This document shows, piece by piece, positions 1 to 64,000 of a stretch of DNA of 64,000 bases. Made by a program: the position numbers and the translations under genes. Each line of letters opens with the position of its first letter. Positions within the stretch are counted from its first letter, which is position 1. The DNA is from Ruminococcus sp. (lineage in GTDB: Bacteria; Bacillota; Clostridia; Oscillospirales; Acutalibacteraceae): assembly GCA_017457955.1 (NCBI GenBank), contig JAFTGL010000013.1:41155-105154 (forward strand), given 5' to 3'. Below the pieces are notes generated by a model. The model had not been told where the DNA came from. It saw only the letters and a list, made by a program, of their open reading frames with translations, and made no database searches.

Positions 1-608
1 CGGATTATCAGCACTACTTCAAGCCCGGCGCGATGATCACCGACGTTACGGGCGTCAAGAGCTGTATCGTCTATGATATCCAGAACATCCTGCGCGACGA
101 CGTCGAGTTCATCGCGTCCCACCCGATGGCAGGTAAAGAGGTCTACGGCGTCGAGAACGCCGACGACGCGATCTTCCGCGGCGCCAACTTCATCATCTGC
201 CCGACAGAATCAAATACTGCGAAAGCGATCCGCTGGATCGGCAGTCTTGGCAGGATCCTCGGCTTCGGACGCATTTCCGTCCTCTCTCCCGAGGAACACG
301 ACGAGATGATCGGCTATCTCTCCCAGCTCACCCACTGTATCGCGGTCGCGCTGATGACCTGCTCCGACAATGAGCATCTGGTAGACTACACGGGCGACAG
401 CTTTCGCGATCTGACGCGTATCGCGAACATCAACGACCTGATGTGGAGCGAGCTGTTCATGCTCAACCGTGAATCCCTGCTCAAGTACATGGACATTTTC
501 CTTGAGGAATTCGCCTCTCTGCGCGATATGATCCGTGACGGAAAAGTTGACGAACTGCGCGCGAAAATGCGTCTGAGTACAAAACGCCGCGCTTACTTCA
601 ATAAATAA
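1..608 (+). CDS. tyrA: prephenate dehydrogenase, C-terminal part (partial)
   Basis: The frame is open from base 3; the first in-frame ATG (33) lies inside the protein, so the N-terminal NAD-binding half is outside the window. About 200 residues are visible. The motif SHPMAGKE (about residue 39 of the ATG-initiated part) and the helix HDEMIGYLSQLTH are typical of prephenate dehydrogenases, which oxidatively decarboxylate prephenate to 4-hydroxyphenylpyruvate on the way to tyrosine. The C-terminus (LSTKRRAYFNK) ends at TAA with no sign of an ACT domain. It lies 18 bases before a DAHP synthase gene, fitting an aromatic amino acid operon. Family assignment is firm; cofactor and substrate choice (prephenate or arogenate) cannot be told from this part. 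Confidence 0.88.
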   Translation, partial: DYQHYFKPGAMITDVTGVKSCIVYDIQNILRDDVEFIASHPMAGKEVYGVENADDAIFRGANFIICPTESNTAKAIRWIGSLGRILGFGRISVLSPEEHDEMIGYLSQLTHCIAVALMTCSDNEHLVDYTGDSFRDLTRIANINDLMWSELFMLNRESLLKYMDIFLEEFASLRDMIRDGKVDELRAKMRLSTKRRAYFNK

Positions 609-626
609 GATAAAGAAGGTATATGT

Positions 627-1661
627 ATGAACATGAATATGGAATTCGAACGCAAGCTGACCATCCCGATGGAGGTCAAGAAGATGTACCCCCTCGAGGA
701 CGACCTCAGGGCGATCGTCGAGCGCCGCGCGCAGGAGATACAGGATATCTTCGCCGGCAAGGATGACCGTATCATTCTGGTGATCGGTCCATGCTCCGCC
801 GACCGTGAGGACAGCGTGATCGATTACATCACCCGTCTGAGAAAGGTGCAGGACAAGGTGGAGGACAAGATCTTCATCGTCCCGCGTATCTATACCAACA
901 AGCCTCGCACCACCGGCTCAGGCTATAAGGGCATGCTCCATCAGCCCGACCCCGAGAAAAAGCCCGATATGTTCAAGGGCATTGTCGCGATCCGCTCCAT
1001 GCACATCCGCGCCTTGCGTGAGACGGGATTCTCCTGCGCCGATGAAATGCTCTATCCAGAGAACCACCGCTATCTCGACGACATCCTCTGCTATGTCGCG
1101 ATCGGCGCGCGTTCGGTAGAGAATCAGCAGCACCGCCTTGTCGCCTCGGGTCTGAACATCCCCGTCGGCATGAAGAATCCGACCGGCGGCGACCTTTCCG
1201 TCATGATGAACTCCATCACCGCGGCGCAGAAGGGTCATACCTTCATCTACCGCGGCTGGGAGGTACAGTCCCACGGCAACCCCTATGCCCACGCCATCCT
1301 GCGCGGCTATATGAACAAGCACGGCGAAAGCCTGCCGAACTACCACTATGAGGATATGACCCATCTGCTGAGACTCTTTGCTTCGGGCAAGTTCAATAAT
1401 CCTGCCTGCATCATCGATACGAACCACTCTAATTCGGGCAAAAATCCCTTTGAGCAGGTGCGTATCGTCAAGGAGGTCATGGCTGCGCGCCGCTACAATC
1501 AGGAACTGGGACGCATGGTAAAGGGCTTCATGATCGAAAGCTACATCGAGGACGGCAATCAGGCTGTCGACGGCGGCTGCTACGGCAAGTCTATCACCGA
1601 TCCTTGTCTCGGCTGGGAAAAGACCGAGCGCCTGATCCTCGACCTCGCCGATATGGCGTAA
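627..1661 (+). CDS. aroF: 3-deoxy-7-phosphoheptulonate synthase (DAHP synthase, type I)
   Basis: It catalyses the first step of the shikimate pathway, condensing phosphoenolpyruvate and erythrose 4-phosphate. The 344-residue protein has the family blocks in order: GPCSAD near residue 54, KPRTTGSGYKG near 92, GARSVENQQHR near 157, GMKNPTGG near 185 and DTNHSNSGKNPFEQ near 268. This is the AroF/G/H-like class rather than the short AroA(Q)-fused class. The start ATG follows AAGAAGGT at 8 bases. It is 18 bases after tyrA, so the two are probably cotranscribed. Which aromatic amino acid feeds back on it cannot be predicted here. Confidence 0.95.
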   Translation: MNMNMEFERKLTIPMEVKKMYPLEDDLRAIVERRAQEIQDIFAGKDDRIILVIGPCSADREDSVIDYITRLRKVQDKVEDKIFIVPRIYTNKPRTTGSGYKGMLHQPDPEKKPDMFKGIVAIRSMHIRALRETGFSCADEMLYPENHRYLDDILCYVAIGARSVENQQHRLVASGLNIPVGMKNPTGGDLSVMMNSITAAQKGHTFIYRGWEVQSHGNPYAHAILRGYMNKHGESLPNYHYEDMTHLLRLFASGKFNNPACIIDTNHSNSGKNPFEQVRIVKEVMAARRYNQELGRMVKGFMIESYIEDGNQAVDGGCYGKSITDPCLGWEKTERLILDLADMA

Positions 1662-1689
1662 ACGTCAGATCATCCTTCCGCTTTGTAAA

Positions 1690-1767
1690 AGCAGAGCGGT
1701 TTTTTCTGCTGAATATAAAAAAGAAAGAATTTTCAGAAAGTTGCATAGTTTTATGCAACTTTTTTTG
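1690..1767 (+). terminator. rho-independent terminator after aroF
   Basis: A perfect 11-bp stem (AAAGTTGCATA / TATGCAACTTT, 1737-1762) with a 4-base loop runs into a T tract. A weaker hairpin with AGCAGA/TCTGCT arms lies just upstream (1690-1710). Together they separate the tyrA-aroF unit from the phage-like cassette. Confidence 0.85.
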
Positions 1768-1796
1768 TTATACGGCTATAGGTGGAGGTGATAATC

Positions 1797-2867
1797 ATGA
1801 TTACTATCCAAAACGGGAAATTCAATATCCCGGACAACGACCGTTTTGTCGGATTCGCAGGCGACGATTCGGTGAACTCCAAGCAGATCGTCCTGTTGAA
1901 CCGTACCGCGGACGACTGCGACTATACGCTGTGTCTGCGCTTTGACGACGATTCCGTGTGCACCGTTCCGCTGTCTGCCGCTGTTGACGGTGACAACACC
2001 ATTCTGACATGGGAGATACACAAGGAGCAATTATACGCTTCGGGTATCGTTACGGCTCAGCTGAAAACTGTCGACGGCGACGGCAGTATCGCGCACAGCA
2101 CCAAAGACTTTTTCCTTGTCGGTTCCGCTGTGGAGCTGGACGAGGACGGCGGCGAGAGGGAGTATGTCACACCTTCTCAGCTGCAGAATAGTATAAATCA
2201 GGCGCTGGAAACCGTTTCCGCGACTGCTCCGTATGTCGGCAGCGACAGATACTGGTATGTCTACGATCCCGAAAAGGGCGATTACAAACGTACGGCATAC
2301 CACATCAGCGGTGTGGTGGACAGCGCTGTGAGCGACAGCAGCTCAAATCCGGTCGGCAACCGCTATATCAAGCAGTATGTCGACGCGAAAGCAGTGGACT
2401 GCAACAGCTTCGCAAGCGGTTATGCCGACTTGAAAGCAGCCGATAAGGTCAGCAGCACGCGTAAGGTGGCGGGACTGCCGCTGACGGCTGACATCGGCGC
2501 GCAGGAGTTGATGGCGGCGCTCCGTCCTCATAGCTATGTGAACAACGTGCGACCCGGCCTGAGCTCCGGCGCCAAAGGGCAGCTGGGTATCGGCTTGGTG
2601 GGCGAGGTGTTCTTCTGTACGAATACCGATCGCTGGGTACACCTTGTCAATTATAATGATCTGTATGAGAAGATGGATCTCGTCACCGAGGTGAGCGAGT
2701 CAGAGATCGAGGACATGGAAGAGGGCAGCATCTTTTTCAGCGGCGGAGCGCTGTATGTGAAATACAATGACGAGGCTGTCGCGATCTCAAAAGCAAACGA
2801 TGTGTATACCAAAGCCGAGATCGACGCGATGATCGGCAGGATAGAAGCCCTTTTGGGTGCTGTCTGA
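1797..2867 (+). CDS. phage baseplate upper protein (BppU)-like protein
   Basis: A 356-residue protein whose first ~110 residues (from MITIQNGKFN) have the layout of the BppU N-terminal domain of Gram-positive phage baseplates, and whose C-terminus carries VYTKAEIDAMIG, a motif common at the ends of phage tail-fibre proteins. The middle is unrecognised. In phages BppU helps anchor receptor-binding proteins at the tail tip. The start at 1797 follows GGAGG by 8 bases; an upstream GTG at 1782 precedes that site and is unlikely. A holin and an endolysin gene follow directly, but no other structural phage gene is present. Assignment rests on pattern recognition and is moderately sure. Confidence 0.6.
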   Translation: MITIQNGKFNIPDNDRFVGFAGDDSVNSKQIVLLNRTADDCDYTLCLRFDDDSVCTVPLSAAVDGDNTILTWEIHKEQLYASGIVTAQLKTVDGDGSIAHSTKDFFLVGSAVELDEDGGEREYVTPSQLQNSINQALETVSATAPYVGSDRYWYVYDPEKGDYKRTAYHISGVVDSAVSDSSSNPVGNRYIKQYVDAKAVDCNSFASGYADLKAADKVSSTRKVAGLPLTADIGAQELMAALRPHSYVNNVRPGLSSGAKGQLGIGLVGEVFFCTNTDRWVHLVNYNDLYEKMDLVTEVSESEIEDMEEGSIFFSGGALYVKYNDEAVAISKANDVYTKAEIDAMIGRIEALLGAV

Positions 2868-2880
2868 GAGGGGGCTTTTG

Positions 2881-3090
2881 ATGAATAAAGAGAAAGTGAT
2901 CAAGTGGTTCAAGGCGGCTCTGCTCAGAGCGCTGAGGACCTTCGCGCAGACTGCCGCCGCGACCATCGGAGTCGCGTCTCTGCTCAGCGAGGTAAGCTGG
3001 GCACAGGTGCTCTCAGCCTCGGCGCTTGCCGCGCTGCTGTCGCTGATCATGAGCGTCGGCGGTCTGCCGGAAGTAAAGGAAGGCGATTAA
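2881..3090 (+). CDS. small phage holin
   Basis: A 69-residue protein with a basic start (MNKEKVIKWFKAALLRALRT) and two hydrophobic segments around residues 19-37 and 41-57. That size, layout and the ALLRALRTFAQTAAATIG stretch resemble r1t-type phage holins, which open the membrane so that an endolysin can reach peptidoglycan. The start ATG follows GAGGGGG. It is 13 bases after the baseplate-like gene, and its stop codon directly abuts the ATG of the endolysin gene, so the three genes form one unit. Confidence 0.75.
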   Translation: MNKEKVIKWFKAALLRALRTFAQTAAATIGVASLLSEVSWAQVLSASALAALLSLIMSVGGLPEVKEGD

Positions 3091-4026
3091 ATGGCTGTAA
3101 CTGCAGATAAGATATTGAGTATCGCCCGCGCGCAGATCGGCACCAAGGCGACCAATATCAAAAAGTGCAAATACAACACTTGGTATTACGGTACGGTTGT
3201 ATCGGGCAGCGGTTACGACTGGTGCGAGACCTTTGTACAGTGGGTGTTCAACGAAGCGGGCGCTTCCTCGCTTCTGTATACCAAAACCGCCAACTGCGGC
3301 TACGCGGCAAAGGCGTTTCAGGATCACGGCAGATTGAAGCTGTCGGGATTTCAGAGAGGCGACGTCGTGTTCTTTCACTGGACGAATGAACGCTCCACGC
3401 TGGTACCCGGCACCTACGTCAGCGACCATGTCGGTATTATCGAGAGCGTCAACGGCGACAATACCATCACGACCATCGAGGGCAACACCGGCTCTTCGTC
3501 CAACGGCGAGGTGCTGCGCCGCGTGCGTCCGCTCTCCGCGGTATCCTGCGCGGGTCGTCCCGCATACGGCTCTTCATCGGACGGAGACGATCTGCCCTCG
3601 GTGATCTATCGCGTGCGTTCGGGCGGCAGGTGGCTGCCCGCCGTGACCGATCTGTCGGATTACGCAGGTATCACGGGACAGCCGATCACCGACGTCGCGG
3701 TCAGGGTGACCGAAGGCGCGGTGAAGTATCGCGTTCACGTCAAGGGCGGCAGATGGCTGCCGTATGTGACGGGATACGATACCGCAGACGATATCAACGG
3801 CTACGCGGGTGACAAAAAGCCGATCGACGCGGTGGAGATCTATTATCAGACTCCATCCTCCGTTGTCAAAAAGCACGGCTATCTGAAAGCGAAGTACCGT
3901 GTCGCCCCTGTCGGCGGTTATTATTACAGCTGGCAGTACGACGACGAGACCTCGTCCGGACAGGACGGATACGCGGGTGTTTTCGGCAAGCCGATCGACT
4001 GGCTGCAGATCACCTTATCCGATTAA
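3091..4026 (+). CDS. endolysin: CHAP/NlpC-type amidase with C-terminal wall-binding repeats
   Basis: A 311-residue protein. Residues ~1-150 form a cysteine amidohydrolase domain: YDWCETFVQWVF holds the likely catalytic Cys and SDHVGIIE the likely His, with a following GNTG block. The rest holds repeats with RVRSGGRWLPAV, RVHVKGGRWLPYV and KAKYRV plus YAG..G.PID elements, like the tryptophan-rich repeats found at the C-terminus of clostridial lysins; they probably bind the cell wall. No signal peptide is visible, which fits release through the adjacent holin. The start ATG touches the holin stop codon. Cut site in the peptide cannot be predicted. Confidence 0.8.
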   Translation: MAVTADKILSIARAQIGTKATNIKKCKYNTWYYGTVVSGSGYDWCETFVQWVFNEAGASSLLYTKTANCGYAAKAFQDHGRLKLSGFQRGDVVFFHWTNERSTLVPGTYVSDHVGIIESVNGDNTITTIEGNTGSSSNGEVLRRVRPLSAVSCAGRPAYGSSSDGDDLPSVIYRVRSGGRWLPAVTDLSDYAGITGQPITDVAVRVTEGAVKYRVHVKGGRWLPYVTGYDTADDINGYAGDKKPIDAVEIYYQTPSSVVKKHGYLKAKYRVAPVGGYYYSWQYDDETSSGQDGYAGVFGKPIDWLQITLSD

Positions 4027-4038
4027 CTGAGTGATTTT

Positions 4039-4073
4039 TACGGCACATTGTGTGTTTTGCGCGATGTGCCGTA
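4039..4073 (+). terminator. hairpin after the endolysin gene
   Basis: A 10-bp stem TACGGCACAT / ATGTGCCGTA with a 15-base loop, followed by ATTATTATTTG rather than a pure T tract, ends the phage-like cassette. Confidence 0.6.
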
Positions 4074-4148
4074 TTATTATTTGTCTATTTTTTAAGAAGG
4101 ATAAGCGGCATTTTTGTAAAAAACGGGTAGATTAATTCGGGAAAGCTA

Positions 4149-4178
4149 TTGACAATCACACGGAATTAATGTTATTAT
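4149..4178 (+). promoter_or_regulatory. sigma-A-type promoter of the small surface protein gene
   Basis: TTGACA (4149-4154) and TATTAT (4173-4178) are separated by 18 bases, about 40 bases upstream of the start codon at 4222. Confidence 0.65.
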
Positions 4179-4221
4179 AAGTCTAACATTGAGTTAGTAT
4201 ATTGATTTGGAGATGATACTT

Positions 4222-4458
4222 ATGAAAAAGTTATTTTCAGTTCTTTTAGTATTCGTTTTAATGCTTTCATTTGCACTTTCTGTCAGCGCTCTGGTCAGCC
4301 CGCAGGCTACCGAGTATCCTACCGCTCCTGCGGCAACCACACCCGGCAACGGCGGCACCACTTCTCCGAAAACCGGTGACCCGATGATTTTCGCAGTCGG
4401 TTTAGGCGTACTGGCTCTCGGTGCAGGCGCGTTTGCGGTAAAGAAGATCAAAGAATAA
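4222..4458 (+). CDS. small secreted protein with SPKTG wall/membrane anchor signal
   Basis: A 78-residue protein: signal peptide (MKKLFSVLLVF... to about residue 23), a short Pro/Thr/Gly-rich stretch, then SPKTGDP, a hydrophobic helix and a KKIKE tail. This is the layout of a sortase sorting signal with SPKTG in place of LPXTG, leaving only about 25 mature residues before the motif. No function is recognised and no sortase gene is in the window. The ATG at 4222 follows GGAG at 9 bases; the TTG at 4207 lies before that site. It has its own promoter and terminator, so it is monocistronic. Confidence 0.7.
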   Translation: MKKLFSVLLVFVLMLSFALSVSALVSPQATEYPTAPAATTPGNGGTTSPKTGDPMIFAVGLGVLALGAGAFAVKKIKE

Positions 4459-4472
4459 TCGAATGATGATCG

Positions 4473-4501
4473 GCGGCAACCGTTTGGTTGCCGCTTTTTT
4501 T
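4473..4501 (+). terminator. rho-independent terminator
   Basis: The stem GCGGCAACC / GGTTGCCGC with loop GTTT is followed by seven T. Confidence 0.9.
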
Positions 4502-4610
4502 GCGTACGATGACTGTTGATTGTACCGAGGATAAACCGCATTGTCATAATAGTAGTGGATTATAACATGACCTCAGCGGCGGATTTTGGTTTCTTTGTGC
4601 AAGTTGGATA

Positions 4611-4639
4611 TTGACTTTAGCGTGCTAATACGATAAAAT
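4611..4639 (+). promoter_or_regulatory. sigma-A-type promoter of the first amino acid ABC transporter
   Basis: TTGACT (4611-4616), a 17-base spacer and TAAAAT (4634-4639). It would give a leader of roughly 225 bases that contains the palindromic repeat at 4693-4844. A short hairpin-forming stretch (GCGTCGT ... ACGACGGC, 4646-4684) lies between. The stretch 4502-4610 shows nothing else recognisable. Confidence 0.6.
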
Positions 4640-4692
4640 AGGTAGCGTCGTACGCTGTCTTTCTGAAAGATACGGAACGACGGCAAATAATG

Positions 4693-4844
4693 CTAATCCT
4701 AAATAAAAAACTTTATCATCTATTGCGCTAAATTCCGCATAGCTTTGTTGGACTCCTTGACAGGCGGCAGCCTGCCTGCGTCGCCCGCCGCGCTCTGCGA
4801 AATTTATCACTAATATCTGATTAAAGCCTTTTATTTAGGATTAG
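4693..4844 (+). repeat. ~155-bp palindromic repeat family 1, copy 1 (MITE-like)
   Basis: The left end CTAATCCTAAATAAAA matches the reverse complement of the right end exactly over 16 bases and more loosely for about 45. The centre has TTGACAGGCGGCAGCCTGCC. A second copy is at 13478-13636 in the same orientation, with the conserved blocks CATCTATTGCG, AAATTCCG, CTTTGTTG and CTAATATCTG. It carries no gene. It lies in the leader of the transporter gene at 4874. Confidence 0.8.
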
Positions 4845-4873
4845 TATAAGTACATATTTTATGGAGGAAAACT

Positions 4874-5707
4874 ATGAAAAGAATTATCGCGTTAATGCTG
4901 GCGCTGCTGATGATCGGCGCTGTTATGGCTGCCTGCGGCAATGCCAACACCGAAGAGACCGCCGCTGCTGACGACGCGGCTGCCAAGGACACCGCTGAGG
5001 CAGTTGCTGACGTAGACGCTGTTACCGCTGCCGGCAAGCTGGTTGTCGGTATCACCGACTTCGAGCCGATGGACTATCAGGATGAGAACGGCGAGTGGAT
5101 CGGCTTCGACGCTGATATGGCGAAGGCTTTTGCCGAGAGCCTCGGCGTAAAGGTCGAGTTTGTTGAGATCGACTGGGACAACAAGATCCTTGAGCTCGAC
5201 GGCGGCACCATCGACTGCGTATGGAACGGCATGACCCTGACCGACGAGGTCACTTCCGCTATGTCCTGCTCCGACGCTTACTGCAACAACGCTCAGGTCA
5301 TCGTTGTCAACAAGGACGTTGCCGACCAGTATGCTGAGGCTGACGCCTGCAAAGAGCTCTCCTTTGCTGTTGAGAGCGGTTCCGCAGGTCAGGAACAGGC
5401 TGAGGCTTACGGCTTCAAATTCACCGAGGTCAAGGACCAGGCTACCGCGCTGATGGAAGTTGCTTCCGGCACCTGCGACGCTGCTATCATCGACTCTCTC
5501 ATGGCTGCGGCTATGGTAGGCGAGGGCACCGGCTATGAGCAGCTGACCTATACCGCTTCCCTCAACTCCGAGGAGTACGGCGTAGGCTTCCGCAAGGGCA
5601 GTGATCTGACCGCGAAGTGCAACGAGTTCTTCGCTGCTGCCAAGGCTGACGGCTCTATGGAGACCGTTGCCGAGACCTACAAGGTTCAGGCGGCTCTGAT
5701 CAAATAA
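4874..5707 (+). CDS. amino acid ABC transporter substrate-binding lipoprotein (family 3)
   Basis: A 277-residue lipoprotein: signal peptide with lipobox MAAC (Cys about residue 21), an acidic spacer, then the family 3 solute-binding fold in normal order: KLVVGITDFEPMDY near residue 55, GFDADMAKAFAESLGV near 77, the lobe 2 entry near 165 and an AAKADGSMETV end near 260. It binds a polar amino acid outside the membrane and hands it to the permease encoded next. GGAGG precedes the ATG. A strong hairpin between it and the permease gene probably lets this gene be expressed more than the rest. Ligand unknown. Confidence 0.9.
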   Translation: MKRIIALMLALLMIGAVMAACGNANTEETAAADDAAAKDTAEAVADVDAVTAAGKLVVGITDFEPMDYQDENGEWIGFDADMAKAFAESLGVKVEFVEIDWDNKILELDGGTIDCVWNGMTLTDEVTSAMSCSDAYCNNAQVIVVNKDVADQYAEADACKELSFAVESGSAGQEQAEAYGFKFTEVKDQATALMEVASGTCDAAIIDSLMAAAMVGEGTGYEQLTYTASLNSEEYGVGFRKGSDLTAKCNEFFAAAKADGSMETVAETYKVQAALIK

Positions 5708-5727
5708 TTTTTCCGAATGACTATTTC

Positions 5728-5762
5728 AAAAGACAGAGGGCTTTTCGGCTCTCTGTCTTTTG
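5728..5762 (+). terminator. intercistronic hairpin/terminator between binding protein and permease
   Basis: A 10-bp stem AAAGACAGAG / CTCTGTCTTT. A leaky terminator here would give excess binding protein over membrane components, a common arrangement. Confidence 0.65.
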
Positions 5763-5848
5763 GTCGGTTCAAATGATTTAGGATAACGGAATAAGTGCGA
5801 ACAGCTTTCGTATTTATTCCGTTATCTTATCAAGTTGAGGTAATGTGT

Positions 5849-6538
5849 ATGAACGGTTTTTTTGAACAGTTTCCGATCGTTTTTCAAAGTCTGAATATCG
5901 GCTTTATCCAGACCTTGAAGCTGTTCGCCGTGACCCTTTTGGGCGCGATCCCGCTGGGTCTGGTGATCTCCTTCGGTTCGATGAGTAAATTCAAGCCGCT
6001 GAGCGCTGTGGTGCGCGTGCTGGTGTGGATCATCCGCGGAACGCCTTTGATGCTCCAGCTGCTGATCATCTTCTATTTCCCGGGTCTTGTTTTCGGCAAG
6101 CAGCTCTGGGGCGGCGGTGAAAGCGGCCGCTTTATCGCGTCCGCCGTCGCGTTCATCCTGAACTACGCCTGCTACTTCTCCGAGATCTACCGCGGCGGTA
6201 TCCAGGGCATCCCGCACGGTCAGCAGGAGGCGGGTCAGGTGCTGGGTCTGTCCAAAAGGCAGATCTTCTTCAAGATCACCCTCTTGCAGATGATCAAGCG
6301 TATCGTACCGCCGATGTCCAACGAGATCATCACCCTCGTCAAGGATACCTCGCTGGCGCGTATCATCGCGCTGCAGGAGGTCATCTGGGCAGGTCAGGCG
6401 TTCATGAAGGGCAGTCAGGGTATCTCCGGCGCCATCTGGCCGCTGTTCTTCACCGGCGTTTACTATCTCGCTTTCTCCGGCATCCTCACCCTGCTGTTCG
6501 GCTGGGTCGAGAAAAAGCTGAGCTACTTTAAGGCGTAA
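5849..6538 (+). CDS. amino acid ABC transporter permease (HisM/GlnP family)
   Basis: A membrane protein of about 229 residues. It has the His/Glu/Gln permease entry LNIGFIQTLKLFAVTLLGAIP, IIRGTPLMLQLLII, and the EAA loop EAGQVLGLSKRQIFFKITL that docks to the ATPase. The first helices also contain ACYFSEIYRGGIQGI. The start at 5849 follows TTGAGG by 8 bases; the 5795 and 5843 alternatives fit the site less well. It ends 12 bases before the ATPase gene. Confidence 0.92.
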   Translation: MNGFFEQFPIVFQSLNIGFIQTLKLFAVTLLGAIPLGLVISFGSMSKFKPLSAVVRVLVWIIRGTPLMLQLLIIFYFPGLVFGKQLWGGGESGRFIASAVAFILNYACYFSEIYRGGIQGIPHGQQEAGQVLGLSKRQIFFKITLLQMIKRIVPPMSNEIITLVKDTSLARIIALQEVIWAGQAFMKGSQGISGAIWPLFFTGVYYLAFSGILTLLFGWVEKKLSYFKA

Positions 6539-6550
6539 GGAGGCGTAGAT

Positions 6551-7294
6551 ATGGCTGTTTTAGAGGTAAAGAATATCCATAAATCTTTCGGCAGGACCGA
6601 GGTCCTCAAAGGGATCGACTTCACCCTTGAAGCGGGGCAGGTGCTGACGATCATCGGCTCCTCCGGCTCGGGCAAAACGACGCTCCTGCGCTGCCTGAAT
6701 TCACTGGAATTTGCCGATAAGGGACAGATCGTTGTCGGCGGCGATATGATTTTTGACGCCGAGTCCAACAAGAGGCTGTCTGAATCCGAGCTCAGGCAGA
6801 ACCGTCTGCACTTCGGTCTGGTGTTCCAGAATTTCAACCTGTTCCCGCAGTACAGCGTGCTCGAAAACGTGACCCTCGCGCCGCGTCTGCTGAACAAGGG
6901 CACGAAGGAAGAGATCGAGAAGAACGCTTTGGAGTTGATCGACAGCGTCGGTCTGCTCGACAAAAAGGACAATTATCCCTGCGAGCTGTCGGGCGGTCAG
7001 CAGCAGCGTGTCGCGATCGCGCGCGCGCTGGCGATGAACCCGAAGATCTTGTGCTTTGACGAGCCGACCTCCGCGCTCGATCCCGAGCTGACTGGCGAGG
7101 TGCTCAAGGTCATCCGCTCTCTTGCGGAGAAGCACATGACCATGATCATCGTCACCCACGAGATGACCTTTGCCCACGACGTTTCGGATAAGATCATATT
7201 CATGGATAACGGCGTGATCGCCGAGGAAGGCTCTCCCGCGATCCTTGAGAACCCCGAGAGCGAAAGACTGCAGGCGTTCCTGACGTCGTTTTAA
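6551..7294 (+). CDS. amino acid ABC transporter ATP-binding protein (GlnQ family)
   Basis: The 247-residue ATPase has Walker [10 protein letters not shown] near residue 36, Q-loop FQNFNLFP near 92, signature LSGGQQQR near 147, Walker [13 protein letters not shown] near 167 and the switch His in VTHEM near 201. It powers the transporter formed with the permease encoded 12 bases upstream. AAGGAGG precedes the ATG. No terminator is evident after it; the next gene has its own promoter. Confidence 0.95.
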
Positions 7295-7420
7295 TGCATA
7301 AAATCCTGCATAAATGCATAAAACGAAACAGCTCTGTGATGAAAATGTCCAGATTTGACATTTGATAAAATATGTCAGTTGTTGAATCCTATGAAATTTG
7401 AATAAATATGCAGTTGCGAC

Positions 7421-7449
7421 TTGCCTATTCCGCGCATTTGTTGTATAGT
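7421..7449 (+). promoter_or_regulatory. sigma-A-type promoter of the second amino acid ABC transporter
   Basis: TTGCCT (7421-7426), a 17-base spacer and TATAGT (7444-7449), about 50 bases before the start codon at 7498. Confidence 0.55.
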
Positions 7450-7497
7450 AGTAGGCAAGCGGTTTATAAAAGAATACTATGAAATGAGGTACATGAA

Positions 7498-8304
7498 ATG
7501 AAAAAGATTATAGCTATCATACTGGCTGTCATGATGATCGCTTCCGTCGCGATGCTCGCGGGCTGCGGCGACGCCAAAGAGGCTGACGCTACCGCGACCG
7601 TAGCAAGCGTAGACGATCTTGCCGGCGCTACCATCGGCGTACAGCTGGGTACAACAGGTGACATCTTCGCTTCCGACTATGAGGAAGAGGGTTCCACGAT
7701 CGAACGCTTCAACAAGGGCGCCGACGCTGTTCTCGCTCTCTCTCAGGGTAAGGTCGACTGCGTTATTATCGACAGCGAGCCCGCAAAGGCTTTTGTTGCG
7801 TCTAACGAGGGTCTGAAGATTCTGGACGAGCCCTTCACCGAGGAAGAGTATGCGATCTGCGTTTCCAAGGATAACGCCGATCTGACCGCAAAGATCAACG
7901 AGGCTCTGGCTGAGCTGAAAGCGGACGGTACGGTTGCCAGCATCATCAATAACTATATCGGCGACGATACCAAGGGCAAGACCCCCTATGAGTCCCCTGA
8001 GGGTATTGAGTATCCGAACGGCGAGCTGCACATGGCTACCAACGCGTTCTTTGAGCCTTACGAGTACTATGAGGGCGACACGGTCGTCGGTATCGACGCT
8101 GAGATGGCGCTGGCGATCTGCGATAAGCTTGGCTACAAGCTGGTGATCGATGATATGGATTTCGATTCGATCATCACCGCTGTTCAGTCCGGCAAGGCTG
8201 ATTTCGGTATGGCAGGCATGACCGTTACCGAGGAACGTCTGGAGTCGATCGACTTTACCGATTCTTATACCACCTCCACTCAGGTCATCATCGTGAAGGA
8301 ATAA
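7498..8304 (+). CDS. amino acid ABC transporter substrate-binding lipoprotein with swapped lobe order
   Basis: A 268-residue lipoprotein (lipobox LAGC, Cys about residue 23). The two halves of the family 3 solute-binding fold are in reversed order. The block that normally follows (LAGATIGVQLGTTGDIF ... GKVDCVIIDSEPAKAF ... ELKADGTVASIINNYIG) comes first, residues ~40-155. The block that normally leads (MATNAFFEPYEYYEGD ... GIDAEMALAICDKLGY ... AGMTVTEERLESIDF ... TSTQVIIVKE) ends the protein, residues ~178-268. Both halves are complete, so this is a circular permutation and not a truncation. The unpermuted paralogue at 4874 gives a direct comparison. The neighbours are the matching permease and ATPase. 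Ligand unknown. Confidence 0.88.
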   Translation: MKKIIAIILAVMMIASVAMLAGCGDAKEADATATVASVDDLAGATIGVQLGTTGDIFASDYEEEGSTIERFNKGADAVLALSQGKVDCVIIDSEPAKAFVASNEGLKILDEPFTEEEYAICVSKDNADLTAKINEALAELKADGTVASIINNYIGDDTKGKTPYESPEGIEYPNGELHMATNAFFEPYEYYEGDTVVGIDAEMALAICDKLGYKLVIDDMDFDSIITAVQSGKADFGMAGMTVTEERLESIDFTDSYTTSTQVIIVKE

Positions 8305-8338
8305 TAACGTATACATAAAGATATCTATCATTGTGTTC

Positions 8339-8365
8339 ATAGCAACCGCCGCGTGCGGTTGCTAT
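8339..8365 (+). promoter_or_regulatory. strong intercistronic hairpin
   Basis: A 10-bp perfect stem ATAGCAACCG / CGGTTGCTAT without a following T tract, between the binding protein and permease genes. It probably stabilises the upstream mRNA rather than terminating. Confidence 0.7.
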
Positions 8366-8386
8366 GGTATTTAAAGGAATATTACT

Positions 8387-9118
8387 ATGCAGAGTTTTTT
8401 TGAGAGTATCGCGGCGAGCTTTACGCGGACTTTTATCACCGACGACAGATGGCTGCAGCTGTTGAAAGGCTTGGGAACAAGCTTGGAGATCACTTTTTTT
8501 GCCGCGCTGCTGGGCATCGCGCTCGGATTTTTGGTAGCGGTGGTCCGTTCCAGCCATGACAAAACGCTTGCGGGAAAAAAGTGTATCAGGTTCAGTGATT
8601 ACTTGTTGAAGTTCTTCAACGGGATATGTAATATCTATATTACCGTTATACGCGGCACACCTGTCGTCATCCAGCTGATGATCATGTATTACATCATCTT
8701 AGCCTCTTCCAGAAACGGTTTGATCTCAGCCATCCTTGCGTTCGGCATCAATTCCGGCGCGTACGTCGCCGAGATCGTTCGCGGCGGCATTATGTCGATC
8801 GATAACGGTCAGTTCGAGGCAAGCCGTTCCATCGGCTTTGACTATAAAAGCACGATGGTTTTTGTGATTCTTCCGCAGGCGCTGAAGAATGTTCTGCCCG
8901 CGCTTGGCAACGAGTTCATCGTACTGCTGAAAGAGACCTCGGTAGCCGGTTATGTCGCGATCCAGGATCTGACCTATATCGGCAATCTGATCCGCTCGCG
9001 TACGTATGAGGCGTTTTTCCCTCTGATCACGATTGCGCTGATCTACCTTGCAATCGTAATGGTACTGTCCTACCTGCTAAGAAAGCTGGAAAGGAGGCTC
9101 AGCAAGAGTGAAAGATAA
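8387..9118 (+). CDS. amino acid ABC transporter permease (HisM/GlnP family)
   Basis: A 243-residue membrane protein with [20 protein letters not shown] at the family entry, [32 protein letters not shown] and the EAA loop [21 protein letters not shown]. The cytoplasmic insert after the first helices (about residues 60-80) is longer than in the permease at 5849. The start ATG follows AAAGGAA. Its end overlaps the ATPase gene by 11 bases. Confidence 0.92.
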
Positions 9119-9851
9119 ATTACTGATCAAAGTCACCGATCTGAAAAAACACTTTCGCGAGGGTACCATCCACGCGCTGGACGGCGTCAGCATGGAGATC
9201 AGTCGCGGCGAGGTCATCGTTATCATCGGACCCTCCGGCTCCGGCAAATCTACCTTTCTGCGGTCGCTGAACCTGCTCGAAGAACCGACTTCCGGAGAGA
9301 TCCTCTTCGAAGGTGTGAATATCACGGATCCGCATGTCAACATCAATAAGCACCGCCAGAAGATGGGCATGGTGTTCCAGCACTTCAACCTTTTCCCGAA
9401 TATGACGGTACTGCGCAATATGACCCTCGGTCCGCAGAAGCTGCTGAAAAAGTCGAAAGCCGAAGCGGAAGCGAAGGCGCGCGAGCTCCTCGAGCGCGTC
9501 GGACTCTCCGACAGAGCGGACGCATATCCGTCCCAGCTCTCGGGCGGTCAGAAGCAGCGTATCGCCATCGTGCGCGCACTGTGCATGGAGCCTGACGTCA
9601 TGCTCTTTGACGAGCCGACCTCCGCTCTCGACCCCGAGATGGTCGGCGAGGTACTGGACGTCATGAAGGAGCTTGCCCGCGAGGGAATGACCATGGCGGT
9701 CGTTACCCACGAGATGGGCTTTGCCCGCGAGGTCGGTTCCCGCGTCGTCTTTATGGACAGCGGAAAGATCGTCGAAGAGGGCACGCCCTCCGAGATCTTC
9801 GACAACCCGCAGAGCGACCGACTCAAGAACTTCTTGGCAAAAGTTCTGTAA
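9108..9851 (+). CDS. amino acid ABC transporter ATP-binding protein (GlnQ family)
   Basis: A 247-residue ATPase with Walker [10 protein letters not shown] near residue 40, FQHFNLFP near 92, LSGGQKQR near 147, Walker [13 protein letters not shown] near 165 and VTHEM near 200. A GTG start at 9108 is set by AAGGAGG at 9091-9097, inside the end of the permease gene, giving translational coupling. It completes the second transporter. Confidence 0.95.
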
Positions 9852-9873
9852 AAGAATGATAACAACTCAGAAC

Positions 9874-9896
9874 CCACGGGAGACCGTGGGTTTTCT
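9874..9896 (+). terminator. rho-independent terminator
   Basis: The stem CCCACGG / CCGTGGG with loop GAGA is followed by TTTTCTTCT. Confidence 0.85.
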
Positions 9897-9940
9897 TCTG
9901 GAGATAACCGTTGACAGATAAGTCATGTGCATTATTTTGC

Positions 9941-9969
9941 TTGATTTATATTCCGAATTATGGTATACT
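9941..9969 (+). promoter_or_regulatory. sigma-A-type promoter directly before repeat element A
   Basis: TTGATT (9941-9946), a 17-base spacer and TATACT (9964-9969). The ~276-bp element begins 2 bases later, so it would form nearly the whole leader of the XRE gene. Confidence 0.65.
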
Positions 9970-9970
9970 A

Positions 9971-10246
9971 GGGTGTCTTTAGCCGAACCACAATCGGTTT
10001 TTTGCGGCATATTTGCGCCTGCTCTTTGTTAAAATCCTCGCGAACCCGGCAGGGTTCGCTGCGGTTTTGCCGCGATCAGACCCAAATCTGCTCGCCAAAA
10101 ACTGCTTCGCACCGAGAAAGAGATAATTTTCGAGGATTTTTCGGTGCAGAGGAGGAGTAACCCTCGACGGGTTGCGATCGACGATAAGCCGTAAAAAGAC
10201 CGAAAATTACTCTTTATCGGCGGTTGTGGTTCGGCTAAAGTCACCC
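9971..10246 (+). repeat. ~276-bp structured element, copy A (leader RNA or MITE)
   Basis: The inverted ends GGGTGTCTTTAGCCGAACC... (9971-9993) and ...GGTTCGGCTAAAGTCACCC (10224-10246) match at 22 of 23 positions. Internal hairpins: GCGAACCC/GGGTTCGC (10040-10059), GCGG/CCGC (10061-10073), GCACCGA/TCGGTGC (10109-10147) and AACCC/GGGTT (10159-10173). No coding capacity is evident. A copy in the same orientation to its downstream gene is at 38517-38793. It ends 29 bases before the ribosome binding site of the XRE gene. A TA precedes the left end, but the right flank reads CA. Confidence 0.85.
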
Positions 10247-10286
10247 CAACCGATTGAAAAATTCACCAAGTATTGGAGTATATAGA

Positions 10287-10880
10287 ATGGATGAAATGAA
10301 AAAAATCGCGGCTGAGAATATCACAAAGCTGCGTGTTTCGCTGAATATGACTCAGGCACAGCTCGGCGAGCAGCTCAACTACTCCGACAAAAGCGTGTCG
10401 AAGTGGGAGAGAGGCGAGTCGATCCCCGACGTCTTTGTCCTGAAGCAGATCGCTGACCTCGCGGGAGTGACGGTGGATTACATCATCACCCCCCACAACC
10501 CCGATGAAGAGGTCAAGGTCGAGAAGAAGGTGCACCGTTACAGCCGCCGCTTCATCACGCTGACGGTTTTAGCGGGTATCTGGGCGCTGGCTGTTCTGAT
10601 CTTTGTCATCTTGTGGCTGACGGGTATCATCAGCTGGCTGGTGTTTATCTACGCGATCCCTGTTTCACTGATCACCCTCCTGGTGCTCAACTCGGTCTGG
10701 GGCGACCGCACGTGGAACCTGTACATCGTCTCGGGTATCGTATGGGGGATCATCTGCTCCATCTATCTGTCCGCCTTGCAGTTTAACTGGTGGCAGCTGT
10801 TCCTGCTGGGTATCCCTGCCCAGATCATTATTATCTTTGCCTTCTCGATCAAGAACAGACCGAAAAAAGGCAGTAAATAA
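10287..10880 (+). CDS. XRE-family regulator with C-terminal membrane domain
   Basis: About 197 residues. An N-terminal helix-turn-helix (LRVSLNMTQAQLGEQLNYSD, then KSVSKWERGESIPDVFVLKQ, residues ~13-55) is followed by a charged hinge and four to five hydrophobic segments from residue ~90 to 185, with a basic tail. Such membrane-attached Cro/CI-type regulators are common in Firmicutes; targets here are unknown. The start at 10287 follows GGAG by 8 bases; the 10254 alternative has no binding site. It stands alone behind the structured element at 9971-10246 and is followed by a terminator. Confidence 0.85.
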   Translation: MDEMKKIAAENITKLRVSLNMTQAQLGEQLNYSDKSVSKWERGESIPDVFVLKQIADLAGVTVDYIITPHNPDEEVKVEKKVHRYSRRFITLTVLAGIWALAVLIFVILWLTGIISWLVFIYAIPVSLITLLVLNSVWGDRTWNLYIVSGIVWGIICSIYLSALQFNWWQLFLLGIPAQIIIIFAFSIKNRPKKGSK

Positions 10881-10895
10881 CTGAACTTCTACTGT

Positions 10896-10935
10896 GAGTA
10901 GAGTCGTCCGCGGGACGCTCTACTCCTTTCTTTTT
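10896..10935 (+). terminator. rho-independent terminator after the XRE gene
   Basis: The stem GAGTAGAG (T) CGTCC / GGACG CTCTACTC is followed by CTTTCTTTTT. Confidence 0.85.
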
Positions 10936-11108
10936 GCCCGTAGAATGGCGCTTTGATAACTGTAGAACCGATCGGGGGCAGAATAGATTGCCATTTGACA
11001 AAGACGGTGTAAAATGATAGGTGTAGAAATTTGGAGGGTATTGTGTGACCGCGATCCGTGCGGTCAATGAGCCTTTGTGCCTTCCCGTTATTTTGAGGAG
11101 TGATTTTC

Positions 11109-11999
11109 ATGAGTTATATTATCAGCACCTGTACGACTGCCGATATGACCCCTGAGATGTTCGAGAAGCTCGACGTCCGCTATATCGGCTTCCACTTTGT
11201 GGTCAACGGCAAGTCCTATACCGACGACCTCTATACCGAAATGAGCGCTAAGGAATTTTACGGACACATCCGTGACGGCGCCGATACCTCGACCTCGCAG
11301 GTATCTGTCGGCGAGTATGTCGACTATTTCCGCGAGCTGCTGCTCGAGGGCAAGGACATCCTGCACGCCTGCCTGTCCTCAGGTATCTCCAACACTGTCC
11401 AGAGCGCGACCGCCGCGGCGAATATGCTCAAGTCCGAGTTCCCCGACAGAAAGATCTATATCGTCGACTCCCTGTGCGCTTCCTCCGGCGCGGGTCTGTA
11501 TGTGACCCTGCTGTCTCAGAAGCGGAGTGAGGGCATGGATATCGACAGCCTGTATCAGTGGGCGCTCGATAACCAGCAGCTGGTTCAGCACTGGTTCTGC
11601 TCTACCGACCTGACCTACTACATCAAGGGCGGCAGAGTCTCCAAGGTCAGCGGTATCCTCGGCGGTATCTTCGAGATCTGCCCGCTGCTGTGCGTCAGCC
11701 CCGAGGGCAAACTGAAGGTCATCTCCAAGGTGCGCACCAAGAAGAAGGTCCTGACCGCTCTGGTCGATAAGATGGAACAGTACGCCGAGGGCGGCAGGAA
11801 GTACAACGGCCTGTGCTATATCTCCAACTCCGACTGCCTCGAGGACGCCGAGTTTGTACGCGATCTGGTGCTCAGCCGCTTCAAGCACGTCAAGGAGGTC
11901 CCGATCTTTGACATCGGCACCACCATCGGCTGTCATACCGGCACGGGCACGGTCGCGCTGTTCTTCACGAGCAGTGACGAAAGAGAGGATTCACGATGA
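11109..11999 (+). CDS. DegV family fatty-acid-binding protein
   Basis: About 296 residues with the DegV layout: YIISTCTTADMTPEMF at the N-terminus, DTSTSQVSVGEYVDYF near residue 60, SSGISNTVQSA near 91, VDSLCASSGAGL near 120 and YYIKGGRVSKVSG near 172. DegV proteins bind fatty acids; in FakB-type members they present the acyl chain to a fatty acid kinase, but no FakA gene is nearby. The usual DS at the very start (xxxTDSxxD) reads STCTTAD here. The ATG at 11109 follows GAGGAG by 9 bases. Its stop overlaps the next start by 4 bases (ATGA). Confidence 0.88.
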   Translation: MSYIISTCTTADMTPEMFEKLDVRYIGFHFVVNGKSYTDDLYTEMSAKEFYGHIRDGADTSTSQVSVGEYVDYFRELLLEGKDILHACLSSGISNTVQSATAAANMLKSEFPDRKIYIVDSLCASSGAGLYVTLLSQKRSEGMDIDSLYQWALDNQQLVQHWFCSTDLTYYIKGGRVSKVSGILGGIFEICPLLCVSPEGKLKVISKVRTKKKVLTALVDKMEQYAEGGRKYNGLCYISNSDCLEDAEFVRDLVLSRFKHVKEVPIFDIGTTIGCHTGTGTVALFFTSSDEREDSR

Positions 12000-12700
12000 A
12001 CGCCGTTCAGGCGCTGTCAGGTGACCTCAGAGCCGAAAGGCATAAGTTCAGAACACAGCTTCCCGATTACACCCGCGGTGAGGAGATCACCAATATGATC
12101 ACCCACATCGTCGGCGCGGCATTCGCCGTTGCGGCGATCCCGCTGCTGGTGATCGTCGCGGCAATGCACGGCAACCCGTGGGCGGTGGTATCCGGCGCGA
12201 TCTACGGCACGACGCTGCTGATCATGTTCACGGTATCGAGCGTATACCACGGCTTGCATATCGGCAACGCGAAGCGCGTCATGCGCGTGATCGACCACTG
12301 CGACATCTACTTTTTGATAGCAGGAACCTATACGCCGATATTGCTGGCGGCGATCCGACCGATCAACCCCGCGATGGCATGGACGGTTTTCGGTGTGGAA
12401 TGGGCGCTGGCGGCGACGGCGGTGACGCTGAACGCGATCGACCTCAAGCGGTTTGAGAAGGTCTCTATGGTCTGTTATATCGGCATGGGCTGGTGCGTTG
12501 TAGCGGTTCTGCAGGTGACGATACAGGCGATGACGATGAGCGGCTTTATGCTGCTGCTGTTCGGCGGTATCGCGTATACCATCGGCGCGGTGCTCTACGG
12601 TATCGGCAAGCGGGTACGCTATATGCACTCTGTTTTCCATGTTTTTGTTCTGCTGGGCAGTGTGCTCCAGTTCTTTGCGATCATCTATTACGTTATGTAA
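11996..12700 (+). CDS. hemolysin III family (PAQR-like) membrane protein
   Basis: A 234-residue protein with seven hydrophobic segments. Family motifs: EEITNMITHIVGA at the start of helix 1, SSVYHG near residue 82, DHCDIYFLIAGTYTP near 99 and HSVFHVFVLLGSVLQFF near 210. The Ser/His/Asp residues form the metal-binding pattern of the CREST superfamily of membrane hydrolases. The cellular role of the bacterial members is not settled. It is translationally coupled to degV by the ATGA overlap. Confidence 0.9.
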   Translation: MNAVQALSGDLRAERHKFRTQLPDYTRGEEITNMITHIVGAAFAVAAIPLLVIVAAMHGNPWAVVSGAIYGTTLLIMFTVSSVYHGLHIGNAKRVMRVIDHCDIYFLIAGTYTPILLAAIRPINPAMAWTVFGVEWALAATAVTLNAIDLKRFEKVSMVCYIGMGWCVVAVLQVTIQAMTMSGFMLLLFGGIAYTIGAVLYGIGKRVRYMHSVFHVFVLLGSVLQFFAIIYYVM

Positions 12701-12715
12701 AATGAGTTTGAAAAT

Positions 12716-12749
12716 AACCGGCGCGGTTTTGACTGCGTCGGTTTCTTTT
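12716..12749 (+). terminator. rho-independent terminator
   Basis: The 9-bp stem AACCGGCGC / GCGTCGGTT (one G-T pair) is followed by TCTTTTATG. Confidence 0.75.
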
Positions 12750-12803
12750 ATGTGATAATCCATCCTTCCCCGACATATACTTTTTGTAAAAAGATATTGG
12801 GAA

Positions 12804-13478
12804 GTGGTAAAGCTGATTTTGAAGCTGACGTCGTTTGTGCTGGTGTTCTTACTGCTGGCATGCACGATCACGGCGATTTCCGCGGCGATGTACGAGCCGT
12901 CCGCGGCGCCGTTAAAGGAGGATATCCCAACAGAAGAATCATTGACTCCCGCAGAGCTCCCGACACAGCCCCCGCCCACAGAGCCGAAGCTTGCGGTGGT
13001 ATGGGAGCACCCTGAGGCCGCGTCTGCCTACACGCCGCGTGTAAATGCTCCCGATGAGGACGATCCGCGCTACTATTCCGACGACAATATCTTCTATGCC
13101 GCCGATTACGGTATGCCGAACTGCACCTGTTACGCGTGGGGCAGGGCGTATGAGATCACGGGAGAAAAGCCCGAGCTGTCGCCCTACGACGCCTGCACGT
13201 GGTATGATTATAACGCGGAGAATGAGATCTACGATTACGGCGATACCCCGCGACAGGGCGCGATCGCGTGCTGGGCATATTCCGACGGAGGCTCGGGGCA
13301 TGTCGCGGTGGTGGAGGATGTGGATGACGATACAGTGCTCCTTTCCAACTCCGCCTACAGCGGGACGGAATTCTACATGGACACCGTCCCTGCCGACGAT
13401 CCGTCCGCGGGGCGTGACGGGTGGATCTTTCAGGGGTATATCTATGTGGGCGAAGAAAACAGCGGAACTGCCGTCTAA
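12804..13478 (+). CDS. secreted or membrane-anchored CHAP domain protein
   Basis: A 224-residue protein: basic start with hydrophobic helix (residues ~5-27), a Pro/Glu/Thr-rich spacer to about 60, then a CHAP-type cysteine amidohydrolase domain. NCTCYAWGRAYE (about residue 104) holds the likely catalytic Cys and SGHVAVVEDV (about 167) the His; an Asn follows in LLSNSAYSG. It probably cuts peptidoglycan peptides on the cell surface. The GTG start at 12804 has only GGGAAG directly before it, so the start is uncertain. The stop codon lies at the border of the palindromic repeat at 13478. Confidence 0.78.
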   Translation: MVKLILKLTSFVLVFLLLACTITAISAAMYEPSAAPLKEDIPTEESLTPAELPTQPPPTEPKLAVVWEHPEAASAYTPRVNAPDEDDPRYYSDDNIFYAADYGMPNCTCYAWGRAYEITGEKPELSPYDACTWYDYNAENEIYDYGDTPRQGAIACWAYSDGGSGHVAVVEDVDDDTVLLSNSAYSGTEFYMDTVPADDPSAGRDGWIFQGYIYVGEENSGTAV

Positions 13479-13636
13479 TACTAATATCCAATAAAAGTCT
13501 TTTAACATCTATTGCGGAAAATTCCGTATAACTTTGTTGTCGAGCTTGACAGGCGCCAGCCTGCCTACGCTCTCCGCCTCGTTCTACGAAATTTTCCGCT
13601 AATATCTGTATTAAAGCTTTTATTGAATATTAGTAT
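13478..13636 (+). repeat. ~155-bp palindromic repeat family 1, copy 2 (MITE-like)
   Basis: The ends ATACTAATATCCAATAAAAG and CTTTTATTGAATATTAGTAT are near-perfect inverted repeats, and the internal GCGGAAAATTCCGTA / TACGAAATTTTCCGC arms extend the stem. The centre TTGACAGGCGCCAGCCTGCC matches copy 1 at 4693-4844. It fills the gap between two convergent genes, where the long hairpin could terminate both. Confidence 0.85.
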
Positions 13637-13668
13637 AGCAGTTCCGCTGTTCTGATATCGCTATCGGT

Positions 13669-15312
13669 TCAGTCCATGTAAGCAAGACCGCGCTGCATGA
13701 AGGTGCAGTCGGTGATATCGACCTCGCCGTCGTTGTTGAAGTCCGCATAGCGCAGTTGTTCATCATCTAATTCCGTCAGGCGGGAATGATAATACTGTGC
13801 GAGCGTAACATCAAGGATCGAAAAATCCTTGTCGCGGTCGACGTCGCCCGCTTTTTCATCGTTGCGGCATAGCGCCTTGATGACAAAGGTGCCGCCGATA
13901 TCGTCGCTGAGCTTGTTTTTATAAAAATCCATCACGTCCATCGCGTTGGTGGTGTAGCCGATCAGGTAGCTTTGACCGCGCTGTGAGGTTGGCTTGAACA
14001 GATACTTGCCGCCCGAGGTCAGCCATTCGTCCGAGCCGATGGTGATACCGGTATCGCCGTTCTTTTCGATCTGTACGCCGATAGCGCCTTTTGTCTTTGG
14101 CGCGTCAAAGCCGTATATCTCGGCGCCGGTATATCCCTCATATTCGACGGTACCCTTCGCGAGAAGCATCCACTGAGTTGTATCGGTCACGGGGGCGCCG
14201 CTGCTGTTCACGGGAATATAGTATATCGTGTACTTTGAACCCTGAGAAGTGGATTCAAAAACGACCTTATCGATGTTGTGATAGCCGTCCGAGAAATCAA
14301 AGACGTTGGCGTATGTCATCTTTGTCTGATTGGGTCTGAGCTGTTCGATATAACTGAATTCATAGGTGGAACCGTATTCTTCGTTCTGCTGCATTTTGCT
14401 GACGGCAGTCATCGGAGCGCTCGACGTGATGGCGTAGCTGGGACCGAAGCGGGAGTCGAAAAGATAGTAATCTTCATAGGAGATCCAGAAGTATCCTTTT
14501 TGGTTGCACCAGCCGGTGCCCCAGCTGTTTTTGCACAGCCACGCGCCGTCGGCGGTCGGCTGAGATTCGCTTTTGAAGTTCGTTTTGCTGTAGTTGTCAT
14601 CCCATCCGACGATCTCTACGGCGTGACCGTTCAGCTGGCTGGTCGCAAGATCCGGCTGATTGCAGAAGTAGGCAGTTCCGTTGTCACTTTCGTTGAGGAA
14701 GGTTGAATAATGAAAATTTCCGATCACGCCGCCGTAGTTGTAGACGGCGGTCTTGACGGTGTCGCGGTCAGCCGCCTCGAGGTAGATAATGCCGTCGGCG
14801 ATCCGATAGGGATAGACCGAGCCGCTTGACGCCGCGTAATCTTCAATAGCTTTTTTGTCGTCAAAAACAGAGTCCGGCACACAGCCGTAAGAGGTCAGAT
14901 AGCCCAGCGCGATATACGGGTAACCGGCTTGGTAGTAGTCGCGCTGCCAGCCTGTGTCGTCCTCGCGGGTACAGCCCCAGAAGTTCATGTGCATGGGGGA
15001 TAGATGGAAGGAGCTGATTCGGTTTTTCAGCAGCAGTGATTCAAAGCTCGCTGTTGAGCTGTATGCCCAGCAGGTGTTGTAGTTTTGATTGCGTACAGGT
15101 GTGGTATATCCCAGCGCGGCGGAGTTGTAAGAGGATGGAAGGACTTCTTCCGGCTCCAGTGTTCCGCCGACCTCGGCATAATCCGCGGCGACGATCGCCG
15201 CTTCGATATTGGCGCCTGTCCCTGCTCTTTCGATCTCTGCCGCAGAGACCGCGGTGCACAGCGAAAGCAGGAGAGCACAGACGAGGATAGCCGAGATGAT
15301 TTTTTGTTTCAT
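13669..15312 (-). CDS. secreted papain-family (C1) cysteine peptidase with C-terminal dockerin
   Basis: A 547-residue protein: signal peptide (MKQKIISAILVCALLLSLC..., cleaved near ALA-like VSAAE), a C1 peptidase domain with NYNTCWAYSSTASFE (catalytic Cys about residue 78), GHAVEIVGWDDN (His about 229) and CKNSWGTGW (Asn about 257), a beta-rich 'lectin-like' domain to about 470, and a type I dockerin at the end. The dockerin has two calcium loops, DVDRDKDFSILD and DFNNDGEVDITD. The start at 15312 follows CGGAGG; the longer 15357 start is not needed. The dockerin implies docking on a cohesin encoded elsewhere. The recognition positions differ from the two starch-related dockerins in this window. 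Confidence 0.9.
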   Translation of the reverse strand: MKQKIISAILVCALLLSLCTAVSAAEIERAGTGANIEAAIVAADYAEVGGTLEPEEVLPSSYNSAALGYTTPVRNQNYNTCWAYSSTASFESLLLKNRISSFHLSPMHMNFWGCTREDDTGWQRDYYQAGYPYIALGYLTSYGCVPDSVFDDKKAIEDYAASSGSVYPYRIADGIIYLEAADRDTVKTAVYNYGGVIGNFHYSTFLNESDNGTAYFCNQPDLATSQLNGHAVEIVGWDDNYSKTNFKSESQPTADGAWLCKNSWGTGWCNQKGYFWISYEDYYLFDSRFGPSYAITSSAPMTAVSKMQQNEEYGSTYEFSYIEQLRPNQTKMTYANVFDFSDGYHNIDKVVFESTSQGSKYTIYYIPVNSSGAPVTDTTQWMLLAKGTVEYEGYTGAEIYGFDAPKTKGAIGVQIEKNGDTGITIGSDEWLTSGGKYLFKPTSQRGQSYLIGYTTNAMDVMDFYKNKLSDDIGGTFVIKALCRNDEKAGDVDRDKDFSILDVTLAQYYHSRLTELDDEQLRYADFNNDGEVDITDCTFMQRGLAYMD

Positions 15313-15451
15313 ATGGAAACCTCCGAAGAGTGATGGATTCTTAAATACTTTATACATAATTATACATCATAATATTAACATATCTTTACCTGAATGTAAA
15401 CAATATCTTTGCGCATAATATTGGTATTATTTGCGAACAGGGGATGAGCGT

Positions 15452-16336
15452 ATGGAACGCAGGACCGACCTCGCCGTAGAAGAACGCGAACTGCTCGGCG
15501 AGGATATCAAGGGCGTCGATTACAGCGCGGAGGAGATAGACGGGCTGCCGATAGAACGCCTGCATATCGCGACCGAACGCGCTTCTCAGCTGCTCAAAAA
15601 GCCCGTCGGCAACTATGTGACGGCGCAGCTGCCGCCGCTGACGGATAATATCCGCGACACCGACAACCGCGTTAAGGCGCTGTCGCGGGAGATACGGCGC
15701 TTGCTTCCCGTGAACGGTCTGGTGCTGGTGGCAGGACTGGGCAATATCGAGATCACGCCTGACGCTCTGGGTCCGAAAGCCGCTTCCAAGGTGCTCGCGA
15801 CCCGCCATATCCAGGGCGAGATCGCCCGCTCCACGGGACTTGACCGCCTGCGCGCTGTAGCGGTGATGAATACCGGTGTGACAGGACAGACGGGTATTGA
15901 GACGGGTGAGCTGCTGCAAGGCATTATCAAAAACATCCGTCCTTCCGCGATGATCGCGGTGGACGCGCTCGCTTCCCGCAGGCTCGAACGCCTCGGCTGT
16001 ACGGTACAGATCTCCGATACCGGCATTTCTCCCGGCGCGGGGGTAGGGAACAGGCGGGTGCGTATCGATCAGGATACGATGGGGATCCCCGTGATCGCGA
16101 TCGGCGTGCCGACCGTTGTAGACGCCTTGACGCTTGCGTTCGATTTGTTGGAGATCGATGATGAAAAGCAGGGGATGGAGCTGTCGAAAACCGTTTCCCC
16201 GCAGGGCAGGAGCATGGTCGTTACTCCCAAGGAGATCGACCTGCTCGTTACCCGCGCCGCTTCGCTGATCTCTCTGTCTGTCAATATGGCGCTCCACAGC
16301 GATATCGACACCGAGGATTTACTGAATCTGCTGTAA
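15452..16336 (+). CDS. gpr: germination protease (GPR)
   Basis: A 294-residue protein that degrades small acid-soluble spore proteins at germination. It starts RTDLAVEERELL and has the family blocks GLVLVAGLGNIEITPDALGP near residue 88, TGLDRLRAVAVMNTGVTGQTG near 130, DALASRRLERLG near 175 and SDTGISPGAGVGNRR near 190. GPR is made as an inactive zymogen with a short propeptide. The ATG at 15452 follows AGGGGATGAG by about 5-8 bases; the 15431 alternative has no site. It lies 54 bases before spoIIP, the same order as in Bacillus. Confidence 0.95.
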   Translation: MERRTDLAVEERELLGEDIKGVDYSAEEIDGLPIERLHIATERASQLLKKPVGNYVTAQLPPLTDNIRDTDNRVKALSREIRRLLPVNGLVLVAGLGNIEITPDALGPKAASKVLATRHIQGEIARSTGLDRLRAVAVMNTGVTGQTGIETGELLQGIIKNIRPSAMIAVDALASRRLERLGCTVQISDTGISPGAGVGNRRVRIDQDTMGIPVIAIGVPTVVDALTLAFDLLEIDDEKQGMELSKTVSPQGRSMVVTPKEIDLLVTRAASLISLSVNMALHSDIDTEDLLNLL

Positions 16337-16390
16337 GGAATATCTTCTTCTCCCTCTGCATAAGATGAAACAAAAAGCGCAGGTGAGAGA

Positions 16391-17455
16391 ATGAAGAAGC
16401 ATGACTGGAAGACGATAACGGCGGCGACCGCATTGTTTTTGATAATGGCAGTGTGTCTGAGCGCGGTGGCATACCGCGCGGGGGCATGTCTGCCGCTGAT
16501 GGATGAGGCGGCTGTGCTGTCGGGAAAGCTGAGCTTTACCAACGGCTCGTTCGATACGCGTGAGCAGGCGACCGCGGACGAAATGCCGACCGAGCAGGCG
16601 GCGATACAGCGGCCGCTTGCCGAGACGCCCTCCAACCCTGCCGAGACCGCCGAAAAGCCGCAGGATACCTCTCACAGCGGCGATACGCTGCCCGTGAAGG
16701 AACTGCATGTCAGCAACGGCAACATGAGCTATGACAATATCACCGTTCGCAATACGACCGACTATGACCTCGACGTCGAATCGCTCCTCGACAGCGACCT
16801 GCCCTTCTCTCTCGAGGACAATCACGAGGTGCAGGTGCTGGTGTACCATACCCATACCTGCGAGCGGTATCTCACCGAGGATACGGGCGTGTATTACGAC
16901 GACTATTATCCCCGCTCGACCGACGGCGACTTAGGCGTCGTCGCAGTGGGGGAAAGGCTGGTCGAGACCCTTAAGGAGCACGGGATCGGAGCGGTGCACG
17001 ACACTACTCTGCATGACTATCCATCCTACGAAGGCTCCTATGCCCGCTCATGGGAGACCATCTGCGCGTACGGAGAAAAATATCCCTCCATCAAGGTGAC
17101 CATCGACCTCCACCGCGACGCGATGACCTCCGATGACGGGACAAAGTATAAACCGACCTTTACATATGACGGACAAAAAGCGTCCCAGATCATGATCATG
17201 GCAGGATATGATACCGAAGGCGGTTTTGACTTCTGGGACGAGAACCTGATCTTCGCAACGCAGCTGCAAAAGAAATGCGAGGATATGTTCCCCGATATGT
17301 CCCGCCCGCTGAACTTCGGCGAGTATACCTACAACATGAATTACAACAACGGCTCCCTGCTGATCGAGGTCGGCACCGACGCCAATACCGTAGAGGAATC
17401 CTGCCGCAGCGGTGAGTATTTAGGCGAGGCGTTAGCCGCTTTATTGCGACCGTAG
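16391..17455 (+). CDS. spoIIP: stage II sporulation protein P (SpoIIP)
   Basis: A 354-residue membrane-anchored peptidoglycan amidase/endopeptidase that drives engulfment with SpoIID and SpoIIM. A hydrophobic helix at residues ~12-30 is followed by a Pro/Glu-rich spacer and the catalytic domain from about 140. HTHTCERYL (about residue 154) and DLHRDA (about 238) hold the likely zinc ligands, and LLIEVGTDANT near the end holds the catalytic Glu. The gpr-spoIIP order is conserved in spore formers. The ATG follows AGGTGAGAG. Confidence 0.93.
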   Translation: MKKHDWKTITAATALFLIMAVCLSAVAYRAGACLPLMDEAAVLSGKLSFTNGSFDTREQATADEMPTEQAAIQRPLAETPSNPAETAEKPQDTSHSGDTLPVKELHVSNGNMSYDNITVRNTTDYDLDVESLLDSDLPFSLEDNHEVQVLVYHTHTCERYLTEDTGVYYDDYYPRSTDGDLGVVAVGERLVETLKEHGIGAVHDTTLHDYPSYEGSYARSWETICAYGEKYPSIKVTIDLHRDAMTSDDGTKYKPTFTYDGQKASQIMIMAGYDTEGGFDFWDENLIFATQLQKKCEDMFPDMSRPLNFGEYTYNMNYNNGSLLIEVGTDANTVEESCRSGEYLGEALAALLRP

Positions 17456-17549
17456 AAATATACCCAAAATGGTTTTATTCATTGTCAAAAGAAAAATCAC
17501 AGCGGATTCCCCGCGGATTAGTCATAATGTCGAATTAACCGTCCCGGTC

Positions 17550-17578
17550 TTGCAAAAAGATCGGGGCTTTGCTATAAT
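17550..17578 (+). promoter_or_regulatory. sigma-A-type promoter overlapping a hairpin
   Basis: TTGCAA (17550-17555), a 17-base spacer and TATAAT (17573-17578). The -35 region overlaps a hairpin CCCGGTCTT / AAGATCGGG (17543-17565) that may terminate spoIIP transcripts. Confidence 0.65.
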
Positions 17579-17620
17579 ATTTCACGTTGGAATAGGTATA
17601 TCTTTTGTATTGAGGTAACG

Positions 17621-18121
17621 ATGAAACGAAACGCATTTCTGACACATCTGATATCATTACTGCTGGCGCTGAGCCTTGTTTGCGCTGTCTCAGCCGTGAC
17701 GGTGTTTGCGGAGTCGGAGGACGGACAGGTCGAACAGCAGGAAGCGGTCGTCGAGGAAACTCCGCAGGAGAATCAGCCCGAAGAGCAGGCTCAGCCTGAG
17801 GAACAGCCGCAGGAGATCCCCGAGACGCCTGAGACGCCCCAGGAAGAACAGCCGCAGGAAGAACCGCAGAACCAGTGGTATGACTATATCTACAGCTATG
17901 ACGAGGACGTCAACACCTATCAGGAGCCTGAGCACTTGGGCGAGCTGCCGCAGGCGGCTCCCGAGCAGGTGGTCGAGGCGACTGCCGTGCCGATGCCGAC
18001 CGTAGCGGTCTCCGACGCGTCGCTGTTTTCGGGTATCGTCACATGGCTGTGCGTTGCCTTGGGTATCGCGGTCGTGGTCGGCGTGTTGGTCAGCAAGCGT
18101 ACCCGCCGCCGCGGAGTGTAG
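17621..18121 (+). CDS. Glu/Gln/Pro-rich secreted protein with C-terminal membrane helix
   Basis: A 166-residue protein of unknown function. Signal peptide to about residue 30 (VTVFAES), then a low-complexity acidic Glu/Gln/Pro stretch (residues ~36-88, repeats such as PEEQ and PQEE), a Tyr-rich WYDYIYSYDEDVNTY segment near 91, a hydrophobic helix at ~137-158 and a basic KRTRRRGV end. The layout suggests an extracellular stalk tethered at its C-terminus. It has its own promoter and ends one base before the dusB start codon region. Confidence 0.7.
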   Translation: MKRNAFLTHLISLLLALSLVCAVSAVTVFAESEDGQVEQQEAVVEETPQENQPEEQAQPEEQPQEIPETPETPQEEQPQEEPQNQWYDYIYSYDEDVNTYQEPEHLGELPQAAPEQVVEATAVPMPTVAVSDASLFSGIVTWLCVALGIAVVVGVLVSKRTRRRGV

Positions 18122-18122
18122 C

Positions 18123-19088
18123 ATGCAGATAGGAAACGTCAAGCTGAACGGCTATGCCGCTTTGGCGCCCATGGCGGGCGTCGCGGACAGAGCCTTCCGC
18201 GAGTTGTGCATGGAGTTCGGCGCGGGCTACTGCGTCAGCGAGATGGTCAGCTCCAAGGGCATTGCCTACAACAGCAGGAAAAGCGCTGAGCTGATGGTCA
18301 TTTCCGACACCGAACGCCCCTGCGCGGTGCAGATCTTCGGCACGGAGCCGGATACGATGGCTGACGCGGCGAGGTTCGCCATGCAGTACAAGCCCGAGGT
18401 CATCGACATCAACATGGGCTGTCCCGCACCCAAGATTGCGGGCAGCGGTTCGGGAGCGGCGCTCATGCGCGACCCCGAGCTGTGCGGCAGGATTGTACAG
18501 GCAGTCAGCAGAGCGGTCGATATCCCCGTGGCCGTGAAGATCCGCTCGGGCTTTGACGAAGAGCATATCAACGCCGTCGAGGTGGCAAAGATCGCCGAAA
18601 AGAACGGCGCTCAGGCGGTGACTGTCCACGGCAGAACGCGCAGGCAGTTTTATGCCCCGCCCGTGAATTACGATATCATCCGCGAAGTCAAGCAGGCTTT
18701 GACCATCCCCGTGATCGGTAACGGCGACGTCGTCAGCGCGAAGTCCGCGCAGCATGTGCTGGAATACACCGGCTGTGATTATCTGATGGTCGGACGCGGC
18801 GCGCTCGGCAATCCGTGGGTGTTCCGCGAGATCAATGAATATTTCGGAAAAGGAAATATCATTTTGCCGCCGACGCTCGAAGAAAAATGCGACGTACTCC
18901 TGCGCCACGTCAGCAAAATCGTCGAGTACAAGGGCGAGTATGTCGGCATGCGCGAAGCGCGCAAGCACACCGCCTACTATCTCAAGGGCTTCAAAAATGC
19001 CGCCAAGCTGCGGAACCTCGCTTTCTCGATGGAGACCTTGGCGGATCTGCAAAAACTGATCAACGAAATCAGGACAAGCAATCGCTGA
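18123..19088 (+). CDS. dusB: tRNA-dihydrouridine synthase (DusB family)
   Basis: A 321-residue FMN enzyme that reduces uridines in tRNA. It starts MQIGNVKLNGYAALAPMAGV, has DINMGCPAPKI with the catalytic Cys about residue 98, KIRSGFD near 138, VHGRTRRQFY near 167, and a phosphate-binding GNGDV / MVGRGALGNPWVF near 200-240. The longer frame from 18054 overlaps the preceding gene and lacks homology, so the start is 18123, one base after that gene's stop; GCGGAGTG serves as a weak binding site. Confidence 0.93.
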   Translation: MQIGNVKLNGYAALAPMAGVADRAFRELCMEFGAGYCVSEMVSSKGIAYNSRKSAELMVISDTERPCAVQIFGTEPDTMADAARFAMQYKPEVIDINMGCPAPKIAGSGSGAALMRDPELCGRIVQAVSRAVDIPVAVKIRSGFDEEHINAVEVAKIAEKNGAQAVTVHGRTRRQFYAPPVNYDIIREVKQALTIPVIGNGDVVSAKSAQHVLEYTGCDYLMVGRGALGNPWVFREINEYFGKGNIILPPTLEEKCDVLLRHVSKIVEYKGEYVGMREARKHTAYYLKGFKNAAKLRNLAFSMETLADLQKLINEIRTSNR

Positions 19089-19157
19089 AAATGCGTTTAT
19101 ATACATATATCATTTGTCAACAACCCCGCGTTTGAAAATATCATTTGGAGGTATAAC

Positions 19158-20411
19158 ATGTACAAGGACTTAATGGATTCTATCGGTTTTGTCAAGAACT
19201 ATGATGAGGAGATCGGCGACGCGATGGCGCTGGAGCTGCAGCGCCAGCAGCAGAACCTCGAGCTGATCGCCAGCGAGAACATCGTTTCTCCCGCGGTGAT
19301 GGCGGCGATGGGCTCCGTACTCACCAACAAGTATGCCGAGGGCTATCCCGGCAAGCGCTACTACGGCGGCTGCTATGCGGTCGACAAGGCGGAGGAGATC
19401 GCCCGCAAGCGCGCGTGCGAGCTGTTCGGCGCCGATCATGCGAACGTCCAGCCCCATTCCGGTTCTCAAGCGAACCAGACCGTCTACTTCGCTATGCTCG
19501 AGCCGGGCGATACCGTCATGGGCATGAGCCTTTCCGAGGGCGGTCATCTGACCCACGGTTCACCCGTCAACCTCAGCGGCAAGTACTTCAACTTCGTCAG
19601 CTACGGCGTTGATCCCGTGACCCACCGCATCGATTATGATAAGGTTCTGGAGCTTGCGAAGGAATGCAAGCCGAAGATGATCGTCTGCGGCGCATCCGCT
19701 TATCCCCGCGAGATCGACTTCAAGAAGTTCCGCGAGATCTGCGACGCTGTCGGCGCGTATCTGATGGTCGACATGGCGCACATCGCGGGTCTTGTCGCCG
19801 GCGGTCAGCACCAGAATCCCGTTCCTTACGCTGATTTTGTTACCACCACTACCCATAAGACCCTCCGCGGACCCCGCGGCGGTATGATCCTGTGCAAGGA
19901 GCAGTACGCGAAGGCGATCGACAAGGCGATGTTCCCCGGTATGCAGGGCGGTCCTCTGATGCACATTATCGCGGCTAAGGCGGTATGCTTCAAGGAAGCG
20001 ATGCAGCCCGAGTTCAAGGCGTATGCCGAGCAGATCGTCAAGAATTGTGCGGCGCTTGCCGACGGTCTTGTAAAGCGCGGCCACAAGCTGGTTTCCGGCG
20101 GTACGGACAACCACGTCATGCTGATGGATCTGCGCGAGGACGGCGTGACCGGCAAGGAGCTGGAGCACAACCTCGACGAGGTGCACATCACCGTCAACAA
20201 GAACACCATCCCCGGCGAGCCGCTCTCTCCGTTCGTTACCTCCGGTATCCGTATCGGTACTGCCGCCGTGACGACCCGCGGTCTGAAAGAGGATGATATG
20301 GACGTCATCGCCGAGTGCATCTCTCTGGTCATCAAGGACTTCGAGGGCAACAAGGACGCTGTGCTCGCCAAGGTAGCGGCGCTGTGCGAGAAATATCCCT
20401 TATATGAATGA
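19158..20411 (+). CDS. glyA: serine hydroxymethyltransferase
   Basis: The 417-residue PLP enzyme converts serine and tetrahydrofolate to glycine and methylene-tetrahydrofolate. Visible family features: [13 protein letters not shown] near residue 36, [15 protein letters not shown] near 56, [11 protein letters not shown] near 98, [13 protein letters not shown] near 203 and the PLP-lysine block [14 protein letters not shown] near 229. GGAGG precedes the ATG. It is followed by a palindromic intergenic repeat that separates it from rarA. Confidence 0.97.
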
Positions 20412-20550
20412 TTAGAGAATAAATAATAAAGAATAATGGCGGTGACTCGCGCGACACGCGTGCCGCGCTCGGACAATTCTATTTTCGGGTGCGGGTGTCC
20501 CGCCATTTATTATTCTTTATTCAGTATTCTTTTTTCTTTATTCTTTATTT
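20412..20550 (+). repeat. intergenic palindrome with AT-rich arms (family 3)
   Basis: The arms AATAAAGAATAATGGCGG and CCCGCCATTTATTATTC are inverted repeats around a GC-rich core ending GGGTGCGGGTGTCCCGCCATT. That same core string recurs at about 35049-35070. It lies between glyA and rarA. Confidence 0.7.
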
Positions 20551-20564
20551 CCGGAGGAAATATC

Positions 20565-21830
20565 ATGAACACACCTCTTGCCGACAGACTGCGCCCCGAA
20601 AGCCTTGACGATATCGTCGGGCAGAAGGAGCTGCTTGCCCCGGGCAGACCGCTCCGCAAAATCATCGAGAGCGGCACCATCCCCAACTTGATATTCTACG
20701 GACCGTCGGGCGTCGGCAAGACGACTCTCGCCTCCTACATCGCGCGGATCACCAACCGCTCCTTCAAGAAGCTCAACGGCACCACCGCCTCCACCGCCGA
20801 CATCAAGGAGATCGTGTCCTCCCTCAACACCTTTGAGGGGCTGAACGGCGTACTGCTCTATCTCGACGAGATCCAGTACCTCAACAAAAAGCAGCAGCAG
20901 ACGCTTCTTGAATTCATCGAGAACGGCTCCATCACCCTGATCGCATCCACCACCGAGAACCCGTATTTCTATATCTACAACGCGATCCTCTCCCGCTCGA
21001 CGGTGTTTGAATTCCGTCCCGTGGAGCCTGAGGAAGTGAAACGCGCCATTGAGCGCGCGATCCGTGTGCTCAGCGAGGAAAAGGGCAAGGAGATCGTCTT
21101 TACCGACGAAGCGAAGGAGCACATCTGCTCCGCATGCGGCGGCGACGTGCGAAAATCCCTCAACGCCGTGGAGCTGTGCGTATTGGCAGGGGACGGGGGA
21201 GAGACCGTCACCGTCGATAAGGCGCTTGCCGAATCCCTGACCCAGCGCAGCGGCGCGCGGTATGACCGCGACGGCGACGCCCACTATGACGTGATCTCCG
21301 CGTATCAGAAAAGTATGCGCGGCTCGGACGTTGACGCGGCGCTGTTTTATCTCGCAAGGCTGGTTGAAGCCGACGATCTGATCTCCGCATGCAGACGGCT
21401 GGTCGTCTGTGCCTGCGAGGACGTCGGACTTGCCTATCCCCAGATCATCCCCATCGTCAAGTCCTGCGTGGATATCGCGATGCAGGTCGGATTTCCCGAG
21501 GCGCGGATCCCCCTTGCCGACGCGGTGATCATGGTATGTCTCGCACCGAAATCCAATTCCGGCGTGAACGCGATCTCAGCGGCGCAGGATGACGTCAGAG
21601 CGGGACTCGGACAGGTCGTGCCCCGACAATTGCAGAACAAGCATTACGACGGCGAAGAACGTGCCGAGAAGGGGCAGAACTATCTCTACCCCCACAGCTA
21701 TCCGAACCACTGGATCGACCAGCAGTACCTGCCCGATGATATCAGGGATCACACCTACTATGAACCCGGCGAGAATAAGACCGAGCAGGCGTACAAGGCG
21801 TACTGGGAGAAGATCAAGAACAACATGTGA
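20565..21830 (+). CDS. rarA: replication-associated recombination protein A (RarA/MgsA) AAA+ ATPase
   Basis: A 421-residue clamp-loader-like ATPase acting at stalled replication forks. It starts MNTPLADRLRPESLDDIVGQ and has Walker A GPSGVGKTT near residue 48, Walker B LLYLDEIQYL near 99, sensor I STTEN near 130, and a C-terminal part with AYQKSMRGSDVDAALFYLARL near 250 and PNHWIDQQYLP near 383. CCGGAGGAAA fixes the start at 20565. The frame extends back to 20436, but that part lies inside the intergenic palindrome and is not coding. Confidence 0.93.
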   Translation: MNTPLADRLRPESLDDIVGQKELLAPGRPLRKIIESGTIPNLIFYGPSGVGKTTLASYIARITNRSFKKLNGTTASTADIKEIVSSLNTFEGLNGVLLYLDEIQYLNKKQQQTLLEFIENGSITLIASTTENPYFYIYNAILSRSTVFEFRPVEPEEVKRAIERAIRVLSEEKGKEIVFTDEAKEHICSACGGDVRKSLNAVELCVLAGDGGETVTVDKALAESLTQRSGARYDRDGDAHYDVISAYQKSMRGSDVDAALFYLARLVEADDLISACRRLVVCACEDVGLAYPQIIPIVKSCVDIAMQVGFPEARIPLADAVIMVCLAPKSNSGVNAISAAQDDVRAGLGQVVPRQLQNKHYDGEERAEKGQNYLYPHSYPNHWIDQQYLPDDIRDHTYYEPGENKTEQAYKAYWEKIKNNM

Positions 21831-21837
21831 AAACCGC

Positions 21838-21935
21838 GCATAAAAAACGTAAATGTTTTTTATGAATTGTGCAATTAAAACAGATGAAAAAACCGTGACG
21901 GAAACAGCCTTTCGTGACGGCTTTTTTTATGCCCT
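21838..21935 (+). terminator. hairpins after rarA
   Basis: An AT-rich 10-bp stem CATAAAAAAC / GTTTTTTATG (21839-21864) is followed by a CGTGACGG direct repeat and a T tract near 21930. Terminator function is likely but the exact stem of the second structure is unclear. Confidence 0.45.
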
Positions 21936-22019
21936 TCTTTTGGTGTATTATATCCAATTTTTCAACATTATTCTTGTGCAATATTAACTTGTATATATTT
22001 CTGAATCAGAAAATAAAAA

Positions 22020-22048
22020 TTGACATTGTTATATATAATAAATATAAC
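22020..22048 (+). promoter_or_regulatory. sigma-A-type promoter of the starch-binding/amylase pair
   Basis: TTGACA (22020-22025), a 17-base spacer and TATAAC (22043-22048), about 40 bases before the ATG at 22096. Confidence 0.7.
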
Positions 22049-22095
22049 TGGGAATTTAGGATTTCCCAGATTAACATGAAAAGGAGGGAACTATC

Positions 22096-23865
22096 ATGAG
22101 GTTATCAGGTAAACAGACAAAGCGCGCGGTTTCGCTGCTGCTGTGTCTCGCGCTCCTCATATCGATGACGGCGTTCGCGCTTTCCGTCCGTGCGGAAGAG
22201 GTCGACGACCTTGCCGATACAGGCGCGGATACCTACTATCTGTGGGGTGAGAATTCCAATTCTCCCGATTTCAACGCTTCTACCCCGACAGGTACCTTTA
22301 CTTATGATAGCTCAAAAGGCTACTACTACTATGACCTGACAGGGTCAAGCGGCGACTACTGCTTCGTGGTTTCGACGATCGGAAATTCCGCGAATTACGC
22401 AGTCAAGTCACCTGCTGTTCAGAGCGTTGCAAGCTCAGGCTCCTACTACTTGTCAGCCGGCAACTACCACGGTTACAACTGTATGCATCTGTGGAATCCG
22501 AGCGGCGACGCCATCCGTATCTACTTCACGTCCGCATCTGCCGGTCTCAATGCCGTGAAAGCAGGCAGTGAAGTTGCGACGCAGGCTCCTACCGCGACCC
22601 AAGCTCCCGCGACCCAGGCTTCTACCCAGAAGCCGACTTCCGCCGGCGGAACCACTCCCACCACCGCTCAGAATCCCACCCAGTCTCAGCAGGACACAGG
22701 CAAGACCTATGTCTACTGTGAGAACGAGGCGGGCTGGAGCGCTGTATACGCTTATATGTGGAACAGCGAGAGCGACAAGAACGCCTCTTGGCCGGGTGTG
22801 AAGATGACCAACATCGGCGGCAATATCTGGCGCTATGAGTACACGAAGAGTTATGCGAAGATCATCTTCAACGTTGGCAGTAACCAGACCCAGACAAGCG
22901 ATCTGACCTTCCCCGGAAAGGATTATATCTTCAACAACAAGACGAATTCCTGGGAGGTCTACGATACTTCGCCCCTGCAGGTATCTTCCTTCACCACCGA
23001 TCTGGAAGCGCCCCAGTACAACGGCGTAGGTATCATCCTCTCCGCCGCGGCTGAGGGTCAGGGAACCGTATATTACAAGTTCTCCGTGACCGGCAGCACC
23101 GGCACTCAGACTCTCTCGGATTACAGCACCAAGAATTCTGTGCAGTGGATCCCGCAGACGGCGGGCACCTACACGCTGACCTATGACTTCAAGGACGCCG
23201 CGGGCAACACCAACCAGCGTACCAAGACCTATGTGATCGAGGACGGACTTACTTCCGTCGCTCCCTATATCAAGACCGTATCTCCCGCACCCGGCGAGAT
23301 CGAGAACAACAAGACCGTCAGCGTCAATGTGACCGCAGGCGGCGGCATCACCGGCACAAACCTGCTGTTCTATAAGTTTACGGTCAAGGATTCTTCCGGC
23401 AATACCGTGAATACCCCGTATTACACGCTTTCCGGCAATTACAGCTTCAAGCCGAGTTCTTTAGGCGCTTACTCCTTGACGGTCGACGTGCAGGGCTCCG
23501 ATAACAAGACCGTTGAGCGCACTTATAACTACACCAGCGTCGGCGCGCTGTCTCCGACCGAGACTCCCGAGACCCAGCCGCCTACGACTTATGCAGCGCC
23601 GACCGATCCGCCCAAGCCGACCGAAGCTGCCAAGCCGACCGATCCGGTGATCGCTGTTCTGTACGGCGACGCGGATGACGACGGCGACGTCACCATCCTC
23701 GACGCGACCTACGTCCAGCGCTATGAGGCGAACGTCGCTCTGCCCACTCCGCTGAATGAACGCAACGCTGACGTTGACGGCGACGACGAAGTTTCTATCA
23801 TTGACGCGACGCTGATCCAGCGCTTTAACGCGGGAGTTATCAATAAATTCCCCGCGGAATCTTAA
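22096..23865 (+). CDS. secreted starch-binding protein with CBM26-like module and C-terminal dockerin
   Basis: A 589-residue non-enzymatic protein. Signal peptide to about residue 33; an N-terminal beta-rich domain of unknown family (~40-155); a Thr/Gln/Pro linker; a CBM26-like starch-binding module at ~203-297 (TYVYCENEAGWSAVYAYMW, SWPGVKM); two Ig-like repeats with GTVYYKFSVTG and NLLFYKFTVKD (~300-475); a Pro/Thr linker; and a type I dockerin (GDADDDGDVTILDATYVQRY and DVDGDDEVSIIDATLIQR). It resembles the starch adherence proteins of Ruminococcus bromii amylosomes. AAAGGAGGG precedes the ATG; the amylase gene follows after 16 bases, so the two should be made together. Confidence 0.85.
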   Translation: MRLSGKQTKRAVSLLLCLALLISMTAFALSVRAEEVDDLADTGADTYYLWGENSNSPDFNASTPTGTFTYDSSKGYYYYDLTGSSGDYCFVVSTIGNSANYAVKSPAVQSVASSGSYYLSAGNYHGYNCMHLWNPSGDAIRIYFTSASAGLNAVKAGSEVATQAPTATQAPATQASTQKPTSAGGTTPTTAQNPTQSQQDTGKTYVYCENEAGWSAVYAYMWNSESDKNASWPGVKMTNIGGNIWRYEYTKSYAKIIFNVGSNQTQTSDLTFPGKDYIFNNKTNSWEVYDTSPLQVSSFTTDLEAPQYNGVGIILSAAAEGQGTVYYKFSVTGSTGTQTLSDYSTKNSVQWIPQTAGTYTLTYDFKDAAGNTNQRTKTYVIEDGLTSVAPYIKTVSPAPGEIENNKTVSVNVTAGGGITGTNLLFYKFTVKDSSGNTVNTPYYTLSGNYSFKPSSLGAYSLTVDVQGSDNKTVERTYNYTSVGALSPTETPETQPPTTYAAPTDPPKPTEAAKPTDPVIAVLYGDADDDGDVTILDATYVQRYEANVALPTPLNERNADVDGDDEVSIIDATLIQRFNAGVINKFPAES

Positions 23866-23881
23866 AAGGAGGTAACAGGAC

Positions 23882-26296
23882 ATGAAGAAACTTTCACGTA
23901 TTCTGGCGCTGCTGATGTGCCTTGCGATGATCCTTTCCGTTGCCGTTATCTCTGCACAGGCGGCAGATGAGGATATCGCCGACGTTGCTGCTGACGTAGA
24001 CCTTGAGGATACGGCGGCAGACGCCGACCTCGCCGAGACCGGCGCGGACAGCATCATCATCCATGTGGAAAGCACCGATAAGGTTCCCTATATCTATTAT
24101 TGGAACGCTCTCCCCACCAACAAAGAAACCACGTACCCCGGTGTGAAGATGTCACGCGATATGACTCAGACCGGTTCTACCTGGTACACCTATACGTTCA
24201 CCAATACAACAAAGATCAACTTCCTGCTGACCGACGGCACCACAGGTCTCTCCGGTCAGATCTCCAAGGAGCTGACCCGTACTTCCGGCGAATGGTGGTA
24301 CAGAAACGGCCGTTTCAGCAAGAAGAATCCGTATGAGGCGGATGATTATACCTGCCTTGACATGCGTCAGGATACCATCTACTTCGTCATCACCACCCGT
24401 TTCTATGACGGCGACACCGGCAACAACGTCCACTGCTGGGAGGACCAGAAGGCTAACAACCCTGACTCCGACCCCGCATGGCGCGGCGACTTCAAGGGCC
24501 TTGCCGATAAGCTCGATTACATCAAGGCGCTGGGCTTCTCCGCTGTCTGGATCACTCCTGTTGTCGAGAACGCCTCCGGCTATGACTATCACGGCTACCA
24601 CGCGCTCGACTTCTCTAAGGTCGATCCCCGCTATGAAAGCGACGACTTCACCTATGAGGATCTCATCGCTGCCGCTCATGAAAAGGGCATGAAGATCGTA
24701 CAGGACGTTGTATGGAACCATACCTCTAACTTCGGTGAGGCTACCCTCGCGCCCCTGTTCAGCAAGAATTATGACGCAGACCTGAGCGACATCGAGGCTT
24801 GCATGGTTCCCTCCAAGGAACTGCTTGACTACAACAACGTCAAGACTGCCGCCGAGTATTATGCTCTGACTCCCGGTCAGCAGTATGACTCCCGTCTGCA
24901 GCTGATAAAGCAGACCCAGGGCTTTACCGATATGGTTTCCTACGATAAGGTCTCCAATCCTAACAACTACTACCACAACGGCTATTTTGCCAGCCTGAAC
25001 TGGGACGACTGGACCTGTAAGTTCTGCCAGATCGCAGGCGACTGCGTTGACCTGAACACCGAGAACAAGGCTGTCGCGGACTACACTGTAGACGCTTACT
25101 CCAACTATCTCGATATGGGCGTTGACGCGTTCCGTGTCGATACCGTCCGCCACATTCCCAGACTCTCTCTGAACAAGTTCTACAACGACCAGATCAATGC
25201 CGCGGCGAAGGCGTCCGGCAACGACAACTTCTACATGTTCGGCGAGGTTTGCTGCCGTTACAGCCAGACCTGGTACCGTGACAACGCGGGCGAATCCGTA
25301 CAGTTCTATACCTGGGATGATTCGGCTTCCGATCTTGCGAAACTGACCGACGGCACCGACGCCGCTTCTGTCAAGAATAATATTCAGAACGCGATCACCT
25401 ACAGCGAGAACCATGTCAGCACCTCCGGTCAGCCGACCTCTCAGAACGCGTTCCTGAGCGGTATCAACTACCATACTCCCGACTATTCCAAGAATTCCGG
25501 CATGGGTGTTATCGACTTCACCATGCACTGGCAGTTTGACTCGGCTTCCGGCGCTTACGGCGCGGCTCTCGGTCAGGACCAGTACAACAACGACGCTACC
25601 TGGAACGTTACCTATGTTGAGTCCCACGACTATTCTCCCGACCAGAACCAGACCCAGCGCTTTACCGGCGGTACCCAGACTTGGGCTGAGAACCTCAACC
25701 TGATGTTCACCTTCCGCGGTATTCCGTGTCTGTACTACGGCGGCGAGGTCGAGTTCCAGAAGGGCTGCAGGATCGACGAAGGTCCCAACATCTCTCTGGC
25801 AAACTCCGGTCGTGCGTATTTCGGCGATTACCTCGAGGGTACGGTCAATGCTACTGGCTTCTCCAGTTATACTGCTTCCGGTACTGTTGCGAGCACTCTG
25901 AACTCCACGCTGAGTAAGCACCTCCAGAAGCTCAACGCGATCCGCCGCGCTGTTCCCGCTCTGCAGATGGGTCAGTACACCACCAACAGCAACTATGTCA
26001 GCGGCAACATGGCGTATATCAGACGCTACACCGGCAGCTACACCGATCCTTCTACCAAGAAGACTTCAAACGTAGATTCCCTCGCCTGCGTAGCGGTCAC
26101 TGACGGCGCTACCTTCAAGAACATCCCCAACGGCACCTACGTTGACGCTGTATCCGGCGACAAGAAGACCGTTTCCAACGGTACACTTTCCGTTAACTCC
26201 ACCGGTAAGGGCAATATGCGCGTATACGTATTGCAGAACAGCGGCTCTAAGGTTACCGGCGCAGTAGGACCCTCCGGTCAGACCTACCTCAAGTAA
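23882..26296 (+). CDS. secreted GH13 alpha-amylase with N-terminal CBM26-like module
   Basis: An 804-residue secreted amylase. Signal peptide to about residue 27 (SAQAAD); a very acidic spacer with Asp/Ala repeats to ~56; a CBM26-like module ~57-150 (YIYYWNALP, TYPGVKM, GEWWYRNGRF); the GH13 barrel from ~155; and a C-terminal beta domain. Catalytic blocks: DVVWNHTS near 276, VDAFRVDTVRH near 414 (nucleophile Asp), MFGEV near 453 (acid/base Glu) and VESHDYSPD near 578. No dockerin is present, unlike the gene upstream. The product should act outside the cell on starch or maltodextrins. A terminator follows at 26324. Confidence 0.93.
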   Translation: MKKLSRILALLMCLAMILSVAVISAQAADEDIADVAADVDLEDTAADADLAETGADSIIIHVESTDKVPYIYYWNALPTNKETTYPGVKMSRDMTQTGSTWYTYTFTNTTKINFLLTDGTTGLSGQISKELTRTSGEWWYRNGRFSKKNPYEADDYTCLDMRQDTIYFVITTRFYDGDTGNNVHCWEDQKANNPDSDPAWRGDFKGLADKLDYIKALGFSAVWITPVVENASGYDYHGYHALDFSKVDPRYESDDFTYEDLIAAAHEKGMKIVQDVVWNHTSNFGEATLAPLFSKNYDADLSDIEACMVPSKELLDYNNVKTAAEYYALTPGQQYDSRLQLIKQTQGFTDMVSYDKVSNPNNYYHNGYFASLNWDDWTCKFCQIAGDCVDLNTENKAVADYTVDAYSNYLDMGVDAFRVDTVRHIPRLSLNKFYNDQINAAAKASGNDNFYMFGEVCCRYSQTWYRDNAGESVQFYTWDDSASDLAKLTDGTDAASVKNNIQNAITYSENHVSTSGQPTSQNAFLSGINYHTPDYSKNSGMGVIDFTMHWQFDSASGAYGAALGQDQYNNDATWNVTYVESHDYSPDQNQTQRFTGGTQTWAENLNLMFTFRGIPCLYYGGEVEFQKGCRIDEGPNISLANSGRAYFGDYLEGTVNATGFSSYTASGTVASTLNSTLSKHLQKLNAIRRAVPALQMGQYTTNSNYVSGNMAYIRRYTGSYTDPSTKKTSNVDSLACVAVTDGATFKNIPNGTYVDAVSGDKKTVSNGTLSVNSTGKGNMRVYVLQNSGSKVTGAVGPSGQTYLK

Positions 26297-26323
26297 TCAC
26301 TGTAAAAACAGTATTTACAGCAG

Positions 26324-26350
26324 ACTCCCCTCTTTGGAGGGGAGTTTTTG
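26324..26350 (+). terminator. rho-independent terminator after the amylase gene
   Basis: The stem ACTCCCCTC / GAGGGGAGT is followed by TTTTTG. A smaller CTGTAAA/TTTACAG hairpin lies just before it (26300-26320). Confidence 0.9.
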
Positions 26351-26405
26351 CGTTATTTTGCGATTTTTGAGGATGAGATTATTTCCAAAAAAAGCGGTGT
26401 GCGCC

Positions 26406-26434
26406 TTTACTTTGGCTTTTGCTTGTGTTATAAT
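26406..26434 (+). promoter_or_regulatory. sigma-A-type promoter of aspS-gatCAB
   Basis: TTTACT (26406-26411), a 17-base spacer and TATAAT (26429-26434). The leader to the ATG at 26487 is only about 45 bases, too short for a T-box. Confidence 0.65.
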
Positions 26435-26486
26435 ACTACAGAATAGGGAAAAATGCCTTTAAGGCACATGAAAGGATTATGAAAAA

Positions 26487-28232
26487 ATGAACGCAAACAT
26501 CTATCGCTCCGTATCCTGCGGAGATTTACGAGAAGATCATATAGGTGAGGAGGTACGCCTCGCGGGCTGGGTAGAGAACATCCGCGACCACGGCGGCGTT
26601 ATGTTCCTCGACATCCGCGACCAGTACGGCGTGACGCAGGTCGTCGTCCATGACGACGCGCTTTTGGAAGGCGTCAACCGCGAGTGCACCGTCACCATTT
26701 CCGGCAAGGTCATCAAGCGTGATGAAGATACCATCAACAACAAGATCGCGACCGGTACCGTAGAGGTCGCCGCCGAGACCCTGACCATCCTCGGCAAGTG
26801 CAAGAACAACCTGCCCTTCGAGATCGTCTCTTCCACCGCGTCCAACGAGGACATCCGTCTGAAATACCGCTTCCTCGACCTGCGCAACCCGAAGGTGCAC
26901 AACCGTATTTTACTGCGATCTGAGGTCATCACCTACCTGCGCAATAAGATGAGCGAAATGGGCTTTATGGAGATCGCTACCCCCATCCTCGGCGTATCTT
27001 CTCCCGAGGGCGCCCGCGACTATTTGATCCCTTCCCGCAAGCACAAAGGCAAATTCTACGCCCTGCCCCAGGCGCCGCAGATATTCAAGCAACTCCTGAT
27101 GGTATCGGGTTTTGACAAATACTTCCAGATCGCGCCCTGCTTCCGTGACGAGGACGCGCGTGCCGACCGCTCTCCCGGCGAGTTCTATCAGCTCGACTTT
27201 GAGATGGCGTTCGCGACGCAGGAGGATGTTTTCGCCGTGGCGGAGGAAGTCCTCTATTCCACCTTCAAGAAATTCTCCGATAAAGAGATCAGCAAGCCGC
27301 CTTTCCGCCGCATTTCCTTTGCGGAAAGCATGCTGAAATACGGCACCGATAAGCCAGATCTGCGCAACCCGCTCGAGATCGTCGAGATCTCCGACATGTT
27401 TGAGGAGACCGATTTCAAGCCCTTCCTCAAAAAGACCGTCCGCTCCATCAACGTTCCCGGTGCGGCGTCCTGTTCCAAGAGCTGGTTCAAGAAGATGGAA
27501 GAGTTCGCGCTCTCCATCGGCATGAAGGGTCTGGGATATGTCAAGGTCACCGATGAAATGCTCTTCGACGGTCCGATCGACAAGTTCTTGAAGCCCGGCG
27601 ACAGGGAAGAGCTCATCAAACGCAACGGCTCCAAGGCGGGCGACGTGATCTACTTCATCGCCGACACCGCCGCCGACGCGCCGAAGCTCGCGGGTCAGAT
27701 CCGCACCGAGGTCGCGACCCGTCTCGATCTGATCGACAAGAGCCGTTTTGACTTCTGCTTCATCGTCGATTTCCCGATGTTCGAGCAGGACGAGGAAAGC
27801 GGTCAGATCATCTTTACCCACAACCCCTTCTCTATGCCGCAGGGAGGTATGCAGGCGCTGCTTGAAAACGATCCCTGCGACGTCCTCGCCTACCAGTACG
27901 ACATCGTCTGCAACGGCGTGGAGCTTTCTTCCGGCGCTGTCCGCAACCACGACCTCGATATCATGATCAAGGCGTTCTCCATCGCGGGCTACACCGAGGA
28001 TGACCTCAAAGAGAAATTCCGCTCCCTGTACACCGCGTTCCAGTACGGCGCACCGCCTCACGCGGGCATGGCTCCCGGCGTCGACCGCATGCTGATGCTC
28101 CTGACCGAGGAAGAGAACATCCGCGAGGTCATCGCCTTCCCGATGAACTCCAACGCTCAGGACGTTCTGCTCGGCGCTCCGGGTGAAGTCAGCGAACAGC
28201 AGCTGCGCGAAGTACACATCAAGCTGCGCTAA
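26487..28232 (+). CDS. aspS: aspartyl-tRNA synthetase (bacterial type)
   Basis: A 581-residue class II synthetase. An OB-fold anticodon domain (LAGWVENIRDHGGVMFLDIRD) is followed by the catalytic core with motif 2 (FRDEDARADRSPGEFYQLD, about residue 214), the bacterial GAD insert (~285-420) and motif 3 (GMAPGVDRM, about 528). The gatC-gatA-gatB genes follow directly, so the enzyme may be non-discriminating and also charge tRNA-Asn with Asp for GatCAB to amidate. That is inference from context; a separate AsnRS elsewhere would argue against it. Confidence 0.95.
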   Translation: MNANIYRSVSCGDLREDHIGEEVRLAGWVENIRDHGGVMFLDIRDQYGVTQVVVHDDALLEGVNRECTVTISGKVIKRDEDTINNKIATGTVEVAAETLTILGKCKNNLPFEIVSSTASNEDIRLKYRFLDLRNPKVHNRILLRSEVITYLRNKMSEMGFMEIATPILGVSSPEGARDYLIPSRKHKGKFYALPQAPQIFKQLLMVSGFDKYFQIAPCFRDEDARADRSPGEFYQLDFEMAFATQEDVFAVAEEVLYSTFKKFSDKEISKPPFRRISFAESMLKYGTDKPDLRNPLEIVEISDMFEETDFKPFLKKTVRSINVPGAASCSKSWFKKMEEFALSIGMKGLGYVKVTDEMLFDGPIDKFLKPGDREELIKRNGSKAGDVIYFIADTAADAPKLAGQIRTEVATRLDLIDKSRFDFCFIVDFPMFEQDEESGQIIFTHNPFSMPQGGMQALLENDPCDVLAYQYDIVCNGVELSSGAVRNHDLDIMIKAFSIAGYTEDDLKEKFRSLYTAFQYGAPPHAGMAPGVDRMLMLLTEEENIREVIAFPMNSNAQDVLLGAPGEVSEQQLREVHIKLR

Positions 28233-28265
28233 ATCCCGCATTTATCCACCGAAAGGAAGATATAT

Positions 28266-28544
28266 ATGATAACACGCGAAGATATCGAAAACATCGCCCT
28301 GCTTTCTAAGCTGTTCGTGGACGAAAAGGACATCGACAGCCTCACCGAAGAAATGCAGAAGATCGTAGCCTTTGCCGACACCATCAACAGCGTTGAGGTA
28401 AAGAGCGGCGAGTTCGACAATATCAACAACCTGTCAAACGCCTTCCGCGCGGATGAGGTCAAAGAATCCTTACCCGTCGGGGAGATCCTCAAAAACGCCC
28501 CTGAGCAGGCTGAGGATCACTTCCTCGTCAGAAAGAGAGCGTGA
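28266..28544 (+). CDS. gatC: Asp-tRNA(Asn)/Glu-tRNA(Gln) amidotransferase subunit C
   Basis: A 92-residue protein with the GatC pattern: IENIALLSKLFVDEKDIDSL, MQKIVAFADTINSVEV, then FRADEV near residue 60. It stabilises the GatA-GatB complex. GAAAGGAAG precedes the ATG. It lies 33 bases after aspS, and its stop codon is one base before the gatA start. Confidence 0.93.
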   Translation: MITREDIENIALLSKLFVDEKDIDSLTEEMQKIVAFADTINSVEVKSGEFDNINNLSNAFRADEVKESLPVGEILKNAPEQAEDHFLVRKRA

Positions 28545-28545
28545 C

Positions 28546-30003
28546 ATGGGACAGATCAAAAAAATCCACGAAATGCTGGTCAATAAAGAAATCTCCTGCG
28601 TTGACCTTACCAAAAAATATTTAGAAGCGATCGAAAATTCTAATAAAGAATTAAACGCTTATATCACCGTTACCCCCGAGGTGGCATTGGCACAAGCGAA
28701 GGCAGTTGACGAAAAGATTGCCCGCGGCGAAGAGATCGGTATGCTCGAGGGCGTCCCGATGACCTTGAAGGACAATATCTCCACCAAGGGGATCGAGACC
28801 ACCTGCGCGTCCAAGATTCTCACCGGCTACAAGCCTATCTACGACGCGACCGTCTATGAGCTGCTCCAAAAAGAGGGCGTGGTCATGCTCGGCAAGACCA
28901 ACATGGACGAGTTCGCGATGGGTTCCTCCTGCGAGACCTCTTACTACGGCGGCGCGAAGAATCCCCACAGCCTTGACCATGTGTCGGGTGGTTCTTCGGG
29001 CGGTGTTGCGTCCGCTGTCGGCGGCAACCTTGCCGTTTACGGCTTAGGCTCCGATACGGGCGGTTCCATCCGTCAGCCCGCGTCCTTCTGCGGTATCGTC
29101 GGTCTGAAGCCCACCTACGGCGCTGTATCGCGTTACGGTCTGATCGCCTACGCCAGCTCCTTTGACCAGATCGGTCCGATCACCCATGACGTTGAGGACG
29201 CCGCGATCGTCTTTGACGCGATCGCAAAGTATGACGAGCGCGACTCTACCTCTCAGGGAAGTGAGCCTACCCTCCCGACCCTGAATGATGATATCAAAGG
29301 CAAGAAGATCGGTATTGCCAACCAGTACCTCGACGGCATCCGTGAGGACGTCAAGCAGGCGGTTCTGGACGCCGCGAAAGCCTATGAGGACATGGGCGCC
29401 GAGATCGTTTATTTCGATCTTCCCGAGCTGAAATTTGCCCTGCCCTGCTACTATATCCTCGCGATGGCAGAGGCTTCCTCCAACCTCGGACGCTATGACG
29501 GCATTCGTTACGGTTACAAAGCCGAGCACTATATCGGCACACATGACATGATCTGCCGCACCCGCAGCGAAGGCTTCGGCAAAGAGGTACAGCGCCGTAT
29601 CTTAATGGGCACTTACGTGCTGTCCGCGGGTTACTATGACGCTTACTATAAGAAGGCGGTCAACCTGCGCGGCGCGATCGTCGAGGCGTTCGACCGTGCT
29701 TTTGAGCAGTGCGACGCGATCCTCGCTCCCACCGCTCCCGTGACCGCGTTTGAGAACGGTTATCTCTTCGGTGAAGAGACCGACCAGATCGAACAGTATC
29801 TTTCCGATATCTGTACCGTACCCGTCAACACCGCTGGACTGCCCGGCGTTTCCATTCCCTGCGGCGTGGATGAAAAGGGTCTGCCCATCGGCATGCAGCT
29901 TATCGGCAAGAAATTCGACGAAAAAACCATCCTCAACCTCGCCTACAAGTATGAGCAGGCTGAGAACAAATTTATCGAAACAAAGTGGGGTGTCAAGCTG
30001 TGA
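28546..30003 (+). CDS. gatA: Asp-tRNA(Asn)/Glu-tRNA(Gln) amidotransferase subunit A
   Basis: A 485-residue amidase-signature enzyme that releases ammonia from glutamine for the GatB site. LEGVPMTLKDNIS carries the catalytic Lys, SGGSSGGVAS the cis-Ser region and GSDTGGSIRQPASFCG the nucleophilic Ser. The start at 28546 (MGQIKKIHEML) directly follows the gatC stop; the longer frame from 28453 is an out-of-frame overlap with gatC. Confidence 0.96.
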   Translation: MGQIKKIHEMLVNKEISCVDLTKKYLEAIENSNKELNAYITVTPEVALAQAKAVDEKIARGEEIGMLEGVPMTLKDNISTKGIETTCASKILTGYKPIYDATVYELLQKEGVVMLGKTNMDEFAMGSSCETSYYGGAKNPHSLDHVSGGSSGGVASAVGGNLAVYGLGSDTGGSIRQPASFCGIVGLKPTYGAVSRYGLIAYASSFDQIGPITHDVEDAAIVFDAIAKYDERDSTSQGSEPTLPTLNDDIKGKKIGIANQYLDGIREDVKQAVLDAAKAYEDMGAEIVYFDLPELKFALPCYYILAMAEASSNLGRYDGIRYGYKAEHYIGTHDMICRTRSEGFGKEVQRRILMGTYVLSAGYYDAYYKKAVNLRGAIVEAFDRAFEQCDAILAPTAPVTAFENGYLFGEETDQIEQYLSDICTVPVNTAGLPGVSIPCGVDEKGLPIGMQLIGKKFDEKTILNLAYKYEQAENKFIETKWGVKL

Positions 30004-31412
30004 AATATGAATTAGTCGCGGGCTTTGAGACCCACGTTGAACTGCAGACGAACACCAAGATCTTCTGTTCCTGCACCACCAAATTCGGCGGCGACCCCAA
30101 CACCCACTGCTGTCCCATTTGTATCGGACTGCCCGGTACGCTCCCGAAGCTGAATGAAAAGGTCGTGGAGTACGCGATCATGGCAGGTCTTGCGACCAAC
30201 TGCGAGATCGCCGAGATCGCCAAGATGGACCGCAAGAACTACTGCTATCCCGATCTGCCGAAGGCATATCAGATATCCCAGTACGACAAGCCCTTGTGCG
30301 AGCATGGATTTATCCAGCTTTCCAATGGGAGAAAGATAAGAATACTTCGTATTCATATCGAGGAGGACGCTGGCAAGCTGATCCACAACCACGGCGACAC
30401 CTACGTCGATTATAACCGCGGCGGCGTTCCGCTGATCGAGATCGTCACCGAGCCGGATTTCCGCTCTATCGACGAAGCGAAGGAGTATGTCGAAAAGCTC
30501 CAGCAGACCATGCGCTACATCGGCGTATCCGACTGCCGTATGCAGGAAGGCTCCATGCGCTGTGACGTCAATATTTCCGTCCGTCCCGAGGGCAGCGAGA
30601 AGCTCGGCACCCGTACCGAGATCAAGAATATGAACTCCATCACCAATATTGCGAAGGCGATGGAATATGAGTTTGAGCGTCAGGTCGACCTGATCGAAAG
30701 CGGCGGCGCTGTCGTGCAGGAGACCCTGCGCTACGACGACGCGACCGGTACCACTTCATCCATGCGATCGAAAGAAGACGCCCACGATTACCGCTATTTC
30801 CGCGAGCCTGATCTCGTCACCATCAACGTGCCGCGCGACAGAGTGAAAGAAATAGAGGCACGCCTCCCCGAGCTGCCGCAAAAGAAGCTGCAGCGCTATA
30901 TCGACGAGTACGAGATCCCCGAGAAGGACGCGGCACAGCTGACCAAGTACCGCAGTATCTCCGAGTATTTCGATAAGGCAAGCGAGGGGCTGAAATCCCC
31001 CAAGACCGCTTCCAACTTCATCATCGGTCAGATCTTCCGCAGACTGGAGACCGAGGCGGATAAAGAAGCGCTCGATATCAAGACGACCGCAGAACAGCTG
31101 AACGAGCTGTGCAAGCTGCTCGAGAGCGGAAAGCTCAAGAACAACCTTGCCAAAAAGGCGCTTGAGCAGATGCTCGACAGCGGCAAGCCCGTCACCGAAT
31201 TTGTCAGCGAATCCGATATGGCAGGTCTTGACGACGCGACCCTGACCGAGTATTGTCAGAACGCGATCAACGCCATGCAGGCGGCGGTCGCCGACTACAA
31301 GAGCGGCAAGGAAAAGGCGCTGATGGCGATTTTAGGCAACGTCATGAAGCAGAGCCGCGGCAGAGCCGACGCCGCGTCCGTCACCGCAAAGCTGAAAGAA
31401 TTGATCGGATAA
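30000..31412 (+). CDS. gatB: Asp-tRNA(Asn)/Glu-tRNA(Gln) amidotransferase subunit B
   Basis: A 470-residue kinase/amidotransferase subunit. It starts KYELVAGFETHVELQT, has FCSCTTKFGGDPNTHCCPIC (zinc-binding cysteines) near residue 24, GLPGTLPKLN near 46, DYNRGGVPLIEIVTEPD near 137, and a C-terminal YqeY-like tRNA-binding tail ending VTAKLKELIG. The GTG start at 30000 overlaps the gatA stop (GTGA), giving translational coupling. A terminator follows immediately. Confidence 0.96.
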   Translation: MKYELVAGFETHVELQTNTKIFCSCTTKFGGDPNTHCCPICIGLPGTLPKLNEKVVEYAIMAGLATNCEIAEIAKMDRKNYCYPDLPKAYQISQYDKPLCEHGFIQLSNGRKIRILRIHIEEDAGKLIHNHGDTYVDYNRGGVPLIEIVTEPDFRSIDEAKEYVEKLQQTMRYIGVSDCRMQEGSMRCDVNISVRPEGSEKLGTRTEIKNMNSITNIAKAMEYEFERQVDLIESGGAVVQETLRYDDATGTTSSMRSKEDAHDYRYFREPDLVTINVPRDRVKEIEARLPELPQKKLQRYIDEYEIPEKDAAQLTKYRSISEYFDKASEGLKSPKTASNFIIGQIFRRLETEADKEALDIKTTAEQLNELCKLLESGKLKNNLAKKALEQMLDSGKPVTEFVSESDMAGLDDATLTEYCQNAINAMQAAVADYKSGKEKALMAILGNVMKQSRGRADAASVTAKLKELIG

Positions 31413-31417
31413 TGATG

Positions 31418-31446
31418 AAAAAAGCGCTCCTTTCGGGGCGCTTTTC
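31418..31446 (+). terminator. rho-independent terminator after gatB
   Basis: The stem AAAAGCGC / GCGCTTTT with a TCCTTTCGGG loop is followed by CTGCTTT. Confidence 0.8.
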
Positions 31447-31473
31447 TGCTTTGCAAAAAAATCTGACTGTCTT

Positions 31474-31508
31474 TGCAACCAAACGGCGTTCTCATGGATG
31501 TATATAGT
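31474..31508 (+). promoter_or_regulatory. candidate ECF-type autoregulated promoter
   Basis: TGCAACC (31474-31480) followed about 17 bases later by ATGTATATAG, directly ahead of the ECF sigma gene. The -35 AAC motif is typical of ECF promoters, but a single site cannot establish it. Confidence 0.35.
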
Positions 31509-31522
31509 GAAGGGGGTTGAAC

Positions 31523-32026
31523 ATGGCACGGCAATGGTACGCGGGACTGAGCTTTGAGCAGGTTGTGCAGAAGTATGCCCAAAACGTGTACAGAGCGTGC
31601 TTTGTCCGACTCCAAAACCATGCCGACGTCGATGATTGTGTGCAGAATACCTTTGTCAAGCTGTATCAGAATCCCCCTGAGCTCAACGATGAAGAACACC
31701 TGAAGGCATGGCTGCTGCGCGTCGCGATCAACGAGTGCAGAAAAAGCGTCCGCGACCGCGGTCGTTTCATTTCCCTCGATACAATGAAAGATTCCCCTTT
31801 CTTTGTGTCAGATCACACGCGCGACGACGAGCTGCGCGACGCGACATGGGCGCTCATGCGCCTGAGTCCGAAGTACCGCGAGGTGCTGTATTTGTACTAT
31901 ATCGAGCGCTACAAGGTCGACGAGATTGCAGAGATACTGAGTATCAAAAGCGGCACGGTCAAATCCCTGCTGCACCGCGGCAGAAAAAAGCTGAGAGAGA
32001 TTTACGGAGGTGACGGGCATGAATGA
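31523..32026 (+). CDS. ECF-type RNA polymerase sigma factor
   Basis: A 167-residue sigma-70 family protein. Region 2 is at about residues 20-80 (DVDDCVQNTFVKLYQNPP, HLKAWLLRVAINECR) and region 4 at about 110-160 (LSPKYREVLYLYYIERYKVDEIAEIL, then SGTVKSLLHRGRKKL). The ATG at 31523 follows AAGGGGG. It overlaps the start of a single-pass membrane protein by 8 bases, the usual arrangement of an ECF factor with its anti-sigma factor. A dockerin gene lies downstream, suggesting control of polysaccharide-degrading functions; the target genes are not known. Confidence 0.9.
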   Translation: MARQWYAGLSFEQVVQKYAQNVYRACFVRLQNHADVDDCVQNTFVKLYQNPPELNDEEHLKAWLLRVAINECRKSVRDRGRFISLDTMKDSPFFVSDHTRDDELRDATWALMRLSPKYREVLYLYYIERYKVDEIAEILSIKSGTVKSLLHRGRKKLREIYGGDGHE

Positions 32027-32930
32027 TCTGAACTTCCGCAGTCTTGAAAACATGCAGGTCCCCGACGAGCTGCTCGAACGCCTGCTCGCTATCCCCGAGA
32101 CGGCTGAGAGAAAGCCTGCTGTCATCCCGTGGTACCGCCGCAGAGCCGCTGTTGCCGCCGCGAGTCTGGTACTCGTCAGCGTGCTCAGCCTGACCGTGTA
32201 TTTCCTTTTTGGAACAAAAAACCATACTTCACTCCCGATTTCGCCGCCATCACCTGTTTCCTCAACTGTACAGGAGACAACCGACGGCACGCCGTCTGAA
32301 CCTTCACAGGGTAGCACTGTCGCTGACGAAAAGTCCTCTGTGATCCGTCAGATCATCGACAGCATTTTCCGCCCGACAGAGCCGCAGACCGCGACTCAGC
32401 CGACTGCTGTCAAATCCACACAGCCGCAGGCGGCTACCGCAAAGCCTTCTCCGACTGCTCCCGTGGGGGAGACAACTCCGCAGCCCGCGACCGAAAAGCA
32501 CGGGGAAACACCGACGGAAACATCCACCGAACCTCCCGTTGAGATAGAGCCGACCGAGCCTGTTGCTCCGACCGAACCGCCTGATGAGCCTTTACCGACA
32601 GAACCGCCCGATCTGCCCGATCCGACTGAATCGCCGTATACGGATATCATTTCCGATCTCGTATACATCGGCGAGATACCCGACGGCAGTGTGATCTACT
32701 GCTGGCTGTATGACCCTTATCGTTTATGCGATGATGACGCGTATACCGAGATGTTTTATGCCGATGTAACGCCGCTCGACGACGGGTATGCGTTTTTGGA
32801 CTATCAGCCTAAAGCGCACGGTGTTGCCTTACCCTACAAAGGACGCTATCGGTACCTGTGGTATCTGTCCTATGACGGCAGTCATAACGGCAGACGGTTA
32901 TATTCCGGCGACGTGTATCTAAATAATTAA
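32019..32930 (+). CDS. probable anti-sigma factor: single-pass membrane protein with Pro/Thr-rich ectodomain
   Basis: A 303-residue protein. The cytoplasmic part (~1-45, DLNFRSLENMQVPDELLERLL) is short; a transmembrane helix follows at ~48-66; then a long Thr/Pro/Glu linker (PTEP-type repeats, ~75-205) and a C-terminal extracellular domain of ~95 residues with many Tyr and Asp (IPDGSVIYCWLYDPYRL). No zinc-binding HxxxCxxC is visible. The start at 32019 follows GGAGG by 8 bases within the sigma gene. Gene order and topology suggest it holds the sigma factor at the membrane and releases it on an external signal; this is inference. Confidence 0.65.
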   Translation: MNDLNFRSLENMQVPDELLERLLAIPETAERKPAVIPWYRRRAAVAAASLVLVSVLSLTVYFLFGTKNHTSLPISPPSPVSSTVQETTDGTPSEPSQGSTVADEKSSVIRQIIDSIFRPTEPQTATQPTAVKSTQPQAATAKPSPTAPVGETTPQPATEKHGETPTETSTEPPVEIEPTEPVAPTEPPDEPLPTEPPDLPDPTESPYTDIISDLVYIGEIPDGSVIYCWLYDPYRLCDDDAYTEMFYADVTPLDDGYAFLDYQPKAHGVALPYKGRYRYLWYLSYDGSHNGRRLYSGDVYLNN

Positions 32931-32950
32931 AATCAAGCTTTACAAAATGT

Positions 32951-32969
32951 TTATCATATCGTGTGATAA
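32951..32969. promoter_or_regulatory. 19-bp palindrome before the dockerin gene
   Basis: TTATCA-N7-TGATAA lies between the membrane protein gene and the RBS of the dockerin gene. It could be an operator or a small hairpin. No convincing sigma-A promoter with normal spacing was found around it. Confidence 0.35.
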
Positions 32970-32988
32970 AATCAAAGGAGGAGTTGAC

Positions 32989-34479
32989 ATGAAAAAAGCA
33001 GTTGCATTGACGCTGGTTTTAGCACTGATACTGTGTATATCGGCGTTCCCTGTCTCGGCGGCTGATACCGACAGAAGCGTACCGCAGGGCTATTATATCA
33101 TCGGTACCATGAACGACTGGCAGATCAGAGAGGATTACAGGATCCTGTCATACGACGGGAAGACCTACCGCTTTCCGCTGTATATGACGCCCGACGACGC
33201 CTTCAAGATCGTCTATTCCTCCGATGGGATCACGCCTGACGCGGGCAGAGTATATCCGCAGGGGGATGAGAACGCCTTCAATCAGGAGAGCCGGATCATC
33301 ACGGAGAGCGGCACTTATGTTTTCGCGTTCCGCCCCGCTTGTGATGGCGGCAAGGGATATGCCGATGACGGGATGATTTATCATGCCTCTGAAAAAGAGA
33401 TCTGGTACTATGACTGTATCATCTGTGAGGGTTATTATTCTGCGAATACCTGTTATCTTCATGGGGATGAACCGGCGACGGAGCCCGGCTATTATATCGT
33501 CGGCACGATGAACGACTGGAAGCCCAAAAAATACTATCAGGTGAAAGATTGGTACGGTCATTATCGATCCGTATATCCGATCACCCTGCGTCGCGGCGAT
33601 ATCTTTAAGATCGCGTATTCCGAGGACGGCGAGACTGTCACACGCCTCTATCCCGAGGGCGAGGGCAACGCTTATAACGAGGACGAAACACGCATTTACT
33701 ATGACGGTCAGGAAATGATAGTGTACTTTTTCCCGAACGCCGACGCAGATGAGGACGAATACTACGATTATTCCTTAAAAGGTATTCATTACGGCATGAT
33801 CTCAGTCTATGACTGTTCGATGTGGGATTGCCTGACGCCGCTCGAGATCCCCGCAAAGCCGCACGCCGGCGGCGTTTACCGCGACGCCTTTAAGGCGGCG
33901 TATCCCGAGTGTGCAGATGACGCTTTTCTCGACTATGAGGAGTTGTATATCCATCGTGACAAAAACGGCGGCGCGGACTGGGTATGCGTCTGGGCAAGCA
34001 ACTATCAGTATGACGGAGACCACTTCTTTACCGTGATTGGTAACCGCACGTTTTACCAGTACGGTTACAGAGGGAATCCTTTCCTGACGCATTTCGGCGT
34101 GTATGATGTGAAAGAAAACCGCTTCTATGATCCCGCTCTGTGCGGGAGCGACGGTTTCAATGCCGCGAATTATGCGGATTTTGACCGCGTGATGGATGAA
34201 TACACCACGATTGATCACAACAGCTGCGGCAGACTGCTGGGTGACATTGACCGTGACGACGAGATCTCGGTCATTGACGCAACATTGATCCAGCGTTGTG
34301 AGGTGAAGCAGAGCGATTGGCAGGAAGATGACGAGATCAATCTTTATGATTTCATCAAGAGATACGCACCTGAGCCTGCTTACTACTCCGATTTTAACGG
34401 CGACGGTGAGCGTGATATCCTCGACGCGACCTGCATCCAGCGGTATCTCGTCGGCGCATCATATCCGAAATACCGATAA
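32989..34479 (+). CDS. secreted dockerin protein with two repeated YY(I/V)GTMNDW domains
   Basis: A 496-residue protein: signal peptide to ~26 (VSAAD); two related domains starting GYYIIGTMNDW (about residue 33) and GYYIVGTMNDW (about 168), each continuing with FKI(V/A)YS.DG and (V/R)YP.G..NA(F/Y)N; a third unrecognised domain (~285-425); and a C-terminal dockerin (GDIDRDDEISVIDATLIQR ... DFNGDGERDILDATCIQR). The spacing between the two dockerin repeats is longer than in the other dockerins here by about 15 residues. The MNDW-type domains suggest alpha-glucan binding; no catalytic domain is recognised. The start at 32989 follows AAAGGAGGAG. Confidence 0.8.
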   Translation: MKKAVALTLVLALILCISAFPVSAADTDRSVPQGYYIIGTMNDWQIREDYRILSYDGKTYRFPLYMTPDDAFKIVYSSDGITPDAGRVYPQGDENAFNQESRIITESGTYVFAFRPACDGGKGYADDGMIYHASEKEIWYYDCIICEGYYSANTCYLHGDEPATEPGYYIVGTMNDWKPKKYYQVKDWYGHYRSVYPITLRRGDIFKIAYSEDGETVTRLYPEGEGNAYNEDETRIYYDGQEMIVYFFPNADADEDEYYDYSLKGIHYGMISVYDCSMWDCLTPLEIPAKPHAGGVYRDAFKAAYPECADDAFLDYEELYIHRDKNGGADWVCVWASNYQYDGDHFFTVIGNRTFYQYGYRGNPFLTHFGVYDVKENRFYDPALCGSDGFNAANYADFDRVMDEYTTIDHNSCGRLLGDIDRDDEISVIDATLIQRCEVKQSDWQEDDEINLYDFIKRYAPEPAYYSDFNGDGERDILDATCIQRYLVGASYPKYR

Positions 34480-34496
34480 AACTTGATAGAGATACA

Positions 34497-34532
34497 AAAA
34501 CCCCGCTGAGCTTCAAACTCAGCGGGGTTGCT
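34497..34532. terminator. bidirectional terminator
   Basis: The 10-bp stem CCCCGCTGAG / CTCAGCGGGG lies between convergent genes. It is followed by TTGCTTT on the plus strand and by TTTTTG on the minus strand, so it serves both, better on minus. Confidence 0.85.
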
Positions 34533-34541
34533 TTATGCTGT

Positions 34542-34937
34542 TTATTTGTCGAGCTTAGCGTAGGTTTTGGCGATGAACTTATCCGCGTTCACGGTGAAGC
34601 GCGTGTGCGTGCCCTTGCCGATCAGCCCCGCGTTGTCAAAAACCTCTACCTCAAAATCGAGCCTTCTGCCGTCAAAGGCGGTCAGCTTGCTTTTGCACAG
34701 GATGCTTGCGCCTAAGGGAGAGGCGGCGAGGTGGTCGATATTGACGTTGGTGCCGACCGAGGTGATCCCCTCACCGAGCATATCCTCAACGCTTTCGGCA
34801 CAGCAGCCCTCAACCAGCGCGATCATCGCGGGGGTCGCGAATACGCGGAGCGTACCGCTGCCCATCGCGAGGGCAGTATTTTCGATCGTCACGGCGACGG
34901 ATTTCTCACCGATGATACCTGCGGTTATTTCGGACAT
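34542..34937 (-). CDS. hotdog-fold thioesterase, FlK (fluoroacetyl-CoA thioesterase)-like
   Basis: A 131-residue hotdog protein. RVFATPAMIALVEGCC, GTNVNIDHLAASPLG and GKGTHTRFTV match the FlK-like family, with the Thr, Glu and His of the expected catalytic set in place (FATP, LVE, DHLA). It probably hydrolyses an acyl-CoA; the substrate cannot be named. The start at 34937 follows GAAAGGAA; the longer frame to 35069 runs through an intergenic palindrome and is rejected. Confidence 0.85.
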   Translation of the reverse strand: MSEITAGIIGEKSVAVTIENTALAMGSGTLRVFATPAMIALVEGCCAESVEDMLGEGITSVGTNVNIDHLAASPLGASILCKSKLTAFDGRRLDFEVEVFDNAGLIGKGTHTRFTVNADKFIAKTYAKLDK

Positions 34938-34971
34938 GGTTTTGATGTTCCTTTCTTTCTGAGAGAGTGGA

Positions 34972-35098
34972 GAAAAATTAGGAATTAGGAATGTGGAATT
35001 AGGAATTGTGGGAAACGCTACCGCGTTTTGATTTGTAGTATTATCAATCGGGTGCGGGTGTCCCGCCATTAATTCCTAATTTCTAATTCCTCATTCAA
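34972..35098. repeat. intergenic palindrome with AGGAATTAGGAAT arms (family 3)
   Basis: The arms AATTAGGAATTAGGAATG and CATTAATTCCTAATTTC flank a core that ends GGGTGCGGGTGTCCCGCCATT, shared with the copy at 20412-20550. It lies between two minus-strand genes. Confidence 0.75.
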
Positions 35099-35099
35099 A

Positions 35100-35855
35100 T
35101 CATTCATACTCTACGACGTTGACCCAGCGCTCGAGGAAATCCTGTTCCTCTTCCTTGCCCTTGACGCTCTGGGTGCAGGCGACAATGGGCATCCAGCGCT
35201 GTACATACTGCTTCGCAGTGTCGGTCTTTTTGCAGAAGAGGTTCAGATACTTCTCTGCGACCTCGTCCATGCCCTTGAGGCAGAACAGCATATAGGTGCG
35301 CGCCGCGTCAGCCGCCGCGTTGCCCTGCGTGACATGTGACCAGTCGAGAATATAGTAGCTCTCGCCGGGCGTGATGATGATGTTCGAGGGGGTAAAGTCG
35401 CCGTGGCAGATCTTCTGGTGATCCTTCATGCTGTCCAGACGGGTGTGCAGTTCATAGCGGGTGGTCGCGTCAAAGCGGCTTGCCGAGATCTTGCGGTTGA
35501 ATTTATCTTTGATCTTGTTTAAGAGGGGAGCTTTCTTGCTGAAGATCTCTTTCTGGATGTTGACAAACAGATCGAGATATTCGTCGAGCTTGTCGGGATT
35601 CTCTTCCATCAGCTTAGCGAGCGTCTTGCCTGGGATATACTCGGTGCGGATCGCCCACTTGCCGTCGATCTTGCTGACCTCGAGGAGCTTCGGGACATTC
35701 AGCCCTGTCTCTTCGATTCTCGCCTGATTCAGGGCTTCGTTCAGGATATCCGCTTTGCTGTAGTCGCTGTCAAATACCTTGAGGACGGTGTCGCCGTCCT
35801 TATAAATGACCTTTTTGGAACGCTGGGCTAAGATCTCATAGTTAGTATCGCTCAT
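35100..35855 (-). CDS. aminoglycoside phosphotransferase (APH)-fold small-molecule kinase
   Basis: A 251-residue protein-kinase-like enzyme. A Gly-poor N-lobe (VIYKDGDTVLKVF with the ATP-binding Lys), TEYIPGKTLAKLM near residue 72, the catalytic loop CHGDFTPSNII near 150 and the metal-binding ILDWSHV near 168 are all visible. The substrate is unknown; this family includes kinases of sugars, choline and antibiotics, and nothing here points to resistance. AAGGAGG precedes the ATG. It lies 11 bases downstream of adhE and is probably cotranscribed with it. Confidence 0.82.
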   Translation of the reverse strand: MSDTNYEILAQRSKKVIYKDGDTVLKVFDSDYSKADILNEALNQARIEETGLNVPKLLEVSKIDGKWAIRTEYIPGKTLAKLMEENPDKLDEYLDLFVNIQKEIFSKKAPLLNKIKDKFNRKISASRFDATTRYELHTRLDSMKDHQKICHGDFTPSNIIITPGESYYILDWSHVTQGNAAADAARTYMLFCLKGMDEVAEKYLNLFCKKTDTAKQYVQRWMPIVACTQSVKGKEEEQDFLERWVNVVEYE

Positions 35856-35866
35856 GGTGTGCCTCC

Positions 35867-38491
35867 TTATACGTCTTTATGTTCGCCGTAGTAGGCGTTC
35901 AGATACATCTGCTTGATTTCGCTGATCAGCGGATAACGCGGATTCGCGCCCGTGCACTGGTCGTCGAAAGCCTGCTCGCTCATCTCGTCGAGGGTAGAGA
36001 GGAAGGCTTCTTCATCGGGCACATAGTCGCGGATGGTCGGCATGATGCCGATCTCCGTCTTGAGGGCGGTGATGCGGTCGAGCAGATTTTGGAGCTTTTC
36101 TTCGTCATCCTTGCCGCCGATACCGAGCGCTTCCGCGACCTCGGCATATCTGCGCAGGGTATGCGGATGATCGTACTGAGAGAAGGTGCCCATCTTGGTG
36201 GGCGCTTCCTTGCTGTTGAACATCAGTACTTCGTTCATCATCAGCGCGTTCGCGACGCCGTGGGGGATGTGGTGGAAGGCGCCGAGCTTGTGCGCCATCG
36301 AGTGCATGACGCCGAGGAAGGCGTTGGCAAAAGCCATGCCCGCCATCGTAGCGGCGTTCGCCATCTTCTCACGTGCTTCTTTATTCGGAACGCCCGTGAC
36401 AGCGCTCTCATACGCCTTGGGCAGATATTCAAAGAGAACCTTTAACGCTTGCAGAGCCAGACCGTCGGTGTAGTCGGTCGCCATGATAGAAGCGTAGGCT
36501 TCTAAGGCATGCGATACCGCGTCGATACCCGAAGCGGAGGTCAGGCCCTTCGGCGCGTTCATCATCATGTCCGCGTCGACGATCGCCATGTCGGGCAGCA
36601 GCTCATAGTCCGCCAGCGGATACTTGATACCGCTCTGTTCGTCGGTGATGACCGCGAAGGGGGTCACTTCACTGCCTGTACCCGCGGAGGTGGGGATGGC
36701 GATGAAATACGCCTTGTCGCCCATGTGCGGGAAGGTGTAGACGCGCTTGCGGATGTCCATGAAGCGCATCGCCATGTCCTCAAAGTCGACCTCGGGATGC
36801 TCATACAGCACCCACATGATCTTCGCGGCGTCCATCGGAGAACCGCCGCCGACCGCGATGATGACGTCGGGCTTGAAGCTCTCCATCAGCTTCGCGCCCA
36901 TTTTCGCGCAGGCGAGGGTGGGATCGGGTGCGACCTCGCTGAATGTGGTGTGCATGATACCCATTTCATCCAGTTTCTGCTCGATCGGCTTTGTGTAGCC
37001 GTTCGCGTACAGGAAGCTGTCGGTGACGATAAACGCCTTTTTCTTATTCATGACGCTGCCCAGCTCGTCGAGCGCGACAGACAGGCAGCCTTGTTTCATA
37101 TAAACCTTTTCGGGTGCTCTGAACCAAAGCATATTGTTCCTCCTCTTGGCAACGGTCTTGACATTCAACAGGTGCTTCACGCCGACATTCTCGTGGATCG
37201 AGTTGCCGCCCCATGAGCCGCAGCCCAGAGTCAGCGAGGGGGCAAGGCGGAAGTTGTAGATGTCGCCGATACCGCCGTGTGAGGACGGGGTGTTGACCAC
37301 GATACGGCAGGTTTTCATGCGCTCCATGAACTCGTCGAGGACTTCCTTGCGGGTCAGTTCGTTGATGTAGATGGACGAGGTGTGACCGTAGCCGCCGTCG
37401 GCGATCAGTTGTTCGGCGTTGTTGAACGCTTCTTCGATGGTATCGTATTTGTACATCGCGAGCACCGGGGAGAGCTTTTCGTGAGCGAATTCCTCGCTGA
37501 TGTCGACGCTCTCGACCTCGCCGATCAGCACCTTGCTGTTCTCGGGAATATCCACGCCGCTGAGCTTCGCGATCTTGTACGCGCTCTGACCGACGATCTT
37601 CGCGTTCAGTGAGCCGTTGATGATGATGGTCTTGCGGACTTTATCCAGCTCATCAGGCTTGAGAAAGTAACAGCCGCGGTACAGGAATTCCTGCTTGACC
37701 TTATCGTAAATGGACGCGGGTACGTGAACGCTCTGTTCGGACGCGCAGATCATACCGTTGTCGAAGGTTTTAGAGTGGATGATGGAGTTGACGGCGAGGA
37801 TGATGTCCGCGCTCTCGTCGATGATGGCGGGGGTGTTGCCCGCGCCTACGCCGAGGGCGGGTTTGCCGGAAGAATACGCCGCCTTGACCATGCCGGGGCC
37901 GCCTGTCGCGAGGATGATATCAGCCTCTTTCATCAGGGTGTTGGTCATGTCGAGGGACGGTACGTCGATCCATGCGATGATGTCCTCGGGAGCGCCCGCC
38001 TTGACGGCGGCGTCCAAGACGATCCTTGCCGCTTCGATGGTGCTCTTTTTCGCGCGCGGGTGGGGAGAGATGATGATACCGTTGCGGGTCTTGAGGGAGA
38101 TCAGGCATTTGAAGATCGCGGTAGAGGTGGGGTTGGTGGTCGGGATGACCGCCGCGACGACGCCGATCGGCTCTGCGACGCGTACATATCCTGCTGCGCT
38201 GTCCTCTTCGATCACGCCGCAGGTGACAGTGTCCTTGTATGCGTTATAGATATACTCGGACGCGTAATTGTTCTTGATGACCTTGTCCTCGACAACGCCC
38301 ATGCCGGTCTCTTCGACCGCGAGCTTCGCGAGGGACAGACGCGCTTTGTTCGCCGCTAAGGCAGCCGCCTTGAAGATGGCGTCTACCTGCGCCTGGCTGT
38401 ATTCGCCGAAAGCCGCCTGCGCCTTTCTGACGTCGTCGATTTTCTTTTCCAGAGCCTCAACGCTGTCGACTAAATATTTTTCATTGTCCAT
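35867..38491 (-). CDS. adhE: bifunctional acetaldehyde-CoA/alcohol dehydrogenase
   Basis: The 874-residue enzyme reduces acetyl-CoA to ethanol in two steps and regenerates NAD. The N-terminal CoA-acylating aldehyde dehydrogenase (~1-440) has the nucleophilic Cys in NGMICASEQS near residue 246. The C-terminal iron-dependent alcohol dehydrogenase (~460-874) has GGGSPMDAAK near 560, PTSAGTGSEVTPF near 620 and the iron ligands in HSMAHKLGAFHHIPHG near 725. AAGGAGG precedes the ATG. The ~276-bp structured element sits 26 bases upstream, between the gene and a sigma-A-type promoter, so its transcript should start with that element. Confidence 0.96.
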   Translation of the reverse strand: MDNEKYLVDSVEALEKKIDDVRKAQAAFGEYSQAQVDAIFKAAALAANKARLSLAKLAVEETGMGVVEDKVIKNNYASEYIYNAYKDTVTCGVIEEDSAAGYVRVAEPIGVVAAVIPTTNPTSTAIFKCLISLKTRNGIIISPHPRAKKSTIEAARIVLDAAVKAGAPEDIIAWIDVPSLDMTNTLMKEADIILATGGPGMVKAAYSSGKPALGVGAGNTPAIIDESADIILAVNSIIHSKTFDNGMICASEQSVHVPASIYDKVKQEFLYRGCYFLKPDELDKVRKTIIINGSLNAKIVGQSAYKIAKLSGVDIPENSKVLIGEVESVDISEEFAHEKLSPVLAMYKYDTIEEAFNNAEQLIADGGYGHTSSIYINELTRKEVLDEFMERMKTCRIVVNTPSSHGGIGDIYNFRLAPSLTLGCGSWGGNSIHENVGVKHLLNVKTVAKRRNNMLWFRAPEKVYMKQGCLSVALDELGSVMNKKKAFIVTDSFLYANGYTKPIEQKLDEMGIMHTTFSEVAPDPTLACAKMGAKLMESFKPDVIIAVGGGSPMDAAKIMWVLYEHPEVDFEDMAMRFMDIRKRVYTFPHMGDKAYFIAIPTSAGTGSEVTPFAVITDEQSGIKYPLADYELLPDMAIVDADMMMNAPKGLTSASGIDAVSHALEAYASIMATDYTDGLALQALKVLFEYLPKAYESAVTGVPNKEAREKMANAATMAGMAFANAFLGVMHSMAHKLGAFHHIPHGVANALMMNEVLMFNSKEAPTKMGTFSQYDHPHTLRRYAEVAEALGIGGKDDEEKLQNLLDRITALKTEIGIMPTIRDYVPDEEAFLSTLDEMSEQAFDDQCTGANPRYPLISEIKQMYLNAYYGEHKDV

Positions 38492-38516
38492 GCGGATTCC
38501 TCCTTATTCATGTTTA

Positions 38517-38793
38517 GGGTGACTGTAGCCGAACCGCAACCGCCGATAAAGAGTCATTTTCAGTCTTTTTGCGGCTTATCGTCGATCGCAACCCGTTGAG
38601 GGTTACTCCTCCTCTGCACCGAAAAATCCTTGAAAATGATCTCTTTCTCGGTGCGAAGCAGTTTTTAGCGAGCAGATTTGGGTCTGGTCGCGGCAAAACC
38701 ACAGCGAACCCTTGACGGGTTCGCGAGGATTTTAACAAAGAGCAGGCGCAAATATGCTGCCAAAAACCGATTGGGGTTCGACTACAGTCACCC
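38517..38793 (-). repeat. ~276-bp structured element, copy B (leader RNA or MITE)
   Basis: Read on the minus strand it parallels copy A (9971-10246) along its whole length: GGGTGACTGTAG at the left end, CTACAGTCACCC at the right, and the same hairpins (GCGAACCC/GGGTTCGC, GCACCGA/TCGGTGC, AACCC/GGGTT) with changed loops. At one arm position A has T-A and B has G-C, a paired change. TA flanks both ends. It lies directly upstream of the adhE ribosome binding site. Confidence 0.85.
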
Positions 38794-38800
38794 TATATTA

Positions 38801-38829
38801 AGTATAGCATACGCAGGGAGTGGATTCAA
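38801..38829 (-). promoter_or_regulatory. sigma-A-type promoter directly before element B (adhE)
   Basis: On the minus strand TTGAAT (38829-38824), a 17-base spacer and TATACT (38806-38801). The predicted transcript start coincides with the element border at about 38793. Confidence 0.65.
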
Positions 38830-39294
38830 TTTGCATTTACAACAAAGAAAGTTCCGCATTTTTAGTGTTTATAGGCATATTGTTATTTTTTTAACGAAGT
38901 TTCCGATGGACAGCGGGGCTTGCGTGTATGCAAAGAAGGGCTCCCTTCCAGCCTAAAGGGAGCCCTCACAATATCTCTCCCGAGCAATGTGGAAACCTGC
39001 GGCAATATCGAAGGCGGGAGAGGTATTATGCTGTTTGACAGCGGACGGATCAGAACCATCTGGCGATGTTCGCGCCCGCGTTGACCGTGTAGCGTATGCG
39101 CTGGAGAAACGAAAAAGAATGACAAAATAAGCGAACATCCACCGAAGAAAAACGGTGGGTGTTTTCATATGCACTTGTTGTTCTGCGGATAAATAACAAT
39201 ATGTCCCCGATTCGTTTCCGGCTTCGTCAGGACAGATCGGGGACATATTTAGATAACTTTCGCTTGTTAAGCCTAATGAGAAAACATATCAGGC
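38830..39294. other. intergenic stretch with several hairpins, no clear gene
   Basis: Hairpins: GGGCTCCCTT / AAGGGAGCCC (38939-38967), which on the minus strand is followed by TTCTTTG like a terminator; CTCTCCCG / CGGGAGAG (38976-39026); CCACCG / CGGTGG (39139-39159); ATGTCCCCGAT / ATCGGGGACAT (39200-39248); and TTAAGCCT / AGGCTTAA (39268-39299). The 97-codon minus frame here runs through these structures and has no recognisable domain. The block 38940-39120 could be a small RNA; I cannot assign it. Confidence 0.4.
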
Positions 39295-39927
39295 TTAACG
39301 CTTTGAATTATCCATTTGTCTCACATAGTTCAACATCATCTGATTAGGATTGTTCTGTGCCTGAACCTCGTTGAGAATCTGCATTTGAGCGTTTTCCATA
39401 TTCCAACGGTGAAGCTGTTCATCGTACATTCTGAGCGCTTCGGGAACGGTGTTGGCTCTGCCGGACTGTACCACACTCGCTATGTACTCGGTCGCCTGCG
39501 GATACCAATAGTTGTCAGGAAGGACGCTGAGATAGCTGTTTCCTTCCGATACTATTTGTTCTGCGGTCGCACGCTCTTGCGCTGATTGATTACGGTAGTT
39601 CTGCGCCAAAGCTTCTCTTTTCTTCTTTGAATTAGCGTATAAGTATCTTGCCGCAAAGAAACCGACGACTGCGCCCACCGGGATTCCAATCATGCCGAAT
39701 ATGCCGCCTACAAGGTCTGAACCGCCGCTAAACAGCCTGCCGATCATGGAGCAGAGATACATACACCCTACGCCTATTCCGATACCTGCCCAAATAAAGC
39801 CGACTTTCTTGACGGCGGCAGTCTGTGCCGCCTGTTCTTCAAGCGTGTTCGCCTTATCAAGATGTTCTGTTGCTTGTTTACAGTAGTTGTCTGCGTTTGC
39901 TAACTGCTGATATAATTCTGTGTTCAT
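39295..39927 (-). CDS. hypothetical membrane protein with charged helical flanks
   Basis: A 210-residue protein not recognised. The first ~38 residues form a polar helix (ADNYCKQATEHLDKANTLEE); two hydrophobic Gly-rich segments follow at ~43-65 and ~72-95 (GFIWAGIGIGVGCMYL, GIFGMIGIPVGAVVGFFAA); the remainder is helical and Gln/Asn-rich. AGGAGG precedes the ATG. It is 12 bases downstream of a lipoprotein gene, so the two are probably cotranscribed. Confidence 0.6.
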   Translation of the reverse strand: MNTELYQQLANADNYCKQATEHLDKANTLEEQAAQTAAVKKVGFIWAGIGIGVGCMYLCSMIGRLFSGGSDLVGGIFGMIGIPVGAVVGFFAARYLYANSKKKREALAQNYRNQSAQERATAEQIVSEGNSYLSVLPDNYWYPQATEYIASVVQSGRANTVPEALRMYDEQLHRWNMENAQMQILNEVQAQNNPNQMMLNYVRQMDNSKR

Positions 39928-39939
39928 TTTATCCTCCTG

Positions 39940-41058
39940 TTAATCAAAAGAAACCTTTTCGATGTTATACTCTGCCGTGTAGTCTTTCCAATACTGTTTA
40001 TTGGCGACATCTTCAGTAGCATAAAAATCGGTTGCATAATCTTGTGCGTTGTAGTTTAACGAGCCGTCGGCTTTGATATAGAAATCTTCTACCGTATAAT
40101 AAGCGATACTGTTACTGCAATTCGGGTCTTCTCCGTCACCCTCAATATCTGCGTAAACAGATACGAATGCTTTGTTTTCATAAGTACCATCATTCTTTTT
40201 TAACAGATAGATGTCACCGATTCGGGGATTTTTCACGACACCGCCTATGATAGCGTACCATGTACCGTCAGCGTCGTAATAATGTTCTCTGTCTAAGCCT
40301 TTTATAATGGTCTCATACTTGGTTTTCAGTGCGCTTTTATCATCGGCGGTCAGCTCGTCGGTACCAGTCAGCAGATGGTCTACATCCTTGAGAGGATATT
40401 CGTAGGTTTCTTCCTTGAGAACATAGCCCTCGTCCTCTGCGGTCTTAGGCAGAGAGGCGGTAATCGTGATAGTATCTCCGTAAGCGACACCATCTGAATC
40501 GGCTTTATATGTTACCTGAGAAATGGGATTTGACTTCTCAACCTTATTGCTGATTGACAAGGAGCCGTTGGGCGCAATACCGTTATAGGTAATCATAACG
40601 CCTGTGTCCGTATTGAAAACAGCGGGGTCGAACGCGTCGATGACGATCGCTTCGGTCAGCTCTTCTACCGTCAGCTTGTAGCTTGTGTTCTTCAAGCTCA
40701 GTCCCGCTTTTTGGGCGGCGTCCTTGCTGTAGGTGAAGGTGACCTCTACCTCGTCGCCGTTGGATAAGCCCTCGGACGGTGTGACTTCATAATCCAGCGA
40801 ATCCTCAAAGGACATCAGCTTCGCGGAGTTCTCAAACGCCTTTTGGCTGAACGGGTCGGAGGAACCGTTGGCGGCGGAGTAGGCTTCTTCAAACGCGGCA
40901 AAGTCAAAGCTGATTTTCGCCGTTGCGTCGCCGTCCACTCCTGTGAATTCCACAGTAGTGTAGTCCTTGAGGTCGAGCGATGTGCCGCCGCAGGCGGTGA
41001 GGGAGAGGGCGGTGAGCAGCAGCGCGAGGGTTAAAATAATGGCTGGTAACTTTTTCAT
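39940..41058 (-). CDS. hypothetical lipoprotein
   Basis: A 372-residue lipoprotein with signal peptide and lipobox LTAC (Cys about residue 23). The mature part shows a SLDLKDYTTVEFTGVDGDA start and two or three Ig/bacterial beta-sandwich-like units with VEVTFTYSKDAAQKAGL and DTITITASLPKTAEDEGY, a pattern common in ruminococcal surface lipoproteins. The C-terminal third has a W..I.GGVVKNPRIGDIYLL stretch. Function unknown. GGAAAGGAAATG precedes the start. Confidence 0.65.
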   Translation of the reverse strand: MKKLPAIILTLALLLTALSLTACGGTSLDLKDYTTVEFTGVDGDATAKISFDFAAFEEAYSAANGSSDPFSQKAFENSAKLMSFEDSLDYEVTPSEGLSNGDEVEVTFTYSKDAAQKAGLSLKNTSYKLTVEELTEAIVIDAFDPAVFNTDTGVMITYNGIAPNGSLSISNKVEKSNPISQVTYKADSDGVAYGDTITITASLPKTAEDEGYVLKEETYEYPLKDVDHLLTGTDELTADDKSALKTKYETIIKGLDREHYYDADGTWYAIIGGVVKNPRIGDIYLLKKNDGTYENKAFVSVYADIEGDGEDPNCSNSIAYYTVEDFYIKADGSLNYNAQDYATDFYATEDVANKQYWKDYTAEYNIEKVSFD

Positions 41059-41081
41059 GATTCATTTCCTTTCCGGACGTT

Positions 41082-41116
41082 ATACTAATTTGGCTGTTTT
41101 CTATTGAAAATTAGTA
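41082..41116. repeat. probable relic of palindromic repeat family 1
   Basis: ATACTAATTT and CTATTGAAAATTAGTA resemble the outer ends of the copies at 4693 and 13478 (ATACTAATATCC, TTATTGAATATTAGTA) with the middle missing. It lies just upstream of the lipoprotein gene. Confidence 0.45.
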
Positions 41117-41133
41117 CGATTTGTCCTGTAAAA

Positions 41134-41186
41134 AAGTATAAAGGTGAAAGGAGCCGAACCGTGATTCGATTCCTTTCACCCTTACT
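41134..41186 (-). terminator. terminator of the sigma-fusion gene
   Basis: On the minus strand GGTGAAAGGAA and TTCCTTTCACC arms (loop ~17 bases) are followed by a T-rich stretch ending CTTTTTT. Confidence 0.75.
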
Positions 41187-41240
41187 TTAGACGAAAGAAA
41201 AATATATTTGGTTTTATTTTTTTGAAAATTGTCGAAAATA

Positions 41241-42980
41241 TTATAATAACGAGAAAGAGGAGATAATGTTGTCCGCCGTCCCCAGCAGGGTATCGTATGC
41301 TGTCTTGTCCTCGCCGCTCAGCTCGTCATAGCTGACGCGGGAGAGAGATTTGTCCGTGCCGACGGGAACGCGGTAGACGTTGAAGGTGTCGCTTTCCGCG
41401 ACTTTGGTATAGGAGCTGTCGGTCACGCTGACGTTGGTGCTGATGAGTCTGAGCGAAAAAACCTCCGAAGCGCGGTTGGCGCTGTCGCGGTAGAGGAAGG
41501 AGAGCTGCATATAGTTACCCAATGCTGTGTCCTCATAGACGTTCTCGGCGATCGTGGAGTTGACGGTGCCCCATGCGTCCGGTATGTTGAGACGGTAGAG
41601 ATCCATCGAGCCGGTGAACTCTCCGGTTTGATTGCGGTAGGCGCGGTAGAGACCGACATAGTCGTCGAGGGGATTGTCGACAGGGGCGCGCGTTTCTTCC
41701 TGCTCCGCTTCCCGCGGCAGGGAGTTGGTCGGCTGCGTTTGTATCTGTGCCTGTCCGCCCGCGGCCTGTGCCGGCGTCTGCTGCGTACCGCCTGTTTGAG
41801 CGGGTGCGTTGTCCTGCGCCTGCTGTGCGGCTTCTTCCTGCTGTGCGGGAGCGTCCTCGTCGGCGGGATCGTCTTGTATGTACTCTTGTGTGTAATAAGT
41901 CTGCACGGGCTCTTCGTACCATGTCTGATCGTTTTCCTGTACTCCGGCAGGCGCGTAAGGAACAGCGCGGTTGTAGCCGATTTCACCCTTTGCCGGCTTG
42001 GCGGTCGTGTTGGTATAGGATGTGCTCAGCGGCTGTTCCCGATACTGCTCGGCGATCGTGCCGACAGCCGTGCCGCCTATGACGGAGATGATGCAGATGC
42101 CCGCCGTGATTTTTGCCGCTGTCACCGCGTTTTGGGTCGAGGATAACAGGGAGAGACGGGCTGAGGCTCGCGCGGCGGAGCCGGAGACGCTCAGAGCGCC
42201 TGCGGTGCGCGAGGCTTCTTGAGAGCCGTATAATACCGCAAGGATGTTGCGGAGTACGGCTGAGGACGGCTTTACGGGGACGGCGCTCCAGCTGCGCAGT
42301 ACCAGACCCAAAAACGGTATTGCCGTGAGCCCATAGAGCTTTGTGCCTTTTTTCGCAAGTTGAAGAACCTTTTCTTCGATCTTCTTCCTGCCGTAATTCA
42401 GACGGCTTTTCACCGTGCCCTCGGAGATACCCAGCTCCTTTGCGATCCGCTTGACGGGGATCTGCTCGTAGTAGTACATCATGATAACGATCCGTTGTTC
42501 TTCGGGGATCTCTTTGAGGATCTTTTTCATCAGCCGTTTGGTTTCCTTACGGTCGACCACGACCTCGGGCAGATTTTCGGGGGATGTTTCCGGAAGATTA
42601 GCGGGGTCTTCCGTGTCCAGCGAGGTGATGTCGGAAAACAGGATAGGCTTGCGCCGCCTGAGATGATCGATCGCCGTATTGCGCGCCACCATCTGTATCC
42701 ATGCCTTACAGTTCTCGGGCTTTTTCAAACGGTACAGGTTACGGAAAATCTTGATGTAGCTGTCCTGTATGATATCTTCCGCGGTATCCTCGTCTTTGAT
42801 CAGCGCCTTGACGGTATAGTATGTGCTGTGGTAGGTGCATCGGTACAGCGCCGTGACGGCGCTCTGATCATTTCGCTTTGCGCGCTCGATCATTTCGGCG
42901 GTGCAGTTTTGGTCGGTTTTGCAGTGAGGACAGACATCTGCGTTATCTTCTATTTTTTGGAAACAGTTCCAACACTTCAT
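41241..42980 (-). CDS. ECF sigma factor fused to a transmembrane helix and extracellular domain
   Basis: A 579-residue single polypeptide. Residues 3-20 form a zinc ribbon (CWNC ... CPHC); sigma region 2 spans ~38-110 (DEDTAEDIIQDSYIKIFRNL, AWIQMVARNTAIDHLRRR) and region 4 ~150-205 (IPEEQRIVIMMYYYEQIPVK, SEGTVKSRLNYGRKK). A hydrophobic helix lies at ~288-308 (AGICIISVIGGTAVG), with a weaker one at ~215-235. Then comes a long Gln/Ala/Pro linker (~360-430) and an extracellular domain ~440-579 (YVGLYRAYRNQTGEFTGSMD). It should be a membrane-tethered sigma factor with built-in sensor. GGGGGATAG precedes the ATG; one uninterrupted frame rules out a simple two-gene overlap. Confidence 0.85.
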   Translation of the reverse strand: MKCWNCFQKIEDNADVCPHCKTDQNCTAEMIERAKRNDQSAVTALYRCTYHSTYYTVKALIKDEDTAEDIIQDSYIKIFRNLYRLKKPENCKAWIQMVARNTAIDHLRRRKPILFSDITSLDTEDPANLPETSPENLPEVVVDRKETKRLMKKILKEIPEEQRIVIMMYYYEQIPVKRIAKELGISEGTVKSRLNYGRKKIEEKVLQLAKKGTKLYGLTAIPFLGLVLRSWSAVPVKPSSAVLRNILAVLYGSQEASRTAGALSVSGSAARASARLSLLSSTQNAVTAAKITAGICIISVIGGTAVGTIAEQYREQPLSTSYTNTTAKPAKGEIGYNRAVPYAPAGVQENDQTWYEEPVQTYYTQEYIQDDPADEDAPAQQEEAAQQAQDNAPAQTGGTQQTPAQAAGGQAQIQTQPTNSLPREAEQEETRAPVDNPLDDYVGLYRAYRNQTGEFTGSMDLYRLNIPDAWGTVNSTIAENVYEDTALGNYMQLSFLYRDSANRASEVFSLRLISTNVSVTDSSYTKVAESDTFNVYRVPVGTDKSLSRVSYDELSGEDKTAYDTLLGTADNIISSFSLL

Positions 42981-43115
42981 ATCTATCCCCCTTCCGAATG
43001 TGATGCAGCCTGTTATACTGATCCTTAATAAAAAGTCATACCATACACTACTATAGACGTAATGAAAAGCAAATCGGTTTTATTTTTAAAAAAAATTTCA
43101 AATTATTTTCCGACA

Positions 43116-43141
43116 CAAAAATGGCTGACCATCGGTCAGCC
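43116..43141 (-). terminator. rho-independent terminator after the rubrerythrin gene
   Basis: On the minus strand GGCTGACC / GGTCAGCC with a 3-base loop is followed by ATTTTTG. Confidence 0.85.
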
Positions 43142-43183
43142 AAATTCTGCTATGTTTGAATACCGGAGACGGAGCTCGGCTAA

Positions 43184-43726
43184 TCAGCCGAAGTATCTCT
43201 TAAGTAAACCCTTGAAGCCCGCGCCGTGTCTGGCTTCGTCCTTCGCCATTTCATGGACTGTATCGTGGATCGCGTCGAGGTCGGCAGCCTTCGCGCGCTT
43301 CGCAAGGTCGAGCTTGCCGGCGCAGGCGCCTGTCTCAGCCTCTACACGCATCTCAAGGTTCTTCTTGGTGCTGTCGGTCAGCACTTCGCCCAAGAGCTCC
43401 GCAAACTTCGCGGCATGCTCTGCTTCCTCAAAAGCGTACTTGGTGAACGCGGCGGAAACCTCAGGATAACCTTCTCTGTCGGCGACTCTCGCCATTGCAA
43501 GGTACATGCCGACTTCACTGCACTCGCCCTCAAAGTTGGAGCGCAGATCAGCCTTGATATCCTCGGCTACATCCTTCGCGATACCGACAACATGCTCGCA
43601 GGCAAAGCCGGCGTCATCGCTGAGCTTGTTGAACTTCTCGCCGGGTACCTTACATACCGGGCATTTCTCGGGAGGAGTATCTCCCTCATGTACGTATCCG
43701 CATACGGGACAAACCCATTTTGTCAT
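43184..43726 (-). CDS. rubrerythrin with N-terminal rubredoxin domain (reverse type)
   Basis: A 180-residue peroxide-scavenging protein of anaerobes. The rubredoxin iron site comes first ([20 protein letters not shown], residues ~6-25) and the four-helix diiron domain follows, with [11 protein letters not shown] near 68, [14 protein letters not shown] near 98 and [14 protein letters not shown] near 163 giving the Glu/His ligands. This order is opposite to classical rubrerythrin. The start at 43726 follows AAAGGAGG by 10 bases; a second ATG at 43732 is too close to it. Confidence 0.93.
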
Positions 43727-43886
43727 AATCATTTTCCTCCTTTTATGATGATAAAATCGGTTGCACACAATATACCATAAACTCCGTAAAATAAATTTCT
43801 GTATTGGAATAATATCGGGATTTCACGCATATTATTTTGTTAGTTGAAACTAACTGTCAATCTACATATTTTCAGGAGTGATGTGT

Positions 43887-44429
43887 ATGCCGTCCGTCTT
43901 TTTGAGCCCGTCCTTACAGGAGTGGAATCCCTACGTCAACGGCGGGAACGAGGAGTACTTCATGAACCTCGTCGCCGACGCTATCGAGCCGTACTTGCGC
44001 GCTTCGGGGATCACCTATGGGCGCAATACGCCGTCCCAGACCTTGTCGCAGGCGATCGCAGAGTCGAACGCGGGCAACTACGACCTGCATCTGGCGATTC
44101 ATTCGAACGCCGCGGGAGCGCAGAACAGCGGCACCGTCCGCGGTACGGACGTTTACTATTATCCGACCTCGACGCAGGGCAAGCGAGCCGCGGAGATCAT
44201 CGCGGAGAATTACAGGAACATCTATCCGCTTCCCGACAAGGTGAAAACGGTCGCTTCATCGAATCTCGCGGAGCTGCGCCGTACCAAAGCGCCTGCCGTG
44301 CTGATCGAGACCGCCTACCACGACAACCTTGCCGACGCCGAGTGGATCCAGGAGAACATCGGCACGATCGGCAGGAACCTAGCGCAGAGTATCGCGCAGT
44401 TTTTGGGCGTGCCGTTTGTGGACGTATAA
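43887..44429 (+). CDS. small N-acetylmuramoyl-L-alanine amidase (amidase_3 family)
   Basis: A 180-residue zinc amidase without signal peptide or wall-binding domain. DLHLAIHSNA near residue 67 provides the second zinc His and PAVLIETAYHDN near 142 the catalytic Glu; NGGNEEYFM near 18 provides the zinc Glu. The usual first ligand block DPGHGG is replaced by LSPSLQEWNP, so the first His is absent; this seems to be a feature of the compact subgroup. It may act on spore or prophage-type peptidoglycan release. The ATG at 43887 follows AGGAG by 8 bases; the ATG at 43881 is too close. Confidence 0.82.
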   Translation: MPSVFLSPSLQEWNPYVNGGNEEYFMNLVADAIEPYLRASGITYGRNTPSQTLSQAIAESNAGNYDLHLAIHSNAAGAQNSGTVRGTDVYYYPTSTQGKRAAEIIAENYRNIYPLPDKVKTVASSNLAELRRTKAPAVLIETAYHDNLADAEWIQENIGTIGRNLAQSIAQFLGVPFVDV

Positions 44430-44444
44430 AATCAAAGATTCCTG

Positions 44445-44497
44445 TTGCATAGTCCGACAGCCGTGTGTTATAATGACTTTATATAACACGCGGCTGT
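44445..44497 (+). promoter_or_regulatory. promoter with overlapping palindrome before the LUD gene
   Basis: TTGCAT (44445-44450), an 18-base spacer and TATAAT (44469-44474). A palindrome with 16-base arms, ACAGCCGTGTGTTATA (44457-44472) and TATAACACGCGGCTGT (44482-44497), has one mismatch and covers the -10 and start site. It could be a repressor operator or a hairpin against read-through. Confidence 0.6.
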
Positions 44498-44518
44498 TGC
44501 CGTATCGGAGGGAATACT

Positions 44519-45178
44519 ATGGATGAAACGATGATGAATAGGATCACAAAAACGATTACGAGCCTGCGCAACAATAATATGGCAGCGTACTATGTGGAGA
44601 AGAAAGAGGACGTTGTACCGCTTCTGAAAACCCTGATGAACGAGGGCGAGACTGTCACCCACGGCGGATCTCAGACCTTGAAGGAATGTGGTATCATCGA
44701 TCTGCTGAACAGCGGCGCGTATAACTACGTTGACCGCGATAAGGCGAAGGACAGAGATGAAGCGGAGGAGCTGATGCGCAAGGCGTATTTTGCCGATACC
44801 TACCTTGCGTCCGCGAACGCCGTGACCGAGGGCGGTCTGCTGTACAACGTGGATGGCAACTCTAACCGCGTGTCGGCGATCCTCTACGGTCCCAAGCAGG
44901 TCGTTTTCATCTGCGGCTATAACAAGATCGTCCGCGATCTGGATGAAGCGGTCGTCAGACTCAAGACCGTTGCCGCTCCGAAGAATACCAAGCGTCTGAG
45001 CTGTGAGACCTACTGTGCCAAAGAAGGCGAATGCCTCGCGATGGGACGCGACGCTTCCTACATGTGCGACGGCTGCAAGAGCCCTCAGCGCATTTGCTGT
45101 AACTACGTCATCTCCGCTCACCAGCGCCACAAGGACAGACTCAAGGTGATCATCGTCGGAGAAAAATTAGGCTATTGA
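44519..45178 (+). CDS. LUD domain protein (LutC/YkgG-related)
   Basis: A 219-residue protein of the LUD family. Typical pieces are MAAYYVEKKEDVVPLLKTLM, GETVTHGGSQTLKECGI near residue 44, ADTYLASANAVTEGG near 92, and VFICGYNKIV near 132. The C-terminal third has a Cys-rich stretch (CETYCAKEGECL ... CDGCKSPQRICC) that could bind metal or a cluster. LutC is part of lactate oxidation in Bacillus, but lutA and lutB are not adjacent, so that role is not supported. GGAGGG precedes the ATG. Confidence 0.85.
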   Translation: MDETMMNRITKTITSLRNNNMAAYYVEKKEDVVPLLKTLMNEGETVTHGGSQTLKECGIIDLLNSGAYNYVDRDKAKDRDEAEELMRKAYFADTYLASANAVTEGGLLYNVDGNSNRVSAILYGPKQVVFICGYNKIVRDLDEAVVRLKTVAAPKNTKRLSCETYCAKEGECLAMGRDASYMCDGCKSPQRICCNYVISAHQRHKDRLKVIIVGEKLGY

Positions 45179-45199
45179 TATGTAGGGCAAAAAGCCCTG

Positions 45200-45349
45200 T
45201 TACTGACAGTCGCGGTCGGACTTGTTCTCGGCATGAGAACCGTTGTCGTTTTGCTGAACGCTGTCGGTAACGCTGTTATCGGACTTGTCCTGATAACCCT
45301 TTGTATTTTGATTCTGATTGTTCTTTGTATTCTTCTTGTTCTTGCTCAC
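45200..45349 (-). CDS. small polar Asn/Lys/Gln-rich protein
   Basis: A 49-residue, highly hydrophilic protein (SKNKKNTKNNQNQNTKG... ending NKSDRDCQ). A GTG start at 45349 follows GGAGGTGTCACC. Such polar peptides resemble the minor spore proteins of clostridia, but no family motif is seen. It is divergent from the rRNA methylase gene at 45408. Real coding is likely because of the strong binding site; function unknown. Confidence 0.5.
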   Translation of the reverse strand: MSKNKKNTKNNQNQNTKGYQDKSDNSVTDSVQQNDNGSHAENKSDRDCQ

Positions 45350-45407
45350 GGTGACACCTCCTTTGATCAAGGATAAGGATAGTATAACCAAAGGCGGGTG
45401 ATTTATT

Positions 45408-46757
45408 ATGAAAATGAACGAATATTTTGAGCGCATGAAAAACGCTCCCGGCATTGACTACGACCGCTTTCTCGACACGGCGGACAAGCCCGCGTACAAG
45501 GCGATCCGCGTCAATACGCTGAAAATCCAGCCCGAGGAGCTTTTGCCGCTTTTGCCGTTTGTTGGGGAACAGGTGCCGTTCTGCAAGGAGGGCTATTATG
45601 TCAGCGCGGATAAGCTCGGCAAGCACCCGCTCCATCACGCGGGAGCCTTCTATGTGCAGGAGCCGTCAGCTATGTCGGCTGTGACTGCCTTAGACGTTCA
45701 GCCCGGCGACAAGGTGCTCGACCTGTGCGCCGCTCCGGGCGGCAAAAGCACCCAGATCGCCTCTGCTTTGGGCGGTACGGGACTTTTGTGGGCGAACGAG
45801 ATCGTCCGACCCCGCGCGCATATCCTGCTCTCGAACATCGAGCGCATGGGCATCAAGAACGCCGTCGTCTCCAATATGTCTCCCGACGTGCTCTGTCCGC
45901 GGCTCGAGGGCTTCTTTGACAAGGTCCTCGTCGACGCGCCGTGCTCGGGTGAGGGCATGTTCCGCAAGGACAAGGAAGCGATCTTCGAGTGGTCGGTCGA
46001 GCACAGCCTTTCCTGTGCCGAGCGCCAGAAAGCCATTATCAACTCCGCTGCGAAAGCCGTGCGCCCCGATGGCGTGATGGTCTACTCCACCTGCACCTTC
46101 TCCGTGGACGAGAACGAAGGGGTCGTACAGAGCTTCTTAGCCGACAACCCCGACTTTGAGCTGATCGACACGGGGTGCAAGTTCGGCACGCCTACACTGG
46201 ATCACGCTGTCCGCGTCTATCCCTACCACGGCGGCGAGGGTCATTTTGTCGCGAAGTTCCGCAGGACAAAGGGCAAGGCGTACAAGGGCAGCATGTACCG
46301 CTATACAGAACCGTCGAAGGAAGAGCGCGTCGCGATCGAAAAATTCCTGACCGACATCCTGCGCAACCCTGCCTTCCGTCACTACCACGTGATCGACGAC
46401 CGTATCCTCAATCTGCCGAATCCCGATCTGATGCCCGATATAGAGGGCATGAATATCCTGCGCGCGGGAGTGAAATTGGGCGACTTCAAAAAGAACCGTA
46501 TCGAACCGCACCACAACCTTGCCACCTCGCTGACGCCTTACGAGTTCAAACGCCGTCTGATCACGGAATGTGACGACGTTATTACTGCGCGCTATATCAG
46601 CGGCGAGGAGCTGGAGATCGACAGCTGGATCAACGGCTGGGGCGTCGTCACGGTCAACGGCATTACGCTGGGACTGGGCAAGGCGGTCAACGGTCATCTC
46701 AAGAATAAATATCCGAAGGGACTGCGCACGCTGGCATGGAAAGACTTACAGATATAA
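45408..46757 (+). CDS. rRNA (cytosine-C5) methyltransferase, RsmF/NOL1-NOP2-Sun family
   Basis: A 449-residue SAM-dependent methylase. DLCAAPGGKSTQIA near residue 105 binds SAM; DAPCSGEGMFRKD near 177 and YSTCTFSVDENE near 225 carry the two catalytic cysteines. The C-terminal ~150 residues form the RsmF-type RNA-binding/PUA-like part. FERMKNAPGIDYDRFL at the N-terminus fits the RNA-binding entry. It overlaps the next gene by 22 bases. Confidence 0.92.
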   Translation: MKMNEYFERMKNAPGIDYDRFLDTADKPAYKAIRVNTLKIQPEELLPLLPFVGEQVPFCKEGYYVSADKLGKHPLHHAGAFYVQEPSAMSAVTALDVQPGDKVLDLCAAPGGKSTQIASALGGTGLLWANEIVRPRAHILLSNIERMGIKNAVVSNMSPDVLCPRLEGFFDKVLVDAPCSGEGMFRKDKEAIFEWSVEHSLSCAERQKAIINSAAKAVRPDGVMVYSTCTFSVDENEGVVQSFLADNPDFELIDTGCKFGTPTLDHAVRVYPYHGGEGHFVAKFRRTKGKAYKGSMYRYTEPSKEERVAIEKFLTDILRNPAFRHYHVIDDRILNLPNPDLMPDIEGMNILRAGVKLGDFKKNRIEPHHNLATSLTPYEFKRRLITECDDVITARYISGEELEIDSWINGWGVVTVNGITLGLGKAVNGHLKNKYPKGLRTLAWKDLQI

Positions 46758-47605
46758 GCAATATCCGCGATATCCTCTCGCGCTACGGCTTCACGTTCTC
46801 TAAGGCGTTGGGGCAGAATTTTCTGATCAATCCCTCTGTATGTCCCCGCATGGCTGAGGCGGCTGTAACAGGGGGTCTGTCGGATGCGTCCGTCGGGGTG
46901 CTGGAGATCGGACCCGGTATCGGTGTGCTGACGAAAGAGCTTTTACAGCGGGCTGAGAAGGTCGTCGCCGTGGAGCTGGACAAGCGGCTTTTGCCCGTGC
47001 TCAGCGAAACGCTTTCGGCGTATGACAATCTGAAAGTGATCAACGCCGATATACTGGAGCTGGATCTGCATCAGCTGATCGCGGAGGAGTTCGGCGGCAT
47101 GGAGGTCGCGGTCTGCGCCAACCTGCCGTATTACATCACCTCGCCCGTCATCATGAAGCTCCTTGAGGACAAGCTCCCCGTACGCAGTATCACCGTCATG
47201 GTGCAGAAAGAAGCGGCAGTCCGCCTGTGCGCCGAACCCGGTACGCGCGACAGCTCTGCCATCACCGCGGCGGTGCGCTACTACTGCGACCCCGAGCTGC
47301 TGTTTCATGTATCGGCAGGGTCGTTTATGCCCGCGCCGAAGGTGGACTCGGCGGTCATTCAGCTCAGGCTTCATGAGCCGACCGTGCACCCGAAGGACGA
47401 GAAAACCTTTTTCAAGGTCATCAAGGGCGCTTTTGCCCAGCGCAGAAAAACCGTCCTCAACTCACTTTCCTCCTCGCTTTCTCTTGACAAGCAAAAGATG
47501 CGTGATATACTAAAGACAGCGGGGGTGGAGGAATCCGCCCGCGCCGAAAGACTGACACTCGGGGACTTCTCGAACATCGCCGACGCGCTGTGTGAAACGG
47601 AGTAA
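46736..47605 (+). CDS. rsmA: 16S rRNA adenine dimethyltransferase
   Basis: The 289-residue enzyme dimethylates two adjacent adenines near the 3' end of 16S rRNA. FSKALGQNFLIN near residue 19, EIGPGIGVLTKELL near 55 and CANLPYYITSPVIMKLL near 124 are diagnostic; PAPKVDSAVIQL follows near 203. The start lies inside the end of the previous methylase gene, so translation is probably coupled. A small membrane protein gene follows after 3 bases. Confidence 0.96.
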   Translation: MERLTDISNIRDILSRYGFTFSKALGQNFLINPSVCPRMAEAAVTGGLSDASVGVLEIGPGIGVLTKELLQRAEKVVAVELDKRLLPVLSETLSAYDNLKVINADILELDLHQLIAEEFGGMEVAVCANLPYYITSPVIMKLLEDKLPVRSITVMVQKEAAVRLCAEPGTRDSSAITAAVRYYCDPELLFHVSAGSFMPAPKVDSAVIQLRLHEPTVHPKDEKTFFKVIKGAFAQRRKTVLNSLSSSLSLDKQKMRDILKTAGVEESARAERLTLGDFSNIADALCETE

Positions 47606-47608
47606 GAT

Positions 47609-47833
47609 ATGGAAAAGAAGAATTTCACCGTCCTGATCATCCTGATAGCCTTGCTTGCCGTCAGTATCCTGCTGATGAGCATTTCCCTGCTTTTGTCCGA
47701 GCGCGTGTTCGGTCAGGTGTCGAGCTATATCGCCATCGCCTGCGTGGTCGTCACGCTGGTCGGCGTGGTAATCATCATCCGCATGAACCGCAAGAACAAG
47801 GGCAAGGATGATTTTGACGACCTTGACGAGTAA
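47609..47833 (+). CDS. small two-helix membrane protein
   Basis: A 74-residue protein of unknown function: two hydrophobic segments (~7-28 and ~38-58) followed by a basic RMNRKNKGK stretch and an acidic DDFDDLDE tail. It follows rsmA by 3 bases and shares its transcript. The last ~11 codons and stop are duplicated at 48257-48291, on the far side of the toxin-antitoxin locus. Confidence 0.65.
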   Translation: MEKKNFTVLIILIALLAVSILLMSISLLLSERVFGQVSSYIAIACVVVTLVGVVIIIRMNRKNKGKDDFDDLDE

Positions 47834-47836
47834 AAA
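47802..47836 (+). repeat. 35-bp direct repeat, left copy
   Basis: A perfect 35-base match to 48257-48291, running from GCAAGGATG to TAAAAA and covering the end and stop codon of the small membrane protein gene. Confidence 0.95.
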
Positions 47837-47852
47837 GTATTGTCAGAAATAC

Positions 47853-47888
47853 AAAAGCAGACAGCCGTGTGACCATCTGCTTTTCTTC
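47853..47888 (+). terminator. terminator within the inserted segment
   Basis: AAAAGCAGA / TCTGCTTTT arms followed by CTTCT, between the membrane protein gene and the antitoxin RNA promoter. The string AAAAGCAGAC also lies just ahead of the second toxin-antitoxin locus (about 56654). Confidence 0.7.
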
Positions 47889-47897
47889 TATACGCTA

Positions 47898-47926
47898 TTG
47901 ACTTTTTGAAAGATATTATATATAAT
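47898..47926 (+). promoter_or_regulatory. sigma-A-type promoter of antitoxin RNA 1
   Basis: TTGACT (47898-47903), a 17-base spacer and a perfect TATAAT (47921-47926). Confidence 0.8.
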
Positions 47927-47931
47927 GAAAC

Positions 47932-48012
47932 TACAGAGAACCGTTATAAGCGGTTAGCTCAAGAGATTATTTATGAAAATAACCGTCCAGTGCCAGTGGG
48001 CGGTTATTTTTT
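47932..48012 (+). ncRNA. candidate antitoxin RNA, locus 1
   Basis: A predicted ~80-nt RNA from the promoter at 47898-47926 to the stem AATAACCG / CGGTTATT followed by a T tract (47976-48012). It overlaps the last codons, stop and 3' end of the toxin mRNA made from the opposite strand. It contains no convincing reading frame. The boundaries are inferred. Confidence 0.7.
47976..48012. terminator. shared bidirectional terminator, toxin-antitoxin locus 1
   Basis: AAAATAACCG ... CGGTTATTTTTTT: the arms have A tracts on one side and T tracts on the other, so the hairpin can end both convergent transcripts. Confidence 0.8.
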
Positions 48013-48081
48013 TATGGCTTTTATAGCCTCAACTAAAGCGATAAGTACAAGTACCAACGCGATAGCTTCGGTCATGCCCAT
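48004..48081 (-). CDS. hydrophobic toxin peptide of a type I toxin-antitoxin locus
   Basis: A 25-residue peptide beginning MGMTEAIALVLV and ending EAIKAIKK: one membrane helix with a basic tail, as in small holin-like/Fst-like toxins. AGGAGGTGG lies 8 bases before the ATG at 48081. Its promoter is 95 bases upstream. The stop codon lies inside the shared terminator. It is too short for standard gene callers. Assignment rests on architecture and peptide type, not on a family match. Confidence 0.75.
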   Translation of the reverse strand: MGMTEAIALVLVLIALVEAIKAIKK

Positions 48082-48146
48082 ATGTACCACCTCCTGTCGC
48101 AAAACAAATTCAGCCAACGCTGTTAATTCGATTTATGCTCGGATGT

Positions 48147-48211
48147 GGCTAACCGCCTTAACTACCCTGTAGTTCCGAAAAAAGTATATCATAACAAAAC
48201 ATATGTGTCAA
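48147..48211 (-). promoter_or_regulatory. toxin 1 promoter and structured leader start
   Basis: On the minus strand TTGACA (48211-48206), a 17-base spacer and TATACT (48188-48183). The RNA would begin GGAACTACAGGGTAGTT, which folds into a 5' hairpin, then GGCGGTTAGCC. The antitoxin RNA side has the same motifs (AACTACAG, GCGGTTAGC). Confidence 0.75.
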
Positions 48212-48256
48212 TAAGCGGTGGAGTTCGGTTTGCCTAATGCTGTTGATACATCAAGC

Positions 48257-48291
48257 GCAAGGATGATTTTGACGACCTTGACGAGTAAAAA
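48257..48291 (+). repeat. 35-bp direct repeat, right copy
   Basis: A perfect copy of 47802-47836, carrying the last codons and stop of the small membrane protein gene but no gene body. Confidence 0.95.
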
Positions 48292-48573
48292 TATGAATCA
48301 ATGAATGACACATGAGCACTGCCGATCGCTCGGCAGTGCTTTTTTGCTTTATAAGAAACTGTTCGTTTCTTATAAGCAAAAAGATTTGTATGCCCTCCCA
48401 GTTTGCTGCTGACGCAGCAACGGGAGATGGCTATGCGAAATACGCGCGGAGCGCGATTTCTCGCTGTGGTTTTTTATCCGTACTCTGTTAACCATTAACC
48501 GAGATAGGAACCCCGTCATATTCCGTCCGCTCCGCGCATATACTCTATCAGCATGATAGAAGGAGCGAAAACT
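48292..48573 (+). other. terminator and hairpin-rich stretch before the SipL-like gene
   Basis: The stem AGCACTGCCG / CGGCAGTGCT followed by TTTTTTG (48315-48345) is a strong terminator, probably the original one of the rsmA operon. Further hairpins are TTATAAGAAAC / GTTTCTTATAA (48350-48377), GTTTGCTGC / GCAGCAAC inside CTCCC...GGGAG (48395-48425), and GCGAAATACGCGC / GCGCGATTTC near 48435-48462. No gene is seen. Confidence 0.6.
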
Positions 48574-50097
48574 ATGGAATACCATCTGACAAAGAAGAAC
48601 ATCTCCCAGCCGCGCGACACGCTGGATACCGTATCCGAACAGGCGGTGGACATGGATATCACCCTGCCCGACTACTGCCCCGACATCGAACGCATCCTGT
48701 CCTGTACGCTGATCCCGAAGATTTATATGGCGAACGTCAGCGCCGACAGGCTGAACATCGAGGGCGGTTCCTGCGTGAGAATTCTTTACCTCGACGGCGA
48801 GCAGGGCTGTATCCGCTCGTATGAGTACAGCCAGCCGTTTTCCGAGAGTCTCCCGCTGAAGAGCCCCGCCGCGGACTGCGCCGTCTATACGGACACGAAG
48901 CCCGAGTACATCAACTGCCGCGCGTTAAGTCCCCGCAAGCTCAGCCTGCACGGCGCGTTCTCCCTGTACGCGAAGATCACTGAGCCATGCGAGCTTGATT
49001 ATTATACCTGCAAAGACGAAGGGGATCTGCAGGTCAGGGGAGAAAAGACCGAAGCCTGCGCGCTGAGCGGCGTGTGTACGGAGAATATCTCCGTACAGGA
49101 GGATATCCCGCTGTCAGGCAAGGATGTCGGCAGTATCCTCAGTCACCGCCTGACGGCGCGGATCACGGAGCTCAAGGCGATCCACAACAAAATGATGCTC
49201 AGCGCCGAGCTGAAGCTGGAGTTGCTGTATCTCAGCGGCGCGGACAGAAAAGAAGCCGCCTGCATGTCCTACAGCCTGCCGCTGTCCCGTGTCATCGACT
49301 GCGAGGGTGCGGAGGAAGACGCTGTGATCGACGGCGAGCTGTCGGTGATGAGCTATGATATCCGCCTTTCCGACGACGCGCTCGACGGCTCGTCACTGCT
49401 GTCGCTGGATGCGAAGCTGTGCTTCTGTGCCCAGTGCTATGAGGAAAAGGAGATTGAGGTGATGTGCGACGCCTTTTCCACCGACAGAGACGTCGAAATG
49501 CGCATCCAGCCGTTTTCCTGTCGGGGAAAGACGCTTTGCCGCAGCTACACCGATATCGGCAAGGCGGAGATCCGGCTTGATGAAGAGATCGGCAAGGTAC
49601 TCGATGTGCACTGCGAGAAGATCGCCGCTTCCTGCGTGACAGCCGACGGCATGCTGATGGTGCGCGCGAAGCTGTGCGTGGGGATATTGTTTGAAAATAC
49701 CGAGGGCGAGACGCGCTACGCGGAGCGTGACGCGGAGTTCGTCTACAAGCCCGATACCGAGGGCTGTGACGAGGTCGTGCGCCTGAAAGCTGCTGTTGAC
49801 AGCCTGAGCTACCGCTTGACCGACAGCCGCCGCATTGAGCTGCGTGCGGAGCTGTGCTACCGCCTGACGCTGTGCCGCCGCGTCAGCTGTTCTGCCGTGA
49901 CTGCCGTATCCGCCGATGACGACGCGCCCGAGAGGGAGAAGGACGGCTCGCTGATCCTCTACTATACCGACAAGGGCGACAACGTCTGGGATATCAGCAA
50001 GCGCTTCCGTTCCCGACCCGCGGATATCATCGCCGAGAACGGCTTGGACGGCGGCGACGTCGCGTCGGGCGTCATGCTCCTGATCCCGTCGGCATAA
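48574..50097 (+). CDS. sipL: SipL-like spore coat protein (SPOCS/DUF3794 domains plus LysM)
   Basis: A 507-residue protein. Three SPOCS (DUF3794) repeats span about residues 30-440; ITLPDYCPDIERILSC near residue 28 is the usual entry, and LRAELCYRLTLCRRVSCS closes the third. A C-terminal LysM (YYTDKGDNVWDISKRF, ~455-505) follows. In clostridia SipL binds SpoIVA to attach the coat to the forespore; the spoIVA gene follows here after 50 bases, which supports the assignment. The start at 48574 follows AGAAGGAG; the 48553 alternative precedes it. Confidence 0.85.
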   Translation: MEYHLTKKNISQPRDTLDTVSEQAVDMDITLPDYCPDIERILSCTLIPKIYMANVSADRLNIEGGSCVRILYLDGEQGCIRSYEYSQPFSESLPLKSPAADCAVYTDTKPEYINCRALSPRKLSLHGAFSLYAKITEPCELDYYTCKDEGDLQVRGEKTEACALSGVCTENISVQEDIPLSGKDVGSILSHRLTARITELKAIHNKMMLSAELKLELLYLSGADRKEAACMSYSLPLSRVIDCEGAEEDAVIDGELSVMSYDIRLSDDALDGSSLLSLDAKLCFCAQCYEEKEIEVMCDAFSTDRDVEMRIQPFSCRGKTLCRSYTDIGKAEIRLDEEIGKVLDVHCEKIAASCVTADGMLMVRAKLCVGILFENTEGETRYAERDAEFVYKPDTEGCDEVVRLKAAVDSLSYRLTDSRRIELRAELCYRLTLCRRVSCSAVTAVSADDDAPEREKDGSLILYYTDKGDNVWDISKRFRSRPADIIAENGLDGGDVASGVMLLIPSA

Positions 50098-50147
50098 TTG
50101 AGCCTGTCCTTTCATATATCTTACTATCAAACGTTACGGAGGAAAAC

Positions 50148-51626
50148 ATGGAAGAGAGAAGCATTTATAAAGATATAGAGAGCCGCACCGGCGGCAACAT
50201 CTATATCGGCGTGGTGGGACCCGTCCGCACGGGCAAATCTACCTTCATCAAGCGGTTCATGGATACGCTGGTGCTGCCGAATATCACCGACGACAACCTG
50301 CGCGAACGCGCCACCGACGAGCTGCCCCAAAGCTCCGCGGGCAGGACCATCATGACCACCGAGCCGAAGTTCGTACCCGAGAACGCCGTCACGGTGACCT
50401 TAGAGGACAACGCACGGCTGAACGTGCGGATGATCGACTGCGTGGGCTATATCGTTGAGAGCGCAATGGGCTACATCGAAGAGGACGGCGAGCGGATGGT
50501 ACGCACGCCGTGGAGCGAGGAAGAAATGCCGTTCCGCAAAGCCGCCGAGCTGGGGACGAAGAAGGTCATCACCGATCACTCCACCATCGGCGTGATGGTG
50601 ACCACCGACGGCTCCATCGGCGACATCGACCGTGAGGATTATATCAGAGCTGAGGAACGCGTCGCGGCAGAATTGAGCGCGTCGGGCAAACCCTACATCA
50701 TCCTGCTCAATACCACTGCCCCCGAGAGCGCGTCCTCGTCGGCGCTTGCGAATTCACTTAGTCAGAAGTACGGCGCGCCCGCGCTCCCCGTCGACTGTGC
50801 CGTAATGGACGAGAACACCGTCAAGGGGATCCTCGCGACCCTGCTGTTCGAGTTCCCGATCAGGGAGATCCACGTCAAATTGCCCGCGTGGCTGAGCGGA
50901 CTCGAGAAGGACAACTGGCTTCGCACGGCGATCTTCTCCGCCATCCGCGACCGCGCGAAGGATATCGAAAAGATTCGTGAGGTGCAGGACGCCGCAGGCG
51001 CTCTGACAGAGAACGAGTACATCGACTCCGCTGAGCTGAGCTCCATGGATCTGGGCGTCGGCAGGGCGGACGTCACGGTGAAGCCGCAGGACGGTCTGTT
51101 TTATCGGATTTTGACCGAGAAGAGCGGCCTCGAGATCACCGACGAACGCGGGCTGATGACCTGTATCTGCGAGCTGTCCAAGTCAAAGGAGAGCTACGAC
51201 CGCATCGGCAAGGCGTATGAGGACGTCCTCGAGAAGGGCTACGGCATCGTCATGCCCACGATGGAAGAGCTGAGCCTCGAGGAGCCTGAGATCGTGCGCC
51301 AGAACGGCAAGTACGGCATACGGCTGAAGGCCTCCGCGCCGTCAATCCACATGATGCGCGTCTGCACCACCGCCGAGGTCACGCCGATCGTCGGCTCGGA
51401 ACAGCAGAGCGAGGAGCTGGTGACTTATCTTTTGAAGGAGTTCGAGGAAAGTCCCGCGAAGATCTGGGACAGCAATATCTTCGGCAAGTCGGTCAGCGAC
51501 CTTGTCAACGAAGGACTGCACAACAAGCTCTACCGCATGCCTGAGAAGGCGCGGCTCAAGATAGGGGAGACGGTGGAGAAGATCATCAACGACGGCTGCA
51601 ACGGGCTGATCTGCATTATATTGTAA
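50148..51626 (+). CDS. spoIVA: stage IV sporulation protein A (coat basement ATPase)
   Basis: The 492-residue protein is the cytoskeletal ATPase that polymerises on the forespore to base the coat. Walker A GPVRTGKSTF near residue 24, a switch region MIDCVGYIVESAMGY near 98, TDHSTIGVMVTTDGSIGDI near 142 and NTTAPES near 185 are typical, and the C-terminus GCNGLICIIL is short and hydrophobic as in the family. GGAGG precedes the ATG. A terminator follows at 51631. Confidence 0.96.
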   Translation: MEERSIYKDIESRTGGNIYIGVVGPVRTGKSTFIKRFMDTLVLPNITDDNLRERATDELPQSSAGRTIMTTEPKFVPENAVTVTLEDNARLNVRMIDCVGYIVESAMGYIEEDGERMVRTPWSEEEMPFRKAAELGTKKVITDHSTIGVMVTTDGSIGDIDREDYIRAEERVAAELSASGKPYIILLNTTAPESASSSALANSLSQKYGAPALPVDCAVMDENTVKGILATLLFEFPIREIHVKLPAWLSGLEKDNWLRTAIFSAIRDRAKDIEKIREVQDAAGALTENEYIDSAELSSMDLGVGRADVTVKPQDGLFYRILTEKSGLEITDERGLMTCICELSKSKESYDRIGKAYEDVLEKGYGIVMPTMEELSLEEPEIVRQNGKYGIRLKASAPSIHMMRVCTTAEVTPIVGSEQQSEELVTYLLKEFEESPAKIWDSNIFGKSVSDLVNEGLHNKLYRMPEKARLKIGETVEKIINDGCNGLICIIL

Positions 51627-51630
51627 GAAA

Positions 51631-51658
51631 CAGGCTTCCTTTCGGGGGAGCCTTTTCC
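51631..51658 (+). terminator. rho-independent terminator after spoIVA
   Basis: AGGCTTCC / GGGGAGCCT with a TTTC loop, followed by TTTTCC. Confidence 0.8.
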
Positions 51659-51675
51659 GTGTGCAAAAATTATTG

Positions 51676-51704
51676 TTGAAATTTACGCGTGATGGGTGTA
51701 TACT
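51676..51704 (+). promoter_or_regulatory. sigma-A-type promoter of oadG-oadB
   Basis: TTGAAA (51676-51681), a 17-base spacer and TATACT (51699-51704). Confidence 0.65.
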
Positions 51705-51789
51705 ATAGCATAGATTATTATGGGATAGTTTGTTGTCCGACCGTGATGTCGGCTTCAAAACATCCCCGACAAAGAACAGGAGGGTATAT

Positions 51790-52164
51790 ATGGATAATCT
51801 GACTTTGTCAATCACGATCCTGCTGACGGGCTTCGCGGTCGTTTTCGCGGTACTGCTGATCCTTATCGGCATCATCAAGGGCTACGGCACCGTCATCTAC
51901 AGCATCCAGAACCGCAAGAGAGAGAAAAAGGCGAACCGCAACACCGATCTGCCGAAGGTGGAGCGGGATGACCCGCCCGAACCTGCGGCGGTGATCGAAG
52001 CGTCTCCCGATACCGATGACGACGAGCTGATCGCCGTGATCTCCGCGGCGGTGTACTCGATGTATTCTTCCTCGTCCGTGCGTATCAAGAGTATCCGCAA
52101 GGCGCCTGCCCGCGGGAGCGCGTGGCGCAGCGCGGGGCTTTCGGATAACGTCAGACCGTTTTAA
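51790..52164 (+). CDS. oxaloacetate decarboxylase gamma-type subunit (OadG)
   Basis: A 124-residue protein with one N-terminal membrane helix (~5-32, TLSITILLTGFAVVFAVLLI), a charged linker and a DELIAVISAAVYSMYS helix typical of OadG-type subunits, which hold the sodium-pumping decarboxylase together. The start at 51790 follows CAGGAGG; the longer 51730 frame is not supported. It lies 18 bases before the beta subunit gene. Confidence 0.85.
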   Translation: MDNLTLSITILLTGFAVVFAVLLILIGIIKGYGTVIYSIQNRKREKKANRNTDLPKVERDDPPEPAAVIEASPDTDDDELIAVISAAVYSMYSSSSVRIKSIRKAPARGSAWRSAGLSDNVRPF

Positions 52165-52182
52165 GGAATCAGGGAGGATCAT

Positions 52183-53424
52183 ATGGAAATATTAAACGGA
52201 TTTTTAGAAGCCATCAAGGGTTTGTGGACCGATTCGGGCTTCACACAGCTCGGCTGGCAGAATTATGTGATGATGGCTGTCGCCTGTGTGCTGATGTACC
52301 TTGCCATCAAAAAGCAGTATGAACCGCTGCTGCTCCTGCCGATCGCTTTCGGCATGCTGCTCGTCAACCTCTATCCCGCGATCATGGGCGCTCCCGCGAC
52401 GGAGCTGATCGAATGTTCGGCGTATGAGGCGGCGCACCAGGGGCAGGTGATCAGTTACGCGACCACCACGCTCGACGGCGTGACCTACTATAACGTGCCG
52501 ACCTACGGCGGACTGTTGTACTATCTGTATCAGGGCGTCAAGCTCGGTATCTACCCGCCGCTGATCTTCCTCGGCATCGGCTGTATGACCGACTTCGGCC
52601 CGCTGATCGCTTCTCCGAAGAGCTTCATCCTCGGCGCGGCTGCCCAGATCGGTATTTTCATCACCTTCATCGGCGCGATCCTGCTGGGCTTCACTCCCGC
52701 GCAGGCAGGCGCGATCGGTATCATCGGCGGCGCAGACGGTCCTACCGCGATCTATGTCACGTCTAAATTGGCTCCCGAGCTGCTCGGACCGATCGCGGTA
52801 GCGGCGTATTCCTATATGGCGCTCGTCCCGATCATCCAGCCGCCTATCATGAAGGCGCTCACCACCAAGAAGGAGTGCTCCGTTGTGATGGGTCAGCTCC
52901 GTCCCGTTTCCAAGCTCGAGAAGATCATCTTCCCGATCATCGTCGTCATCATCGTCGCGATCGCCCTGCCCTCGGCGGCTCCGCTGGTCGGTATGCTGAT
53001 GCTCGGCAACCTCTTCAAGGAAAGCGGCGTTGTGGAGCGTATCTCCAAAACCGCTCAGAATGAGCTGATGAACATCATCACCATTTTCCTCGGCACCACC
53101 GTCGGCGCGACTGCCACGGGCACCGTGTTCCTGACTCCCAAGACGCTGGGAATCATCGCCCTCGGTCTGCTGGCGTTCTGCATGGGCACCGCTTGCGGCG
53201 TGCTGTTCGGCAAGCTGATGTATAAGTTCTCGGGCGGCAAGGTCAACCCGCTGATCGGCTCCGCGGGCGTATCCGCCGTTCCGATGGCGGCGCGTGTTGC
53301 GAACAAGGTCGGTCAGGAGGAAAATCCCGGCAACTTCCTGTTGATGCACGCCATGGGCCCGAACGTCGCGGGCGTTATCGGCTCCGCTGTCGCGGCAGGC
53401 GTTCTGCTCAGCGTACTGGGCTAA
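52183..53424 (+). CDS. oadB: sodium-translocating decarboxylase beta subunit (OadB family)
   Basis: A 413-residue membrane protein with nine or more hydrophobic segments. The core has GIGCMTDFGPLIASPKSF near residue 125, IGIIGGADGPTAIYVTSKLAPEL near 181 (shown in part), and NVAGVIGSAVAAGVLL at the end. It couples decarboxylation of a carboxybiotin intermediate to sodium export. The alpha (carboxyltransferase) and biotin carrier genes are not adjacent, so the true substrate (oxaloacetate, methylmalonyl-CoA or glutaconyl-CoA) cannot be fixed here. A terminator follows. Confidence 0.93.
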   Translation: MEILNGFLEAIKGLWTDSGFTQLGWQNYVMMAVACVLMYLAIKKQYEPLLLLPIAFGMLLVNLYPAIMGAPATELIECSAYEAAHQGQVISYATTTLDGVTYYNVPTYGGLLYYLYQGVKLGIYPPLIFLGIGCMTDFGPLIASPKSFILGAAAQIGIFITFIGAILLGFTPAQAGAIGIIGGADGPTAIYVTSKLAPELLGPIAVAAYSYMALVPIIQPPIMKALTTKKECSVVMGQLRPVSKLEKIIFPIIVVIIVAIALPSAAPLVGMLMLGNLFKESGVVERISKTAQNELMNIITIFLGTTVGATATGTVFLTPKTLGIIALGLLAFCMGTACGVLFGKLMYKFSGGKVNPLIGSAGVSAVPMAARVANKVGQEENPGNFLLMHAMGPNVAGVIGSAVAAGVLLSVLG

Positions 53425-53436
53425 ATGATAAACACC

Positions 53437-53472
53437 TCAGCCTCTCTTGTAAAAGGGAGGCTGTTCTTTGTG
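53437..53472 (+). terminator. terminator after oadB
   Basis: AGCCTCtCTT / AAGgGAGGCT arms followed by GTTCTTTG. Confidence 0.7.
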
Positions 53473-53703
53473 TACAGATCATGTTAATTGGGCTTTGCCA
53501 TGATTTGCATGATGGCACGACTACGCCGTATTTTGTCGGATAAGAAAAATATCTTGCAGATAATTCTGTATAAGAATAATAACAACATTCTTTGTTATAT
53601 AATATATAATGATTAAATAGGGGAGTGCCCCTATACTCCGCCTGACGATCGGTTTTGACCGCTCGCAGGACAGAGAGTTATTATCATCCGATGGGAGGAT
53701 CAT

Positions 53704-54405
53704 ATGAACAAGCAAATTACGATCGGCGATTTGTTGAAGATCTTTTTGCAGCATATCAAGCTGATCATTATCATAACGCTCGTAGGCGCTTTACTGGCGT
53801 TTTTGTACGTTACGTATCTCGTGACGCCGATGTACTCCACCAGCGCGCTGATCCTGGTACAGAACGGCAATACCTTTGAGAGCGACATTTCCTCGTCCGC
53901 GTCCACGACGCTCAACGGCGAGAAGGTCAACATGAGCGATATTTCATCGTCCCAGATGCTGGCGAACACCTGCTCGACGCTGTTCACCGTCGATCCCGAT
54001 ATGAAGAGCATCATCAGCGGCGCGGATATTTCCATCAGCGTTGTTGAGGACTCCTACTTCCTGCGTATCAGCTCTTCCTCTTCCGACCCCCATACCGCCG
54101 CGAATATCGCGAACCTCGTCGCGAACACCGCGCCGCAGGTATTCAAGAAGTATTTCGGAGACGCCGGTAAGGTCGATACGGTAGAGGAAGCGAACGTTCC
54201 CTCGTCGCCCTCGTCGCCGAACCGCGCGCGTTACGTGCTGATCGGACTGATTGCCGGTCTGGCGCTGTCGCTGATCATCTCGTTCCTGCTTGAGATCGTC
54301 GATACCACCATCAAGCCCGGCGACGACCTGTACAAGATGTATGAAGTTCCTGTATTCGCTGAGATCGTAGACTTTGAAGCGGAAGGCGGTGCAAAGAAGA
54401 AATGA
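53704..54405 (+). CDS. Wzz/CpsC-type polysaccharide chain-length regulator
   Basis: A 233-residue polysaccharide co-polymerase: transmembrane helix at ~20-40 (LIIIITLVGALLAFLYV), a periplasm-facing coiled or beta domain, and a second helix at ~178-198 (ARYVLIGLIAGLALSLIIS). The Pro-rich PSSPSSPNRARYV stretch before helix 2 is typical. It partners the kinase encoded next, with a 4-base overlap (ATGA). GGGAGG precedes the ATG. Confidence 0.92.
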   Translation: MNKQITIGDLLKIFLQHIKLIIIITLVGALLAFLYVTYLVTPMYSTSALILVQNGNTFESDISSSASTTLNGEKVNMSDISSSQMLANTCSTLFTVDPDMKSIISGADISISVVEDSYFLRISSSSSDPHTAANIANLVANTAPQVFKKYFGDAGKVDTVEEANVPSSPSSPNRARYVLIGLIAGLALSLIISFLLEIVDTTIKPGDDLYKMYEVPVFAEIVDFEAEGGAKKK

Positions 54406-55160
54406 AACTGATCAATACCAACACCAAACGTGAAAAAGCCGGCTCCAATGCCGAAAAAGCCAAAAACGTCCTGACGTCCGACTCCAAGTTCGCTATCGTC
54501 GAGGGCTACAAGATCGCGCGTACCAACCTCGTATTCTCGCTCACCGCGCAAAAGAGCAACTGTGTTGCCGTTACCTCGTGGAGCAAGGGTGAAGGTAAAA
54601 GTACGGCTACCGTCAATCTGGCGATCTCCTTTGCCAAGATGGGCAAGAAGGTTCTCCTGATCGACACGGACCTTCGCCGTCCCAACCTGCACAACCTTTT
54701 GAAGCTGCGCAACGAAAGCGGCGTATCGGACGTTATCGGTCAGTTCGGCGATTTCAATACTGCCGTTCACCGCAACGCGGTCTCAAACCTTGACGTCCTC
54801 ACCTCGGGCGCGATCCCGCCCAACCCCTCCGAGCTGCTGGCTTCTCCCGTGTTCAAGGAGCTGCTTGATAACGCGAAGGAAGAGTATGACTACGTCATCA
54901 TGGATACCCCGCCTCTGGGCGTCGTTACCGATACCCTGCTCTTGAAGGATTATGTCGGCGGTTATGTCTTTGTTGTGCGTGAGCGTATCACCACCCACGG
55001 CGATATCGAGCGTGCCCTGCAGAATATCCGACTCGCCGATTCCAAGGTGCTGGGCTTCCTCAAGGTCGGCTGTGAGATGCGCTCCCGCGGCTACGGCTAC
55101 AACAAGTACCGTTACCGTTACAACTACAATTACAACTATAACTACTACTACAAATATTGA
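54402..55160 (+). CDS. CpsD/CapB-type bacterial tyrosine kinase
   Basis: A 252-residue BY-kinase. Walker A SWSKGEGKSTATVNLA near residue 60, Walker A' LLIDTDLRRPNLHNLL near 86 and Walker B DYVIMDTPPLG near 163 are complete. The autophosphorylated tail is unusual: about 22 residues with alternating Tyr and Asn/Arg (YGYNKYRYRYNYNYNYNYYY), encoded by TAC/TAT-AAC repeats. It regulates polymer length through the adjacent CpsC. No glycosyltransferase or flippase genes follow; a terminator closes the two-gene unit. Confidence 0.93.
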   Translation: MKLINTNTKREKAGSNAEKAKNVLTSDSKFAIVEGYKIARTNLVFSLTAQKSNCVAVTSWSKGEGKSTATVNLAISFAKMGKKVLLIDTDLRRPNLHNLLKLRNESGVSDVIGQFGDFNTAVHRNAVSNLDVLTSGAIPPNPSELLASPVFKELLDNAKEEYDYVIMDTPPLGVVTDTLLLKDYVGGYVFVVRERITTHGDIERALQNIRLADSKVLGFLKVGCEMRSRGYGYNKYRYRYNYNYNYNYYYKY

Positions 55161-55175
55161 TAGCTTATTCCATCC

Positions 55176-55207
55176 AACTCTCCCGTTTTTGACGGGAGAG
55201 TTTTTGC
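55176..55207 (+). terminator. rho-independent terminator
   Basis: The stem AACTCTCCCGT / ACGGGAGAGTT with a TTTTG loop is followed by TTTTGCG. Confidence 0.9.
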
Positions 55208-55294
55208 GATGGCGCAATTTTTAACAGATACGGCGGCGATTTACCGTGCTGAAGTATTCACTTTTACGAATTTTGCAGGATTTTGATAAAAGTG

Positions 55295-55323
55295 TTGCAA
55301 AATGAGTTGCTTTGGTATATTAT
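55295..55323 (+). promoter_or_regulatory. sigma-A-type promoter of the aminotransferase gene
   Basis: TTGCAA (55295-55300), a 17-base spacer and TATTAT (55318-55323). Confidence 0.55.
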
Positions 55324-55375
55324 ATAAAAGCAAATGATTGCGAATTTTGCAATTTCAGACAAGGAATGGTGCAAG

Positions 55376-56650
55376 ATGGACTACAAAGAGTATTCGAAAG
55401 AGCAGCGTGACGCTGAGCTTTCTCAGTTATGGAATGAATTGAATCAGATAAAGGAAAAGGGACTGCAGCTGAATATGTCGCGCGGCGTTCCGAGCACCGA
55501 CCAGCTCGCGCTGTCCTTAGGCGTACTGGATATCCTTCACTCGGCGGCTGACTGCAGCGCTTCCGACGGTACCGACTGCCGCAACTACGGCGTGCTTGAC
55601 GGTATCCCCGAGTGCAAGCGCATGATGGCTTCCATGCTGGGCTGCAAGCCCGAGATGGTCATGACAGGCGGCAACTCCTCTTTGAACATGATGTTCGATA
55701 CCATCGCCTGCTTCATGAACCACGCTCCCGTCGAGGGCATGCCTGCGTGGGCGCTGGTCGCCGACCGTAAGTTCCTGTGTCCCGTACCCGGCTATGACCG
55801 CCACTTCGGTATCACCGAGTACTTCGGCTTCGAGATGATCCCCGTGCCGATGGACGAGAACGGTCCCGATATGGATATGGTCGAGGAGCTGGTCAAGGAT
55901 CCTTCTGTCAAGGGCATGTGGTGCGTTCCGAAGTATTCCAATCCCACCGGTATCTCCTACTCCGACGAGGTCGTCCGCCGTATCGCGGCGCTCGAGCCTA
56001 CCGCGCAGGACTTCCGCGTGATGTGGGACGACGCTTACTGTATCCACGATCTGACCGACGAGCCGGATGTGATCCTCAACATCTTTGACGAGTGCGAAAA
56101 AGCAGGTCATCCCGACCTTCCTATCGCGTTCTGTTCCACTTCCAAGATCACCTTCCCGGGTTCCGGCGTTGCCGCGATGGCGGCGTCCGAGAACAATATG
56201 AACGTCATCAAGAATAAATACAAGTTCCAGACCATCGGCTACGATAAGCTGAACATGCTCCGCCATGTGCGCTTCTTCGGCGACTTCGACGGCATGAAGG
56301 CGCATATGAAAAGACACGCCGAGGTATTGCGTCCCCGCTTTGAGATCGTTCTCAAAAAGCTCTCTGAGCAGCTCGAGCAGTACGGTATCGTCCGATATAA
56401 CCATCCCCGCGGCGGCTACTTTGTCAGCGTAAACGTGCTGGACGGCACCGCGAAGCGCGTTGTCGAGCTGTGCAAAGATGCGGGCGTGATCCTCACCGGC
56501 GCGGGCGCTACTTATCCCTACGGCAAGGACCCGTATGACAGCAACATCCGTATCGCGCCGTCGTTCCCGAGTCTTGAGGATCTGTCCGTCGCGATGGACG
56601 TATTCTGCCTCTGCGCGCGTATCGCTGCGCTTGAGAAGCTGAATGCGTAA
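55376..56650 (+). CDS. class I aminotransferase (aspartate aminotransferase, type Ic-like)
   Basis: A 424-residue PLP enzyme. QLNMSRGVPSTDQLALS near residue 32, MTGGNSSLNMMFDTIA near 98, CVPKYSNPTGISYSDEVV near 182, WDDAYCIHDL near 222 and the PLP-lysine CSTSKITFPGSGVA near 256 match the group of aspartate aminotransferases described from actinobacteria and clostridia. The start at 55376 (MDYKEYSKEQ) follows AAGGAATGG; the 55334 alternative lacks a site. It stands alone, followed by the second toxin-antitoxin locus. Confidence 0.88.
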   Translation: MDYKEYSKEQRDAELSQLWNELNQIKEKGLQLNMSRGVPSTDQLALSLGVLDILHSAADCSASDGTDCRNYGVLDGIPECKRMMASMLGCKPEMVMTGGNSSLNMMFDTIACFMNHAPVEGMPAWALVADRKFLCPVPGYDRHFGITEYFGFEMIPVPMDENGPDMDMVEELVKDPSVKGMWCVPKYSNPTGISYSDEVVRRIAALEPTAQDFRVMWDDAYCIHDLTDEPDVILNIFDECEKAGHPDLPIAFCSTSKITFPGSGVAAMAASENNMNVIKNKYKFQTIGYDKLNMLRHVRFFGDFDGMKAHMKRHAEVLRPRFEIVLKKLSEQLEQYGIVRYNHPRGGYFVSVNVLDGTAKRVVELCKDAGVILTGAGATYPYGKDPYDSNIRIAPSFPSLEDLSVAMDVFCLCARIAALEKLNA

Positions 56651-56674
56651 AATAAAAGCAGACGTCAAAATGTA

Positions 56675-56702
56675 TTGACATCCGCTTGAATTGTGCTATA
56701 AT
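56675..56702 (+). promoter_or_regulatory. sigma-A-type promoter of antitoxin RNA 2
   Basis: TTGACA (56675-56680), a 16-base spacer and TATAAT (56697-56702). Confidence 0.8.
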
Positions 56703-56708
56703 AAAGAT

Positions 56709-56797
56709 ACAAGGAGCTATCCGGTTAGAAGACGGTTAGCCTATAGCAATTTATTTTTCAAAATAACCGCTCAGTGGCTTTGGGCGGTTATTTTTTT
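56709..56797 (+). ncRNA. candidate antitoxin RNA, locus 2
   Basis: A predicted ~88-nt RNA starting at ACAAGGAGCTATCC and ending at the AAAATAACCGC ... GCGGTTATTTTTTT hairpin (56760-56797). It overlaps the end of the toxin mRNA from the other strand. Motifs CAAGGAGCTATCC and ACGGTTAGCC reappear near the start of the toxin mRNA (CAAGGAGCCATCC, GCGGTTTAGCC). Confidence 0.7.
56760..56797. terminator. shared bidirectional terminator, toxin-antitoxin locus 2
   Basis: AAAATAACCGC / GCGGTTATTTTTTT, nearly the same stem as at 47976-48012. Confidence 0.8.
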
Positions 56798-56853
56798 ACG
56801 GAAATAATGATACACAGTATCATCACTAATATGATGATCGTGGTATATTCCAT
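56788..56853 (-). CDS. hydrophobic toxin peptide of a second type I toxin-antitoxin locus
   Basis: A 21-residue peptide beginning MEYTTIIILVMIL and ending IISVKK: one membrane helix with a two-lysine tail. AAGGAGAGGGTGAT lies before the ATG at 56853. The stop is inside the shared terminator, as in locus 1 (48004-48081). The peptides have little sequence in common, but the layout of promoter, leader motifs, stop and terminator is the same. Confidence 0.72.
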   Translation of the reverse strand: MEYTTIIILVMILCIIISVKK

Positions 56854-56964
56854 AAGTATCACCCTCTCCTTAGACTCCCTTGTGGGTTTCTATGTGAACA
56901 GAGGGTTACATTCCCTCTGTAGTGACTTGCGTCTTAAGAGGGCTAAACCGCCTACCGTTTATGT

Positions 56965-57013
56965 GGATGGCTCCTTGCAAGATGATTTTACTAAACAAAC
57001 GGACGAATGTAAA
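56965..57013 (-). promoter_or_regulatory. toxin 2 promoter and start of leader
   Basis: On the minus strand TTTACA (57013-57008), a 17-base spacer and TAAAAT (56990-56985); the RNA would begin near TTGCAAGGAGCCATCC (56980-56965). Confidence 0.7.
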
Positions 57014-57316
57014 GGGTTACTACAATATCGTAATTTATTTAGTGACCGATGGTCAGTGAACAGTTAGCGGGTCTAATATTCCGCCTAAGCTGTGCGAGGA
57101 TAAAGCGTCTGGTAGACACTTTAGTGTTTGCACCGGAGAAGTTTATCTTTTCGGCTCCCGATACAAACGAAAATATTATATTTCTAAATTCGGATAATAA
57201 TATAGAATTTTGCTTATTTCGAATTAAAATCACGGAATAGTTCTGAATTAGAAATATAAGGCATTATTATTCTACTGTAAAAATAATGAATATTTTGAAA
57301 TCTTATAAGAGTTTTA
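57014..57316. other. AT-rich stretch, no gene recognised
   Basis: Short frames of about 63 codons on both strands overlap here without a binding site or family motif. The stretch GACCGATGGTCAGTGAAC (57043) is weakly palindromic. It may be a decayed remnant; nothing further can be supported. Confidence 0.4.
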
Positions 57317-57345
57317 TTGACTTTTCACAGAGAAGTCTGTATAAT
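57317..57345 (+). promoter_or_regulatory. sigma-A-type promoter of secD-secF
   Basis: TTGACT (57317-57322), a 17-base spacer and TATAAT (57340-57345). Confidence 0.75.
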
Positions 57346-57451
57346 TAATCTGTTATTGTGGATTTTTATATTGGTGTTCCAGCGTCTGCGCGTTGGATAT
57401 CCGATAGGAAAATCCAATAGAAGAACAGAAAATAAAATGGAGGTCCAAGGC

Positions 57452-58789
57452 ATGAAAAGAATTTCTAAGCCTGTATTCTTCATTGTCGCGATCCTCATCA
57501 TAGCGTTTGCGTGCACGGCATTCCTGGGCATCAAATACTATGACGGAGATATCCAGAAGACCACGATCAAGGGTATCGGCGACATCAGATGGGGAATTGA
57601 CATCCGCGGCGGCGTTGAGGCTACCTTTAAGCCCGCAGGAGATATCGACGCTACGGATGAGCAGTTAGACTCTGCAAAATCGATCATTGAGACACGTATG
57701 GTCTCGAACGGTATTACCGACTACGAGATTTACTCCGACTACGGCAGCGACCGCATCATCGTTCGCTTCCCGTGGAAAGAGGACGACACCACCTTCGACC
57801 CGGTTGCCGCGGTGGACGAGCTCGCTGCTACAGCGAACCTCACCTTCCGCAACCCCAGCGGCGAGACCGTCATGGACGGCTCAGCTGTTGAGAGCGCGTC
57901 GGTCGGTATCGATACATCTTCAAGCTCCACCGGCGAGTACATCGTATCGCTGGAGCTGAACTCCGAGGGCGCTCAGATCTTCGCTGACGTCACCCAGCAG
58001 TACTTAAACCAGCAGATCGCAATCTACATGGATGACACCATGCTCTCGAACCCGACGGTCCAGAGCGTTATCACCGAAGGTAAGGCACAGATCACCGGTA
58101 ACTTTGACGCTGAGAGTGCGACAAAGCTCGCGAACCAGATCAACGGCGGTGCGCTGCCCTTCGGTCTCGAGGCTGCTTCCTACAGCGGTATCAGCCCGAC
58201 GCTGGGTCAGAACTCCCTGACCGCGATGGGCTACGCGGCTATCATCGCTTTCGCGCTGATCGCTCTGTTTATGATCATCCGCTACCGCGTGCCCGGCTTT
58301 GTCGCCGTTATCGCGCTGATCGGTCAGATGGCTCTGGCTGTCGCCGCGATCACCCGCTACTTTGAGGCGTTCACTTCCTTTACCATGACCCTGCCCGGTA
58401 TCGCCGGTCTGATCCTGTCGGTCGGTATGGGTGTTGACGCGAACATCATCACCGCCGAGCGTATCAAGGAAGAGTTCCGTTCCGGCAAGACCCTTGACAG
58501 CGCGATCGAGAAGGGTACCAAGAACTCCCTGACCGCTATCATCGACGGTAACATGACCATCGTCATCGTATCTATCATTCTGCTGCTGGTATTCGGTCCG
58601 TCCAACATCCTTTCCTGGATCTTCGGCGAGTCCACTACCGGTACCATCTACGCGTTCGGTTACACCTTGCTTACGGGTGTTATCTCCAACTTCATCATGG
58701 GCGTATGGCTCTCCCGCGTCATGCTCAAGAGCATCGCCGGCGTGAAGTTCCTGCGTAAAAAATGGCTGTTTGGAGGTGAGGGCAAATGA
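57452..58789 (+). CDS. secD: protein translocase subunit SecD
   Basis: A 445-residue membrane protein that, with SecF, uses the proton or sodium gradient to pull proteins through SecYEG. One N-terminal helix (~8-28), IRWGIDIRGGVEATF near residue 48, a short extracytoplasmic P1 domain, and five helices from ~265 with LPGIAGLILSVGMGVDANI near 335. The P1 domain is compact, as in Gram-positive SecD. The start at 57452 follows GGAGG by 7 bases; the long upstream frame from 57317 covers the promoter. Confidence 0.95.
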   Translation: MKRISKPVFFIVAILIIAFACTAFLGIKYYDGDIQKTTIKGIGDIRWGIDIRGGVEATFKPAGDIDATDEQLDSAKSIIETRMVSNGITDYEIYSDYGSDRIIVRFPWKEDDTTFDPVAAVDELAATANLTFRNPSGETVMDGSAVESASVGIDTSSSSTGEYIVSLELNSEGAQIFADVTQQYLNQQIAIYMDDTMLSNPTVQSVITEGKAQITGNFDAESATKLANQINGGALPFGLEAASYSGISPTLGQNSLTAMGYAAIIAFALIALFMIIRYRVPGFVAVIALIGQMALAVAAITRYFEAFTSFTMTLPGIAGLILSVGMGVDANIITAERIKEEFRSGKTLDSAIEKGTKNSLTAIIDGNMTIVIVSIILLLVFGPSNILSWIFGESTTGTIYAFGYTLLTGVISNFIMGVWLSRVMLKSIAGVKFLRKKWLFGGEGK

Positions 58790-59730
58790 AAAAGGATTTG
58801 AACTTCATCGGTAAGAGCAAGGTATTCTTCGGCATTTCCCTCGCGATCATTGCCATCGGTCTTATCTGCAACATCATCTTCGGCGTCACCCTCGACATCC
58901 AGTTCAAGGGCGGTACCATCGTCAACTATTCCTTCGTCGGCGAGATCGACCAGGAAGCTCTGAAGGACACTATCCAGTCCGCGACTCCCGAGCACCAGGT
59001 ATCCTTCACCATCACGCAGGATATCATGAACAACACCGAGGACGAGCAGGCGTATGCCGTATCTGTCCAGTTCTCGGGCAACGACAGCATCAGCTCCGAC
59101 GTCATGAGCGGCATCACCACCGCTCTTGAGGAAGCCTTCCCCGACAACAACTTCCAGTATAAGGAGAACTCCTCTGTTGAGGCGGCTATGGGTCTGAAGT
59201 TCCTCTTGAAGTGTCTGACCGCTGTCGCCATTGCTTCCATCCTCATGGTCATCTACGTCACCATCCGCTTCAAGCGCATCGGCGGTCTGTCCGCGGGCGT
59301 TATGGCGCTGGTCGCGCTGTTCCATGACGTGGCGATGATCTACTTCATGTACGTTATCTTCCGTATGCCTATCGACAGTAGCTTCATCGCGGTCGTCCTG
59401 ATGATCATCGGTTACTCCCTGAACGACACCATCGTTATCTACGACCGTGTCCGTGAGGAACGCCGTATCGCGGGTCCCAAGGCGGATATCGCGGATGTGT
59501 TCAACCACAGCGCTTCTTCCGTTATGGGCCGTACCATCGCGACCTCTATCACCACGCTGGTCGCGATTGGCACCGTTTATGTAGTCGCTTTGATCTTCAA
59601 CCTCTCTTCGGTACAGGCTTTCGCCCTGCCGATGATGATCGGTATCGTATCCGGCTGCTATTCTTCTCTGTGCATCGCGGGTCCCCTTTGGGTGGCTTGG
59701 AACAAGCGCAAGAGCAAGAAGGAAGCGTAA
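58786..59730 (+). CDS. secF: protein translocase subunit SecF
   Basis: A 314-residue partner of SecD. DLNFIGKSKVFFGISL at the start, TLDIQFKGGTIVNYSF near residue 40, and YSLNDTIVIYDRVREERR near 207 are diagnostic. Six hydrophobic segments. The ATG overlaps the secD stop by 4 bases. A strong terminator follows. Confidence 0.96.
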   Translation: MKKDLNFIGKSKVFFGISLAIIAIGLICNIIFGVTLDIQFKGGTIVNYSFVGEIDQEALKDTIQSATPEHQVSFTITQDIMNNTEDEQAYAVSVQFSGNDSISSDVMSGITTALEEAFPDNNFQYKENSSVEAAMGLKFLLKCLTAVAIASILMVIYVTIRFKRIGGLSAGVMALVALFHDVAMIYFMYVIFRMPIDSSFIAVVLMIIGYSLNDTIVIYDRVREERRIAGPKADIADVFNHSASSVMGRTIATSITTLVAIGTVYVVALIFNLSSVQAFALPMMIGIVSGCYSSLCIAGPLWVAWNKRKSKKEA

Positions 59731-59747
59731 GTTTCACATTTACAAAA

Positions 59748-59782
59748 GCAAAGCACCGTTCGAAAGAGCGGTGCTTTTTTGT
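59748..59782 (+). terminator. rho-independent terminator after secF
   Basis: AAGCACCG / CGGTGCTT arms with a TTCGAAAGAG loop, followed by TTTTGTG. Confidence 0.9.
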
Positions 59783-59795
59783 GCGCAAAAGATAG

Positions 59796-59857
59796 TAGCG
59801 AGGAGTGAGGAGTGCTGTTTTTAAACTCCTAACTTCTCACTCCTAACTCCTAACTAA
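59796..59857. repeat. intergenic palindrome with AGGAGTGAGGAGT arms (family 3, short)
   Basis: AGCGAGGAGTGAGGAGTG is answered by CACTCCTAACTCCTAACT around a short core; it lies between convergent genes. Confidence 0.65.
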
Positions 59858-60234
59858 AATATGTTCTCCCAGCTGAGCAGCATGCGGCTGCGTACTGCCA
59901 TGATCTGCCGTTTGACATAGGCTGAGGTCGCTAAAAAATCTTCTGTCGAGCCCGTCTGCGCGTACCGCCTGAGCATGGCAAGATTGCTCGAGATCGTCTC
60001 CATTTCGCTGTGGTACATAAAGACGTTGAAAACCGCGCTCTGCTTTGAGAAGCGCGTGTCAAGCCGCCCTGCGACCGACTCCGCCTCATAGACCTGATTA
60101 TTTGCCATCTTCTCGTCCGCGTCGTCCAGCATCTGCACATAGACGTCGGCGTTCGAGGTGACGTAGATCGCTTCGATCCCACCCAGCAGCAGCGACAGAG
60201 CGATCATCGCCAGTGCGATCCATCCCCGCTTCAT
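59854..60234 (-). CDS. DUF4363-type membrane-anchored protein
   Basis: A 126-residue protein with one N-terminal hydrophobic helix (~6-24) and a helical extracytoplasmic part (VQMLDDADEKMANNQVYEAE ... WENIF). The layout and the coupling to a DUF421 gene match DUF4363 of clostridial spore formers. Function unknown. It overlaps the upstream gene by 4 bases. Confidence 0.7.
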   Translation of the reverse strand: MKRGWIALAMIALSLLLGGIEAIYVTSNADVYVQMLDDADEKMANNQVYEAESVAGRLDTRFSKQSAVFNVFMYHSEMETISSNLAMLRRYAQTGSTEDFLATSAYVKRQIMAVRSRMLLSWENIF

Positions 60235-60764
60235 GTCTCTTCCTCCGTTTCCTGTTCCTCTGCATCCAGTTCATCCAGTTCGTCCTGCAAATCGGCGCTT
60301 TGTATTCCGTTGCCGCTGATGTTGTCGTCTGTCAGAATACTCAGCGTGCCGTTCGGCTCGATGATCCCGTACCGCACTGTACTCTCGTCGCTGATCTCCT
60401 GCTCCCGCAAAAGGGAGTAGACGTCCTCGTGACTGATCCGCAAGAGCCTCAGCTGTGAGTCGATCATCTTGCCGTCGCGGATGATGACGATGGGATGACC
60501 GCAGATCAGCGACCGCGCCTTGCGGCTTTTCATCATCAAAAGGGAGATGAGCAGCTCGATCGCCGCGATCATCATGATCGGGACGAGAGAGTTTAACAGC
60601 GGTCTTTCGGGGTTTTCGAGCGGGAGAGAGGCGACCTCGGAGATAATCAGCGTGATCACCAGCTCGGAGGTCTGCATATCGCTGACCTGCCGCTTGCCCA
60701 TGATGCGCACCGCGGCGGTCACAATAATGTAAATCAGTACCGTTCGTATCAGAATCGTCAGCAT
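60231..60764 (-). CDS. DUF421 (YetF-like) membrane protein
   Basis: A 177-residue protein with three N-terminal helices (~1-80) that include RIMGKRQVSDMQTSELVITL, then a cytosolic domain with RDGKMIDSQLRLLRIS near residue 100 and an acidic tail. Members occur in spore formers and have been linked to spore membrane and germination functions. It is followed by the DUF4363 gene in an overlapping pair. Confidence 0.85.
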   Translation of the reverse strand: MLTILIRTVLIYIIVTAAVRIMGKRQVSDMQTSELVITLIISEVASLPLENPERPLLNSLVPIMMIAAIELLISLLMMKSRKARSLICGHPIVIIRDGKMIDSQLRLLRISHEDVYSLLREQEISDESTVRYGIIEPNGTLSILTDDNISGNGIQSADLQDELDELDAEEQETEEET

Positions 60765-60958
60765 AAAATCACCAACAATAATATGTGAAAAACCGCCAAA
60801 ATTATGTATGCATTTTTTGCATGAAAAATTGCATATTTCTTCTAAAGGATTATAAATATATGGTAAAGGAGTATAATTAATCCGTATATGTTAATCTTTT
60901 AACTTGGGGTAATATCCTTATTGCTCCGAACCAAATTGACAGAGAAAGAAGGCTTATC

Positions 60959-61927
60959 ATGAACAGCAGTCCGTATTCCGTTACCCTGAAACGACTGATC
61001 GACGAAATCGGTCTTTCCAGCTACTACATGCCCGTTGACCCCGAGGAAGTGCTCATCACCGTGTCGGACGTTGACCGTCCCGGTCTGGAGCTGGTGGGAC
61101 ACCTGCAATACTACGACAGACGCTATCTGATCGCCTTCGGTCTGACAGAGATGTCGTTCCTCGAGTCGGAGAGCCATCAAAAGCAGCTTTCGCAGCTCGA
61201 GCCCATCATCAGCCAGATCCCGCCCGCGATGATCGTCGCCCGCGGTATCGAGCCGCTTCCGTCGATGCTGGAGCTTGCGCGCAAGTATCAGGTGCCGATC
61301 CTGACCACCACCGACACCACCTCCGACGTTGACGCGGCGATCGTCTCCTTCCTGCATGTGGAGCTTGCCCAGCGCATCACCCGCCACGGCGTTCTGGTCG
61401 AGGTGTACGGCGAAGGTATTTTGCTGATCGGCGACAGCGGCGTCGGCAAGTCCGAGACCGCCATCGAGCTGATCAAGCGCGGACACCGTTTGATCGCCGA
61501 CGACGCGGTCGAGATCAAGCGCGTCTCCAAGCGTTCGCTGGTTGGTTCTTCTCCCGAGAACATCCGCCACTTCATCGAACTGCGCGGCATCGGTATCATC
61601 AACGCCCGCCGTATCTTCGGTATAGGCGCGGTCAAGGTGTCTGAGAAGATCGACCTTGTCATTAACCTTGAACTCTGGAACTCGAAGAAGGTCTACGACC
61701 GCATGGGCATGGACGACGAGTACATGGAGATCCTCGGCATCGAGATCCCCGTCGTGACCATCCCCGTCAAGCCCGGACGCAACCTTGCCGTCATCATCGA
61801 GGTCGCCGCGATGAACCATCGCCAGAAGAAGATGGGCTACAACGGCGCACAGGAGCTGCTGCAGAACCTCGGCATGGACATCAGCCCCGAGGACATCGGC
61901 AAGAAGAAGATCGACACCAACTGGTAA
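60959..61927 (+). CDS. hprK: HPr kinase/phosphorylase
   Basis: The 322-residue enzyme phosphorylates HPr at its regulatory serine and so controls carbon catabolite repression. Walker A GDSGVGKSETAIEL near residue 158, the family signature ELRGIGIINARRIFG near 205 and KPGRNLAVIIEVAAMNHRQK near 270 are present. AGAGAAAGAAGG precedes the ATG. It lies ahead of murB and rapZ, a cluster seen in many Firmicutes. Confidence 0.96.
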   Translation: MNSSPYSVTLKRLIDEIGLSSYYMPVDPEEVLITVSDVDRPGLELVGHLQYYDRRYLIAFGLTEMSFLESESHQKQLSQLEPIISQIPPAMIVARGIEPLPSMLELARKYQVPILTTTDTTSDVDAAIVSFLHVELAQRITRHGVLVEVYGEGILLIGDSGVGKSETAIELIKRGHRLIADDAVEIKRVSKRSLVGSSPENIRHFIELRGIGIINARRIFGIGAVKVSEKIDLVINLELWNSKKVYDRMGMDDEYMEILGIEIPVVTIPVKPGRNLAVIIEVAAMNHRQKKMGYNGAQELLQNLGMDISPEDIGKKKIDTNW

Positions 61928-61928
61928 A

Positions 61929-62100
61929 TGTAATGAGGAATTAGGAATGAGGAATTAGGAATGAGGAATTAGGAATTTAAGGAAACACTTTGCGTAAGAT
62001 TTATAATACTGTAAATGCGAAGTTTGAGTTTGATTGATAAATCAGGTGTGGGCAGAGCCCACCATTCATTCCTAATTCCTAACTCCTAATTTCTAATTTG
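61929..62100. repeat. intergenic palindrome with AGGAATGAGGAATTAGG arms (family 3)
   Basis: Degenerate tandem units of GAGGAATTAGGAAT on the left are answered by ATTCCTAATTCCTAACTCC on the right. The core contains GGTGTGGGCAGAGCCCACCATT, similar in design to the GGGTGCGGGTGTCCCGCCATT cores at 20488 and 35049. Confidence 0.8.
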
Positions 62101-62119
62101 ATATATCGGAGTAATTCAG

Positions 62120-63022
62120 ATGAATTTAACAGATAAATTAAACAAAAGCAATATACCCTACGTTCTCAACGAGCCCATGTCCGCTCACACGACCTTCAAG
62201 ATCGGCGGCGCGGCGGATATCATGATCACCGTCCGGAGCGTGGAAGAACTAAAAACGGCTGTATCCGCCTGCAAGGATGAAAACATCCCGTACATGATCC
62301 TCGGCAACGGCTCGAACCTGCTTGTTTCCGACGACGGCATCGAGGGCGCGGTGATCGTGCTGGACGGCGATTTCAAAGAGATCACCGTCGACGGAGATAC
62401 CATCACAGCGGGCGCGGGAGCAAAGCTCTCGAAGCTGTGCACAGTCGCGCTGGACGAAGCCCTCAGCGGGTTGGAATTTGCCTACGGCATCCCCGGTTCG
62501 GTCGGCGGCGCGGTGTATATGAACGCCGGCGCCTACGGCGGCGAGATGAAGGACGTCCTGCTCAGCGCGATTGCCCTGACTGCCGACGGCGAGGTGCATG
62601 AGATCCCTGCCGCGGCATTACAGCTCGGCTACCGCACCAGCGTTTTCAAGACGAACGGAGAAATTATTCTTTTTTCGAAATATCAGCTACATAAAGGCGA
62701 TAAAACCGCCATCAAAGAGCACATGGACGACGTGATGAACCGCCGCAAGACCAAACAGCCGCTCGAGTACCCCTCTGCGGGCTCAGTGTTCAAGCGTCCC
62801 GAGGGCGCGTTCGCGGGCACACTGATCGAACAGTGCGGGCTCAAGGGCAGGACCGTCGGCGGTGCGCAGGTCAGCGAAAAGCACGCGGGCTTCATCATCA
62901 ACATCGGCGGCGCGACCTGCGACGACGTGATGAACCTTGTGAAGCTCGTGCAGGAGACTGTCAAAGCCGAGACGGGCTATTTCTTAGAGCGCGAGATCAT
63001 CCGAACAGGCAGGGGAGAGTGA
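62120..63022 (+). CDS. murB: UDP-N-acetylenolpyruvoylglucosamine reductase
   Basis: The 300-residue flavoenzyme makes UDP-MurNAc. PMSAHTTFKIGGAADI near residue 19, GNGSNLLVSDDGIEG near 60, GIPGSVGGAVYMNAGAYGGE near 122 and YPSAGSVFKRPEG near 212 (catalytic Ser) are present, and HAGFIINIGGATCDDV near 254 completes the type II (short) form. The ATG follows ATCGGAGTAATTCAG. rapZ follows after 4 bases. Confidence 0.96.
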   Translation: MNLTDKLNKSNIPYVLNEPMSAHTTFKIGGAADIMITVRSVEELKTAVSACKDENIPYMILGNGSNLLVSDDGIEGAVIVLDGDFKEITVDGDTITAGAGAKLSKLCTVALDEALSGLEFAYGIPGSVGGAVYMNAGAYGGEMKDVLLSAIALTADGEVHEIPAAALQLGYRTSVFKTNGEIILFSKYQLHKGDKTAIKEHMDDVMNRRKTKQPLEYPSAGSVFKRPEGAFAGTLIEQCGLKGRTVGGAQVSEKHAGFIINIGGATCDDVMNLVKLVQETVKAETGYFLEREIIRTGRGE

Positions 63023-63026
63023 GCGT

Positions 63027-63893
63027 ATGGAATTCATCATTCTGACAGGACTCTCCGGCGCGGGCAAGACCAACGCACTGCACGCGATGGAGGACAGCGG
63101 CTACTACTGCGTCGATAATCTGCCTCCCACGCTTCTCGGCACCTTCTACGATCTGTGCGAGACCGCGACCGACAGCCGCATGAAGAAGGTCGCCGTTGTT
63201 GCGGACGCGCGTTCGGGTGAAATGTTCGCCGATATCCCCGACGTCCTCTCCAAGCTGCGGCTGGACGGCAAACGCTTCAAGATACTGTTCCTTGACGCAA
63301 AGCCCGACGTGTTATTGGTCCGCTTCAAGGGCACGCGCCGCAAGCACCCGCTGATCAGCGAGATCACCTCCGGCTCCATCGAAGAAGCCGTCGAGCTTGA
63401 GGACGAGCTGATGAAGGGCGTCAAGGCGATGGCTGACTATGTCGTCGACACCACCGTGATGACCCCGAACGAGCTAAAAGAGCGCGTCACCACCCTCTTT
63501 ACCTCAGGCGCGAGCGACTCGCTGCTCGTCACCTGTATTTCCTTCGGATTCAAGTACGGCATTCCGCCCGAAGCCGACTTGGTGTTCGACGTGCGCTGTC
63601 TGCCCAATCCCTTTTACGTCAAGGAGCTGAAATCTATGACAGGTCTCGACGAAGCGGTGCGGGATTATATCCTCGGCTTCGAAGTGACCGATCAGTTCAT
63701 GGAAAAGCTCTATACCTACATCGACTTCACCCTGCCGCTCTACCGTCAGGAGGGCAAAAGCGAGCTGGTGATCGGCGTCGGCTGTACAGGCGGCAAGCAC
63801 CGTTCCGTCACGGTCGCGCGACTCCTGAACGCCCATTTCCTCGAAAACGGTCAGAAGTCGTCCATCCACCACAGAGATATTTGGAAAGCCTGA
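63027..63893 (+). CDS. rapZ: RapZ/YvcJ nucleotide-binding adapter protein
   Basis: A 288-residue protein. Walker A LTGLSGAGKTNALHAMED at the start, FLDAKPDVLLVRFKGTRRKHPL near residue 88 (shown in part), and GVGCTGGKHRSVTVARLL near 250 mark the family. In E. coli RapZ steers RNase E on a small RNA; in Firmicutes the homologue binds UDP-GlcNAc-type ligands and works near YvcK. GGGAGAG precedes the ATG. Confidence 0.94.
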   Translation: MEFIILTGLSGAGKTNALHAMEDSGYYCVDNLPPTLLGTFYDLCETATDSRMKKVAVVADARSGEMFADIPDVLSKLRLDGKRFKILFLDAKPDVLLVRFKGTRRKHPLISEITSGSIEEAVELEDELMKGVKAMADYVVDTTVMTPNELKERVTTLFTSGASDSLLVTCISFGFKYGIPPEADLVFDVRCLPNPFYVKELKSMTGLDEAVRDYILGFEVTDQFMEKLYTYIDFTLPLYRQEGKSELVIGVGCTGGKHRSVTVARLLNAHFLENGQKSSIHHRDIWKA

Positions 63894-64000
63894 CTTAGAA
63901 TTAGAAATTAGGAGTTAGGAATTAGTAATTATTGTTGTTAAGGAAGCGTTGGGATGAGAGAACAATTCATCATTCCTCATTCCTCATTCCTCATTAATAA
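63894..64000. repeat. intergenic palindrome with AGGAGTTAGGAATTAG arms (family 3, at window edge)
   Basis: TTAGAAATTAGGAGTTAGG on the left and CATTCCTCATTCCTCATTC on the right; it may continue beyond the window. Confidence 0.65.

What the first reader, a model, noticed from the sequence alone, without database searches (positions are those of the whole stretch)
47898..48211. Type I toxin-antitoxin locus with convergent promoters and a shared terminator (locus 1)
Seen directly: a 25-codon hydrophobic peptide gene on the minus strand with AGGAGGTGG, a TTGACA-N17-TATACT promoter 95 bases upstream, a convergent TTGACT-N17-TATAAT promoter on the plus strand, and one hairpin (AATAACCG/CGGTTATT) with T tracts usable from both sides that overlaps the peptide's stop. 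The layout recalls enterococcal par (Fst) and convergent type I pairs of Clostridioides difficile. Unlike par, whose repeats are direct, both RNAs here carry the same motifs (AACTACAG, GCGGTTAGC), so the repeats are inverted in the DNA. That arrangement may be new.
Basis: partly seen in the sequence, partly recalled or inferred. Interest (0 to 1): 0.85.

Follow-up and report, generated by a model that had tools for sequence, protein, structure and literature searches.

The report
Peptide toxin-antitoxin family with mirrored leaders
This short stretch looks like a self-poisoning gene pair, a tiny membrane peptide and an opposing RNA that would silence it, and it belongs to a large bacterial family in which the two opposing RNAs begin with the same locus-specific motif instead of complementary ones.

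Summary
In detail: at 47898-48211 a 25-aa hydrophobic peptide gene faces a convergent promoter, and the shared hairpin contains its stop codon. A covariance model finds the module in 73 of 200 genomes of the family (own included; 18 hits weak) and, at a stricter cut-off, 25 of 398 of the phylum. The own genome has four copies, two in the window. Of 247 fetched loci with enough sequence, 174 keep an intact peptide in the same frame. Peptides are under purifying selection (pN<pS in 197 of 198 overlapping pairs). The SD is predicted masked in 124 of 134. Best reading: a type I toxin-antitoxin family, like par/Fst in layout and TxpA/BsrG in some peptides, but locus 1 is a member of neither by the features tested. 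Why the leaders stay alike is unsolved; no pairing model tested is clearly supported. Toxicity and transcription are untested. New variant of a known kind.

The parts
47898..47926 (+). antitoxin promoter, TTGACT-N17-TATAAT
   Evidence: relatives carry promoters of mean match 10.9 of 12 at the same place (99 loci)
47932..48015 (+). antitoxin RNA (about 83 nt): 5' hairpin plus terminator; ends are inferred
   Evidence: CM match 70.2 bits, E 2.5e-10 (the locus is one of the 45 the model was built from); fold z -6.1
47930..47961 (+). antitoxin leader with hairpin, ACTACAGAG and GCGGTTAGC
   Evidence: family-wide leader MFE -11.0 against -5.5 for mononucleotide shuffles, 99 loci
47975..48014 (.). 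bidirectional terminator hairpin; its 3' arm holds the toxin stop and its T tract the toxin's Lys-Lys codons
48004..48081 (-). toxin-like peptide gene, 25 aa (23 aa from second ATG)
   Evidence: pN 0.29-0.36 against pS 0.53-0.93 with 3 relatives
48087..48095 (-). Shine-Dalgarno AGGAGGTGG, predicted paired to the leader segment just 3' of CGGUUAG
48147..48176 (-). toxin mRNA leader GGAACTACAGGGTAGTTAAGGCGGTTAGCC; GGCGGTTA complementary to TAACCGCC at the stop/terminator
   Evidence: predicted long-range pairing 0.95 at this locus
48183..48211 (-). toxin promoter, TTGACA-N17-TATACT
47853..47884 (-). second toxin-strand terminator-like hairpin beyond the antitoxin promoter
   Evidence: such sites are enriched family-wide
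47797..47836 (.). left copy of a 40-nt direct repeat (3' end of the upstream 74-aa gene)
48252..48291 (.). right copy of the 40-nt direct repeat; two same-genus genomes lack the module at this site
56675..56990 (.). paralogous module (locus 2) in the window, peptide on the minus strand ending at 56788; both leaders read AAGGAGCYATCC

Best explanation
A chromosomal type I toxin-antitoxin module. The minus-strand mRNA encodes a small membrane peptide; its SD is masked by the leader segment directly 3' of a conserved GGCGGUUA (predicted). The plus-strand RNA of about 83 nt is the antitoxin: it overlaps the mRNA's 3' end through a shared two-way terminator (shown in sequence), so the two RNAs can form a duplex there, and a full antisense duplex where the mRNA reads through to the second terminator (inferred), leading to RNase III decay and keeping the peptide unmade (inferred by analogy with TxpA/RatA and BsrG/SR4). 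Both RNAs start with a folded leader whose locus-specific 5' part is alike in both; most likely this lets the two leaders exchange strands and sets which antitoxin meets which mRNA (inferred, weakly supported).
For: Same layout with intact peptide in 174 of 247 loci, the four of the own genome included; peptide under purifying selection; 171 of 179 stops inside the terminator stem, after a filter on stop position; SD masked in 124 of 134, 69 of 134 with shuffled leaders; antitoxin hairpin strongly folded; cognate leaders alike far beyond chance in 139 loci, z 27, limited to the inferred transcribed part, with antitoxin/toxin identity pairs heading the co-varying columns; antitoxin kept while the peptide is broken or absent in about 24 of 247; tandem arrays and up to 19 copies per genome.
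Against: No transcript, toxicity or RNase data. The 12-nt strand-exchange energies are barely cognate-specific (z -1.1 and -2.3, 80 loci); whole-leader duplex energy only z -3; self-dimers of the 5' part no stronger than shuffles. The toxin-direction T tract is weak (mean 4.7 T of 8 against 6.1) and toxin promoters score lower. Locus 1's peptide has no match in Pfam at E 1 or NCBIfam at E 10.
Confidence: 0.7

Rival explanations
1. The inverted repeats are arms of a 5'-3' closing structure in the toxin mRNA (as in hok and AapA): GGCGGUUA pairs with UAACCGCC at the stop, and in a read-through mRNA the leader pairs with the complement of the antitoxin leader, trapping an inert form.
For: GGCGGUUA:UAACCGCC-type pairing 8 of 8 in 78 of 139 loci and at least 7 in 130; shuffled leaders 8 of 8 in 0.6% and at least 7 in 17%. 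Long-range pairing at or above 0.5 in 33 of 134, 0 of 134 with shuffled leaders. Far toxin-strand terminators 55 of 136. In the 5' arm, antitoxin C/toxin U 13 against 0 the other way, as wobble would allow (59 loci).
Against: Leader likeness is no higher in loci with a far terminator (6.3, n 55, against 7.2, n 81; p 0.24). A/G differences in the 5' arm show no clear bias (20:14) and the 3' arm shows none for C/U (48:43). The long-range pairing is not predicted at the other three copies of this genome.
Confidence: 0.35
2. The leaders stay alike because template switching between inverted repeats homogenises them; no RNA function of the likeness.
For: Inverted repeats about 190-240 bp apart; pairing tests find no clear partner.
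Against: Likeness stops near the inferred transcript start (positions -45 to -15 at background), while the part between the arms differs in the same way in many loci (AUAGAC against GGUAGGC; by eye in the listing).
Confidence: 0.2
3. Not a toxin: a small membrane protein regulated by an antisense RNA, for example a stress or cell-envelope modulator.
For: Toxicity untested; the gene is conserved and selected.
Against: Multi-copy, tandem, sporadic distribution and missing peptides beside kept antitoxins fit addiction-type modules better.
Confidence: 0.2
4. Chance alignment of motifs with no function.
For: Promoter-like sites alone are near expectation.
Against: Some 250 fetched loci with the same layout, and coding constraint.
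Confidence: 0.01

Closest known systems
par/Fst (enterococcal pAD1 par and relatives)
   Same: Convergent promoters, bidirectional terminator, small peptide, SD-masking 5' stem-loop (passages of PMC7472228)
   Different: par has direct repeats DRa/DRb, hence complementary RNAs; here inverted, hence the same motifs in both RNAs. The locus-1 peptide has no PXXXG motif. Here the stop codon lies inside the terminator (not compared in par sequences).
TxpA/RatA and BsrG/SR4 (Hol_Tox peptides)
   Same: 3'-end pairing and masked SD (passages of PMC6562991); of nine peptides scanned, not locus 1, one passes the Hol_Tox cut-off (1.4e-8) and two match weakly; weak BsrG matches in 3 of 10 relatives, 26-38 bits, cut-off 55
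   Different: Model R1 has no credible match in the SPBc2 genome that carries bsrG (best E 8.8); no such leader repeat among the 5 of 10 inverted pairs shown around bsrG; locus 1 matches neither Hol_Tox nor BsrG.
C. difficile convergent type I pairs (CD2517.1-RCd8 and others)
   Same: Convergent overlapping genes, short hydrophobic peptide with charged end (sections 2-3 of PMC6563280)
   Different: Peptides there are 34-59 aa; no sequence comparison was made here; shared leaders are not mentioned in the sections and passages read.
hok/Sok and AapA/IsoA
   Same: 5'-3' long-distance pairing predicted in 33 of 134 loci, incl. locus 1 (passages of PMC6733600)
   Different: No sequence relation tested; the pairing here is prediction only.

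Membership tests
Type I toxin-antitoxin (general) | small hydrophobic peptide under coding selection | tested here: met
   pN<pS in 197 of 198 overlapping pairs; 178 of 179 end in K/R
Type I toxin-antitoxin (general) | antisense RNA overlapping the toxin mRNA | tested here: inconclusive
   layout met in sequence in 174 of 247 loci; transcripts not seen
Type I toxin-antitoxin (general) | peptide is toxic and the RNA neutralises it | not testable with these tools
   needs expression
par/Fst | convergent promoters and bidirectional terminator | tested here: met
   locus 1; family: with weaker toxin-side promoter and T tract
par/Fst | direct repeats giving complementary 5' regions | tested here: not met
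   same-sense z 27, complement-sense z 3
par/Fst | Fst peptide with PXXXG(C) motif | tested here: not met
   the peptide read has no proline
TxpA/BsrG (Hol_Tox) | Hol_Tox peptide (PF16935) | tested here: not met
   locus 1 no match; one of nine others passes the cut-off
TxpA/BsrG (Hol_Tox) | Rfam BsrG RNA | tested here: not met
   locus 1 none; 3 of 10 relatives below the cut-off
TxpA/BsrG (Hol_Tox) | 3'-end overlap and masked SD | tested here: met
   in sequence and prediction only
C. difficile convergent type I pairs | toxin sequence homology | not tested
   no C. difficile toxin was compared
AapA/hok-like | 5'-3' long-distance pairing holding the mRNA inert | tested here: inconclusive
   predicted in 33 of 134, locus 1 0.95

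The most novel reading that the evidence does not exclude
A large, unnamed type I toxin-antitoxin family in which partner recognition is written as identity: both RNAs of a pair carry the same locus-specific 5' element, co-evolving in step, so the antitoxin mimics or exchanges strands with the mRNA's own leader; and in which the antitoxin's terminator doubles as the toxin's Lys-Lys-stop codons.
Probability: 0.35. Interest if true: 0.82.

Novelty: new variant of a known kind. Interest (0 to 1): 0.62.

Why it matters
Antisense pairs are expected to recognise each other by complementarity. Here many natural pairs keep a changing 5' element alike in both RNAs, which makes the specificity code of type I systems testable by comparison and by swap experiments. 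The model would also help to find unannotated peptide genes in rumen and gut bacteria, where type I systems are little studied (the review PMC6563280, section 2, says knowledge in Clostridia is restricted to C. difficile).

Tried and rejected
Rejected or left open: (1) Pairing of the two arms of the leaders as the reason for their likeness: cognate energies little better than shuffled pairs (80 loci). (2) A partner for the variable 5' part elsewhere in either RNA: a window scan around toxin start and stop and along the antitoxin gave z up to 3.6 (at the 5' part itself); the one higher value, 7.4, is the trivial opposite strand of the antitoxin leader. (3) Self-dimers of the 5' part: not above shuffles. 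(4) Panhandle in a read-through mRNA: the prediction that leader likeness rises with a far terminator failed. (5) Wobble-direction test: supportive for C/U in the 5' arm, neutral for A/G and for the 3' arm. (6) Phage or plasmid carriage: no DNA match of locus 1 in annotated phages; three other peptides gave none, none and one weak match; the exact pattern is in 22 viral contigs, whose genes I did not read. (7) Rfam hits at or beside locus 1 (best E 0.007, frnS at 48235-48347) are far below their cut-offs.

The toxin leader was part of a query only in the BLAST searches with locus 1. Eighteen of the 73 genomes have a best E between 0.001 and 0.01, where R1's rough E-values allow chance; 73 and 25 include the own genome. 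In one search the toxin anchor was chosen for best likeness, which favours cognates; one search has no such choice. Near-duplicates (the same contig in two collections, tandem copies) were not removed. Rows dropped: of 433 nhmmer matches 255 were full length; 72 of these had no peptide under the filters and 183 had; 179 with the stop near the terminator; 175 also with a long enough leader, 139 after removing near-duplicates; 80 with parsable arms; 99 anchored; 92, of which 59 and 72 were used; 134 folded; 136 and 127 with enough flank. One search counted 32 of 220 flank repeats, but two are indexing artefacts at contig ends and many are tandem arrays.

Full report
What is there. The window lies in contig C13 of a 1.83-Mb, 15-contig genome, 74% complete. 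Between a 74-aa membrane-protein-like gene (47609-47833) and a SipL/SPOCS-LysM gene (from 48553), two promoters face each other with about 257 bp between their -10 boxes: plus TTGACT-N17-TATAAT, minus TTGACA-N17-TATACT. The minus strand encodes MGMTEAIALVLVLIALVEAIKAIKK behind AGGAGGTGG. The plus RNA would be about 83 nt: a 5' hairpin and a terminator (fold z -6.1).

It is a family. The same genome holds four strong copies: locus 1, locus 2 at 56675-56990, one on C10 and one at the start of C13. A covariance model (R1) matched 73 of 200 genomes of the same family at E 0.01 or better (57 of 157 good ones; 18 of the 73 only between 0.001 and 0.01) and 25 of 398 of the phylum at E 1e-4 or better, the own genome counted in both. 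Copies reach 19 per genome, some in tandem about 350 bp apart. By nhmmer only two loci in the window are full-length matches.

The peptide is real. Of 255 full-length matches in fetched sequence, 183 had a hydrophobic ORF with SD on the other strand. By a second method, of 247 with enough sequence, 174 are intact at the fixed stop, 31 have no open frame there, 36 are open but lack a good start, SD or hydrophobicity, and 6 have no stop in the stem; 7 of the 31 and 3 of the 6 still have a peptide under the first method. In the 179 with the stop near the terminator, 171 stops lie within the stem and 178 peptides end in K or R, because the antitoxin's T tract reads as lysine codons and TTA in its stem as the stop (part of this follows from the position filter). 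Without the last three codons, pN<pS in 197 of 198 overlapping pairs, ratio of sums 0.31. Peptides are diverse: of nine scanned, one passes the Hol_Tox cut-off and two match weakly; locus 1 matches nothing in Pfam or NCBIfam.

The leaders. In 139 non-redundant loci the antitoxin leader resembles its own toxin leader in the same sense far more than other loci's (24.5 against 17.8, z 27, 0 of 5000 permutations), whereas complementary resemblance is slight (z 3, 14 of 5000). An earlier run on 109 pattern-selected loci agrees (21.1 against 18.1, 0 of 2000). The likeness is confined to about eleven positions at the inferred start of the transcripts and absent further upstream (99 loci; the anchor choice favours cognates slightly). 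The strongest co-varying columns include the identity pairs. The antitoxin leader is a strong hairpin, the toxin leader a weaker one. At locus 2 both leaders read AAGGAGCYATCC where locus 1 has ACTACAGRG. The likeness is not perfect: locus 1 differs at one of nine positions. Independent drift after one old duplication would not make cognates more alike than non-cognates, so something keeps them together; what, is not settled.

Mechanism. SD masking: in 134 folded mRNAs the SD is at least 70% paired in 124 (69 with shuffled leaders), mostly to the segment just 3' of the leader's CGGU (116 of 134). Leader GGCGGUUA is complementary to UAACCGCC at the stop/terminator: 8 of 8 pairs in 78 of 139, at least 7 in 130, against 0.6% and 17% in shuffles; it is predicted as a long-range pair in 33 of 134, among them locus 1 (0.95) but not the other three copies of the genome. 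This resembles the 5'-3' interaction of AapA and hok mRNAs (passages of PMC6733600). The antitoxin overlaps the mRNA's 3' end by the shared hairpin, which in par is the site where the RNAs first meet (passages of PMC7472228) and in bsrG/SR4 leads to RNase III cleavage (passages of PMC6562991); here that is inference. Toxin-strand terminators beyond the antitoxin promoter are frequent (55 of 136, 47 of them on that strand only, against 8.4 in shuffles and 15 of 127 on the other side), so a longer, fully overlapping mRNA is plausible in many loci, locus 1 included. Yet leader likeness does not depend on it.

History of the site. Locus 1 is bracketed by a 40-nt direct repeat of the 3' end of the 74-aa gene. 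In two same-genus genomes the 74-aa gene is followed by the SipL gene without the module (L282, L283, by eye); a third (L284) has other sequence there. The copy on C10 also has a flanking, imperfect repeat of about 71 nt. The module is thus probably a recent arrival by insertion, or by duplication and partial loss.

Comparison and novelty. It would work like a type I TA and has par's layout, but fails two defining features of par/Fst (direct repeats, Fst peptide) and the Hol_Tox/BsrG tests at locus 1. No listed paper of the held library (open-licence papers only) showed this arrangement in the searches, judged from titles and abstract starts; I read two sections of PMC6563280 and passages of PMC6562991, PMC7472228, PMC7699646 and PMC6733600; PMC11264685 had no passage for the terms asked. 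Rfam 15 gave no family above its cut-off at locus 1, and in ten relatives only sub-threshold BsrG. I rate it a new variant of a known kind.

Noticed in passing
L030 (CALXSR010000001.1) 291-907: Two tandem copies of the module lie among CRISPR-like repeats. By eye, in the first copy a reversed repeat stands in place of the peptide gene; in the second a repeat sits between a peptide remnant without a start and the toxin leader. The genome has a regular run of the same repeat elsewhere. Recalls CRISPR-regulated toxin pairs (from memory).
   Followed up: partly
window 56675-56990: Second module of the family (locus 2) with a different, again shared, leader and a 21-24 aa peptide; a toxin promoter TTTACA-N17-TAAAAT was read by eye.
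   Followed up: partly
window 47797-47836 and 48252-48291; L006 about 784-855 and 1242-1312: Flanking direct repeats around isolated modules; similar in several other loci. Could mark an insertion mechanism.
   Followed up: partly
L007 1-420 (start of contig C13): Copy with intact peptide but, by eye, without a recognisable 5' part in the toxin leader or toxin promoter; possibly rearranged.
   Followed up: no
about 24 of 247 loci: Orphan antitoxins: leader and terminator kept, no peptide found by either method.
   Followed up: partly
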